Shown here: in pieces, positions 1 through 40,615 of the stretch
How the letters are laid out: every line of letters starts with the position of its first letter
Numbering within the stretch: position 1 is the first letter of the stretch
Origin: Candidatus Avelusimicrobium excrementipullorum
GTDB taxonomy: Bacteria > Elusimicrobiota > Elusimicrobia > Elusimicrobiales > Elusimicrobiaceae
NCBI GenBank assembly: GCA_019120455.1
Contig: DWVB01000042.1
Span: forward strand, 1-40,615
Length of the DNA: 40,615 bases
Direction of reading: 5' to 3'
The notes under the pieces: generated by a model
Seen by the model: only the letters and a program-made list of their open reading frames with translations
Told to the model about the DNA's origin: nothing
The model's database searches: none
Made by a program: the position numbers and the translations under genes

Positions 1-41
1 CAATGCAAGCCCTTTTAAAACAGGCGCGCAGCCTCGTTTGA

Positions 42-659
42 TTATCTTAGGGTCAACAAGATAAGTTCGGCCTCCACGGAGCCGTCCTGATAGTAGGTGT
101 AATGCGGCAGGGCGCCGTCCCCATACGGGGCGTATTGCCCGAAGTTCATGCGGGCAGTGCCGAATTCTTTTCGGTAAGTAAGCGCGCGGGGATATTCTCC
201 CCCCGCTTCATATTCATAATGTACGGCACCGTTTTTTTCGTAAGTCACACTGCGCAGGCCGTCTTTTTCGCGGCAGGATTTATATACGTCCGGCGGGAAA
301 AGCAACAGCGTTAAAAAACTGTCCGCCTTGGCGCGCACGAGCGCTTTGTCGGCCGGCGGCGTGATAAACACAAAATCCACGCCTCGGCTTGTAACGGCGG
401 CCTGCATCAGTTTATATCCGCCCGCCGCGGCAAACAGCGTGGCGTCATACATATCTTCGGCCGTCTTTTTAATTTGCAAAATTCCGTCCAGCTCATTACC
501 CCGCGCAAACAGCGCGATCTTAAATGCCGCCAGCGTCTGCCCCTGGGCAAAAAACGAAGGCCGGGCCAGTGCGCGCCCGTCACAGGACGTTTTCAAGCCC
601 AGCGAAGCGCATCCCCCTAAAAAAACCAGTCCGGCCGCCAAAACGGTCCATTTTTTCAT
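42..659 (-). CDS. Host lipoprotein of unknown function
   Basis: This 205-residue protein starts with a lysine pair, a hydrophobic stretch and a lipobox ending in Cys17 (FLGGC), so it should be lipidated and anchored in the envelope. The rest is beta-rich and loosely resembles LolB/DUF3261-type lipoproteins, but I cannot assign a family. The reading frame is open as far as 866, but the start at 659 is preferred: AAGGAG lies just upstream, the lipobox then sits at the right distance, and the longer version would run into the prophage end. It lies outside the prophage and is transcribed away from it. A TATAAT box (minus strand, 700-705) lies upstream. Confidence 0.75.
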   Translation of the reverse strand: MKKWTVLAAGLVFLGGCASLGLKTSCDGRALARPSFFAQGQTLAAFKIALFARGNELDGILQIKKTAEDMYDATLFAAAGGYKLMQAAVTSRGVDFVFITPPADKALVRAKADSFLTLLLFPPDVYKSCREKDGLRSVTYEKNGAVHYEYEAGGEYPRALTYRKEFGTARMNFGQYAPYGDGALPHYTYYQDGSVEAELILLTLR

Positions 660-699
660 ATCTGCTCCTTCTCCGCGCCGCTGACGCGCCGCTTTTAAT

Positions 700-705
700 A
701 TTATA
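700..705 (-). promoter_or_regulatory. -10 box of the lipoprotein gene
   Basis: A perfect TATAAT is seen on the minus strand about 40 bases upstream of the start at 659. No convincing -35 box lies at normal spacing. The box is on the host side of the left attachment site, so integration leaves it in place. Confidence 0.4.
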
Positions 706-816
706 ATATTTTCCCTCGGAAGAGTGTTTGTACTTCGCAACTGCCGTATTTTTCTATTCTCCGTCGTAAAAACACGGGAAAATAAAACGCATAAAAACAG
801 AAACGGACACATAGCT

Positions 817-836
817 TGGCAGCATTTTGGCAGCAT
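817..836. other. attL core, with a second partial copy
   Basis: TGGCAGCATTT at 817-827 matches 36346-36356 exactly. It is followed at once by a second partial copy, TGGCAGCAT at 828-836, on the phage side. The site lies between the 3' end of the late operon (941) and the promoter region of the host lipoprotein. The repeat is short, but it is the only match I found between the two ends of the gene set. Confidence 0.55.
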
Positions 837-940
837 AAAAACGCATATGGCACATACGTTTTGCAAGCCTTTTATTTCCCTGCCGCATTAGCCGACTTTA
901 CTGCCTGTTTTTCCCCGCCCGCTGCAGGCTTTCCACCAGC
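837..940. other. Intergenic, phage left end
   Basis: Short non-coding stretch after the end of the late operon. I see no strong intrinsic terminator for the late transcript here. A weak GCCTG/CAGGC dyad (903-929) lacks a proper T-run on the minus strand. Confidence 0.4.
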
Positions 941-3900
941 TTACCGCCTTTCTTTGGCGTCTTCCCGTTCCTGCGTGCGGCCTCCGCCAAACCACCAATA
1001 ATAGGCGCGTCCAAAAGGGAAATAGGTTACCGCATACGTGTCTTTTAGTTCCTTTTTACCTTTGGCCAGCTGACCCACTTCACGATACATACTGTCAAAA
1101 CTGCTCAGCATGGGGGGCAATACAAAGCTGTTCCACAGGGCCGTTGCATACCCCATGCGCTTGCCCTGGTAAAACGTATATTTGGAAAGCCCTATATTCC
1201 ACAGCAGGTTGGACACCACCACATCGGACACGTCTATATGCCGCCCCATAATCAGGTTTTTCAGCACGTCGCCGGTGGCATTGCCCGCCGTAAGCAAAAT
1301 CATCAGTTTAAAGAGATTTTGCACGCCTTTCAAAAACATTTTCTTATCTCTGTGCTGTATCCCTCTGCCAATATTCAAAAGACAATCCGCATAAAACAAA
1401 GACATCTGGTTGGTCGTATACGTTTTTAACTGGTAGAACAGCCTTCCGTGCGGGTTATTCCAGTAAGCCGCCGGCATGCCGCTTTTGCCTATCGGCTGCG
1501 TATCGGCCAAATCCGCCCACGCCAGTATTTTCACATTGGTGGTTACTCGCCCCGCCTTAATATCCTTCAGCACGGTGCCGGCTTCTTTGCCAAAGGTGTA
1601 AGACAGCCGCTCCAACAAAGCCTCGCTTCCCGCCTGCGCCTGTTTGCGCAGGTTTATCAGGCTGGCGTTTATCGCCACTTTTTTGCCAAACCCGTCCATG
1701 GCGTTTAAGCCAATGACCTTAAACAGTTTATCCACCGCCGCGCCCGTTTTGCTTTTATCGCTGAACTCCTCCCATATCTTATCCAACCCCAAATCCTTGC
1801 GGGTGATTTCCGTCTTTCCGAACATGGCTTCTATGGCGGTTGAAAAACCGTATTTATATATCGGCGCGTATAAATCCCCCAGCTGGGTAATGGCGCTGGT
1901 AAAGTTATTCATCGTCTGCAAATACCCTATGTTTTTGGTAAAAACCACAAACGCCGGCGTATTGGAATAACTTAAACGGGATTTAAGCAGGTTTTTGATT
2001 TCCGTTTCTTCCGCACGCGTTATCGTGCCCGTATTTATCAGGTCCAACACGATGGCCCCTATGGTTTCATCGGTATTAAAACCCATTCCCTTCCCGTAAG
2101 CGCGGTTAATGGCAATGGCCCGCCCCATGGAAGAAAGATATTTCATCAGGGCCTTGTCGCTGCGTTCGTAAAACCGCATCAGCTCCGGGCTTTTGTACAG
2201 GATTTTGCGTTCTTTGGCCCCCCCAGGTTTACTGACGGGGGCCGTCCGGTTATATCCGCGTATGATTTTGTTTACCGCGTCCGCCCGTTCCTTTTCGCTC
2301 ATCAGACCATCCGGGTCCTTTTCACGCAGGGATATTTCAATATACGTCCATTTGTCCGTTCCCCGCATATGGTCCATAAAGCCCGCATAATCCACCAGAG
2401 AAGTGGGGAAATATTCTTCTATATACCCCATGTCTATCCCCGCGCGGTTGCTTACGGCGTATATAAAATCCAATACATGCCGCACCTGCTGGTATTCTTT
2501 TTCCATGCCTTTTTCTTTGACAAACGCCCGCAAACGCTCCGTAAGCTGGTTATAGGCATAGTAATCAAACAGATCTTTGTCCGTTTCGCTCAGGGCTTTG
2601 TACTTCTTAAAAAAGCCCTGTGTCTGTGAGGCGAAAAACTGCTCTATGTTGGCCTCAAAATAATCCAGCTTGTCAAAGAAGGCTTTCAGCCTTTTGTCCA
2701 CAGCCCCCGCGCGCTGGCGGATAGTCAAAACAATGTTTTTTGCAAAATTGCCCAGACTAAAGCCGATACGGCTCTCCCGCTCGTATTTTTCTATGCCGTT
2801 GGCCCGTATGGCCGCCAGGTCTTTTTCTATTTGCTCATCACTGGGGCGGTTGTCTGCGGCCTGCGCACCCGTCTGCTGCGCGCGCATGGTCTGATAAAGC
2901 TGCCGTTTGTCCGCTTGCTCTTTTTCCCGAAGTACGCTCTCGTCCTGCTTCAGATTTTCGGGCTTGACAAAGTCCTCTTTTGTGCGTATACTATTTACAG
3001 GAACATTGTTTGCTATGATGCCGGCTTGGAGAAGCGGCCCTGCGAGCGATGTTCTTTTTATATCTGCATACAAAATATTTCTATTTATAGCGTTTGTGTT
3101 GACAAAATTTTTGAAGTTATCTTTCTCATATATAGTGGGAATAAAAGTATATCCATCGGAGCGGGTATTGGGAGATAAAATTGCCAAAACAGGTTTCCCC
3201 TGCACTTCTGCGTCCAATACCGCTACATATACTCCTTGTTTTGTATTAGATTTAAACACGGCCACAGGGTCGGTCAGTAAGCGCAGCAAATCATCTACAA
3301 CCGCTCGCGGCACGTTGTGGTTATGCCAATCTTTATGTACCTTTAATTCTTCTTGGCTTAGTAATCCAAGGGCTTTACGCAAGGCAAGTTTATTTGTTTT
3401 TAAATCCTGCGGAGGCAAACCAAGTTCTACATACAGCGGAGGTACGCGCCCCATTTCTATCTGTTGTCTGTTGGATATGTTTGTGTCAGATAATACTGTC
3501 TGCACCTCCGCCTTAAACCGCTGTGCCGTCTGCGCGTCCGGCGTGAACATATCCTCTCCGCCCGCGCGCCCGCGCTGGTAAAACGTATTCAGTACCTCTA
3601 TGGCTTTGTCGTCAAATATCACATACCCGCGCCCGTCCTGCGCCCCGTCGTAAGTGATGCCTTTTATGCCGTATTCGTTTAACAGTTTACTGGCCGCTTC
3701 GGAGCCGCTTTCGCTGTGTCCCATATTCCAGTCATCATCCATATCTTCGGCAAAAAAGTCGGCTAATTTATGATAAATATCCCAGCCGGTGGCTTCCTGC
3801 AAATCCTCATACATCATGTCCACATCCGCCCACGGCCCCCGTCCGTCTTTTGCTATGGCCAAAAGGCCGTCCTGCACCTTTTCCGGCTGTTCGTCAAAGG

Positions 3901-6616
3901 TTTTATCCTCGTCCAAAAGCACGTCATTTTCGGGGATATCCACTTCATAGACTTGGCCTTTTTTTATTAGCTCTTCATACTCCTGTTTTGCTTTTTCATA
4001 GGCAGCATTGTATTCTTCTTCAGAAACTGCTACAGTGTTCCCATATACATCCTTTAAAAATTTTCCTACATAATAAGGAGCTTTCGGAGACACGTCCGAT
4101 TGACCCCATCTTTCTTCTCCCAACCAGAAACCGCCCTCCCTGGACGGCCTGTTTGCTTTTCTTTCCGCCAAACGGGATTTATATCCTTCGGACACATCCC
4201 TGTTTTGTGCAAAATACAGCCCCCAGCCGTGCGCCTGCGCGCCTTCTCCGGTGCCTATGGCGTCAGTGCTAAAGCGCGTAAACTCGTGCGGGCTGCCGTG
4301 ATAGGCCGTCTGGAAATAAATATTCGGGTTGTCCGCGTCCGCTATTCTCTCCACCCCCGTCATTTGCTTAAAAAAGCGGTCTATTTCGGGGTTTATGCGT
4401 ATGCCCGTTATCTCCTGCACGCTGCGGTAAATGCTTTGAAAATACCTTTTGATAGCGTTAAACAGGCTTTGTTCGCCCCTGTTTGCCGTTTCCATACCGC
4501 TGTAAAGCCACGCCTCATACGCTTCCGTGATGGCTTCCGCCCTGCGCTGGCGGGCGTTCTGCACGTCCTGCGCCACATACGCGGCATTGTCTCCCGCTAT
4601 TTTGTCCATCGTTTGGCGCAACCGTTGGGCCTTTTTGTTCCCCCGTGCCGCCATCAGGTCCACAATATCCGTCCAGTGGTGCATCAGTTCGTGTTTTATG
4701 GTCGTGCCGTCGCTGAAGCGCGAAAGCGTAATTTTATTAACCGTTTTCCCCAACTCAATAGAGCCGCGGCTGAGCAGGCGGCCTTTTTCCTGCTCTAAAC
4801 GCCGTACCTGATTGTCCGCGCCAGACAGTTTTTTAAGCGCTTCAATTTGCCCGTCTATGGTTTGCGCTTCCGCCAGTATTTCTTCCGCGGTCGGTGCCTG
4901 TTCATCCGTGGCGGAGGGAACCAAAATTTCCACCGCCTTAAGCTGTTGCAGGTCTTCCCCAAATTCCTGCGACAAATGTTGGTAAATCCGGCTTTCGCTT
5001 TCGGCCACCACTTCCGCCGTCGTTTCATCCAAACCTATTTTTTGCGCCGCCGCCTTGGTGTTTTCACGGAATTTATTTACAGCCTCCTCGCTTAAGTGAT
5101 AAGAAATAGCCGCCGCCGCTTTTTTATTTTCCTCGTCAGAGGCTTTATCCATGCGCAAAAGCTGTTCGTTATACGCCACAATTTGCTTGCCCAGCCCTTC
5201 CAACAGCTCTTCTCCCAAAGCCCCCTGCACCCGTTGGTTTCGGGCAAAAGCGTAAAAGGCGTCTATGGCTTTTTCGTCAATCACTCCGTACGAATTGGCA
5301 ATATTTCGCACCGTTTCATAAAGTGGGTTGCTTCCTTTGTTGGCTTTGGCTTTTTTCAGTTCTTCCTGTAAGGCGGCAGGGGTCTGCTCCGGCGCGGTCT
5401 GCCCCGCCGTTCCCTGTTGCTCTGCGGCTTGTGTTTGCTGTGTCAGCTGCGCTCTTTGTTCCTGCGCAATCGGCGTCCTCTCCGCCGCTCTGTCCAGCTC
5501 GTAAACCGCTTTTTCCCTGCGTATGCCTATGCCTCCGCCCATCAAAGACAGCCCCGCCCCCGGGATAAACCCCGCCACAGCCGATATGGCTATCTGCGCC
5601 AAAATTTCCGTCAGGGTTTCCTGGCGCACGCCCGTCAAATTGGTCAAGGCTTCTTCCGCCGTCGTTTGCGCCGCTTCCTGGCTCGCTTCCATAAATCCGG
5701 CTATTAAATGGTTGCGCAGACTGGGTTTTAAGGTGGCGTATTTCAGCCACTTGTTAAATCCTGCCGCCTCCAGCCCGCCTTCCGCCAAGGCGCCCATGCC
5801 TGCAAAAATATTGGCACTTTGCAGGCTGTATCCTTTCTCCAAATACTCTTCCCGCAACTGGTAGAACTGCTGGCTGCCAAAAGCCCCCGCAACGGACGCC
5901 AACCCGCCCACACTGCTGGTAGCCGCCGCCAACAGCAGGCTTCCGCCCACCTGCCCGGCCATGCTGCTTATGGTTACCAGCGTGGAATGCGCTTTAATAT
6001 TGTCGTCCACGTCCGGCAAATACTTATCCAGCGTCTTTTCCCAGTTCTGGGCCGAAGCGCGGTACAAAGCCGCCGTCTCCCCCATTTGTCCGGCGGGCGT
6101 TTTTATGTTTTTAAACAAATCCACATAATCCTGTGCCGTGGCTTTTATGCCTTTGCGCGCCACGTTGCTGGCAAAATACGCCACAGGATTGAGCGCTTTC
6201 AATAAATTCCCCGCATCTATTCCCGCCGCGTCTATCACGCCCGATACGCCCGCCACCAGCTCCGTAGGAGCAGACGCCAGAAATTTTCCGCCCTGTTTGA
6301 GCATTTCCAAATACGCCACGCTTATTTTTTCCCCCGTGGTTAAAAACGGGTCATGCACCATTCCCCACCATTCCTTTGGGCTGAATGTTTTGCCGAATTT
6401 CGCCAAAGCGTATTTTACAGCGTCGTCGTCATATTCTTTCGGCGCAAAATACTGCCTGCCATTTACGCCGTCCACCACCAACTGCAAATCCGGCCTTTCT
6501 TTCGGCCCGATATAATTGCCATACGGGTCAAACACTTTCCCCGTCATATCGTCCAGTTCTTGGAAAGTAGGCACATCTACAAAATCACTTTTGTACCAAG
6601 TAGGCGTAAATTTCAT
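941..6616 (-). CDS. Giant polyvalent ejection protein: zincin, ADP-ribosyltransferase, MuF nuclease-like, LPD38-like
   Basis: 1891 residues, last gene of the late operon, in the place of T7 gp16. In order: an N-terminal region with Ala/Gly-rich hydrophobic segments (about 215-245 and 335-365); a zinc metallopeptidase motif HELMHH at 642-647 with a downstream Glu (E698) as likely third ligand; an ADP-ribosyltransferase of the ART-PolyVal type (YHGS at 772-775, GTGEGAQAHGWGLYF at 788-802, then GYVIFDD near 997-1003); a MuF C-terminal, BECR-nuclease-like domain at about 1060-1190; and a long C-terminal region like the large polyvalent associated domain LPD38. Known families of this kind are packed in the virion and injected with the DNA. 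No lytic transglycosylase is visible, unlike T7 gp16. It overlaps the upstream gene by ATGA. Confidence 0.82.
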   Translation of the reverse strand: MKFTPTWYKSDFVDVPTFQELDDMTGKVFDPYGNYIGPKERPDLQLVVDGVNGRQYFAPKEYDDDAVKYALAKFGKTFSPKEWWGMVHDPFLTTGEKISVAYLEMLKQGGKFLASAPTELVAGVSGVIDAAGIDAGNLLKALNPVAYFASNVARKGIKATAQDYVDLFKNIKTPAGQMGETAALYRASAQNWEKTLDKYLPDVDDNIKAHSTLVTISSMAGQVGGSLLLAAATSSVGGLASVAGAFGSQQFYQLREEYLEKGYSLQSANIFAGMGALAEGGLEAAGFNKWLKYATLKPSLRNHLIAGFMEASQEAAQTTAEEALTNLTGVRQETLTEILAQIAISAVAGFIPGAGLSLMGGGIGIRREKAVYELDRAAERTPIAQEQRAQLTQQTQAAEQQGTAGQTAPEQTPAALQEELKKAKANKGSNPLYETVRNIANSYGVIDEKAIDAFYAFARNQRVQGALGEELLEGLGKQIVAYNEQLLRMDKASDEENKKAAAAISYHLSEEAVNKFRENTKAAAQKIGLDETTAEVVAESESRIYQHLSQEFGEDLQQLKAVEILVPSATDEQAPTAEEILAEAQTIDGQIEALKKLSGADNQVRRLEQEKGRLLSRGSIELGKTVNKITLSRFSDGTTIKHELMHHWTDIVDLMAARGNKKAQRLRQTMDKIAGDNAAYVAQDVQNARQRRAEAITEAYEAWLYSGMETANRGEQSLFNAIKRYFQSIYRSVQEITGIRINPEIDRFFKQMTGVERIADADNPNIYFQTAYHGSPHEFTRFSTDAIGTGEGAQAHGWGLYFAQNRDVSEGYKSRLAERKANRPSREGGFWLGEERWGQSDVSPKAPYYVGKFLKDVYGNTVAVSEEEYNAAYEKAKQEYEELIKKGQVYEVDIPENDVLLDEDKTFDEQPEKVQDGLLAIAKDGRGPWADVDMMYEDLQEATGWDIYHKLADFFAEDMDDDWNMGHSESGSEAASKLLNEYGIKGITYDGAQDGRGYVIFDDKAIEVLNTFYQRGRAGGEDMFTPDAQTAQRFKAEVQTVLSDTNISNRQQIEMGRVPPLYVELGLPPQDLKTNKLALRKALGLLSQEELKVHKDWHNHNVPRAVVDDLLRLLTDPVAVFKSNTKQGVYVAVLDAEVQGKPVLAILSPNTRSDGYTFIPTIYEKDNFKNFVNTNAINRNILYADIKRTSLAGPLLQAGIIANNVPVNSIRTKEDFVKPENLKQDESVLREKEQADKRQLYQTMRAQQTGAQAADNRPSDEQIEKDLAAIRANGIEKYERESRIGFSLGNFAKNIVLTIRQRAGAVDKRLKAFFDKLDYFEANIEQFFASQTQGFFKKYKALSETDKDLFDYYAYNQLTERLRAFVKEKGMEKEYQQVRHVLDFIYAVSNRAGIDMGYIEEYFPTSLVDYAGFMDHMRGTDKWTYIEISLREKDPDGLMSEKERADAVNKIIRGYNRTAPVSKPGGAKERKILYKSPELMRFYERSDKALMKYLSSMGRAIAINRAYGKGMGFNTDETIGAIVLDLINTGTITRAEETEIKNLLKSRLSYSNTPAFVVFTKNIGYLQTMNNFTSAITQLGDLYAPIYKYGFSTAIEAMFGKTEITRKDLGLDKIWEEFSDKSKTGAAVDKLFKVIGLNAMDGFGKKVAINASLINLRKQAQAGSEALLERLSYTFGKEAGTVLKDIKAGRVTTNVKILAWADLADTQPIGKSGMPAAYWNNPHGRLFYQLKTYTTNQMSLFYADCLLNIGRGIQHRDKKMFLKGVQNLFKLMILLTAGNATGDVLKNLIMGRHIDVSDVVVSNLLWNIGLSKYTFYQGKRMGYATALWNSFVLPPMLSSFDSMYREVGQLAKGKKELKDTYAVTYFPFGRAYYWWFGGGRTQEREDAKERR

Positions 6617-8178
6617 TTTTCTTCTCTCCGCGCGTTATATTGCCCAGTGCCCATAGCATAGACATAGGGATTTTGAAAATGGGCCTTTTGGCTCTGCACA
6701 AAAGCCCCCGTCCCCTGCGCATAGCTTTTTTCCGGCAAATGCAGCACATCCCCGTTATAAACCCGCACCCCCATACTGCCGGGCACGGAGTAAAAATTAA
6801 TTCCGTCCGGCAGCGTCTGTCCTCTGCGCCCGTAAAACGTGATAGACGCGTCTCTGAACGCTTTAAGCATTTTTTGGTTCCCGCCTATATCACGCGGTGA
6901 AAGCAGAGCCATGCTGTCATTGTTAAATTCTTTCATCATGTTGTCGTAATACATTTTCAGCATGTCAGAAATATCTCTGTCGTTCAAAGTGCCGTCCTGC
7001 TCCACCATACGGCTGACCAGTCCCAGCCCGTAGCCGAAATTACTTTTTGATTTCGCGTCGTCCCTGCGAATATCGTCTATCACGCGGCTCATATACGGAA
7101 TAAGTTTTTTAACCTCTTCATAATATTCGCCTTTGGCGGGGTCTAAAATATAACTCACGCGTCCGTCCGGCCCCTGCTGAAAAGGTTTTGTCGCCAAATC
7201 ATTGAGCAGCTGCATTTGGGAAAATACGGAAAACGCCGGTATTTCCTCCCCCGCCTCTTCCATACGCTTAAATTCTTCCAAACGCATTTGCAACCCGACC
7301 ATTTCTTTTGCTTTTTCCATGGCATAAATCTGCGACTGCTGCAAATCCCAGCCCTTTTGCGTTTCTTCCTGCAATGCGCCGATTACTTTTTCCATATAAC
7401 GGAGATTTTTTTCATAAGTGGGCCAGTCCGTATTCTCCGAAGTCATCGTCATAGTGCCAAATCCGCTGGGATTTGCATTGTCTGCGCGGTTAAGCAGCAC
7501 GGTTTTGTTTTTGTATTCCTCATAAAACTGCTGCATTTCCACAGGCTGCAGACTGTCAAAATAGCGCGCGGCCCCTTCAGTCATAATTCTGCGGATTTGT
7601 TCTTTTGCCATAGCCTGTTGCTGCGGGGAAAGATACGCCTCCCCTCGCTCGTCACGCAAAGCCGTCAGCTCTTCCAAACCCAGAATGTCAAAACCGAAAG
7701 CCTCAATGCTGGCCCCCGCAGAAGCCAAATTGGGGCTGTAGAGGCTGGCGGCGTTTTCCCGCATATTGTTTAAGGTTAAATCCATTTTTTCAAAGGTACT
7801 CGTCTGCGCTTCTTCAAAGGTCTGTTTGTACAGGTTTTCCTTGGCCCTTTGCATATACGGCGCGGCCTGCACTTCAAAGCGCACCGCCGCTTCGCCGCGC
7901 TGCTGCCGGTCCGGCAGGGCCTTTAAAAGGTTTACGCGTATTTTCTGCTGCTCGGCCAGCAGCTGCCTGGGGTTGTTGCGGTTGCGCTCGTAGCTCTCCT
8001 GCAAAAGTTTGCGGCTTTCTATTTCAAAATGGTTTTGAAAGTTCTGCCGCGCCAGCTGTGCCGTGGCCTGGCCGATAGCCTCGCCGGTGCGCGCGACGCT
8101 GTTCAGCATGCGCGCCGTGTCAAAAGGTTTTACTTGCGGGATATCTCCCGCCGTGATTTGTCTTTTATACGGGGGCAT
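6613..8178 (-). CDS. Internal virion (ejection) protein, T7 gp15-like by position
   Basis: 521 residues, Gln/Glu/Arg-rich, with long predicted helices and coiled-coil character in residues 30-150. It lies between a gp14-like and a gp16-like gene, which is the T7 order of internal core proteins, so a role in the ejection apparatus is inferred from position rather than from sequence identity. Upstream TTG and GTG codons are open, but ATG at 8178 has a GAGGTG ribosome site just before it and follows the upstream stop by a few bases. It shares ATGA with the next gene. Confidence 0.6.
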   Translation of the reverse strand: MPPYKRQITAGDIPQVKPFDTARMLNSVARTGEAIGQATAQLARQNFQNHFEIESRKLLQESYERNRNNPRQLLAEQQKIRVNLLKALPDRQQRGEAAVRFEVQAAPYMQRAKENLYKQTFEEAQTSTFEKMDLTLNNMRENAASLYSPNLASAGASIEAFGFDILGLEELTALRDERGEAYLSPQQQAMAKEQIRRIMTEGAARYFDSLQPVEMQQFYEEYKNKTVLLNRADNANPSGFGTMTMTSENTDWPTYEKNLRYMEKVIGALQEETQKGWDLQQSQIYAMEKAKEMVGLQMRLEEFKRMEEAGEEIPAFSVFSQMQLLNDLATKPFQQGPDGRVSYILDPAKGEYYEEVKKLIPYMSRVIDDIRRDDAKSKSNFGYGLGLVSRMVEQDGTLNDRDISDMLKMYYDNMMKEFNNDSMALLSPRDIGGNQKMLKAFRDASITFYGRRGQTLPDGINFYSVPGSMGVRVYNGDVLHLPEKSYAQGTGAFVQSQKAHFQNPYVYAMGTGQYNARREEK

Positions 8179-8185
8179 ATTCACC

Positions 8186-8707
8186 TCACCCAAACATCGT
8201 GCCGTAGCTTAAAAAGCCTTTGGCCAAAGCGTTAAACATCCCGCCGAACATTTCCAGCGTGGAGCCGGACTTTATCATATCCGCCTGCGCGCGGTACGCC
8301 TGCGCCTGTGCCTGGGCGTTCCTTTGCAGCTGCTGTATGTCCGCGCCGCCTTCTTTCATCGTCATTTCCGCCATGCGCACGGGTGTGCCGTTGCCTATGT
8401 CCACCCCGCGCGCGGCGTAGGAGGCAAAACTGTTTGAAATCTGCCCGTAAAGTTGCTCGCGCAGCATATTGGCCCGCTGCTGCGCCTGCAAGCCTGCCTG
8501 GTCGGCCTGCAAACGCAAATAATCCGCCTGCGCGCTGTTTTGCATGTAACCGCTGTAGGCGCTGCCCAGCTCCGCCAGTGCGCTGATCCCCAGTCCGGCC
8601 CCGCTTAACATCCGCTGCGTTTTGGCGTCTTGCAGCAGGCCGCCCTCCCTCGCTCTGCCGCCGCCGTATACTTCTTCTATGTCTTTATCAAATACAATGC
8701 CCGCCAT
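8186..8707 (-). CDS. Internal virion protein, T7 gp14-like
   Basis: 173 residues. It has a Gly/Ala-rich hydrophobic segment near residues 35-55, then a Gln/Ala-rich helical middle (AQAQAYRAQADM) and a hydrophobic C-terminus. This pattern is typical of the small ejection protein gp14 family in podoviruses. The ATG at 8707 overlaps the upstream stop (TGATG) behind a strong GGAGGGGA. A GTG one codon earlier is possible. It sits directly after the tail nozzle gene, as in T7-like phages. Confidence 0.65.
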   Translation of the reverse strand: MAGIVFDKDIEEVYGGGRAREGGLLQDAKTQRMLSGAGLGISALAELGSAYSGYMQNSAQADYLRLQADQAGLQAQQRANMLREQLYGQISNSFASYAARGVDIGNGTPVRMAEMTMKEGGADIQQLQRNAQAQAQAYRAQADMIKSGSTLEMFGGMFNALAKGFLSYGTMFG

Positions 8708-11265
8708 CACTCCCCTCCGCCCGTTTCGTAATTAATTTCCATTTCCATGGCCAGTACGTTAAACTTATACGGTTTGTCCTGCGTAAATTTCCAGGTGGGG
8801 CGTGTGTCATAGTCGCCCGCGCCGTAAAAAGCCGTGTCGCACACCCCGTCCCCCGCCGGCAAAGTCTGCCCGTTAAAGGTTACCTCCGGCGTGTCCAGCG
8901 TGCGTACATAGGTTTTGGCCAGGCGCTTTTTCTTGCCTATGCCGCTTCCCAGCTGCGGCAGTTCCAAAAAGTTGCTCTCCACATACGGCCGCACCGGCAG
9001 GCCTATTTCCGCCGTGCCCGTCAAAGCCCGCTTGGCCGTAATATGCCCCTGCGCGTCCGCCCGGTAGGTACCGACATAGACCCCGTTTTCCAGCACGTCC
9101 ACTTCTTTGCCGGCAAAACGCGCCGCGGTAAACTGGTTTTGCCCGGCCGCGGCCAGAAATTCCGCCCCGTCTGTCAGCGCGTCCCAGTCCAGTTTTTCCA
9201 GGTAAATTTTATTCCCGTCCAGTTCCGCGCGTTCCACCGCCAAATAGGTAGCGTCGGGCAGCACACACACGCTTTTTATTTTCCCGTCCGTTTTCCACAG
9301 CGTAAACCCGCCGCTGATGCCCTGAGACAGCAGCACGTTCACCACGCACAAAGACCCGTCTTTGTTGACAATATAAATGTAATTGGTCTGCTGCGTAAAA
9401 TTATTCCGCTCCACGTCCAAATCCTGCGGCTGCTCTATCAAATGGCTGTTAAGCAAGGCACCGTTGGCCGAAGTATAGGCCTCCTGTGCGCTGTCAAACA
9501 CAAAGTTCATCAGTGCCTGCCCGCGGCGTTCCACAAAAAGCACCGTCCCTTCCAAGTCCACCGGCCCCGTTACCGGCCAGGAGCCGTTGGCAGTCTGCTT
9601 GACGGCGTTTACGTTCTGCGGGGTAATGGGCTCATTGTAAGAGGTCTGGCAGATAAATTCCCCGCCCGTGGTAAAAATCTGCAAATTGCGCTGGGAAAAC
9701 AAATCGGTTATTTTGTTCAGCGCGGCCGTGTCCAGCGTAAATTCCAGCGCGTCGTCGTCATAGCCTCCCGTCGGGTCAAAGTTAAAATACAGCCCCACCT
9801 TGCTGCCCCACACCGTCTGCGGGCGGCTTTTGCTGCCTCCGAAATATAAGCGCCCCTGGTGAAACGTCACGCTGGCCGGCCAGCCGCGTTCGTCGCTCCA
9901 TACGTCTTCATAATTTAACGTATACGTCCATGAATGGATATCCTCTTCGGAATACAGCGGGATAATCGTGTATCCGGCAAAATAATGGTCATCTCCGCTG
10001 GAGCTGTCCTGCCCCGTAATGCGTATGCGCCCGCCGTTGGCCTCAATAACCTGCCCCACCAGGTTGTGTTCAAACAAATTCCCTTTGTAAGAAAGCCGTA
10101 TGCTCCCTTCCATAGCGTCAGGCGTCAGCATGAGGGTAGACTGGTTGGGCGTGGCGGCGTCAAAATCATATTTGGGCAGGCTGCTGAAATTCACCCCGCC
10201 AAACTGCCAGCTGCTGATCCCCGTGCGCTTTAGCTGATTGGGGCGCACGTCCTCATGTACCAAAAACGCCGTGTCCGCCGTCTGCGCATAACGCACATAC
10301 GGCAGGATATCGTCCGTGTACGCGTCGGCGTTCACCTGCCCCGCCTGCTGGCCGTTTAAATACATTTTGACGGTTTTGTTCATCAGCGCCAGCACATAGG
10401 CCTGTTCATTGTTAAACACAAAAGGCAGCAGCTTGACGTTTTTGTAAAGCGTGCTTTTGTATTCGTGGGCGTTGAACTCGGCTATTTTAAATCCGGCCAG
10501 CACGGTATTTTGCTGTTCCAGCCGCGTCAGCCATATCCCGTCCGCGTCCACGGCACAGTCCGTAAAAAACGTTTTTTCCTCTTCGGAATTGAGCAAAAAA
10601 GGCTCTCCGATATCTTCCAGGCTCCCGTCCGCCAGCTGGGCTTTGAGCTGGAAATACGCCTCCCAGCGCGGCGGCGCCTGCACAGCCAGCGTATCGTTTT
10701 CCGTATATGCGGCCGCGTCCAAAAGCGTAATGCCCGTTATTTTCCCCGCGCTGATGCTTACCTGTGCCTGTGCGGGCTGGCCGTTGACCAGCACCTGCGG
10801 GGGCTGCTGCGGGTCGTAGCCCAGCCCCGCCTCATCTATCAGCACGCCAGAGGCAGCCATATGCGCCGTGGCCTGGCGCGTGACCAGTGCCGCGTTTTTT
10901 ACGCTCACCTTTCGCAAAGCCCGCTGCGTCTGTCCCTGTGCCTGCGCCGCGGCAATCAGCTTATGTACCGTGGTAATGGCATTGTCGGAAACAAAATAGG
11001 TGCCCGCGTCATTATCCCCCGCCAGATCCGGCGTACCGCCCAAAAGCCCGCTGCTGCAGCTCCAGTCCGTAATGCGCACGGTCGTTTCCCCCAGCACCGC
11101 CTGCGCCGTCATGGCGGGGCGGCGGGCAAAACCGCCGTAAGGCGTGGTGACCACGTCGCGCATTTTGCGCGCGGATTTATAATACATCTCCACATCGCTG
11201 CGCCCCAGCATTTTCGGGTTAAGTTCCCCGTTGGCAAAGTTCTGCTGTATGGTTTTGTATGGCAT
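8707..11265 (-). CDS. Tail tubular protein B (nozzle), T7 gp12-like
   Basis: 852 residues. The N-terminus (QNFANGELNPKMLGRSDVEMYY, then TTPYGGFARRP) is the hallmark of podovirus tail tubular protein B, also annotated as stabilisation protein. The rest is beta-rich, with motifs such as RVTFHQGRLYFGGSK-type (here SVTFHQGRLYFGGSKSRPQT, about 490-510). It forms the end of the tail tube. Its start overlaps the stop of the gp11-like gene (TAATG), so the two tail tube parts are translated together. Confidence 0.9.
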   Translation of the reverse strand: MPYKTIQQNFANGELNPKMLGRSDVEMYYKSARKMRDVVTTPYGGFARRPAMTAQAVLGETTVRITDWSCSSGLLGGTPDLAGDNDAGTYFVSDNAITTVHKLIAAAQAQGQTQRALRKVSVKNAALVTRQATAHMAASGVLIDEAGLGYDPQQPPQVLVNGQPAQAQVSISAGKITGITLLDAAAYTENDTLAVQAPPRWEAYFQLKAQLADGSLEDIGEPFLLNSEEEKTFFTDCAVDADGIWLTRLEQQNTVLAGFKIAEFNAHEYKSTLYKNVKLLPFVFNNEQAYVLALMNKTVKMYLNGQQAGQVNADAYTDDILPYVRYAQTADTAFLVHEDVRPNQLKRTGISSWQFGGVNFSSLPKYDFDAATPNQSTLMLTPDAMEGSIRLSYKGNLFEHNLVGQVIEANGGRIRITGQDSSSGDDHYFAGYTIIPLYSEEDIHSWTYTLNYEDVWSDERGWPASVTFHQGRLYFGGSKSRPQTVWGSKVGLYFNFDPTGGYDDDALEFTLDTAALNKITDLFSQRNLQIFTTGGEFICQTSYNEPITPQNVNAVKQTANGSWPVTGPVDLEGTVLFVERRGQALMNFVFDSAQEAYTSANGALLNSHLIEQPQDLDVERNNFTQQTNYIYIVNKDGSLCVVNVLLSQGISGGFTLWKTDGKIKSVCVLPDATYLAVERAELDGNKIYLEKLDWDALTDGAEFLAAAGQNQFTAARFAGKEVDVLENGVYVGTYRADAQGHITAKRALTGTAEIGLPVRPYVESNFLELPQLGSGIGKKKRLAKTYVRTLDTPEVTFNGQTLPAGDGVCDTAFYGAGDYDTRPTWKFTQDKPYKFNVLAMEMEINYETGGGE

Positions 11266-11903
11266 TATTTACCCACCTTCGTCCAGCGCGCCGCGGCCAT
11301 GGGCTGGCTTTGCAAAGCGCGGGCCGGATTTTGCCCCGCGTCGGCCTTGGCGTAAAAGCCAAAAAGCCCCCCTTTGAGGTTGTCGCTGGGCTGCCCCCAC
11401 ACTTTGGCGTATAAGGCCTGCTCTTTGGTTTTATCTCCCGTGAGCTTAAAGCACACTTCGGCGGCCAGCGCATTGGCCAGCAAATCGGCAAAGGCCGGCG
11501 GCAGGCAGCCGTCCTCGGGGTTGGCCGTATATTTTACATACAGCACCGGCGCGTCGGCATACAGTTTGTTGCCGCGCAGTTCATAACCGGCGTAAAACAG
11601 GTCCCGCCCGCCAAAGCGCGACACGGACAGCAGCTTCACCATATCGCAGGGCACCTCAAACGCGTATTTGAAATAATCTTCCCCGTTTTCCAGCGGCGCC
11701 CCGTTTTCGTCTTTGTCCGCCTCCAGTTTTACCCGTTTCAGTGCAAAGGTCCAGCTGCGCAACGTCAGCAGTTTGTTTTTTACTTCTTCGTAAAAATGGT
11801 TCAGGGTTGCTATTTTGCGGTCGCTGTCATTGGTAAAATCGCTTATTTCTTCCGTGCCGATAAGCAGCAGCGCCCTGTTTTGTATGTCTTCTTTGCTTGC
11901 CAT
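11265..11903 (-). CDS. Tail tubular protein A (adaptor), T7 gp11-like
   Basis: 212 residues, matching the gp11 family layout: N-terminal helix with IQNRALLLIGTEEISDF, a central LTLRSWTFALKR segment, and a beta part including YAFEVPCDMVKL. It joins the portal to the nozzle. Length is normal for the family. AAGGCGG precedes the ATG. It lies between capsid genes and the nozzle, as expected. Confidence 0.88.
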   Translation of the reverse strand: MASKEDIQNRALLLIGTEEISDFTNDSDRKIATLNHFYEEVKNKLLTLRSWTFALKRVKLEADKDENGAPLENGEDYFKYAFEVPCDMVKLLSVSRFGGRDLFYAGYELRGNKLYADAPVLYVKYTANPEDGCLPPAFADLLANALAAEVCFKLTGDKTKEQALYAKVWGQPSDNLKGGLFGFYAKADAGQNPARALQSQPMAAARWTKVGK

Positions 11904-11953
11904 AAAGCCGCCTTTTGGGCGGGGGCCGTATTCGCCCCCGCCTCTTTGCCAAA

Positions 11954-12220
11954 TTACGCGCCGGCAGCCACCGCGGCCACGGTTACTGCGCCGTCCGCCA
12001 CCGCCGTCACATAATAGTCCGCCACGCCGCTGGGCGTGCCGGAGGAATAAGCCACCACGCGGATAATGTCCCCGGGGGCCATCAGTCCCGCGGCAGGGTC
12101 AAAAAAGTTCGCCGCGGTCACGGTGTCGCTTGCCTTGTTGGCGTAGGTAAACACCTGCGGCGCGTTCCCCTTTAAGGACGTCCCGCCGATTTTGTTTAAG
12201 TTCCCTTTTTCGTAAGCCAT
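11954..12220 (-). CDS. Small capsid-adjacent protein, possible head decoration
   Basis: 88 residues directly downstream of the major capsid gene, with AAGGAGG overlapping the capsid stop. The sequence is small, Gly/Ala/Val-rich and beta-like (FFDPAAGLMAPGDIIRVVA, then YYVTAV). Proteins of this size and place in podoviruses are often head decoration or head-fibre parts. That role is inferred from position, and I do not recognise a named family with confidence. Confidence 0.55.
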   Translation of the reverse strand: MAYEKGNLNKIGGTSLKGNAPQVFTYANKASDTVTAANFFDPAAGLMAPGDIIRVVAYSSGTPSGVADYYVTAVADGAVTVAAVAAGA

Positions 12221-12222
12221 GT

Positions 12223-13065
12223 TTAAGCCTCCTTGGCCAATACCAGCACAATGCCTTTGGGGTCAATGACCACCGCACCGGCCTTCAGCTGGGCCGAAGC
12301 CAGCCAGGACACTTTCTCCGCCACCCAGTCAATGCTGGTTTTGTTATCAATGCCTATGGCCAGGCCCGTGGAAGCCTTGTGATAGGCGATGCAGGTGCGA
12401 GTCGTGCCGGACAGCGGCAGCCCGCCTTCGTCGCGGTCGCCCACCATTTTCCACTTAAAGCCCAAAAACGTGTTCAGCTCCCCGTTTACCAGGGCTTTGA
12501 CGCTGTTATAGTCGCTGCTGGTTACTTCCGTGCTGCCCAGCAGGTCGTCATTGAGCTGCGCCGCGCCGCAGACGAAATAGCGCTCCGTGTTCGGCACGCC
12601 GTTTTTGTCCAGGGCTTTTTTGGCCTTGCGCACTTTGGCCAGCGTCAGCCCCTCCGTGCCCACGGCAATATCGGCGTTGGCTTTGGTGTAGCCGCTGCCG
12701 GTCTGCGCGTCAATGATAATCTGCTCCAGCCGGCGCGTAATGGCGTTGCCCACTTCCACCGCCAGTTCTTTGATTTCGTCGGCCTTCACGGTCACGGCGT
12801 CAAAGATATCGCTGTATTCGGCCGCCACCCAGTCCTGCAGCACGCAGGGGTTTTGGGTGTAGCCCACGTTCATCGGCGTTACGTCGGTGTATTTCACGCG
12901 CTCGTGCGCCATGCCCTTGCCCATCAAGGGGAAGTTGTAGGTCGCGCCCACCACGCCGGTTTTTACCCGCACGGTTTCGCGCAGCCCTTTGGTTACGTCC
13001 GCGAAAACATGTTTGATTTCCGCGTCAAACATACTTTCCGCAATAGCACTTACCTGTCTTGCCAT
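12223..13065 (-). CDS. Major capsid protein, HK97 fold
   Basis: 280 residues. The N-terminal helix, the segment with the capsid-family ALEQIIIDAQ-type spine helix (here RRLEQIIIDAQTGSGYT, near 110-126) and the ERYFVCGAAQLNDLL-like turn are typical of podovirus coat proteins. It builds the icosahedral head. It follows the scaffold gene and has a strong AAGGAG site. A 113-base untranslated gap upstream contains GC-rich dyads, unlike the tight packing elsewhere in this operon. Confidence 0.88.
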   Translation of the reverse strand: MARQVSAIAESMFDAEIKHVFADVTKGLRETVRVKTGVVGATYNFPLMGKGMAHERVKYTDVTPMNVGYTQNPCVLQDWVAAEYSDIFDAVTVKADEIKELAVEVGNAITRRLEQIIIDAQTGSGYTKANADIAVGTEGLTLAKVRKAKKALDKNGVPNTERYFVCGAAQLNDDLLGSTEVTSSDYNSVKALVNGELNTFLGFKWKMVGDRDEGGLPLSGTTRTCIAYHKASTGLAIGIDNKTSIDWVAEKVSWLASAQLKAGAVVIDPKGIVLVLAKEA

Positions 13066-13178
13066 GTGATTCTCCTTGGGTATATTTCACGCTCATCAAA
13101 GAGGGCCTTTGCCTTTCTGCGGGCCGCTTAACGCGGGAGGGCCGCCAGGCGCGGGGTTTGCTTGTTGCGTTTTCAAAT
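13066..13178 (-). other. Capsid gene leader within the late operon
   Basis: 113 bases between scaffold stop and capsid start, the largest gap in the structural part of the operon. It holds GC-rich self-complementary segments (GGCC repeats and CCGC/GCGG around 13115-13145). A clear promoter is not seen. It may be a structured leader or processing site that raises capsid expression; this is inference. Confidence 0.3.
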
Positions 13179-14027
13179 TTACTCGGCAAAATGCTTGGGC
13201 CTGCCCAGCTTCTGCCGTTGCTGTAAAATGCGCATTTTTTCGCCGTCGCTGTAGCTGCCCCAGTTGGACAGCAGTTCTCCGTCCGAAGGCAGCGCGTCCG
13301 TCTGGCTGTTGTCCACAGGGATGACCGGCCCGCCCGCCATTTCGCGCAGTTTGTTCAGCGCGCTGATGCCGGCGGCGTCTCGGTCGGCCAGGCGCATCAG
13401 CGCGGCCTTCTCCCCTTCGTCCAAAATCCCCTTGCGGTACTGCGCGTCAATAAAATTTACCGTGCTTTGTATCATCGTGTCCGCCTGCGCGCCCAGGCGT
13501 TTTTTCTGCTCGGACACATAGGCTTCGCGGGCGGCTTTGGCCTCCTGCTCGCTCAGAGGCTTTTGCACCAGGCCTTTGTCCAGCATCAGCTGCATATAGC
13601 CGTTGATAAAGCCGTTTAACTGCTCTTTGGACATATGGTTTTTGAACGCCAGCTCCTTAATGTCGCCAAAGATTTCCGCCTTCACGTCTATAATGTCCTG
13701 CAGGCCCTCGGCGGGCGTGATTTCATATTCCGCCGCCTCTTTGGGCAGCTGCCCGTTTTTGGAAAGTTTTTGCCGCAAATCCTCGGCGCGTTTGGTCTGG
13801 CGGTTGAGTTCTTCCAGCACCGCGTCCGTTTTAAGCTGCCCCTTCTGTGCGTCCCACAGGTCTTTATTGACCAGCCCTTCGGGGGCCGCTATTTCCTGCG
13901 CCGCCGCTGGCTCCGCCCCTTCGTTGGCGGGGATATCCTGTTCCTGCGGCTGCGTTGGCTGCTGCGGCTGCACCCCTTCCGTAATACCGCCCTGCGGCTG
14001 CAAATCCTGCGTGTTTTCTTCCGGCAT
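13179..14027 (-). CDS. Capsid scaffolding protein
   Basis: 282 residues, acidic, Gln/Pro-rich at the N-terminus and mostly helical after residue 60, with a short basic C-terminal tail. This is typical of podovirus scaffolds, which direct head assembly through a C-terminal helix-turn-helix and are then lost. It lies between portal and capsid genes. The frame is open upstream to 14105, but ATG at 14027 has AAGGAG at good distance. Confidence 0.82.
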   Translation of the reverse strand: MPEENTQDLQPQGGITEGVQPQQPTQPQEQDIPANEGAEPAAAQEIAAPEGLVNKDLWDAQKGQLKTDAVLEELNRQTKRAEDLRQKLSKNGQLPKEAAEYEITPAEGLQDIIDVKAEIFGDIKELAFKNHMSKEQLNGFINGYMQLMLDKGLVQKPLSEQEAKAAREAYVSEQKKRLGAQADTMIQSTVNFIDAQYRKGILDEGEKAALMRLADRDAAGISALNKLREMAGGPVIPVDNSQTDALPSDGELLSNWGSYSDGEKMRILQQRQKLGRPKHFAE

Positions 14028-14028
14028 A

Positions 14029-14283
14029 TTATTTCTCCTTGCTGTACTGCATGATGGCGCGCACGACTTCGTTTTGCCCTTCGCGCACATAGCCGTAATA
14101 TACATTGTTAATAACGCATACCGGCCGGTCTAAATATTTTTCCTTCAGCCACGCCAGCACCTCTTTGCCTGCCGGCGTGCTGAAACAGGCCCGAAAAACG
14201 CTGTTGCGCTTCTCCCGCGCTTTGACCTGTTCTTCATTGGGTTTTAAAAAACGCGCGGGCCCAAAATCATTTTTTGCTGGCAT
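14029..14283 (-). CDS. Bbp19-like small head-region protein
   Basis: 84 residues. The pattern FRACFSTPAGKEVLAWLKEKY, then a YGYVREGQNEVVRAIMQY-type end, resembles the Bbp19-like family found beside podovirus portal genes. Its exact role is not known. The start at 14283 lies inside the end of the portal gene behind GGAGGTT, and a longer upstream extension would only be a shadow of the portal frame. Confidence 0.65.
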   Translation of the reverse strand: MPAKNDFGPARFLKPNEEQVKAREKRNSVFRACFSTPAGKEVLAWLKEKYLDRPVCVINNVYYGYVREGQNEVVRAIMQYSKEK

Positions 14284-15835
14284 TGACGATAACCTCCTTC
14301 TGCGCTTCCCGCGCCGCGTCTTCGTCCTGCATTTGGCGCATTTGCGCGGCCTGCTGACGGCGCAGTTCTTCGCGCTCGGTGGCGTTGCGCACAAACTTGG
14401 CCTTTATGCCCAGCGCCAGGCCCAGCTCTTCAAACATTTCCTCGGTCTTAAACACCGCCGCCGTGGCCTGCGGGTCGGTGGCCAGCATGGCCTGCAATAC
14501 GCTGAAAGCCTGCTGCGCCTCCTCCAGTTTTTCCTGGCGGGAAATGGGGCTTTCCACCTCCATTTTCAGCACAAATTCGTTAATGTCCTCTATTTTGAAG
14601 TTTTCGTAAAACTCCCGCGGCAGCGCGCCCATTTCATAGAGGATGTGTATTTGTTTAATAAAAATCGGGCGTATGACTTCGGCCATGATTTTGCTGAACG
14701 CTACCGTCCTGTCCTGGCGTATTTCCTGCGCGCGCTGTATCCATTCCGTGGCGGTTTTGACGGGCCCGTCCGCCGCCGGCATCTGGTCGTCCAGCGTCAG
14801 CTTTTTAATGGCGTAGCGCGCCTCTTCCACCTGATACTGCTCATAATTTACGTCCCCGCCGTAATTTAACGCCTGCACGCTGGGGCCGCTGGGCCCGCCG
14901 TTGCGCTCCACGATGTTTATCGTCCCCGGCTGCAATACGAATTTTTCGGGGTCCAACGCGTCGTCATCGGTTACCGTCAGCATGGGAAATACGTGAAACG
15001 GCAGCCCCTTGCTGACAAAATACTTCAGCATGTTCAAAAAGCGGAACTCCGGCAGCGCCTGCAAGCACGGCCCGCGGCCGTTAATCTCGCCGGATATGGT
15101 CGTCCAGCGCGCCACGACAAAGGGGTTAAATTTCATCTGCGCGCGGTAAATGTACTCTTTTTTGGCCTTGTTTATCACGTCGTACTGCCAGGTCTTTTTG
15201 TCCGCGTCAAAATACACCGCCTCCAGCACCTGCACTTCCTGCGGGCATTCCCCGCGCTCCCCTTCGGCGCGGTAAGAACCCTTGGGCCAGTATTGCAGCA
15301 CGTCGTCCTCTTTTATTTTCCACAGGCGGTACACCGCGTCCACCGCGCCGTCGGCGTTTTCTTCAAACGCCAGCTGCGTAACGGCAATGGCCTTGTGTTT
15401 AAACGGCGTATACTGCGTGCCCTTTTGCACCAGCAGGCACGCGGTGCCGATAAAAAGGTCGTATAAAAACGGCACGATTTCCACCTGGAAATTGCTGGCC
15501 TTGACGGCATTGAAATGGATTTCGTTTACCCGGTCAATAATTTCCTGCAGTTCCGTGCGCTCTTCGGGCTTTATCACCGGCCCCAAAGACAATTTGGCGT
15601 ACGGCGTATCCGGCGGGAACATCAGCCGCAGCATCGTGCTGACAAAGCTGTTGGCCGCCACCATGACCGTGGAATCATACAGCCCTTCCGACTCGTCCTG
15701 CCCCTCGTCGCCGCGGTTATAAAGGTTCCGCTCCGGCATGGCGATATGATACGCCTCCTCACACAGGCTTTCCCATTTCTGCTGCCTGGCCCTGGCTTTT
15801 TCATAATGCTTTAACACGCTTTCTATGCTTTTCAT
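14267..15835 (-). CDS. Portal / head-to-tail connector, T7 gp8-like
   Basis: 522 residues, the normal length for T7-type connectors. Recognisable parts are the N-terminal helix with QQKWESLCEEAYHIAMPER, the segment DSTVMVAANSFVSTMLRLMFPP, and a Gln/Glu-rich helical C-terminus. It forms the ring through which DNA enters and leaves and to which gp11 binds. Its start overlaps the upstream stop by ATGA, and its end overlaps the Bbp19-like gene. Confidence 0.9.
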   Translation of the reverse strand: MKSIESVLKHYEKARARQQKWESLCEEAYHIAMPERNLYNRGDEGQDESEGLYDSTVMVAANSFVSTMLRLMFPPDTPYAKLSLGPVIKPEERTELQEIIDRVNEIHFNAVKASNFQVEIVPFLYDLFIGTACLLVQKGTQYTPFKHKAIAVTQLAFEENADGAVDAVYRLWKIKEDDVLQYWPKGSYRAEGERGECPQEVQVLEAVYFDADKKTWQYDVINKAKKEYIYRAQMKFNPFVVARWTTISGEINGRGPCLQALPEFRFLNMLKYFVSKGLPFHVFPMLTVTDDDALDPEKFVLQPGTINIVERNGGPSGPSVQALNYGGDVNYEQYQVEEARYAIKKLTLDDQMPAADGPVKTATEWIQRAQEIRQDRTVAFSKIMAEVIRPIFIKQIHILYEMGALPREFYENFKIEDINEFVLKMEVESPISRQEKLEEAQQAFSVLQAMLATDPQATAAVFKTEEMFEELGLALGIKAKFVRNATEREELRRQQAAQMRQMQDEDAAREAQKEVIVNASKK

Positions 15836-16350
15836 CCGAAATACACTCCTATCATCAGCCCTGCTTTGCCCCGCGCCCCGTACACACCCGCGGAAGTGTT
15901 CTTTAAAAACCCCGCCACATCGTCCAGCCGCCTGTCCGCAAACAGATATATGTCCAAATCCGTATCCAGCCCCACGCCCGCGCCGTACCTGTTAAAATAA
16001 GCCACCCGCACGCCCAAGCCGGCTTTGCTCTCTTTCCCCACAAGCCCCTGCACGGCCGGCCGGAACGTAAACCCCGCCCGTTTGACGCTAATTTGTACGG
16101 CCCCGTCTTTGGGCTGCACGATTTCGGCCCTGCCTTCCGGCGGCACATACTTTACCTGCGTTTGCACGCTCCCGTCGGCCTGGCGCAAAGCGGCGGTCAG
16201 TTTGTGGTCTTGTACGACCACCCGCGCCGCCTGGCTTTGCGTCAGCGTGCCGGCCGGGGCCGCCTTATCTGCCTGCCGGCCCTTGTGCCAGTTTGAAACC
16301 AAAAGCCCCGTCACCAGCAGCAGGGCCGCGATGCTAATTAGTTTTTTCAC
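15832..16350 (-). CDS. Membrane-anchored lysis-cassette protein, unknown
   Basis: 172 residues starting at GTG. One N-terminal transmembrane segment (about residues 4-20) is followed by a soluble part with a beta-rich C-terminus (GLGVRVAYFNRYGAGVGLD). The place right after holin and lysozyme suggests a spanin-like or other lysis accessory role, but no spanin family is recognised. Upstream GTG and TTG codons (16359, 16362) are possible starts; 16350 is chosen because it gives a normal basic start to the membrane segment. It overlaps the holin-like gene end by 17 bases. Confidence 0.55.
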   Translation of the reverse strand: MKKLISIAALLLVTGLLVSNWHKGRQADKAAPAGTLTQSQAARVVVQDHKLTAALRQADGSVQTQVKYVPPEGRAEIVQPKDGAVQISVKRAGFTFRPAVQGLVGKESKAGLGVRVAYFNRYGAGVGLDTDLDIYLFADRRLDDVAGFLKNTSAGVYGARGKAGLMIGVYFG

Positions 16351-16645
16351 TCTGGGCACCAAGTGCTTTTTCAGCCCGGTTTTTAATCGCGTTTTTGAGC
16401 CCGTCGTATCCGATTTGGGACAGGGCCAGCACCACCAGCCCGATCAGCACCGCCATCAGCGGCGTATGGGCCGTCACGTCCGCACCGTACACGGCCAAAA
16501 ACCCGCTGCCCAGCGACGCCGCCAGCACGGCCAGCGACCATACCCACCCGGGCAGGGCAAAAAACTTCTCCAAAAAGTTTTTCACCCATTCAATCAGCCC
16601 CACCACCGCCACGGCGGCCAGGCACACCAATACATATATGCTCAT
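16334..16645 (-). CDS. Holin-like membrane protein
   Basis: 103 residues with three likely transmembrane segments (about 2-24, 30-52 and 60-84) and a charged C-terminal tail (KNAIKNRAEKALGAQSEK). It follows the lysozyme gene with a TAATG overlap and has AGGAG at seven bases. The lysozyme has no signal sequence, so a holin is needed to release it, and this is the best candidate. An in-frame ATG two codons earlier is too close to the ribosome site. Confidence 0.65.
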   Translation of the reverse strand: MSIYVLVCLAAVAVVGLIEWVKNFLEKFFALPGWVWSLAVLAASLGSGFLAVYGADVTAHTPLMAVLIGLVVLALSQIGYDGLKNAIKNRAEKALGAQSEKTN

Positions 16646-17067
16646 TACCATTCTCCTGTTTGCATGATTTCGGCCAGCTCGCGGGCGCGTCCTTTTACCT
16701 GGAACGCCCACTTGCTGTCCAACATTTCTTTGGCGGCTTTTTTATAGTCGCTTTCTTCCAAAGCGGCCAGCATTTTTTTAAATCCGCACAGCCCCGAAAT
16801 GCCCACATTGAAACACATTTCAATCAGCACTCCCAGCCGCGCTGGGTCCAGTTTCGGCCACCAAATAAAAGCGTTTTTTACCTGCTTTTCGGCTATTTCC
16901 AAATCCTGCCTGAGCAGCAGCTCCGCCGCTTCCAAAGAAATTCCCCTCGCGTCTAAATTGTGCCCATAGCCGATAGTCAGCGCCCCGGACGAACAGCGAT
17001 AGGGCTGGAAGCGCAGTCCCTCGTTTTTTTTAATGCGCGCCACTAATTTTTCATAATGATTATCCAT
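16645..17067 (-). CDS. Endolysin, GH24 (T4-type) lysozyme
   Basis: 140 residues. The catalytic region EGLRFQPYRC...LTIGYGHNL gives Glu16 as general acid, Thr31 and His36 as usual. The position of T4 Asp20 is Cys25 here. It cleaves peptidoglycan glycan strands at the end of infection. There is no signal peptide or signal-anchor, so release should depend on a holin. It is coupled to both neighbours (TGATG upstream, TAATG downstream). Confidence 0.88.
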   Translation of the reverse strand: MDNHYEKLVARIKKNEGLRFQPYRCSSGALTIGYGHNLDARGISLEAAELLLRQDLEIAEKQVKNAFIWWPKLDPARLGVLIEMCFNVGISGLCGFKKMLAALEESDYKKAAKEMLDSKWAFQVKGRARELAEIMQTGEW

Positions 17068-17291
17068 CAGTCCCTCCCCCGTCCAAAATGCAGTTCGCTG
17101 ATGCGCTTATGCGCACTGGCACAGCTGTCCTCCAGCCGCGCCACCCGCTCCTGCAGGTGATTGTATTTATCCTGTTTAGCTTCCAGCCGCGCAATGTCTT
17201 TGCGTATGCCGCGCAGCTCACCCCACACCGCCCCCGCGGCAAACACAATGGCCGCCGCTTTCCAAAGCAGCTCAAACAGTTCCGGCGTCAT
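17067..17291 (-). CDS. Small membrane protein with coiled coil
   Basis: 74 residues: an N-terminal membrane segment (about 5-24) followed by a coiled coil (IRKDIARLEAKQDKYNHLQERVARLE). This layout is seen in XhlA-type holin helpers and in inner-membrane spanins. Being first in the lysis cassette, either role is possible. AGGAGG precedes the ATG, and the start lies within the end of the gene before it. Confidence 0.55.
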   Translation of the reverse strand: MTPELFELLWKAAAIVFAAGAVWGELRGIRKDIARLEAKQDKYNHLQERVARLEDSCASAHKRISELHFGRGRD

Positions 17292-17673
17292 CGCCCGCCT
17301 CCTGTGCTTCCGGCACGGTTTCGCCGGCCTCCGTGTTATCTGCCCGCAAAGGCGCGGCTGCTTCTTCTACTTCCGCCACACGCGCCATCAGCTGCTTGTC
17401 CAGTTCTACACCTTGCGCCTGCAAGGCCAATAAAGCCGTGCGCGTGGCTCTGGGCAGTCCGTAGCGGTCCTCCAACGTCGTTACGGCCAATATTTTGGCC
17501 TGCTCTTCCTGAGCCGTTTCCGCCTGGGCTTTTAAAATATATTCCCCGCCCCAAAGCACATATTCCTCCGCGCTTTCTTCAATTCGGTCAAACACCATAC
17601 ACGGTGCGTTTTCCAGCTCTTCGCGTGTATCCTTTACTAATGCTATCTTGCCGTTTTGATATCCCAAAAACAT
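17272..17673 (-). CDS. Small fibre-associated protein, unknown
   Basis: 133 residues directly after the long tail fibre (start adjoins its stop, with AAGGAG in the fibre end). The N-terminal 50 residues look folded and beta-like (LGYQNGKIALVKDT, then YVLWGGEYIL); the rest is helical and acidic. Genes in this place are often fibre assembly chaperones, but no family is recognised, so function stays open. Confidence 0.45.
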   Translation of the reverse strand: MFLGYQNGKIALVKDTREELENAPCMVFDRIEESAEEYVLWGGEYILKAQAETAQEEQAKILAVTTLEDRYGLPRATRTALLALQAQGVELDKQLMARVAEVEEAAAPLRADNTEAGETVPEAQEAGDDAGTV

Positions 17674-19788
17674 TTATTTATCTCCTTCTGCAAATATGAA
17701 TCTTAATGTCCCACTTCCACCTGCTGTATATGATATCCGTAGGGTATCTCCAGCTCTGGCAGGGATATACATAATAAGCGGATTTGTATTACTTACTGAA
17801 GACATTTGTATATGAAATTGTGCGGTTAAATTTGAAATTTGTGCCCATTGATTCGTTCCTGTCGCTACTTTTAGAAAGTAAAGATACCCATTCGCCGGAG
17901 CGATGTATTGTGTATCACTGCTGCCAATTGTTAAATTTACATACCTGCTCGAAGGCATAGCCATCTTTGCTATATAGCTGGTGTTTGACATATCAAGCAT
18001 GGCCACTGGATTGCCGATAGTAAAAGAAGACACACTGGTGCCAGCACCTGTGTTAAACATCCGTCCGACTACAAATAAAGATATCGGGTTCCATGTGGTG
18101 TCGTTATCAGTTTTATAAACTTTATTTTCGTCCAATTTATGCCAAATACTGTTTGCGTGGATGGTGCTGGGTGGTTCGCTTTGTTGAAAATAATTATGTA
18201 ATTCGCCGGAGCTTATAATCTCTGTGGCTTCTGTTGCAGTTGCCGTATTATATTGGCCGACAAACACAGATTGACCATCATCACAGCTCCAAGTAAAGGA
18301 GCGTGTGAGTACATTACTGACAGTCATTGTATAATTACACAAACTACCGTCAGCATTCCTGCCTCCAGGCGAAAGTCCTTCCACTCCAGGCAAGGCAAAT
18401 AACACTTGTCCGATATACCCAAACCCGTTAAATACCTGCTTTATTTGCGTCACTTTTCCCGCTTCCACTTTGACAATAGCCAAAGGAAACGTCAGGCCTC
18501 TGTCCAGTCCACCGGTGTTGTGAGCGTCAATGTAGTTATCGGAAATATTATAATAAGTGGTCCCTGTCGTCCCTGGGTCAGCGCTACCCGAATTTGTACT
18601 TCCTGTTGGACGGAAAGCCTGAGCTCTTTTATTACCACCCAAGAAAACAAATACATTGTCCCAGTTGGCTGTGTCTGTAAATACCCAAGTAATATCACTA
18701 GCAGTTACTGTACTGTCAAATAATAAATTTCCTTCGTCGTCTTTCCCGTTTGGATACCATGCTTTGCTTCCCGCTTTTAAAGTCAGTATCCCTTCGGAAG
18801 ATAATTCCAGTTTTATATCCTGCGGGATTTTAGTAATGCAGTTTGTCAGACGGCCTGTATTCTCCAGTCCTTTGTTAGCCAAATTATCTGGGTTTATACT
18901 TTCGGCACTATCCGCCGCATCCTGTGCGCTTTGTGCGGCGGCACTGGCGCTGGAGGACGCTTCCCCCGCAGACGTGGCAGCTGCGGAGGCGGAGCCGTCT
19001 GCCGCCGTGGCCGAAGCCTCCGCCTGCTGTGCGTGATATTTGGCCGAATATTCCCCGTCCTCCACCGCACCGTCCATTTTAACGGCCCACTCCTGCGCCA
19101 AATCCGCCGAAGCGGACGCCGTCGTCGCGCTGCCCGCCGCGGCCTGCTGACTGGATGAGGCCGCCTGCGCAAAGGTATCTGCACTGTCCGCGCTCGTTTC
19201 CGCCGCCGTGGCGGCACTCTGCGCCGATGAAGCAAAATTCTCCGCCTGCGCCTTGGCTGTTTCCGCCGCAGTCTGTGCACTCTCTGCCGCTCCCTGCGCG
19301 GCCTCCGCCGCCGTCTGGGCCGACTGGGCCGCGTCCCGTGCGCTCTCTGCCGCCGTCTGCGCCGTTTCGGCCCCCGTTTGTGCCGCCTGCGCCGCGTCTA
19401 TATACGGCTGGAATACGCTTGCGTCCACCGCGCCGGTCATTACGCCCACGGCCGCAAATTCCGTCCCCGTCCATACAAACAACAGCACAATGGCCTCATC
19501 GTCCGGCGTGCGCTCGTCCTGCACCACCGCGTAAATGTATTTGCGCTCCCCCGTCTGCGGCAAACTGTCCACAAATTTAATGTAGTTTAACTTGCCTATT
19601 TCCTCTGCGGTGTATTCTTTGGCGTCCTGCAAGGCCGCCGCGGCCTGCGTATCGGCGTAACTTTTGGCCGCCGCCAGCGTCTGTTCATCGCCCGTTTCCA
19701 CAGCAGCCGCCACCTTCTGCGCCGCTTGCGCCGCCGTGTCATACGCGCTTAAATCCACCTGATTGTCCAAAATCTTTTTTTCTGCCAT
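17674..19788 (-). CDS. Tail fibre with long Ala-rich coiled coil
   Basis: 704 residues. Residues about 130-310 are a long run of Ala/Ser/Thr/Gln heptads (AAQAAQTGAETAQTAAESA and similar), a trimeric coiled-coil shaft. The N-terminal part (1-120) should attach to the virion, and the beta-rich C-terminal half (about 310-704) should bind the host surface. The C-terminal part is less GC-rich than the shaft, which fits exchange of receptor-binding domains. Confidence 0.82.
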   Translation of the reverse strand: MAEKKILDNQVDLSAYDTAAQAAQKVAAAVETGDEQTLAAAKSYADTQAAAALQDAKEYTAEEIGKLNYIKFVDSLPQTGERKYIYAVVQDERTPDDEAIVLLFVWTGTEFAAVGVMTGAVDASVFQPYIDAAQAAQTGAETAQTAAESARDAAQSAQTAAEAAQGAAESAQTAAETAKAQAENFASSAQSAATAAETSADSADTFAQAASSSQQAAAGSATTASASADLAQEWAVKMDGAVEDGEYSAKYHAQQAEASATAADGSASAAATSAGEASSSASAAAQSAQDAADSAESINPDNLANKGLENTGRLTNCITKIPQDIKLELSSEGILTLKAGSKAWYPNGKDDEGNLLFDSTVTASDITWVFTDTANWDNVFVFLGGNKRAQAFRPTGSTNSGSADPGTTGTTYYNISDNYIDAHNTGGLDRGLTFPLAIVKVEAGKVTQIKQVFNGFGYIGQVLFALPGVEGLSPGGRNADGSLCNYTMTVSNVLTRSFTWSCDDGQSVFVGQYNTATATEATEIISSGELHNYFQQSEPPSTIHANSIWHKLDENKVYKTDNDTTWNPISLFVVGRMFNTGAGTSVSSFTIGNPVAMLDMSNTSYIAKMAMPSSRYVNLTIGSSDTQYIAPANGYLYFLKVATGTNQWAQISNLTAQFHIQMSSVSNTNPLIMYIPARAGDTLRISYTAGGSGTLRFIFAEGDK
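18895..19420 (-). repeat. Ala-heptad coding repeat of the fibre shaft
   Basis: Imperfect tandem repetition of GCC/GTC/TCC-rich units that encode the Ala-rich coiled coil. Such tracts can change length by recombination. Confidence 0.6.
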
Positions 19789-19797
19789 ATGCGCCCC

Positions 19798-20838
19798 TTA
19801 TTTGTAATACGCCCGCACCGCCACATTAATAGCGTTTGCGTTTGTGTAAAATTCGCTCCAGTTCAGGCTGACCCCGCCGCGCACGAAGTACAGGTAAATA
19901 AAATTCCCGCTCCGGTGCCAGCCGTACGGCCACGGAAGCCGAAAATACGGGTTCCCTTCCGTTCCGTCCCCCGCCCAGGCTTCCACGCGCGTAATCGTCT
20001 TTGACGCGTACGCGCCCAATGCGTAAGAGCCCGCCTTGCCGCTGGAAAGCCCGTTTGAGAGCTGCTGCGCCGTGTAATTCTCCCCCGTCAGCGTAAACCA
20101 GCTTTCCCCGCCTCCGCTGCCTCCTCCCTGCTCCAGCGCGCTGATGCGCTCGTCCAGGGCCGGATGCGCCGACGCGTCATTGTTATGCACCAATATGGCC
20201 GCGTCAATGTCGGCCTCTTTGGCCGTGCGGATTAAATCCCCCAGCCGCACTTTTACCTTGCTTCCCGCAGTCAGTTCAAAACTAAACGTAATTTTCGTGC
20301 CCGATACGGTGTATTCCGTTCCCGACTCTTTGTTTACCCCGTTGAGGTACACTTCCACATCCAGCCCCGTCAAATCCGTGCCTGTATCAATCTCCGTCAG
20401 ACTTCCCGTATACGTACCCGACGGTGTCCCCGCTGTATAAATAAACTCCTTGCGCTGGCGTTTTTGTACGTCCTGCCAAATCTGTTGCGCCTGATCGGCG
20501 GCCGTTTGCGCGCTCTGCGCCAAATCCCCAAAAGAGCCCAGCTCTTCATTAAACTGCGCTTGCGTGCCCGTGTATCCGCCTTCCACGGCCTGCTGGTAAG
20601 CACTTTTGCCGTCCTGCCCGTCCGCCCCGTCTTTGCCGTCTTTGCCGTTTTCCCCTTTGGGCAATACAAAATCAAATACGGCGTTTTGCGGCGTGCCGCT
20701 GTTGACCACGGCAGCCGTCTCTCCGCTTTGCACCGTGCCCACCTGCACGCTGGTCGCCACGGGGGAGACAAACTGCGGCATGCCCGCCTGCCCCTGTACG
20801 TTTTCCCCCAGCAGTATGTCCACCGTTACGCCTTTCAT
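19798..20838 (-). CDS. Tail fibre/appendage with collagen-like segment
   Basis: 346 residues. It has a collagen-like Gly-X-Y run (GENGKDGKDGADGQDGKS, about 63-80), a short helical part, then the fibre motif HNNDASAHPALDERI (about 220-235), a Gly-rich linker, and an aromatic C-terminal domain (about 250-346). A trimeric fibre or spike is expected. It overlaps the upstream adaptor gene by ATGA and is followed by the second fibre. Confidence 0.78.
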   Translation of the reverse strand: MKGVTVDILLGENVQGQAGMPQFVSPVATSVQVGTVQSGETAAVVNSGTPQNAVFDFVLPKGENGKDGKDGADGQDGKSAYQQAVEGGYTGTQAQFNEELGSFGDLAQSAQTAADQAQQIWQDVQKRQRKEFIYTAGTPSGTYTGSLTEIDTGTDLTGLDVEVYLNGVNKESGTEYTVSGTKITFSFELTAGSKVKVRLGDLIRTAKEADIDAAILVHNNDASAHPALDERISALEQGGGSGGGESWFTLTGENYTAQQLSNGLSSGKAGSYALGAYASKTITRVEAWAGDGTEGNPYFRLPWPYGWHRSGNFIYLYFVRGGVSLNWSEFYTNANAINVAVRAYYK

Positions 20839-21170
20839 GCAAACACTCCTTGCTCAACGGTAAAATTCCCTTCCAGCGCCGTCTGCACCACGCCGTCTTT
20901 TATCAGCCGCACCCCGTAAAAGAAGGTGTCCGGCGTGCGGTCGGTAAACTGTGCCGAAAGCGCCACCGACACCGTATTCCCGCCCGCTTCCTCCACGGTT
21001 AAATCCTGCGCCAGTATGGCCGTGCTGTCGGGGGCGTCTTTTTCTTTTTTGATGATAAATTTCACCGTGTATCCGTCCAGCGCAAAAGGTTTGCACCGCT
21101 CAAAAAAGCGGAAAATCAAATACCCCGTATCACCTTTTATCACGCGGATGTGATTGCCCTTTAGCTGCAT
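20835..21170 (-). CDS. BppU-N-like fibre adaptor
   Basis: 111 residues. The start (IRVIKGDTGYLIFRFFE, then LDGYTVKFIIKK) follows the beta-sandwich pattern of the BppU N-terminal/receptor-binding adaptor domain. It probably sits between the tail and the fibre encoded just downstream. It has only this one domain and is shorter than BppU. Confidence 0.6.
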   Translation of the reverse strand: MQLKGNHIRVIKGDTGYLIFRFFERCKPFALDGYTVKFIIKKEKDAPDSTAILAQDLTVEEAGGNTVSVALSAQFTDRTPDTFFYGVRLIKDGVVQTALEGNFTVEQGVFA

Positions 21171-21172
21171 AT

Positions 21173-21457
21173 TTACCCCAGGCTGGTTTTGGCGCCGTAT
21201 CCTTCGGTCAGCCCGCCCGTAAAACCCGTCTCCCCGCCGGAAAGCAGCGTCCTGCGCCCCGCGCTCATGCCCAACGCGCTTTGGCGCAGCGCGTCTATTT
21301 TGCGCTTTCTTTCTTCCTGTTCCTGCCTTTGCTGCTCTTCCAGCAGTTTTTGCTGTTCGCGCACCGTTTTTTGATATTCTTTGCGCTGTTTATAGGCGCT
21401 GTAGGCAGATGACGCCATCCCCATCAGTCCCATACCGATTGCTAAAGCGGCCAACAT
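21173..21457 (-). CDS. Small virion-type protein, unknown
   Basis: 94 residues. The N-terminus is hydrophobic (Met/Ala/Gly-rich, 1-20), followed by a Gln/Glu/Arg-rich helix (25-55) and a Gly-rich tail (RRTLLSGGETGFTGG). This resembles small tail- or ejection-related proteins next to podovirus terminase or tail genes. GGAGGG lies upstream of the ATG. A precise role is not known. Confidence 0.5.
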   Translation of the reverse strand: MLAALAIGMGLMGMASSAYSAYKQRKEYQKTVREQQKLLEEQQRQEQEERKRKIDALRQSALGMSAGRRTLLSGGETGFTGGLTEGYGAKTSLG

Positions 21458-21481
21458 ATTCCGCCCTCCTTTCCATCAGAA

Positions 21482-22828
21482 TTATCCAAACCGTCTGACA
21501 TGTATGCTTATCCCTCCCCGCTTTACGCCCATAACGGGCAAGGCCGCCCTGCTGCGCGGGCCGTCTTTGCGCCCGGGCTCATAGCTGCCCAGGGTTTCGC
21601 CCAGCAGGCGGAAAGCGTCGGCCCCGTGCGACGCCAAATCATGCTCCGGCACGTCCTTAAAACTACGCCGGTCCTCGTCATAAGCGCGGCGGTAATTTTT
21701 CAGGCACCAAATGCCGTCCTTGCATTTTTCTTTGTCAAACCAGCAGCGCGAAAGCATCGCCCGCGTTTTCATAATGCCCAAATGCACCGACGGGGTACGC
21801 TCGTGCACGCGCACATTGTTCAGGCCTGCCTCGGTCAAAATCTGCCGGTAGCTGCGCAGGCTTTCTATGTCGCGTTTTGCCCCGTCGTGCGGAATGTTGT
21901 GGCTGCCGTATTTGTATTGCTTGACGTTAAGCAGCACGTCGGCGTAATCGCTCACGCGTTTGTTGTGGTCCTCATAATAATCAATGACGCGTATCTCTTT
22001 GCCCGCAAACTGCACAAACCAAATGCTCGTCATGTCCGAAAGCCCCAGGTCCCAAAATGTATGCACCAGGGCCGCCCCGTCATAGGGCACGGCGGTAATA
22101 TGTCCCTGTTTCTCCAGTTCGTTCAGCAGGTCGCCGTAATACGCCCCGTGCACCGCCCCTTCAAAGGAGCAGAAAAACTCCTGCTGGATTAATTCTTCCG
22201 GCCAGCCCTCCGTGCGCAGTTTGTCTATCTGCGCGCGGCTGACCACGCCGGTATCGTTCACGGTCAGCAGGCTGGTGTAATAGGCGGGATTGGCCTTGAA
22301 CGCCTCGTACATGTCTTTGGCGTGATTGTCCCCGCGCGGGGTCGTGTTAAAAATGGCCCAGCCTTTGTTTTCCAAAAGCATCGGCTCCAAAAAATTCCAC
22401 AGGCTCGGCTTTTGCAGGGCAAACTCGCTGATGACTATTCCCCTCGGCCCCGCGCCCACCAGGCTGTCGGGGTTGTCGCCCCCCACAAAGCGGATAATGG
22501 AGCCGTTGACCAGCTCCACATACATTTCCTGTTTGTTCTTGCGCCGGATAAGCTCCTGCGGAATAAAGGACAAATACGCCGCCCCTTCGCGCGTTTTACC
22601 CTCCCATATGGCCTTGCGCACCTGCTGGTAATGCGGCAGGATAAACCAGTAATTATGCCGCGTTTTGGCCGCTTCCTTGACCATAATCTGCAAATCCAGC
22701 AAATCCTTCCCCGCGCGCCGGTGCCACACCTGAAAAGCGCGTTTGCCGTCGCTGCACGGCTCCATATAGTCCCACAGCGGGTACTGATACGGCCGCAGCG
22801 TCAGCTTATGCGGGAAAGTGATGTCCAT
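21482..22828 (-). CDS. Terminase large subunit
   Basis: 448 residues. ATPase part: Walker A variant HRRAGKD (36-42), Walker B IVISEFA (131-137) with catalytic Glu135, coupling motif FNTTPRG (160-166). RNase H-like nuclease part: Asp260 (FWDLG), Asp315 (PHDGAKRD) and Asp404 (SHGADAFR). It packages DNA into the head and cuts it. Complete and of normal short length. GGGAGATTAA precedes the ATG. Confidence 0.93.
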   Translation of the reverse strand: MDITFPHKLTLRPYQYPLWDYMEPCSDGKRAFQVWHRRAGKDLLDLQIMVKEAAKTRHNYWFILPHYQQVRKAIWEGKTREGAAYLSFIPQELIRRKNKQEMYVELVNGSIIRFVGGDNPDSLVGAGPRGIVISEFALQKPSLWNFLEPMLLENKGWAIFNTTPRGDNHAKDMYEAFKANPAYYTSLLTVNDTGVVSRAQIDKLRTEGWPEELIQQEFFCSFEGAVHGAYYGDLLNELEKQGHITAVPYDGAALVHTFWDLGLSDMTSIWFVQFAGKEIRVIDYYEDHNKRVSDYADVLLNVKQYKYGSHNIPHDGAKRDIESLRSYRQILTEAGLNNVRVHERTPSVHLGIMKTRAMLSRCWFDKEKCKDGIWCLKNYRRAYDEDRRSFKDVPEHDLASHGADAFRLLGETLGSYEPGRKDGPRSRAALPVMGVKRGGISIHVRRFG

Positions 22829-23254
22829 TTAATCTCCCAAGCCCTGCAAAATCCCTTCCAGCCGGTGGGTCTTTTCCTCTGCGGCGTGGGCCTGTATTTT
22901 TTGGTACGCGCGCAGAAACGCCCTCCGCATGCGGTAAAAACCGATGTCCAGCACATGCCTGCGTTTGCGCTCGTAAATGCGTTCGCCCTGGAACATAATG
23001 CACAAATAATGCCCGTTGTCGTGCATGTTCTCGGGGCGGAATTTAACAATAAAGTCCAAGGCGTACAGCGTGCGCGCGCTGCCCTTTTGCTTAAACTCCC
23101 TGAACGCCTCCCTGTCCATTCGGCAGGTCTGAAAATGCAGCGCCTGCACGCTCTGCGTCGGGCAAACGCGGCTGACGCTGTTGGGCGCGCGCAAATTTTT
23201 TACCGCCAAAAATAAATACCGCCGGGCTTTTATATCGTTCTCGTTTTTGCTCAT
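22829..23254 (-). CDS. Unknown protein between terminase genes
   Basis: 141 residues, basic, mixed helix and strand, ending in a Glu/Leu-rich helix. It is coupled to the small terminase by ATGA and ends at the start of the large one, so it is likely needed for packaging or early head steps. I recognise no family. Confidence 0.5.
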   Translation of the reverse strand: MSKNENDIKARRYLFLAVKNLRAPNSVSRVCPTQSVQALHFQTCRMDREAFREFKQKGSARTLYALDFIVKFRPENMHDNGHYLCIMFQGERIYERKRRHVLDIGFYRMRRAFLRAYQKIQAHAAEEKTHRLEGILQGLGD

Positions 23255-23703
23255 CTTGGCTCCGTTTCGGCCTTTAAGTCGGCCGATGTTTTTATGTGAA
23301 TGGTAATGTCCTGCACTTTGTTGTTCTGCTCGTCAAACAGCCCCGCCAGTTTGGCCTTGAGTTCCTCGGCCTTGATAAACGCCGCCAAATCCGGCTTGGG
23401 ACGCGTTTCCCCCGTGGCGGGGTAATACTGGGTCTGCGCCAGGGCGGTGTCCTGCGCTTTGCATAGGTTTTTGAAACTTTGCAGCGCCGTGTAGCGGAAC
23501 TCTTCTTCCAGTTTCTGCGCAATGGGTTTGCGGATATCGCTTATTTTGCGCCGGATGTAATCTTTTTGCAGCAAACGGTAAGCAATTTGTCGCCCGCTTC
23601 TGACGGAATAACCCGCCGCCGCGGCCGCCTTCTCCCCGTTCTCCTCTTTGGCGTACGCCTTGCAAAAAGCCAGTTCTTTTTTGGTCAGTTTCTCCGCGCC
23701 CAT
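23251..23703 (-). CDS. Terminase small subunit (Terminase_2 type)
   Basis: 150 residues. The start KLTKKELAFCKAYAKEENGEKAAAAAGYS is the Terminase_2 helix-turn-helix signature, followed by a helical middle and an acidic C-terminus. It recognises the packaging site. First gene of the late operon. GGGGA precedes the ATG at 23703. Confidence 0.88.
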   Translation of the reverse strand: MGAEKLTKKELAFCKAYAKEENGEKAAAAAGYSVRSGRQIAYRLLQKDYIRRKISDIRKPIAQKLEEEFRYTALQSFKNLCKAQDTALAQTQYYPATGETRPKPDLAAFIKAEELKAKLAGLFDEQNNKVQDITIHIKTSADLKAETEPR

Positions 23704-23763
23704 ATGTCCCCGTTTTCCCTGTGGCCCGCCGGTTTTCCTGCCGGGGCTTTTCCCGCGCAGACA

Positions 23764-23801
23764 TCAAAAAAGCCCCTTTTGGTCAGTACCAAAAGAGGCT
23801 T
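23764..23801 (-). terminator. Intrinsic terminator in the late leader
   Basis: A 14-pair stem with one mismatch (23770-23783 with 23788-23801, loop of four) is followed on the minus strand by six Ts. It lies downstream of the late promoter and upstream of the small terminase gene, so it would stop late transcripts unless overridden. Confidence 0.75.
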
Positions 23802-23812
23802 ACAATAAACAA

Positions 23813-23856
23813 GCGCGAAAAGCAGCGGGGATCAGCCCATCCCCCTCTTTTCGCGC
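23813..23856 (-). promoter_or_regulatory. Large hairpin at the 5' end of the late transcript
   Basis: A perfect ten-pair outer stem (23813-23822 with 23847-23856) continues, after a small internal loop, into a five-pair inner stem (23827-23831 with 23840-23844). It would be the first thing transcribed from the late promoter. There is no T-run after it, so it is not itself a terminator. It may be an antitermination element. Confidence 0.6.
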
Positions 23857-23866
23857 GTATAGATTA

Positions 23867-23895
23867 AGTATAAACGCTTTTTACGCGTTTGTCAA
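23867..23895 (-). promoter_or_regulatory. Late promoter
   Basis: On the minus strand: TTGACA (23895-23890), 17-base spacer, TATACT (23872-23867). The spacer carries the dyad AACGC...GCGTT, a possible operator. Expected start is near 23860. Nearly perfect sigma70 consensus. Confidence 0.75.
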
Positions 23896-23896
23896 A

Positions 23897-23920
23897 TTAA
23901 AATCCCCGCACTCGGCGGGG
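23897..23920 (-). terminator. Terminator of the Ntn-hydrolase cassette
   Basis: Stem CCCCGC/GCGGGG (23904-23909 with 23915-23920), followed on the minus strand by ATTTTAATTT. It lies a few bases after the stop of the 42-residue gene, and its T-rich tract runs straight into the -35 box of the late promoter. Confidence 0.6.
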
Positions 23921-23925
23921 AATAT

Positions 23926-24054
23926 TTAATCGGCAGATAAAGAATAATCCTTTTTAGTTTTTAGATGGACATCATGGGGTTGCGTCTTTTGAGTTTTCCA
24001 ACCCGCACTAATTACAAACTTAATATCTTTAGCTCCTGTAATATTATTAAGCAT
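23926..24054 (-). CDS. 42-residue protein coupled to the Ntn hydrolase
   Basis: A small ORF beginning MLNNITGAKD and ending YSLSAD. It begins 12 bases after the stop of the Ntn hydrolase, with a full GGGAGGTGAT ribosome site filling the gap, and ends just before a terminator. This makes a real two-gene unit likely. The protein is polar and basic in the middle (KTKK), with no signal peptide or membrane segment. No family is recognised. It could be a partner, inhibitor or substrate of the hydrolase; this is inference. Confidence 0.65.
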   Translation of the reverse strand: MLNNITGAKDIKFVISAGWKTQKTQPHDVHLKTKKDYSLSAD

Positions 24055-24066
24055 AAAATCACCTCC

Positions 24067-24750
24067 CTATTTGGGCAATTCTATTAAATCTGTTTGCATA
24101 CCAACCCCTGGAGACTTCTCAGCCTGTTTTTTGGCCGCTTCTACTAATTCCTTTACATCCTCTTTGGACTTAGAAATAGAATAATCAGAACCGGTCAAGA
24201 AATATAAAGAATGAATAGTACCGCACCCAATACATACATAGCCGACAGGGTCAAAACACTTTAACTCTCCTGGATGCAGAAGTTGGAAAATATGAAATAA
24301 TTCATCACACCCCTTACTAACAATTATCAGTTCCAAATTTATATTAATATTTTGGAAAGCATTTTCTATCTCCATAACAACTTGAGGAGGCACATTAACT
24401 TTCCCAGAATAATACAAATCTAGGGTTAATCCTCTGGTTTCAAGAAATCGCTGTATTACAAGTTTCCTTCTATAACTTTGATAAGCTTGTCGTAAAATTT
24501 CTTTTGTATCAGGTAACGGTAAAATATTTTTTTTCTCATTATCTGCTATAATTTTTTTTGCATTTTCTATAACTTCATATGCAGCTATAGCATCCCCCGA
24601 AAACATAACATAATCGCCATTCACACAATACTTTTTATTATAGTAATCCTTTTCTATTTGATAAGATAAACCAGGCATCGTGAGCATCTTGTCACAGGCC
24701 AAGACTGCACTTTTCCCTTGATCCGCTAAAGCAGCAATACAGATGGTCAT
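24067..24750 (-). CDS. Proteasome-like Ntn hydrolase
   Basis: 227 residues beginning MTICIAALAD. Met removal would expose Thr as the N-terminal nucleophile. Asp20 (LACDK) and Lys34 (QIEKD) match the Asp17 and Lys33 positions of the proteasome beta/HslV active site, SGD at 51-53 matches the conserved Ser-Gly turn, and CIGCG near residue 173 fits the family's GSG region. It should act in the cytoplasm as a threonine peptidase or amidase. It is not HslV or a standard beta subunit, and no ATPase partner is nearby. It is AT-rich compared with the structural genes and lies between lysogeny and late genes, as phage cargo genes do. The substrate is unknown. Confidence 0.7.
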   Translation of the reverse strand: MTICIAALADQGKSAVLACDKMLTMPGLSYQIEKDYYNKKYCVNGDYVMFSGDAIAAYEVIENAKKIIADNEKKNILPLPDTKEILRQAYQSYRRKLVIQRFLETRGLTLDLYYSGKVNVPPQVVMEIENAFQNININLELIIVSKGCDELFHIFQLLHPGELKCFDPVGYVCIGCGTIHSLYFLTGSDYSISKSKEDVKELVEAAKKQAEKSPGVGMQTDLIELPK

Positions 24751-25120
24751 AAACTACCTCATAAGATAATATTTTCAAGGTATAACTTACTGCTATTTAA
24801 TTTTTACAACATATCCATAAGACGTCTCTAATTCATACAAATATTACTTAATGTTTGTTTCTTTATGGCTAGTTTTAATTTTCACAAATAAAACGCGAAC
24901 AAAACCCGTTTACTTCTTCAAAGCAAGCGGGGTGCAAATCAAATTAAGTTAATTCCAATACTTTCACAACGTCTTTTATTTCCGTAAGACGTATTTTGTT
25001 TCCTTTTGTTTCCTAATTATATTGTAGGGGTTTTTGAAGGGTAAATCAAGGGGTTTTGGAGGAAATAAAGGAAAATAAGAGTGATTAGGGAAAATAAGAA
25101 CACAACTGCATTATAATTAA
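24751..25120 (-). promoter_or_regulatory. Long leader of the Ntn-hydrolase cassette
   Basis: About 360 untranslated bases between the promoter and the ATG at 24750. It holds a seven-pair hairpin ACGTCTT/AAGACGT (24969-24975 with 24986-24992), a direct repeat TCCRTAAGACGT (24814-24825 and 24981-24992), and repeats of GGAAAATAAG (25070-25079, 25089-25098, with a related copy at 25061). I see no convincing small ORF in it. Confidence 0.45.
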
Positions 25121-25150
25121 ATTATACTAAATTTTTGTTAGTATTGTCAA
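25121..25150 (-). promoter_or_regulatory. Consensus promoter of the Ntn-hydrolase cassette
   Basis: Minus strand TTGACA (25150-25145), 18-base spacer, TATAAT (25126-25121). Both boxes are perfect. A second TATAAT follows at 25115-25110. The -35 box begins ten bases after the stop of the upstream PH-like gene, so the cassette has its own promoter. Confidence 0.7.
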
Positions 25151-25159
25151 TATTTTTAT

Positions 25160-25810
25160 TTAAGAAGCAGCCCCTTCCTTTTTAACCCCTAAAATCTTAA
25201 ATACCTCTTCTTCCATCATCTCATATTTCCCGCGGTTCTGCAAAAACCATACTGCATATGCGTCCGCCACTTGTAAACGCTGCCCTAATTCTTCCCCAAT
25301 TTGGGGCGTCAAATGCAACATTTTGTCCCGTCCATTAGGCACTACATGCAATACTGTCTGCCCCGCAGTAACAGCCAAAACCCGTTTAAAAGAAATATCC
25401 TTTGTGGTAGTATCGGCCAAAAACAAAAAACGTTTGTTTGTTATATACAATACACCCGTATGCACCTGCCTACCGGCGCCCACCTTTAACAAATACGGGG
25501 CTTCATATATTAGGATTTCCCCTTCGTCTAGCCTCAAATCAGCATTCTGTATAATAGGCAAGCCTTTATTTTGCCAGTCTTGCCACTTTAAAATAGCCTG
25601 TTCCACTTTACTCTTAAAAACCGCTAACTTCTGGTGCCGCTGCTTTTCTGCGGTATATTTATTACATACATAAATAAGCACAGGTATTACTAACAGAATG
25701 ACACATAAAATTGGCTGATTTTCTAACATCCAGCAAATAGCCATCAAAATAACTGCCGCTATTCCTGCCAAAATGGCGCATCCCACTTCGGCATCTTTTT
25801 TTCTAGACAT
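25160..25810 (-). CDS. Two-TM membrane protein with PH/GRAM-like domain
   Basis: 216 residues. Two membrane segments at about 10-29 and 31-49, a short helix, then a PH/GRAM-like beta domain at about 90-170 (GEILIYEAP..., then GVLYITNKRFLFL). Bacterial PH-like domains of this type sit at the inner face of the membrane; their ligands are mostly unknown. It lies 29 bases after the outer-membrane protein gene, in the accessory block. A lysogen function such as superinfection exclusion is possible but not shown. AGGAA precedes the ATG. Confidence 0.55.
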   Translation of the reverse strand: MSRKKDAEVGCAILAGIAAVILMAICWMLENQPILCVILLVIPVLIYVCNKYTAEKQRHQKLAVFKSKVEQAILKWQDWQNKGLPIIQNADLRLDEGEILIYEAPYLLKVGAGRQVHTGVLYITNKRFLFLADTTTKDISFKRVLAVTAGQTVLHVVPNGRDKMLHLTPQIGEELGQRLQVADAYAVWFLQNRGKYEMMEEEVFKILGVKKEGAAS

Positions 25811-25839
25811 ATGATCTTCCTTTCTCTTAATTTGCTCGT

Positions 25840-26520
25840 CTAAAACAAACCGCCCACCTTCAGCATCACCGTTACATACTTATAGGTCGCGCTGACTTCC
25901 TGTTCTTTCAGCCGCGCCATATGATACCTTGCTTCCAATGACACCAAATCCGTCTCCGTGCGTTTTAATTCCATGCCCAGACCAATATATCCCGCCGGCC
26001 CCGCATCCGAATACTCCACACTACCATTATATTTAAAAGGAGCCTCCTTGAATGCCACATGCCCAGATAAACTCAATTCAGCATAAGAAAGTCCCGCCCC
26101 AAACGGAATATAAAACCGCATTTTACCCGCAGGATTTAAATGTAACCGTCCAGCCAGCATAGCATTAATAGAATAAGTTTTAGATTTTAATTTACCTTCT
26201 GCCGTAACATGCGGCGGATTGTAACCAGGTATATATAATGAGTCACTGAAGCTATGCTCCTCCGAAGTCAGTATGGCCGCTCCCAGTTCCATACCAAAAG
26301 CCCACCTCTCATTGACAAAATGTAAATACTGAAATTCAACATTTCCTCCAGTCTTCCCCCATTTTATATCTCCAGTATCTACATCCGTGAAAACACTATC
26401 CGCTACGCTTCCCATCGGCACCGCCGCGCCGACACCGACGGACAGCAAATTCTTATTCTCCTGCGCCGGCAGCCCGCTTGCCGCCAAAAGCACAGCCAAT
26501 AAACATATAACTTTTTTCAC
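25840..26520 (-). CDS. Prophage-encoded outer-membrane beta-barrel protein
   Basis: 226 residues starting at GTG (26520), which has AAGGAG five bases upstream; a GTG two codons earlier overlaps that site and is rejected. A signal peptide ends near residue 20 (GLPAQ). The mature part shows alternating strands ending in aromatic residues (VEFQYLHFV, WAFGMELGAA, YIPFGAGLSYAEL, YKYVTVMLKVGGLF), typical of small eight-stranded barrels of the OmpA/OmpW kind. In a prophage, such a gene may alter the lysogen surface or block other phages. It could also be captured host cargo. Confidence 0.7.
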   Translation of the reverse strand: MKKVICLLAVLLAASGLPAQENKNLLSVGVGAAVPMGSVADSVFTDVDTGDIKWGKTGGNVEFQYLHFVNERWAFGMELGAAILTSEEHSFSDSLYIPGYNPPHVTAEGKLKSKTYSINAMLAGRLHLNPAGKMRFYIPFGAGLSYAELSLSGHVAFKEAPFKYNGSVEYSDAGPAGYIGLGMELKRTETDLVSLEARYHMARLKEQEVSATYKYVTVMLKVGGLF

Positions 26521-26543
26521 ATTCACTCCTTATTTACAATAAA

Positions 26544-26569
26544 CAAAAAAAGCCCGTTTTTACGACGGG
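26544..26569 (-). terminator. Terminator-like hairpin in the leader of the barrel gene
   Basis: Stem CCCGT/ACGGG (26553-26557 with 26565-26569), then seven Ts on the minus strand. It lies between the leftward promoter and the barrel gene, so it would weaken or gate expression. Confidence 0.6.
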
Positions 26570-26582
26570 AAATTAACTACTA

Positions 26583-26603
26583 ATAATAAGCATTATGTTA
26601 ACT
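26583..26603. promoter_or_regulatory. Operator-like site O1
   Basis: A 21-base sequence that recurs, inverted and perfect, at 27069-27089 on the other side of the repressor gene. Its core ATAAT-N4-ATTAT is a dyad and it also contains GTTAAC. It lies just downstream of the start of the leftward promoter, so a bound repressor would block it. Confidence 0.6.
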
Positions 26604-26614
26604 AACTTAAATTA

Positions 26615-26643
26615 ATTTTAAAGTTTTTACTTCAATTTGTCAA
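26615..26643 (-). promoter_or_regulatory. Leftward promoter of the accessory genes
   Basis: Minus strand TTGACA (26643-26638), 17-base spacer, TAAAAT (26620-26615). The start is expected near 26608, just before O1. It is divergent from and partly overlaps the promoter region of the repressor gene. Confidence 0.65.
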
Positions 26644-26670
26644 GTATTAACTTAAAAATAAGAGTGTTTT

Positions 26671-27045
26671 ATGAAGATAAAAGAAACAGATAGATTAATT
26701 AAAAAAATAAAACTAGCTATGTTGGACGCAGGTTTAAATCAAGTTGCATTGGCCAAAAAATTAGGTATTTCTTCGACATCGGTTAGTCAGTGGCTTTCGG
26801 GAAAAACAAAACCCAAATATTCCACATTAGAGGCTCTCGGAAAAATCACCGACAAGCCCATCAATTATTTTTTTGACAATTCTGCCGACGTAAATGGCGA
26901 TCACAATATTGTGCAGTCTTCAGTCGGAGAAAGCCAAAACCATGACTTGCAAAAAGAAATCCAAATACTCAAAAAAGAACTGGAGGTACAACGGTATAAA
27001 CTGGAAAATTTGGAATTAAAAATAGAAAAAATTCAGAAAAAATAA
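26671..27045 (+). CDS. XRE-family repressor (cI-like)
   Basis: 124 residues. Helix-turn-helix at about 18-60 (LNQVALAKKLGISSTSVSQWLSG), a linker, then a coiled coil at about 90-124 (LQKEIQILKKELEVQRYKLENLELKIEKI), likely for dimerisation. It has no S24 peptidase domain, so induction should not depend on RecA-driven self-cleavage. It is the only XRE regulator in the element, lies at the divergence point, and is flanked by the two inverted operator-like sites. The ribosome site is weak (AAGAG). Confidence 0.8.
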   Translation: MKIKETDRLIKKIKLAMLDAGLNQVALAKKLGISSTSVSQWLSGKTKPKYSTLEALGKITDKPINYFFDNSADVNGDHNIVQSSVGESQNHDLQKEIQILKKELEVQRYKLENLELKIEKIQKK

Positions 27046-27068
27046 CAAGTCGTATGTCGCGGCGGGAA

Positions 27069-27100
27069 AGTTAACATAATGCTTATTATCATTAGATAAT
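27069..27100 (+). promoter_or_regulatory. Operator O2 and rightward promoter
   Basis: The inverted copy of O1 is at 27069-27089. It covers the -35 box TTAACA (27071-27076); an 18-base spacer leads to GATAAT (27095-27100). The expected start is near 27107. A partial third copy in O1 orientation (CATTATGTT-C-AACTAA) is at 27112-27126. Repressor binding here should shut off the structured RNA and early genes. Confidence 0.6.
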
Positions 27101-27106
27101 TTTTTT

Positions 27107-27610
27107 CCTTTCATTATGTTCAACTAAACAAGTTCTTTCAAAAACCGTTGCGCTGCCTTACACAGCGTTCATCCATAAGCGGACGCTTAACGCATAAAGT
27201 TACCTAAAACCCGTTAAGCGTGCACCTGCCGGAGATGGCGCAGACTTTTGGTCTGCGGTCCGGCTCGCGTAATTTAAGGTTACGCTCAAAGGGCACTTGT
27301 CCGCGTTTACGCCCCCACGGGTTCTACTTCCGCCTCCTTAAATGACGAAAGTTTATGCCAGGGGCTTCCAAAAACTTGGCCATAATATGACCTCCTTTTT
27401 GGACTTGGGGGAAGGCGCGACCTCCCCCGCAAAACGGTTTTTGAAGAACATCCGGCGCAGGATGGCAACCCGCGAACGGTGCCCCCCAAAAGGGGCGGAG
27501 ACGTACGGCAAAAAAATCTGTACCAAAAAGAGGGCAACCTCTTTTCGTGCGTCTCCAAAAGCGAGTATCGGCGCAGCCACGCCAACCAAGATACTCGCTT
27601 TTATTTTATC
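27107..27610 (+). ncRNA. Large structured non-coding RNA A (about 500 nt), family unknown
   Basis: No plausible gene lies here on either strand, and helices are dense. Examples: CGCTG/CAGCG (27151-27167); a perfect ten-pair stem (27183-27192 with 27212-27221); GCCGGA/TCCGGC (27228-27233 with 27259-27264) enclosing GCAGAC/GTCTGC (27240-27256); GCGTAA/TTACGC (27267-27285); an eight-pair stem (27367-27374 with 27396-27403); GGAGACG/CGTCTCC (27497-27503 with 27550-27556) enclosing an eight-pair hairpin closed by a GCAA tetraloop (27526-27545). It ends in a clear intrinsic terminator. Size and setting recall phage RNAs such as ROOL and GOLLD, but I cannot show membership. Confidence 0.65.
27559..27610 (+). 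terminator. Terminator of structured RNA A
   Basis: Ten-pair stem (27559-27568 with 27591-27600) with a smaller GGCG/CGCC hairpin in its loop, followed by TTATTTTAT. It ends the non-coding unit about 30 bases before the next gene, so early genes beyond need read-through or antitermination. Confidence 0.75.
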
Positions 27611-27641
27611 AAAAATAGTTATTTCGCGGAGCATAAAAAAT

Positions 27642-27842
27642 ATGAACGAAAAACAGGAAACCAAAAGCGACTTTTTGGACACCAAGCAAGCCGCCGCCCT
27701 GTTGGGCGTTACCCCGCAGATGATACGCGCCGCCGCGCGCGCAGGCATGATTAAAGCGTATCATCCCTTTTCCGGCTGCACCAAATATATCTTCAAAGCG
27801 GACGAACTGAAAGCCGGCATCATCCCCGCGGAGGACTTATGA
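27642..27842 (+). CDS. Excisionase-like / helix-turn-helix_17 protein
   Basis: 66 residues with a winged helix-turn-helix start (DFLDTKQAAALLGVTPQMIRAA, about 10-31), typical of MerR-like excisionases and small phage regulators. As the first coding gene of the rightward operon, it may be the excisionase or an early regulator. GGAG lies upstream of the ATG. Longer in-frame extension into the RNA region is rejected. Confidence 0.65.
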   Translation: MNEKQETKSDFLDTKQAAALLGVTPQMIRAAARAGMIKAYHPFSGCTKYIFKADELKAGIIPAEDL

Positions 27843-27922
27843 CACACGACCGGATTTTAGCCGTCATGTTGGGCATTGCCTTCTGGGCCGTCCTGATTGA
27901 TATGTACCTGGGGGCGTTATGA
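27839..27922 (+). CDS. 27-residue membrane peptide
   Basis: Tiny ORF coupled to both neighbours by ATGA overlaps, with GGAGG before it. One hydrophobic segment (ILAVMLGIAFWAVLIDMYLG). No function is recognised. Confidence 0.5.
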   Translation: MTHDRILAVMLGIAFWAVLIDMYLGAL

Positions 27923-28071
27923 CCGCGCAACAAAAACAGGCCAAGTGTCGGCATCTTAAGTTATTCCGTCCGTGCGGGCAGTTTGGCGATATTGTCTGCC
28001 ACTGCATGAAGCGCGCAAAAAACGTAAAAACCGCAGATTGTAAAGACTGCAAAGTCTGGGAGGCGTTATGA
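27919..28071 (+). CDS. 50-residue Cys-rich protein
   Basis: Coupled by ATGA on both sides. It has six cysteines, two of them in a CKDC pair near the end and one in a CHC triplet, so zinc binding is likely. Unknown function. Confidence 0.5.
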   Translation: MTAQQKQAKCRHLKLFRPCGQFGDIVCHCMKRAKNVKTADCKDCKVWEAL

Positions 28072-28298
28072 CGGTACAGGATAAAGTAAAGAGCTTAAAG
28101 GCCCAGCGGGCCAATTTACTGGGCCGGATAAAGGCGGAAACGCGCAAACTGGAAGCGCAATTCCGCAAAGAGACGGCGGGCAGCAAACAGGATTTGACGG
28201 CGCAGATAAAAAGCTACGCGGGACGGTACTACGCCAAAGTGGGGCCTCTTTTGAAAAAGGCCCAGGAGTACAAGACGGCCATAGAGCTGTTGGGGTAA
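28068..28298 (+). CDS. 76-residue coiled-coil protein
   Basis: Lys/Ala/Leu-rich and helical throughout (VKSLKAQRANLLGRIKAE, KKAQEYKTAIELL). Coupled upstream by ATGA. No family is recognised; a small DNA-metabolism accessory is possible from its place. Confidence 0.5.
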   Translation: MTVQDKVKSLKAQRANLLGRIKAETRKLEAQFRKETAGSKQDLTAQIKSYAGRYYAKVGPLLKKAQEYKTAIELLG

Positions 28299-28302
28299 GG
28301 AT

Positions 28303-28629
28303 ATGGCATACGAAGCGCGCAGGCTGATGGCTACGCTGGTGGCGCTGGAGCACCTTATAGGCGGATTTGAAGGGGCGCTGAAGTGCCGGCATCAGGTAAT
28401 GGTATCCGGCGGCTATGTGGACGAGATAAAAGCGGCGTTGGACAATGAGTTTGCGCGGCTTAAAAACGGGCAGCTGACGAGTTTGCAGGAAAACCATGCG
28501 CACACCTATCCGCAGGCAGGAGACGCGCCTTTCTGCGGGGATTTTAACAAGTGCAATAACGGGGAAGGGTGCGACTGCTGCAGGGAGTTTGACCTGTGGA
28601 TGGAGAAGCTGAAAGAAAATTTTAGGTAG
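28303..28629 (+). CDS. 108-residue protein with Cys-rich C-terminus
   Basis: The first 60 residues are helical. The C-terminal third has a cysteine cluster (FCGDFNKCNNGEGCDCCREF) that may bind zinc. TAAGGA lies before the ATG. It is the last gene before a 204-base untranslated stretch. Unknown function. Confidence 0.5.
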   Translation: MAYEARRLMATLVALEHLIGGFEGALKCRHQVMVSGGYVDEIKAALDNEFARLKNGQLTSLQENHAHTYPQAGDAPFCGDFNKCNNGEGCDCCREFDLWMEKLKENFR

Positions 28630-28833
28630 TTATTCATGCGTCTCCTACCGTCGGGCGGGCGGACGTTAAAACAGCCCGCACAGATTTGAAATGTTAAACG
28701 CCGGAGAGCCTTTAATCCAGCCACTCCAAAAGGCGCAGGATAAACGGAACGCGACGGGAAGGCCGAGGGGCGGGCGGGAGTAGCTACACCGCACGGGTGC
28801 GCCCGTTACAGCGCACGATTTGGAGGAAAGAAT
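28630..28833 (+). other. Structured untranslated stretch C
   Basis: 204 bases without a gene. Stems include GCGGGC/GCCCGC (28655-28660 with 28674-28679) and ACGGG-TGCG-CCCGT (28793-28806). It ends at the ribosome site of the next gene. It may be a structured leader for that gene or the first part of a larger RNA continued after it. Confidence 0.4.
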
Positions 28834-29046
28834 ATGGCGAAGAACGAGATTTTCAAAATGCAAATTGATATGAGCGGGACGCAAATCCTCGCTTATAACA
28901 AGGACAGAACAATTTTGGGCGAATATCCCGCCGACAAAGCTATTAAAAAATTTATGGGCAAAAATCGGAAGATTTACGTTTACGGCGAAGTTGATGATAA
29001 CGGTTTGTTGCATATCGTGCGCCAGGCAAAAGAGCAAGTTTGGTAA
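28834..29046 (+). CDS. 70-residue protein between structured regions
   Basis: Begins MAKNEIFKMQIDMSG and has a compact alpha/beta pattern (QILAYNKDRTILGEYP, KIYVYGEVDDNGLLHIV). GGAGGAAAG sits before the ATG. It is flanked on both sides by long structured non-coding sequence, unlike the tightly packed genes elsewhere. An RNA-related role would fit, but this is only positional. Confidence 0.55.
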   Translation: MAKNEIFKMQIDMSGTQILAYNKDRTILGEYPADKAIKKFMGKNRKIYVYGEVDDNGLLHIVRQAKEQVW

Positions 29047-29530
29047 TAACCGCAATACACGTTGGGCACAAAGCGCATATTTGTGCCAGGCAAGAGCAAA
29101 AGTCATATGGGCTCTGGTAACGCGCGGGGTGGGCGCGGCCGATTACCACCCGACAGATTTAATCAGGCAAGGCGCCTGTAAAAAAGCCGACGGTTACCGA
29201 AACCTTGAATGTTTATTCGGCGGCGGCGGGCCGAAAAAACCGCACCTATAGACGCGCGGCGGACGGGAAGTTAAAAGGCACTTCCGGCCAAGAAAAAAGG
29301 ACTTAAAACCAAAGCGCACAGCAACCCTCTTGTTTGGGCATAAAGAGCGGGCAATGACTTGGGCTTGTCAACCCGCGACCGTGAAAAGAAGTAAATAAAA
29401 CCCGAACATTAACCCGTGAAAGTAGTGGCTTTACGGGAGGGCCTGGCGGAAAGTAATTGAAAAAAAATTATTTTCCCGTACCCGTGATTTCCAGCGCAGA
29501 CGCAAGCGTATGATGTTCACGGGATATAGA
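29047..29530 (+). ncRNA. Large structured non-coding region B (about 480 nt), family unknown
   Basis: No gene with a ribosome site is visible. Helices seen: GGCACAAA/TTTGTGCC (29065-29072 with 29080-29087); CAGGC/GCCTG (29164-29178); GGAAGT/ACTTCC (29266-29271 with 29280-29285); GCGGG/CCCGC enclosing TGAC/GTCA (29347-29376); a nine-pair stem with one bulge (29413-29422 with 29429-29437); an eleven-pair stem with one G-T wobble (29448-29458 with 29466-29476); CCCGTGA/TCACGGG (29481-29487 with 29517-29523). It shares CAACCCGCGA with RNA A. No terminator follows, so it may be the structured leader of the recombination operon. Confidence 0.5.
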
Positions 29531-29557
29531 AGCCCTTTTGCATAGAAAGGAGAATGT

Positions 29558-29656
29558 ATGGACAAAGAGCTGATACAGGCCTATGAACTGGGCCGCACGC
29601 AAGGCAGGATGGAAGGGTATTTGGAAGGACTGAAAGAAGCACGGAGGGCAAAATGA
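29558..29656 (+). CDS. 32-residue protein upstream of the annealing protein
   Basis: Tiny helical, charged ORF (MDKELIQAYELGRTQGRMEG...). AAAGGAG lies before the ATG, and it shares ATGA with the Erf gene, which supports its being real. It may serve translational coupling. Unknown function. Confidence 0.55.
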   Translation: MDKELIQAYELGRTQGRMEGYLEGLKEARRAK

Positions 29657-30243
29657 TTTTGCAGGAAATACAGGCGGCCTTAAAGGCCCCGAAGAACCAG
29701 TACAACAAATTCGGCGGGTATAAATACCGCTCTTGTGAAGATATCTTGGAAGCGGTCAAGCCGCTGCTGACGCAGAAGGGCTGCGCGCTGACGCTGACCG
29801 ATGAGGTGCTTCCGGTGGGCGGGCGCGTGTACGTCAAGGCCACGGCTACGTTAAAAACGCCGGAAGGGGACGTAAGCGTCTGTGCCTATGCGCGGGAAGC
29901 CGAAGAGCGCAAAGGCATGGACCCAGCGCAGGTAACGGGGGCGGCCAGCAGTTACGCGCGCAAATACGCGTTAAACGGGCTTTTCGCCATAGATGACGCA
30001 GACAGCAAAGACCCCGACACGCAGGATAATGCCCTGCGTGAGCCCGCTTCCGCGCCGCAGGCCCTGAAAATATGGAGCGACCACGTGATACGCATTAATC
30101 AGGCGCAGACGGAAGAAGAGCTGCGGAAAACCTGCGGGGAGATTAAGCGGGAGCTGGGGGCCAATTACGAGCGGTACCAGGCGGACCTGCAGGCGCACTA
30201 TAAACGCCGCAGTGCGGAAATCAAACAGGAGCTGGCGCAATGA
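29653..30243 (+). CDS. erf: ERF-family single-strand annealing protein
   Basis: 196 residues. The ERF signature is clear: KYRSCEDILEAVKPLL near 24-39 and QVTGAASSYARKYALNGLFAIDD near 97-119. It anneals complementary single strands during recombination and replication, working with the exonuclease encoded next. It is coupled to that gene by ATGA. Normal length for the family. Confidence 0.88.
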   Translation: MILQEIQAALKAPKNQYNKFGGYKYRSCEDILEAVKPLLTQKGCALTLTDEVLPVGGRVYVKATATLKTPEGDVSVCAYAREAEERKGMDPAQVTGAASSYARKYALNGLFAIDDADSKDPDTQDNALREPASAPQALKIWSDHVIRINQAQTEEELRKTCGEIKRELGANYERYQADLQAHYKRRSAEIKQELAQ

Positions 30244-30839
30244 TTATCCATGATGTGGAGCAGGGCTCTTTTGAATGGCACAACCTGCGGGCGGGGCGTT
30301 TTACGGCCACGGACGCAGCGGCGGTGGCGCAGGCCAAAAAGGGGCTGGAAACGGCCGCCCTGTGCAAAGCCGCCTTTTGGCTGACGGGCAATTTGCCCGA
30401 CATTGTGGAAACCAAGGCCATGCAGGAAGGGCATATCCGAGAGCCGAAAGCGCGCCGCGCGTATGAGGAATATATGGGGCGCAAGGTGCAGACGGTGGGG
30501 TTTGCGGAGCTGGACGAATACGTGGGCTGCAGCCCCGACGGCCTGGTGGGAGAGGACGGCCTGATTGAAATCAAATGCAAGCAGGACAAAGCGCACCTCT
30601 ATACCGTGCTGACGGGCAAAATAGAGGCGGAGCACTGGGCGCAGATGCAGTTTCAAATGCTCATTTGCGGGCGTAAATGGGCCGATTATGTGGGGTTTAA
30701 TCCCATGTTTAAAAACCCGCTGTATGTGCAGCGCGTTTGGCCGGATGCGCAGTATCAGGCCGCGCTGGCGGACGGGCTGGACAAAGGGCGGGAGCTGGTA
30801 AAGAGCTATATCCAAAAATACAAGGAGGCGTACTTATGA
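30240..30839 (+). CDS. YqaJ / lambda-exonuclease-type recombination nuclease
   Basis: 199 residues. PD-(D/E)xK active site: Glu63 (QEGH.REP), Asp100 (CSPDGLV), Glu110 and Lys112 (IEIKCK). It should degrade one strand of duplex ends to load the annealing protein. Together with Erf it forms a Red-like pair. It overlaps both neighbours by ATGA. Confidence 0.88.
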   Translation: MIIHDVEQGSFEWHNLRAGRFTATDAAAVAQAKKGLETAALCKAAFWLTGNLPDIVETKAMQEGHIREPKARRAYEEYMGRKVQTVGFAELDEYVGCSPDGLVGEDGLIEIKCKQDKAHLYTVLTGKIEAEHWAQMQFQMLICGRKWADYVGFNPMFKNPLYVQRVWPDAQYQAALADGLDKGRELVKSYIQKYKEAYL

Positions 30840-31135
30840 TGGAAAATGTCAGTAAACTGGGCGCTTTTTCGGTCAAGCATATGACGGGGACGAAGGCGGA
30901 CGGGTCAAATTATGATTTTTATTCGCTGGAGAAGCGCGTTTTTAACAAACAAAAAAACGAGTGGGAAAGCAAAGACCTGATTTTGACCCCTTCGGACATG
31001 GCCGTGGTGGCAGCGGTATGCGGGGAAGCGGCGCGCAAGACGGCCTGTGAAGAGGCGTTAAAAGTAAACCGGCGGCTGGCCGAAAAGCGGCAGGGCGACG
31101 CGTCGGCGGCGCCGGATGAGGACGTGCCTTTTTAG
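30836..31135 (+). CDS. 99-residue recombination-module protein with SSB-like tail
   Basis: Follows the nuclease by ATGA with AAGGAGG upstream. The C-terminus DEDVPF copies the acidic tip with which SSB proteins recruit their partners. The N-terminal part is beta-like at first (GAFSVKHMTG, YDFYSLEKRVFN) and then helical, but is too short to be a clear standard OB-fold SSB. It may be a reduced SSB or a recombination mediator. Confidence 0.6.
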   Translation: MMENVSKLGAFSVKHMTGTKADGSNYDFYSLEKRVFNKQKNEWESKDLILTPSDMAVVAAVCGEAARKTACEEALKVNRRLAEKRQGDASAAPDEDVPF

Positions 31136-31143
31136 GGGGTATT

Positions 31144-31572
31144 ATGGCCAAGACCTACGAAATAGCCTGTCAGCGGGAATTAAACGGCCTGTATTTGGAT
31201 GCGCTGGCGGCCTTAAAAAAGGGGCGCGCGCTGCGCGCCGAAATCAAAAGCCTGGCCAGCAAGACCACGGCGCAGTTGGGCTGGTATTGGGGCGTGGTGC
31301 TGCCGCGGGTGCAGCAGGGGCTGGAAGAGCAGGGCAACGAATTAAGCCTGGCCGAGGTCAACGCGTTTCTAAATGACAAGTTCTTTTTCACGCAAAAGAC
31401 GGTGTGCTGGAAAGCGGGCGGCAATGAATTTGTCCAGGCGGTACGCACGCCGCGCAGCAAAAGCGGCGCCAGCAAAGACGAAATGAGCGCTTTTTTGGAC
31501 AAACTCATCCGCTGGGCGGCGCAGGATTTAGGGGTCTTTATCCCGTCGCCGGATGAGGAGCCGCCGTTTTAA
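31144..31572 (+). CDS. NinB/Orf-like recombination accessory protein
   Basis: 142 residues. The pattern of LGWYWGVVLPRVQQGL, a Glu/Asn-containing helix, an FF.. segment, and a final DKLIRWAAQDLGVFIPSPDE resembles phage NinB/Orf-type recombination mediators. It ends EEPPF, like the acidic SSB tip. It lies between SSB-like and VRR-NUC genes, which supports a role in recombination. Family assignment is tentative. Confidence 0.55.
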   Translation: MAKTYEIACQRELNGLYLDALAALKKGRALRAEIKSLASKTTAQLGWYWGVVLPRVQQGLEEQGNELSLAEVNAFLNDKFFFTQKTVCWKAGGNEFVQAVRTPRSKSGASKDEMSAFLDKLIRWAAQDLGVFIPSPDEEPPF

Positions 31573-31581
31573 GGAGTGGAT

Positions 31582-31953
31582 ATGCGTAAACAGGAAGCGT
31601 TTTTCCAGGTGGGAGTTGTACGGCTTTTGCGTATGACCGGGTTTTACGTATTTGCCGTGCCAAACGGCGGCAGCCGGCACGTGCGGGAAGCGCATAATTT
31701 AAAGCTGCAGGGAGTGACGGCGGGCGTATCTGACCTGATTATCCTGCTGCCCAAGGGGCAGGCGGTGTTTGTGGAGTTAAAAAGCCCCGACGGCTCCGGC
31801 CGCCAAAGCCCCGCCCAGCGGGATTTTGAAGATACGGTCAAGGCGCTGGGTTTTGAATATCTGTTGTGGCAGAACTGGGCCGATGTGGAGGCGTTTATCA
31901 AAGCGCATCGGCATCAGGTGGGAGACAGCGTAAAAATAGGAGGCACTATATGA
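31582..31953 (+). CDS. VRR-NUC domain nuclease
   Basis: 123 residues. VRR-NUC motifs: FAVPNGGSRH near 24-33, Asp51 (GVSDLIIL), Glu65 and Lys67 (VFVELK), then RQSPAQRDF. Stand-alone VRR-NUC proteins of phages are proposed Holliday-junction or structure-specific nucleases. AAGGAG is seven bases before the ATG at 31582; the GTG two codons earlier overlaps that site. Confidence 0.85.
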   Translation: MRKQEAFFQVGVVRLLRMTGFYVFAVPNGGSRHVREAHNLKLQGVTAGVSDLIILLPKGQAVFVELKSPDGSGRQSPAQRDFEDTVKALGFEYLLWQNWADVEAFIKAHRHQVGDSVKIGGTI

Positions 31954-32120
31954 TGTGGATAATAGGTTTGTGTGTGTGCGGCGCGCTGTACGGCGCGTAT
32001 AAACTGGGCAAAGCCAAACAGCGCGCGGAGTTCCGGCGCATCGGGCGCAAGATAGAAGTGCGGCGTTTGGCGGCCAAGGCGGCCAATGAGGCCAAATATG
32101 ACGGGGAGGCGCACCGATGA
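31950..32120 (+). CDS. 56-residue single-TM protein
   Basis: One N-terminal membrane segment (WIIGLCVCGALYGAYKLG), then a basic helical tail (RRIGRKIEVRRLAAKAANE). ATGA overlaps on both sides. Unknown function. Confidence 0.5.
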   Translation: MMWIIGLCVCGALYGAYKLGKAKQRAEFRRIGRKIEVRRLAAKAANEAKYDGEAHR

Positions 32121-32332
32121 CGGGCCCCAGTATCCGCTTCCCGCGGAAAAAATCCAAAAAACAAAAAGCCTCCTGCGGCTTGTTCAGTGAGGCGGAAATG
32201 CGGGCGTACGCGGGGAACAGCTATTGCCAAAACTACGACGCATACAACCCGACCTGCGTGCAATGCGCGGAAAACGGGGAAGGCCCGTTCCGGGCCGGAT
32301 GTTTTAAGAGGGTGGAAAAAGGCGCCGGATAA
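32117..32332 (+). CDS. 71-residue Cys-rich protein
   Basis: Basic N-terminus (PRKKSKKQK), then a cysteine module CQNY......CVQCAENGEGPFRAGCF. The same module recurs at the C-terminus of the next protein, so the two are related by duplication. Zinc binding is likely. Unknown function. Confidence 0.55.
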   Translation: MTGPSIRFPRKKSKKQKASCGLFSEAEMRAYAGNSYCQNYDAYNPTCVQCAENGEGPFRAGCFKRVEKGAG

Positions 32333-32691
32333 CTTGCAAACAATGTGGGCGGGGATTTTACGGAGCGAAAAATGCGCGCTTTTGCGAAAAATGCCGCAAA
32401 GAAAGACAGCGAGAAGTGATAGCCCGCTGGAGAGAAGAACACAAAGACAAAGTGCAAGCGTACAACCGCGAAAAGCAGAAGCGGTACTACAGCGTGCACC
32501 GTGAAGAAATCCTCTCAAAGCGAAAAGCGGCGTTAAGCAAAGGCAAGGTGCCCGCGAAACAGGAAACGCCGAAGGCTCCGGCCTTTGTGAGTGTTTGTAA
32601 AAACTTTCGGCCAGACGTTGTGGCCTGCGTCTTATGCGCCGATAACTGTGAAGAAAAATTCAGAGGTTGTTTTGAGGAGGTTACAAAATGA
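32329..32691 (+). CDS. 120-residue zinc-ribbon protein with non-standard start (ATA) or made by frameshift
   Basis: An N-terminal zinc ribbon is encoded (CKQCGRGFYG...RFCEKC; Cys3, 6, 19, 22 when counted from ATA at 32329), then a basic helix and a C-terminal cysteine module like that of the previous protein. No ATG, GTG or TTG precedes the ribbon in this frame; the first usual start, GTG at 32416, would cut the ribbon off. ATA overlaps the previous stop as ATAA, like the ATGA overlaps of neighbouring genes. A -1 shift at GGAAAAAG (32314-32321) would instead fuse the two proteins. Confidence 0.5.
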   Translation: MTCKQCGRGFYGAKNARFCEKCRKERQREVIARWREEHKDKVQAYNREKQKRYYSVHREEILSKRKAALSKGKVPAKQETPKAPAFVSVCKNFRPDVVACVLCADNCEEKFRGCFEEVTK

Positions 32692-32858
32692 ACATAAACA
32701 AACAGCAGTTAATCAGTATCGGGCTGGGGCTGGTCAGCCTACTGAACAAAAATATTGGGGATGAATTTTTGGAAAATTCGCCGGAAAAATTGGAAATAAA
32801 TTATGAGCTTCCTTCCGGTTTTTCTGTCAGCTTTACCGTGAAGGAGGTTACGAAGTGA
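32688..32858 (+). CDS. 56-residue protein, unknown
   Basis: Starts MNINKQQLISIGLGLV, ends FTVKEVTK. ATGA at the start and GTGA at the end couple it to its neighbours, and GGAGGT lies upstream. Weakly amphipathic helix then beta strands. No family is recognised. Confidence 0.5.
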   Translation: MNINKQQLISIGLGLVSLLNKNIGDEFLENSPEKLEINYELPSGFSVSFTVKEVTK

Positions 32859-33073
32859 ATCCGACAACGATGAACGAAATTATCCAGGCCGTGCAGCGGG
32901 CGCGGAAGAAACACCCGCACTTTGCGGCAACGGCTTGGGAAGCGGTCAGCCTGGCGAGCGAAGAGCTGGGAGAGTTTGCCAGGGCGGTAAACGAGGATAA
33001 CCGCAGCCAGGCCGAGGAAGAAGCCCTGGACACGATAGCGGTGCTGGTGCGGTTTTTGGAGTTGGATTTATGA
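32855..33073 (+). CDS. MazG-like small all-alpha protein
   Basis: 72 residues starting at GTG with AAGGAGG upstream. The pattern SLASEELGEFARAVNED...EEEALDTIAVLVRFLEL resembles the metal-binding helices of MazG-type nucleotide pyrophosphohydrolases (EExxE then EExxD). It may clean up or adjust nucleotide pools. It is short for the family, so activity is not certain. Confidence 0.6.
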   Translation: MNPTTMNEIIQAVQRARKKHPHFAATAWEAVSLASEELGEFARAVNEDNRSQAEEEALDTIAVLVRFLELDL

Positions 33074-33276
33074 CGAAATCAAAAACGAAAAAAGAAACGC
33101 CGTTTTGGGCTTTGGTTTTGGAGGCCTTGCTGAAAAACGGAGTTAAAACAGTCGGATTTGTTATAACCTGTCTGCTTTTTTATTGGGCCTCCGTGCAGAC
33201 TTTTGCCAAACTGGACCCCATGCATGCTTGTGCGATGGCTTGTGCGGTTTTAGCCGCAATGATTATTTGGAGGTGA
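33070..33276 (+). CDS. 68-residue two-TM membrane protein
   Basis: Basic N-terminus, then two hydrophobic segments (about 27-44 and 51-67). Coupled by ATGA to the MazG-like gene. Unknown function. Confidence 0.5.
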   Translation: MTKSKTKKETPFWALVLEALLKNGVKTVGFVITCLLFYWASVQTFAKLDPMHACAMACAVLAAMIIWR

Positions 33277-33289
33277 GGGAGGTAAAAAA

Positions 33290-33673
33290 ATGAACGATAG
33301 ATTTAAATTTAGGACCCCAATTTATGGGGCGGACGAGAAGTTTAAAAAGTTTGTGTATTGGTCCGCTGTTTATGGTGCGCCGGCTGTAACTTGCCGCGAG
33401 AGTGATGTTTTTGGGCAACCAGAACAGTGCACGGGCCTGAAGGACAAAAACGGGCGGCTGATTTACGAGGGGGATATTGTAAGGGTAACAGGCGATTGTA
33501 TGACTATTCCGCCATATCTTGAAAGTAAATTGGCAAAAGTAGTTTGGGAAATCAATTGTTTTTGCTTCAATTTTCCACACGAAGATGAGTCCTATTTTAG
33601 CGAGTGCTGGGACTATGACATCCTCGGCAACATACACGAGAACGCAGACTTGCTGGAGGCACAAAATGGATAA
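33290..33673 (+). CDS. YopX-family protein
   Basis: 127 residues with the YopX signature: CTGLKDKNGRLIYEGDIVRV near 45-64 and a C-terminal DILGNIHENADLL. YopX proteins are widespread small phage proteins of unknown function that may form oligomers. GGGAGG lies upstream. It marks the start of a more AT-rich stretch. Confidence 0.85.
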   Translation: MNDRFKFRTPIYGADEKFKKFVYWSAVYGAPAVTCRESDVFGQPEQCTGLKDKNGRLIYEGDIVRVTGDCMTIPPYLESKLAKVVWEINCFCFNFPHEDESYFSECWDYDILGNIHENADLLEAQNG

Positions 33674-33884
33674 TTGCCCTGAATGCGGAACAATAATGAC
33701 TTTTTACATAAATGGAGATTGGCATATTATAGAGTGTCCAGAATGTGGACATGTTGATAGAATGCGGGCTTTCAATAAAAAGATTTGTCCAAAGTGCGGG
33801 AAATATATGATTTATGATGTTGTAGGTAATTTTTATTTTTCGGATTGCACAGAGTGTGGATATAAGGAAACAGGATGTCTTTAG
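33666..33884 (+). CDS. 72-residue double zinc-ribbon protein
   Basis: Four CxxC pairs (CPECG twice, CPKCG, CTECG) form two tandem zinc ribbons. The start at 33666 overlaps the end of the YopX gene. Small zinc-ribbon proteins of this kind may bind nucleic acid or RNA polymerase; the actual role is unknown. Confidence 0.65.
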   Translation: MDNCPECGTIMTFYINGDWHIIECPECGHVDRMRAFNKKICPKCGKYMIYDVVGNFYFSDCTECGYKETGCL

Positions 33885-33933
33885 TTTAAATCTGCTTTAT
33901 ATTGGCATAAAACAATAATTAAGGAGGCACAAA

Positions 33934-34155
33934 ATGGCGATAATTAAATTGACGGGTGTAGAAAGAGATTGGACTGAAAATTTAGATTGTGTATTAAAAT
34001 ACTATCCTATTTGGATTAATACAAATCATATCGTAAGTTTTTATCAAAGAGAAGAAGATGACGGAACAGCATTAAAAACTCTTTCTGATGTTAGACGTTT
34101 TGTCAAAGAAACTCCGGAAGAAATCCTGGCGCTGATTAAGGAGGCGGAAAAATGA
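33934..34155 (+). CDS. 73-residue FlbD-like small protein
   Basis: The pattern IIKLTG...WINTNHIVSFYQR...VRRFVKETPEEILALIKEAE recalls FlbD-like small phage proteins. AAGGAGG precedes the ATG. Function unknown. AT-rich. Confidence 0.5.
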   Translation: MAIIKLTGVERDWTENLDCVLKYYPIWINTNHIVSFYQREEDDGTALKTLSDVRRFVKETPEEILALIKEAEK

Positions 34156-34373
34156 GAGAGGGAATGAATTTGTTTCACACTTTTTCGGTTTATTTTTGGA
34201 GAAAGCGTTTTTTTCCAAATTGTAAAACGCAAAATCCTTTTAAGTATTTGTTAGGCGTATGTAAATGCTGGGGTTTTAAGTGCTTTGCAAAAGACCAGTT
34301 TTATAAACCTAGTTATATTGCTGGTTTTAAGTTTTTGAAAGATATTTTATTAAACAAAAGAACCGTTTGGTAA
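34152..34373 (+). CDS. 73-residue basic aromatic protein, unknown
   Basis: Rich in Phe, Lys and Cys. ATGA overlap with the upstream gene. No family is recognised; AT-rich coding sequence. Confidence 0.45.
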   Translation: MREGMNLFHTFSVYFWRKRFFPNCKTQNPFKYLLGVCKCWGFKCFAKDQFYKPSYIAGFKFLKDILLNKRTVW

Positions 34374-34384
34374 GGAGGCTGAAA

Positions 34385-34594
34385 ATGACAATAAATGATG
34401 GACACTTCTTGCTTATATTTTTTGTAGCTATTATATTTTTTTGTATGGGTCAGGTTACTGGTTGTAGTTTAGGAGAAAGGATCGGAGAGCTTGAGTTTAG
34501 AAAAGGTCAGCAGAGTTGTAAGGTATGCGAGGTAGTGAAAATTAAAACGGAGGAGGAAAATGGAAACCGAAAAGAAGTACTTAAAAACTATTGA
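34385..34594 (+). CDS. 69-residue single-TM protein with cysteines
   Basis: Hydrophobic segment (FLLIFFVAIIFFCMGQVTG) near the N-terminus, then a short region with CKVC. GGAGG lies before the ATG at 34385; the upstream ATG in frame lacks a site. Its end overlaps the next gene by 35 bases. Confidence 0.5.
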   Translation: MTINDGHFLLIFFVAIIFFCMGQVTGCSLGERIGELEFRKGQQSCKVCEVVKIKTEEENGNRKEVLKNY

Positions 34595-34994
34595 AGAAGT
34601 ATCGGACGCTTTGGCGGCTGGGAAGGTGGTATTTTGTGATGCTATTAAAACTAAATACCATAAAGATAAGAACAATCTTATAATTGGTGAAAGTGAAGAG
34701 TTCGGCGATTATGTAGGAGATTTTGTGGAAATGCAATATAGTCCTTATATCCTAGAGCCCAAGCCCCTGGAAGTGAAGCTGTGGCATTTGTACGAAACTA
34801 ACAATGGAAATATTATTTTTATTATCAGCGATAAAGGAAAAGGGCTGGTAGATTGTTATTTTCTTGGACTAGATATTAAAGAACAAGATTTAGCGCATTT
34901 TTATGAATGCGGAACATTTGAAGGGGAAGATGATGGGTGGGATTTAGTCAAAGAACTAGCCGACCTGTCTAAATACTTTGAAAAGGGGAACTAA
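34560..34994 (+). CDS. 144-residue acidic protein, possibly truncated by a stop codon
   Basis: GGAGGAAA precedes the ATG. N-terminal IEEVSDALAAGKVVF, then beta strands and an acidic helical end. Directly after its TAA the same frame continues YEYDIIGPWEE before a second stop (35028-35030). That is the sort of C-terminal end common in phage proteins, so the TAA may be a recent nonsense mutation. Function unknown. Confidence 0.5.
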   Translation: METEKKYLKTIEEVSDALAAGKVVFCDAIKTKYHKDKNNLIIGESEEFGDYVGDFVEMQYSPYILEPKPLEVKLWHLYETNNGNIIFIISDKGKGLVDCYFLGLDIKEQDLAHFYECGTFEGEDDGWDLVKELADLSKYFEKGN

Positions 34995-35030
34995 TATGAA
35001 TACGACATCATCGGCCCGTGGGAGGAGTAA
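34995..35030 (+). pseudogene. Remnant C-terminus of the preceding gene
   Basis: Eleven in-frame codons (YEYDIIGPWEE) between two stops. The last codons provide GGGAGGAG, the ribosome site of the next gene, which could explain why they are kept. Confidence 0.35.
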
Positions 35031-35032
35031 AT

Positions 35033-35344
35033 ATGAGCGAAAAAGAAAAAAGAATTTTGATTTTGACGGATACGGACCCGATAGGGCTGTGTGATAAGGC
35101 GCACGCTTTCCAATACGATTTTTGCCCTTTTACGGGAAACGGGAAGAAGACGTGCCGAGAGGTGTGCGGGTTGGGCCTTCCCCGCTCCGAGGCCGTGGAG
35201 CGGATGGCTGCGGCCATGTGTATGCGGGCAAACAGAATATTTGACTGCACCGACTGTTTAACCGCTGCCAAAGGAGACTGCGAAGTAAGGCTGTATCACA
35301 ATATGGCCGTTGCCGCCCTGGACGCGCTGATAAAAGAAATATGA
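35033..35344 (+). CDS. 103-residue Cys-rich protein upstream of integrase
   Basis: Begins MSEKEKRILILTDTDPIGLC and holds seven further cysteines, including CPFTG, CREVC and CTDC clusters, so a metal centre is likely. ATGA couples it to the integrase gene. Family unknown. Confidence 0.5.
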   Translation: MSEKEKRILILTDTDPIGLCDKAHAFQYDFCPFTGNGKKTCREVCGLGLPRSEAVERMAAAMCMRANRIFDCTDCLTAAKGDCEVRLYHNMAVAALDALIKEI

Positions 35345-36330
35345 GAATTTACACCGATCCCCGTACCGGCATGAAATACGCCGATTATGTCCTGCAGGGC
35401 AAGCGCCGTAGGAAATCTTTGCACACGAAAAATAATCAGGTGGCCATCATGCGCGCCGCAACCTTGGATACTGATAAAACAATCCAAGAAACGACAAAAA
35501 TGCCTTTTAGCGTATTTTTGGCAAAATACCGTGCTTACATTGCAGCCAATCTGGCCCCTAATTCCATATCCAGCTTTGAATACGCAGTAGAAAAGTTACA
35601 GTCCACCCTGTCCATCCGCTATGTCCAGGATATAACCCCACGCGCGTTGGAACAGCTTAAACTTACATTGAAATCACAAGATTATAAACCTGTATCCATA
35701 AATAGTTATCTAACCCTTCTAAAAGGAATGCTTTATTATGCCGAAAGGGAAAACATCCTTCCGCCCCTTCCTTGGAAAAGCGTCAAAAAACTGCGTGCCC
35801 CCAAGGGACGCGTGGAGTTTCATTCTCCGCAGGAAATAGCCGCCATATTGGCCCTGCATACCTCTATATCCTGGAAATTAGTCGTCTTGCTCGGTGTCCG
35901 GGCCGGATTGCGCGCAGCAGAAATCAACAGCCTTAAATGGCAGGACGTGGATTTATCCCGCCGACAAATTTATATTGCCCCCAGCAAAACAGAACGTTTC
36001 CGTTTGGTGCCAATTTCTCAAGATTTATATAATATGTTACAATCAGTCAAGGTTCGTCAAGCCGATGAATATGTTATCGGAGACTGGCATTATAATACAG
36101 TACGTTCTTTGTGCTCCACATATCGGAGTACCACAAAAAAGCTGGGCCTTCATTGCCATTTACATAAACTGAGACATACTTTTGCCAGTCATTTGGCCCA
36201 GGCCGGAGTGGATTTATACCGCATATCCAAACTGCTGGGGCATAGCAGTATCCAAATGACAGAAATTTACGCACATTTATCCCCATCCGACATGCCCGGA
36301 GCCATAGAAAAATTGCCGGAAATAAAATAG
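35341..36330 (+). CDS. int: Tyrosine-recombinase integrase
   Basis: 329 residues. A short N-terminal part, core-binding domain (about 55-140) and catalytic domain (about 160-320). Active residues: Arg191 (AGLRAAEIN), Lys216 (SKTERF), His275 and Arg278 (HKLRHTFASH), His301 (LGHSSIQ) and nucleophile Tyr310 (TEIYAHL). It integrates and excises the prophage. It ends 15 bases before the right attachment core, as usual. It is the last gene of the long rightward early series. Confidence 0.92.
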   Translation: MRIYTDPRTGMKYADYVLQGKRRRKSLHTKNNQVAIMRAATLDTDKTIQETTKMPFSVFLAKYRAYIAANLAPNSISSFEYAVEKLQSTLSIRYVQDITPRALEQLKLTLKSQDYKPVSINSYLTLLKGMLYYAERENILPPLPWKSVKKLRAPKGRVEFHSPQEIAAILALHTSISWKLVVLLGVRAGLRAAEINSLKWQDVDLSRRQIYIAPSKTERFRLVPISQDLYNMLQSVKVRQADEYVIGDWHYNTVRSLCSTYRSTTKKLGLHCHLHKLRHTFASHLAQAGVDLYRISKLLGHSSIQMTEIYAHLSPSDMPGAIEKLPEIK

Positions 36331-36345
36331 ATTTGGCCGCAAAAA

Positions 36346-36356
36346 TGGCAGCATTT
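36346..36356. other. attR core
   Basis: TGGCAGCATTT, identical to 817-827. It lies right after the integrase gene and ends at the -35 box of the host gene to the right. Confidence 0.55.
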
Positions 36357-36384
36357 AGACGAGAAAAAAATAATATTATATGAT
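36356..36384 (+). promoter_or_regulatory. Promoter of the sugar-phosphate transferase gene
   Basis: TAGACG (36356-36361), 17-base spacer, TATGAT (36379-36384), then six bases to the ATG. Transcription would start at or next to the start codon, giving a leaderless mRNA. The -35 box abuts the attachment core. Confidence 0.5.
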
Positions 36385-36390
36385 AACTGT

Positions 36391-37419
36391 ATGGACACTT
36401 TGTATCTTTACCTGCTTTCCGCCTTGATTTCCTGCGCGGTCACCGCCGGCGCACTGCCGTTTTTACGCAAATACTTGGGCGCGCGCCTGCTGGACGTGCC
36501 CTGCGGCCTGAAAAAACATGCCGCCGCCGTGCCCGTGGTGGGCGGCTGCGCCGTCATGCTGGGGTTGTGCGCCAGCCTGGTATTTATCCGTCTGACGACT
36601 GCTTTCCCCAGCGGCACCCTGCGCAGCCTGCGCGGCATTTTACTGGGCGGGCTGATTATTTTTGTGCTGGGTTTATGGGACGATTTTAAAAAGCCCAAAG
36701 GCATCAGCGTGCCTCTGCGGCTGATCGGCCAGGCTTTGGCCGCGCTGATTTTAATTTTATACGGCGTGCATATCAGTTTGTTTGACTGCCCCGTTCTCTC
36801 TTATTCCCTGACGTTTTTATGGGTCATCGGCATTACCAATGCTTTTAATCTGCTGGATATTTCCGACGGGCTTTGCGTCAGCCAGGCTGCCGTATGCTCG
36901 CTGGGGCTGTGCGTGATTGCCCTGCCGTCGGAATTTATTTATGTTAATTTCTGCGCCTGCGCGCTTTTGGGCGCGTGCGCCGGCTTTTGGCCCTACAACC
37001 ACAGCAGCCGCGTCAAAACCTTCCTGGGAGACAGCGGCAGCACCCTGCTGGGCTTTATTATCGCCGCGCTGTGTATGGGAACGGGATACAGCGAACACTC
37101 CAATCTCGGTTTTCTGGCCCCGCTGCTGATTTTGGCCATTCCGCTGTTTGACACGGCTTTTGTATGCCTGATGCGCATCAGCAAAGGGAAAAACCCCCTC
37201 TGCGGCAGTAATGACCACGCGGCGCTGAGGCTGATGAAAGTCGGTCTGTCCAAAAATGAAACCCTTTTGCTGTTTACCGGCGCGGGCGTATTTGCCAATA
37301 TTTTCGCTTTTGCCGTCACCAAAATCAGCGCGGTGGCGGCCTCGGCGGTGTATTTTGTGGCCGCGCTGCTGCTGGGTGTATCGGCCCTGTTCCTTTCGCG
37401 CATACGCATGAAAGGCTGA
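36391..37419 (+). CDS. WecA/TagO/MraY-like sugar-1-phosphate transferase
   Basis: 342 residues, about ten membrane segments. Family motifs: KKHAAAVPVVGG (41-52), WDDFKKPKG with Asp97/Asp98, NAFNLLDISDG (150-160), FLGDSGST (211-218) and DHAALRL (275-281). It should transfer a sugar phosphate to undecaprenyl phosphate in the inner membrane and so start a cell-surface polymer. The usual D-G-x-D-G is D-I-S-D-G here. Host gene, no ribosome site visible, consistent with a leaderless start. Confidence 0.85.
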   Translation: MDTLYLYLLSALISCAVTAGALPFLRKYLGARLLDVPCGLKKHAAAVPVVGGCAVMLGLCASLVFIRLTTAFPSGTLRSLRGILLGGLIIFVLGLWDDFKKPKGISVPLRLIGQALAALILILYGVHISLFDCPVLSYSLTFLWVIGITNAFNLLDISDGLCVSQAAVCSLGLCVIALPSEFIYVNFCACALLGACAGFWPYNHSSRVKTFLGDSGSTLLGFIIAALCMGTGYSEHSNLGFLAPLLILAIPLFDTAFVCLMRISKGKNPLCGSNDHAALRLMKVGLSKNETLLLFTGAGVFANIFAFAVTKISAVAASAVYFVAALLLGVSALFLSRIRMKG

Positions 37420-37431
37420 CCTTGCACAAAG

Positions 37432-37440
37432 TGTTATAAT
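37432..37440 (+). promoter_or_regulatory. Extended -10 promoter of nadD, leaderless
   Basis: TGTTATAAT: a perfect TATAAT at 37435-37440 with upstream TG. Six bases separate it from the ATG at 37447, so the transcript should begin at the start codon. Confidence 0.6.
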
Positions 37441-37446
37441 AAGACT

Positions 37447-38580
37447 ATGAAAATTTTGGTTTTCGGGGGCAGCTTTGACCCCGTACACAAAGGCCATGTG
37501 GCCGTACTCAAAAAAGCCCTGCAGGTGATTAAGCCCGACGCGGCCCACGTCGTGCCGGCTTATCATTCCCCGTTTAAGGCCAAGTCCCCCACTCCCTTTA
37601 AAGTACGCATGCAAATGGCCAAAGCCGCTTTTGCGCCGCTTGGAAAAAACATTATTTTTGATGATTATGAGCTTAAACGCGGCGGCAAAACCTATTCCTA
37701 CCAGCTGGTGCAGTACCTGCGCCAGCGCTATGACAACCCCGAAATTTACCTGCTGGTGGGTACGGATTGTTTAAACGACCTGCACGCCTGGAAAAACCCC
37801 GAATATATTTTTAAACACGCCACTGTGGTGGCGGGCCGGCGCAAAGGCTTTTCCGAACACAAGGCCGATTTCCGCCATGTTTTTCTGCCGGGCACTTTCC
37901 CCAAAATGTCCTCCACGCGTGTGCGGGCGCATGTACTGGCCAGCGGCAGCGTGCCCACCGACAAGGTGCCGGAAGCCGTAGCCGAAGTGATTTTAAAAAA
38001 CGATTTATACGGTTTTGAAGTGCACCGCTGGCTGAAAGCCCATTTAAAACCAAACCGCTATCTGCATTCGGTCAAAGTGGCCGAACTGTGCGCGGTATTA
38101 AGCGACATTTACGAAGTGCCCGTGGAAAAAGCCGTACAGGCGGGCATTCTGCACGACGCGGGCAAAGGCTTTTCCGGCGCGGAGCTTATCGCTTTTTGTA
38201 AAGACTACAAAATCAAGGTGCCGTATTTTGAAGATATTTGCCGTTTCGAGCCCGCCCTGCTGCATTCGTATGTATCGGCCTGGCTGGCACGCCATGAGTT
38301 CGGCATAAAAGACAAAGACGTATTAAACGCCATATCCGAACACACACTGGGCAGTCTGCACATGAGCACGCTGAGCAAAATCTTATTCGTGGCGGATATT
38401 TCTTCCAAAGACCGCAAATATAAAGACGCTTTTGTAATCCGCACGCTGGCCATGCAGGATTTGGAAAAGGCCCTGCTCTACGCCGCCAACCGCAAACTTT
38501 GGTTTACCATAGACAGCCAGAAATGGCTTTGCCCCGTGGGGATTGAATTATGGAATCACCTGGTAAAATGCGCCGCCTGA
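37447..38580 (+). CDS. nadD: NadD-YqeK fusion: nicotinate-nucleotide adenylyltransferase with HD phosphohydrolase
   Basis: 377 residues. Residues 1-190 are NadD, with GSFDPVHKGH (8-17) and SSTRVR (155-160); it makes nicotinate adenine dinucleotide in NAD synthesis. Residues about 195-377 are a YqeK-type HD domain (His207, HD at 236-237, then a later His in SEHTLGS and a VADISSKDR motif), a family known to cleave diadenosine tetraphosphate. In many bacteria the two are separate neighbouring genes. No ribosome site is seen; the -10 box is six bases from the ATG. Confidence 0.88.
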   Translation: MKILVFGGSFDPVHKGHVAVLKKALQVIKPDAAHVVPAYHSPFKAKSPTPFKVRMQMAKAAFAPLGKNIIFDDYELKRGGKTYSYQLVQYLRQRYDNPEIYLLVGTDCLNDLHAWKNPEYIFKHATVVAGRRKGFSEHKADFRHVFLPGTFPKMSSTRVRAHVLASGSVPTDKVPEAVAEVILKNDLYGFEVHRWLKAHLKPNRYLHSVKVAELCAVLSDIYEVPVEKAVQAGILHDAGKGFSGAELIAFCKDYKIKVPYFEDICRFEPALLHSYVSAWLARHEFGIKDKDVLNAISEHTLGSLHMSTLSKILFVADISSKDRKYKDAFVIRTLAMQDLEKALLYAANRKLWFTIDSQKWLCPVGIELWNHLVKCAA

Positions 38581-39473
38581 CAGGCCGGCTGCTGCTGGTG
38601 CTATTGCTCGCGCTGACGGGCTGGGCCGCTTACGCCCAGTTTCACTCCGTCATCGCCCGCACGCTGGCGCAACGCCAGGACAAAACCGTTTACATAGCCG
38701 TACTGACGCAGCCCGCCATGACTTTTTCCTACAATCCCGCCACGCATAAAAGCGTACTGACCACCGTCAAACGGCGCAAAACGCCCAAAGACCTGGCTGA
38801 CAACGCGGCGGACCTTTTTGCGTCTGCCGCCATAGAGCCCGCCCAGCTGCGCTATTATGCGCCGCGCACATTAAAACGGGACGAGTATTGGGACCTGTTT
38901 AAACATACATTAGAATCCTGGCGGTACAATCCGCTCCTGGCCGTACGGGCCGCATGGGAATATGTCGCCGCGCTCCATGACAAACGCACCAATTTAAATC
39001 CGGCGGAATTTCTGCTTTTGGCTATGGAAATGAGCCGCATGGAAATATCCGATTTCACCGTGCGCACCGCAGGTGAAAAACCGCGCGCCAGAAAGCCGGC
39101 CTCTTCCGCCGCGCCCAAAGATCATATTCCCGATCCGGTGGAGGACCGCGCGCCGCTGGCCGTGGAAGACAGACCGCTGATTGTGGAAATTTTAAACGGG
39201 GCCGGCAAAAAAGGCGCAGCCCTGGAACTGACGCAGTACCTGCGCGACCAAAGCCAAAAGGGCCTGTTGCGCGTAGACGTGCTGCAATATGACAACTACC
39301 CGGGTCCGCATCAAAAGAAAACGCGTATTGTGGACTATACCGGCCGCCTGGCGCAAATTAAACAGCTCACGCGCGCCATCGGCGTCAACAACGAAATTGA
39401 ATCGGAAAAACAGGGTACGGCCATTTGCGACGTGCGCATTATTATAGGAGATGACTTCAAACAGCCGCTGTAG
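38550..39473 (+). CDS. LytR C-terminal-domain protein
   Basis: 307 residues. One N-terminal membrane anchor (about 12-30), a middle region of unknown fold, a Pro/Ala-rich linker, and a C-terminal LytR_C domain (about 212-300; IVEILNGAGKKGAA, then VRIIIGDD). It should sit at the outer face of the inner membrane. It overlaps the end of the nadD fusion by 31 bases and is likely translated with it. An ATG at 38568 is possible but has no ribosome site. Confidence 0.78.
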   Translation: MESPGKMRRLTGRLLLVLLLALTGWAAYAQFHSVIARTLAQRQDKTVYIAVLTQPAMTFSYNPATHKSVLTTVKRRKTPKDLADNAADLFASAAIEPAQLRYYAPRTLKRDEYWDLFKHTLESWRYNPLLAVRAAWEYVAALHDKRTNLNPAEFLLLAMEMSRMEISDFTVRTAGEKPRARKPASSAAPKDHIPDPVEDRAPLAVEDRPLIVEILNGAGKKGAALELTQYLRDQSQKGLLRVDVLQYDNYPGPHQKKTRIVDYTGRLAQIKQLTRAIGVNNEIESEKQGTAICDVRIIIGDDFKQPL

Positions 39474-39531
39474 TAACTTGTTGCCAAAGGCGAAATATCC
39501 CCAAACCCTGCCGATGTTTTTCTCTACATAC

Positions 39532-39575
39532 AAAAATATACCCGGCACCCCGGGTATATTTTTTATTTAACACAA
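39532..39575. terminator. Bidirectional intrinsic terminator
   Basis: Perfect 12-pair stem (39534-39545 with 39550-39561, loop CACC) with T-runs on both strands. It separates two convergent host genes and serves both. Confidence 0.85.
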
Positions 39576-39580
39576 CAATC

Positions 39581-40552
39581 CTATTTTTCCTTAACCAACC
39601 GAAACCCGACCGTATCATATCCCTGATTCGGGTTGCGGCTTTCGGCGCGGTTCTCGGTGCGGCAATCCGTCCGTACCGAGGACCAGGCCCCGCCTTTTAC
39701 CGCCTGGGTGTTGGCGGCGGGAGAGGACGTTCTGGCGGTGGAGGTCCATTCCCACACATTGCCCCACATATCTACGGCGCCGGAGGCGGAAAGCGTCTGC
39801 GCGTAAGCGTTCACGGGGGTCAGGCCCTTGCCTTCTGCGCAGTTCATATCCGCGTCTTTGGGCATGTGTCCGGCGGCCAGTTCCCATTCTTTTTCCGTCG
39901 GTAAACGGTAGACGGCGCCTTCTTTACTGCCCAGCCAGGCGGCATATGCCGCGGCATCGGCATAAGATACATAGGTTACGGGATAATTTTCTTTTCCTTC
40001 GGGCACGGAGCCGTTTGCCCAGTGTTTGGGCGCTTTATGACCGCTGTCTTTAACAAAACGGGCATATTCGGCGTTGGTAACCGGCGTATAAGCAATAAAT
40101 ACATTCTGCGCCGCGCCGAGAACAGGCAGATAGCCGTCTTTATTTTCCCGCGCGCCGGGCCTCATGCGCGCGTCAGCAAAGCGGCTCATAGTTTGATTAA
40201 TGCGGTTTTCCCTGTCTGCCAGCATTTCGTCCACAATTTCCTGCATTTCATCTATTTTGGATTGATGTTTGGCCGTTTGTTTCAACTCTTCCAGTTTGGC
40301 CTTTTTACGCGCTACCACTTCATCGTAATTTTCAGCCACTTTTTTCCGCAAAGCCTCATAGTTTTTCTGTGTCGGATCTTTGCGGTACGCGGCAATCAGA
40401 CGCTTGGTTTCGTCGTCCAGTTCCGGGCGCTCTTTTTCAATCGTGGTGCTGTATTTAAATGATTTGGCCTGCGGGTTAATCTGCCTGTCGGCGGCCTGGG
40501 CAAAACCGGCCGCACAGAAAAACACAAATAGGAAGGATAATAGCCGTAACAT
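39581..40552 (-). CDS. Secreted formylglycine-generating-enzyme-like (SUMF1) domain protein
   Basis: 323 residues. A signal peptide ends near residue 20 (FAQA). A charged coiled coil (about 45-120) leads to an FGE-sulfatase domain (about 135-320) with YTPVTNAEYARFV, YRLPTEKEWELAA, MWGNVWEWT and VGFRLV. Many bacterial members are not true sulfatase activators, and the catalytic cysteine pair is not obvious here, so a binding or structural role is possible. The ATG at 40552 is chosen because AGGAG is six bases upstream; the ATG at 40558 adjoins it directly. Confidence 0.8.
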   Translation of the reverse strand: MLRLLSFLFVFFCAAGFAQAADRQINPQAKSFKYSTTIEKERPELDDETKRLIAAYRKDPTQKNYEALRKKVAENYDEVVARKKAKLEELKQTAKHQSKIDEMQEIVDEMLADRENRINQTMSRFADARMRPGARENKDGYLPVLGAAQNVFIAYTPVTNAEYARFVKDSGHKAPKHWANGSVPEGKENYPVTYVSYADAAAYAAWLGSKEGAVYRLPTEKEWELAAGHMPKDADMNCAEGKGLTPVNAYAQTLSASGAVDMWGNVWEWTSTARTSSPAANTQAVKGGAWSSVRTDCRTENRAESRNPNQGYDTVGFRLVKEK

Positions 40553-40615
40553 AAGCATCTCCTGAAATAAAGTTAATTATCTGCCACAAGAATAAAACAC
40601 CCCTCCTTATAAATT

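Follow-up and report, generated by a model that had tools for sequence, protein, structure and literature searches.

Domain IVa of group II introns is a hairpin that holds the Shine-Dalgarno (SD) sequence and start of the intron ORF. The ROOL and GOLLD RNAs are set in tRNA islands (PMC12286853), and RNA-based replication origins occur in extrachromosomal mycobacterial prophages (PMC7157519). Here we analyzed positions 27107–27610 of a 40,615-nucleotide contig (the whole stretch is called the window), which form part of a prophage in an Elusimicrobiota (Elusimicrobiales) genome (G000:C90). As judged from its homologues, 27129–27452 on the minus strand belongs to a new family of structured RNAs of ~320–370 nt. 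To our knowledge, no phage RNA has been described in the phylum Elusimicrobiota, and a literature search found none; the locus gives this phylum a family of large structured RNAs backed by covariation and assigned to a strand. It is a new RNA family of kinds already known, namely ornate phage RNA and structured dual-function RNA.

Anatomy of the interval

The interval is bordered on its left by late genes, a beta-barrel protein gene (25840–26526) and an HTH repressor gene, and on its right by an HTH/excisionase-like gene beginning at 27642, an Erf-like annealing protein gene and an exonuclease gene; an integrase-like gene (35341–36330) lies at the right end of the window. Gene names of the S24, restriction–modification (R-M), IS3 and integrase types were read from sequence by eye, without family search. 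The preliminary description had proposed a single plus-strand, terminator-ended RNA of about 500 nt, and the helices that it named are indeed present: the stem GCTTAACG/CGTTAAGC at 27185–27219, the GCAA-loop hairpin AAAAGAGG-GCAA-CCUCUUUU and the terminator at 27557–27602. The plus-strand fold of 27107–27610 reaches −196.4 kcal/mol (z = −8.3), with none of 100 shuffles as low. Its view of a structured RNA that could be placed in neither ROOL nor GOLLD also held, as did its report of no matching gene, the interval containing no database-recognized gene or RNA family. The covariance-model search that it had named as a check (ROOL, GOLLD, HEARO, raiA, OLE) was negative: Rfam 15 models gave no match at gathering score in the whole window and none at E ≤ 1 for 26900–27800, and by covariance model the interval belongs neither to these families nor to any other in Rfam 15. 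The same models gave no match at E ≤ 1 in loci L064–L067 and just two unrelated sub-threshold matches in nine other loci; no group I or group II intron catalytic core was found by Rfam in any of these sequences. ARAGORN recognized no tRNA or tmRNA in the RNA and zero tRNAs in the 40.6-kb window.

The idea of one plus-strand molecule gave way under comparison with relatives. By distribution and strand, the interval is two separable parts on opposite strands, a domain conserved on the minus strand (27129–27452) and a separate 3′ module (27450–27608), not a single plus-strand RNA (Table 1). The first domain spans ~320 nt and is closed by its own 17-bp stem. In a DNA search among relatives, the match in L002 (G042) begins at 27450, with the first domain absent and the breakpoint exactly at the end of the closing stem, and the matches in L003, L004, L005 and L010 fall inside the first domain. 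Loci L032–L034 and L037–L039 lack the first domain but have the 3′ module and terminator ahead of the first early gene; in L032 and L039 two small convergent ORFs take the domain's place. The occurrence of ORFs or RNA at this place, together with the presence and absence of the domain among relatives, marks the stretch from the promoter to the 3′ module as an accessory-cargo slot. The convergent ORFs (37 and 74 aa, at about 1170–1500 of L032/L039) have no Pfam match, and the 74-aa ORF has no PHROG match either.

Table 1. Coordinates of the features of the locus in the window
Feature	Position	Strand	Remarks
Left operator arm, inverted copy	26570–26603	−	Dyad copy
HTH_3 phage repressor-like protein, C-terminal coiled coil	26671–27045	+	34% identical to its homologue, the HTH gene that follows the RNA in L067
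Right operator arm	27069–27102	+	Dyad ATAATGCTTATTAT at 27076–27089
Predicted sigma-70 promoter of the early transcript, TTAACA-18-GATAAT	27071–27100	+	10 of 12 matches; consensus match only
Large structured RNA domain, new family	27129–27452	−	5′ to 3′ from 27452 to 27129; covariance-model homologues in four lineages, shared MFE fold plan, covariation, strand test
P1 closing stem, 3′ strand	27132–27149	−	Window fold
P2 multibranch domain	27179–27304	−	Derived from MFE folds rather than a fitted alignment
Helix A with inner hairpin	27311–27365	−	3 of 5 outer pairs changed on both sides
Short frame MAKFLEAPGINFRHLRRRK, stop-ended	27324–27383	−	Starts in hairpin B
Hairpin B	27367–27403	−	8-bp outer stem, GGA/AAG internal loop, 6-bp inner stem; contains SD and AUG
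AGGAGGU, SD-like sequence	27390–27396	−	Identical in four lineages
Hairpin C	27405–27432	−	Kept in L003–L005; reduced or missing in L055 and L067
P1 closing stem, 5′ strand	27433–27449	−	17 bp with 27132–27149; long-range stems of other sequence in L004, L055 and L067
3′ module	27450–27608	+	Two small hairpins, long stem with GCAA-capped branch, intrinsic terminator; early-operon leader
Intrinsic terminator AAAAGCGAGTATC...GATACTCGCTTTT	27557–27608	+	13-bp stem (27557–27602), T-rich tail
First early gene, HTH_17/excisionase-like DNA-binding protein	27642–27842	+	Family search

Apart from the window, 10 loci of the genus have the 3′ module immediately ahead of the first early gene. Its fold z-scores range from −5.4 to −10.2 (ten sequences), its loops are A-rich on the plus strand (45–54%) and U-rich on the minus strand, and the sole helix pair that differs between the window and L002 is compensatory. 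Comparison of these loci shows a separate, terminator-ended leader of predicted structure. The first early gene starts 33 nt past the terminator, and early expression must therefore pass the terminator or start within the module. We infer that the module may act as an attenuator or antitermination element of the early operon; its position before gene 27642 fits that of a put-like antiterminator.

Several further observations concern the plus strand. Upstream of the first early gene, its reading frame stays open across the entire 3′ module (27342–27842); protein coding by this extension was rejected, as homologues have no common open plus frame, and it was treated as chance read-through. The plus-strand 5′ arm of P1 (27131–27141) reads GTTCTTTCAAA in both the window and L067, a sequence that we take to resemble rRNA boxA and that might serve the early transcript as an antitermination signal. 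A CRISPR array in a sister genome (L036/L107, G011:C9; repeat GTTCCTATTAGGCACCGAAGAATAAGGTAGAATTTA) carries at least two spacers against the 3′ module, one of them exact to L037, and one spacer exact to the window at about 32981–33010. The sequences 3′ of three protospacers (ggcaaact, ggcaaaca and cggaaata) suggest a PAM near NGNAAA for this array.

Homologues, fold and strand of the minus-strand RNA

Covariance-model searches placed homologues of 27129–27452 in four diverged lineages, all Elusimicrobiota: the window prophage, three sister prophages (L003, L004 and L005; E ~1e-38), L055 from another family of the phylum, and L067 from a prophage of a third family. L055 was matched at E 4.8e-6 by model R1, built for the conserved stretch from plus-strand sequences and not containing L055, and L067 at E 1.3e-6 by model R2, a minus-strand model that includes L055 and not L067. 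P1, the SD/AUG hairpin B, helix A and the P2 multibranch were found together on one strand in the window, L003–L005, L055 and L067. These matches show a family scattered sporadically in Elusimicrobiota and mostly borne by prophages. As far as searched, it appears confined to this phylum: model R3 found nothing in samples of 395 and 398 genomes from the phyla of two other loci (Bacteroidota and Bacillota by title), a weak negative with 8 candidates scored per genome. A blastn search of a phage collection gave zero matches, and four pattern scans of viral contigs either came back empty or hit ordinary gene starts or an unrelated phage gene (L058). Covariance-model matches in L051, L052, L056 and L068–L078 were left uncounted, L056/L079 being inside the coding sequence of a chromosomal operon and the rest weak. 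Likewise, 14 matches to CTTCCAAAAAYTTGGCCAT outside Elusimicrobiota lacked an SD, were mostly within unrelated coding sequence and were dropped as chance.

Independent minus-strand MFE folds of the window, L004, L055 and L067 gave one plan, consisting of P1, hairpin C, hairpin B, helix A and the P2 multibranch. P1 and P2 differ in sequence in each lineage with their pairing kept; the P2 closing pairs are GCGGAC/GUCCGC in the window and GCAGGC/GCCUGC, CCAUGG/CCAUGG and UCUUGUUGA/UCAACAAGA in the other lineages. Hairpin B is the most conserved piece of the family RNA. One of its inner pairs is C-G, G-C or A-U across lineages, another varies as AU/GC, and the pair beside the former is U-G in every lineage, a mismatch if read on the plus strand. 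Covariation among homologues, which the preliminary description had proposed to look for, was found in the covariance-model alignment (A5), where 12 of 25 pairs are changed on both sides vs 4.4 ± 1.5 in shuffles (0/500 as high), small counts drawn from four lineages only, one of them with three close sequences. In the same alignment, some of whose sequences had gone into the model used to fit it so that it leans towards structure, 95.9% of cells are paired, compared with 29–60% in slid controls. Unconstrained RNAalifold returned the same helices, with double changes in 17 of 33 pairs.

Strong folding on one strand does not tell which strand is the gene, as the complementary strand folds nearly as well. 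The strand test on a MAFFT alignment made on the plus strand (A6) gave −8.2 kcal/mol for plus vs −27.2 for its exact reverse complement; on A5 it gave −34.7 for minus vs −17.9 for plus, and the minus structure of A5 contains 23 G-U cells vs 2 A-C cells. Full-length energy was lower on the minus strand in 6 of 6 sequences, and unpaired bases were clearly A-richer on this strand in L055 and L067 and about equal in the others. The strand tests and the G-U excess together indicate a conserved RNA of 27129–27452 on the minus strand.

The preliminary description had also seen no credible gene in the interval. It was right that no recognized gene lies there, but the minus strand has AGGAGGT, an optimally spaced ATG and a short frame (27383–27324) kept in position in four lineages. 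In all of them UUAUG follows AGGAGGU, the AUG standing 5–8 nt past AGGAGG. Counterparts of the window frame (19 codons) are MAKFLEAPCMG in L004, MSAKFLEVPKIGSSQISN in L055 and MLLKLLNSADIL in L067 (11, 18 and 12 codons), each ended by a stop; the frames differ in length and, past the first codons, in sequence, and the AUG position within the hairpin varies among lineages. The alignment of lineages shows that hairpin B hides a perfect SD sequence and an AUG opening a frame of 11–19 codons, from which we infer that the frame may be translated; alternatively, what is conserved at this site may be an RNA motif with no more than a resemblance to an SD. We hold the structural claim, a new family on the minus strand with a buried SD/AUG, with high confidence. 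With a translation start buried where this ornate prophage RNA is most conserved, the role of such RNAs becomes testable, namely whether their partner is the ribosome. Read on the plus strand, AGGAGGU (27390–27396) is ACCUCCU, the 16S rRNA anti-SD sequence, and may be a decoy. CreT is a rare-codon toxin; a CreT-like toxin was rejected here, as the window frame ends AGG AGG CGG and the other three do not.

Promoters, operators and genomic settings

The preliminary description had linked the interval to the repressor and to a promoter overlapping an operator-like site. Both points were borne out by the repressor-like gene next to the interval and by a consensus-matching promoter that overlaps an exact dyad, ATAATGCTTATTAT. 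The promoter points into 27129–27452 from the 3′ side of the RNA. A plus-strand transcript of 27107–27608 is likely on induction, and over 27129–27452 it would be antisense to the conserved RNA. Equivalently placed and oriented promoter-like sites, likewise consensus matches, occur in L004, L005 and L067; the promoter-like match in L055 is one expected by chance in AT-rich DNA, and the antisense layout is assigned to the other loci only. Plus-strand promoters are clear, whereas no minus-strand consensus promoter was found ahead of the RNA in the window, L004 or L005, and this is the weakest point of our reading. The window has just two copies of the dyad (ATAATGCTTATTAT/ATAATNNNNATTAT), one to either side of the repressor gene. 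The 34-nt inverted arms around the dyad copies, which flank this gene, are 91% identical, with 21 nt exact. They may be just two operators, or the flanked repressor segment may invert; inversion would turn a TTGACA-17-TAAAAT promoter (26643–26615) towards the early operon.

The next gene on the RNA's strand is close by in L003–L005, L067 and L055. It is an S24-type repressor in L003–L005 (by eye, read for L005). The L067 RNA lies between two HTH genes of a prophage; the downstream one is a 34%-identical homologue of the window repressor, the window gene being reversed relative to it, and a secreted/outer-membrane-like gene follows, as in the window. A bidirectional terminator-like hairpin (L101, about 7900–7980) lies between the upstream HTH gene and the RNA in that prophage, which suggests that this RNA is a transcription unit of its own. 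The L055 copy is chromosomal, beside an R-M system and without a phage setting: it comes after a methyltransferase gene, itself after a probable restriction enzyme gene, with an IS3-like transposase nearby and a membrane-protein gene following. An RNA-based replication origin is disfavored, given the integrase-like gene in the window (L060 likewise) and the chromosomal L055.

Competing readings and known systems

As the best explanation we tentatively propose a dual-function, translation-gated RNA of the lysogeny strand that is opposed by the lytic early transcript. The minus RNA would be transcribed in the lysogenic direction, and its folding would keep the SD/AUG start site shut; an opened site would admit a ribosome, which would make the mini-peptide or merely occupy the RNA. 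The repressor-controlled early promoter, positioned at the 3′ end of the RNA in the window, L003–L005 and L067, would fire into it, and on induction the fully complementary early leader would pair with the minus RNA and switch it off. It is rather unlikely that the family also represents a new class of ribosome-engaging ornate RNA, a mobile Elusimicrobiota accessory found in prophages and beside an R-M system, whose folded core presents or withholds a perfect SD/AUG and which is silenced on induction by a fully complementary lytic early transcript; if true, the two would make up an RNA-level lysis/lysogeny or host-fitness switch.

The large, multibranched fold, the variable periphery around a conserved core and the mostly prophage setting would equally suit a stand-alone noncoding RNA of ROOL/GOLLD type, in which the SD-like purine run and UUAUG serve as a motif for structure or ribosome docking, with the peptide irrelevant. 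The variation of the frame in length and most residues and the conservation of the internal loop GGA/AAR itself point the same way, whereas the 5–8-nt AGGAGG–AUG spacing and a frame kept in four lineages despite the shifting AUG position argue against it; we regard this reading as a serious but somewhat doubtful possibility. Alternatively, the RNA might be the 5′ leader of a downstream minus-strand gene, with a leader-peptide ORF, an attenuator-like structure and PRE-like establishment logic, as it lies close upstream of and in line with the S24-type repressor in L003–L005, the HTH repressor in L067 and the membrane protein in L055. This is distinctly unlikely: the repressor's own operator/promoter region intervenes in L003–L005 and L067, the downstream genes are unrelated to each other, and the adjacent repressor of the window faces the opposite way, unless the operator-flanked segment inverts.

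Very little probability falls to one plus-strand RNA of ~500 nt, starting at the repressed early promoter and ending at the 27608 terminator, as the functional molecule. Promoter, operator and terminator all point plus, the plus fold is strong, and in L067 a divergent promoter fires into the domain with a terminator-like hairpin beyond; the strand tests, however, favor minus for 27129–27452, and the 3′ module occurs without the domain and, in L055, the domain without the module. Less credence still is given to a pair resembling type I toxin–antitoxin systems, with the minus RNA as structured toxin mRNA and the plus early leader as antisense. The SD buried in structure, the 5′–3′ closing stem and the short ORF would fit, as would an antisense promoter at one end, predicted from repressor-linked consensus matches in the right place in the window, L004, L005 and L067. 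Yet the 11–19-residue peptides are not membrane-spanning in character, and none of MAKFLEAPGINFRHLRRRK, MAKFLEAPCMG, MSAKFLEVPKIGSSQISN and MLLKLLNSADIL is a short hydrophobic toxin; the antisense promoter would be under repression in the lysogen, the opposite of what an antitoxin requires, and the antisense arrangement is not kept in L055.

Set beside known systems, the proposed translation-gated RNA resembles ROOL and GOLLD as a large multibranched prophage RNA with a conserved core, a variable periphery and no evident function. It differs in size (320–370 nt vs ~580–800+), in matching no Rfam model at E ≤ 1, in carrying the buried SD/AUG hairpin and in having no nearby tRNA genes (ARAGORN, 40.6-kb window). 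With the type I toxin mRNAs hok, aapA1 and tisB it shares long-range 5′–3′ pairing, a buried SD, a short ORF and a predicted antisense transcript over the locus, whereas its mini-frames are shorter and not hydrophobic, its antisense promoter is repressor-controlled and the partner relation is not conserved. The 3′ module is comparable by position to the put antiterminators of HK022, as it opens the early operon ahead of a strong terminator, but is far larger, has its own terminator at its end and is unrelated in sequence to any Rfam family. Hairpin B recalls domain IVa of group II introns, where a hairpin with an internal loop likewise conceals an SD and start codon within a large RNA fold; hairpin B, by comparison, stands without domain V or intron core (no Rfam match), without a reverse transcriptase and in another domain order.
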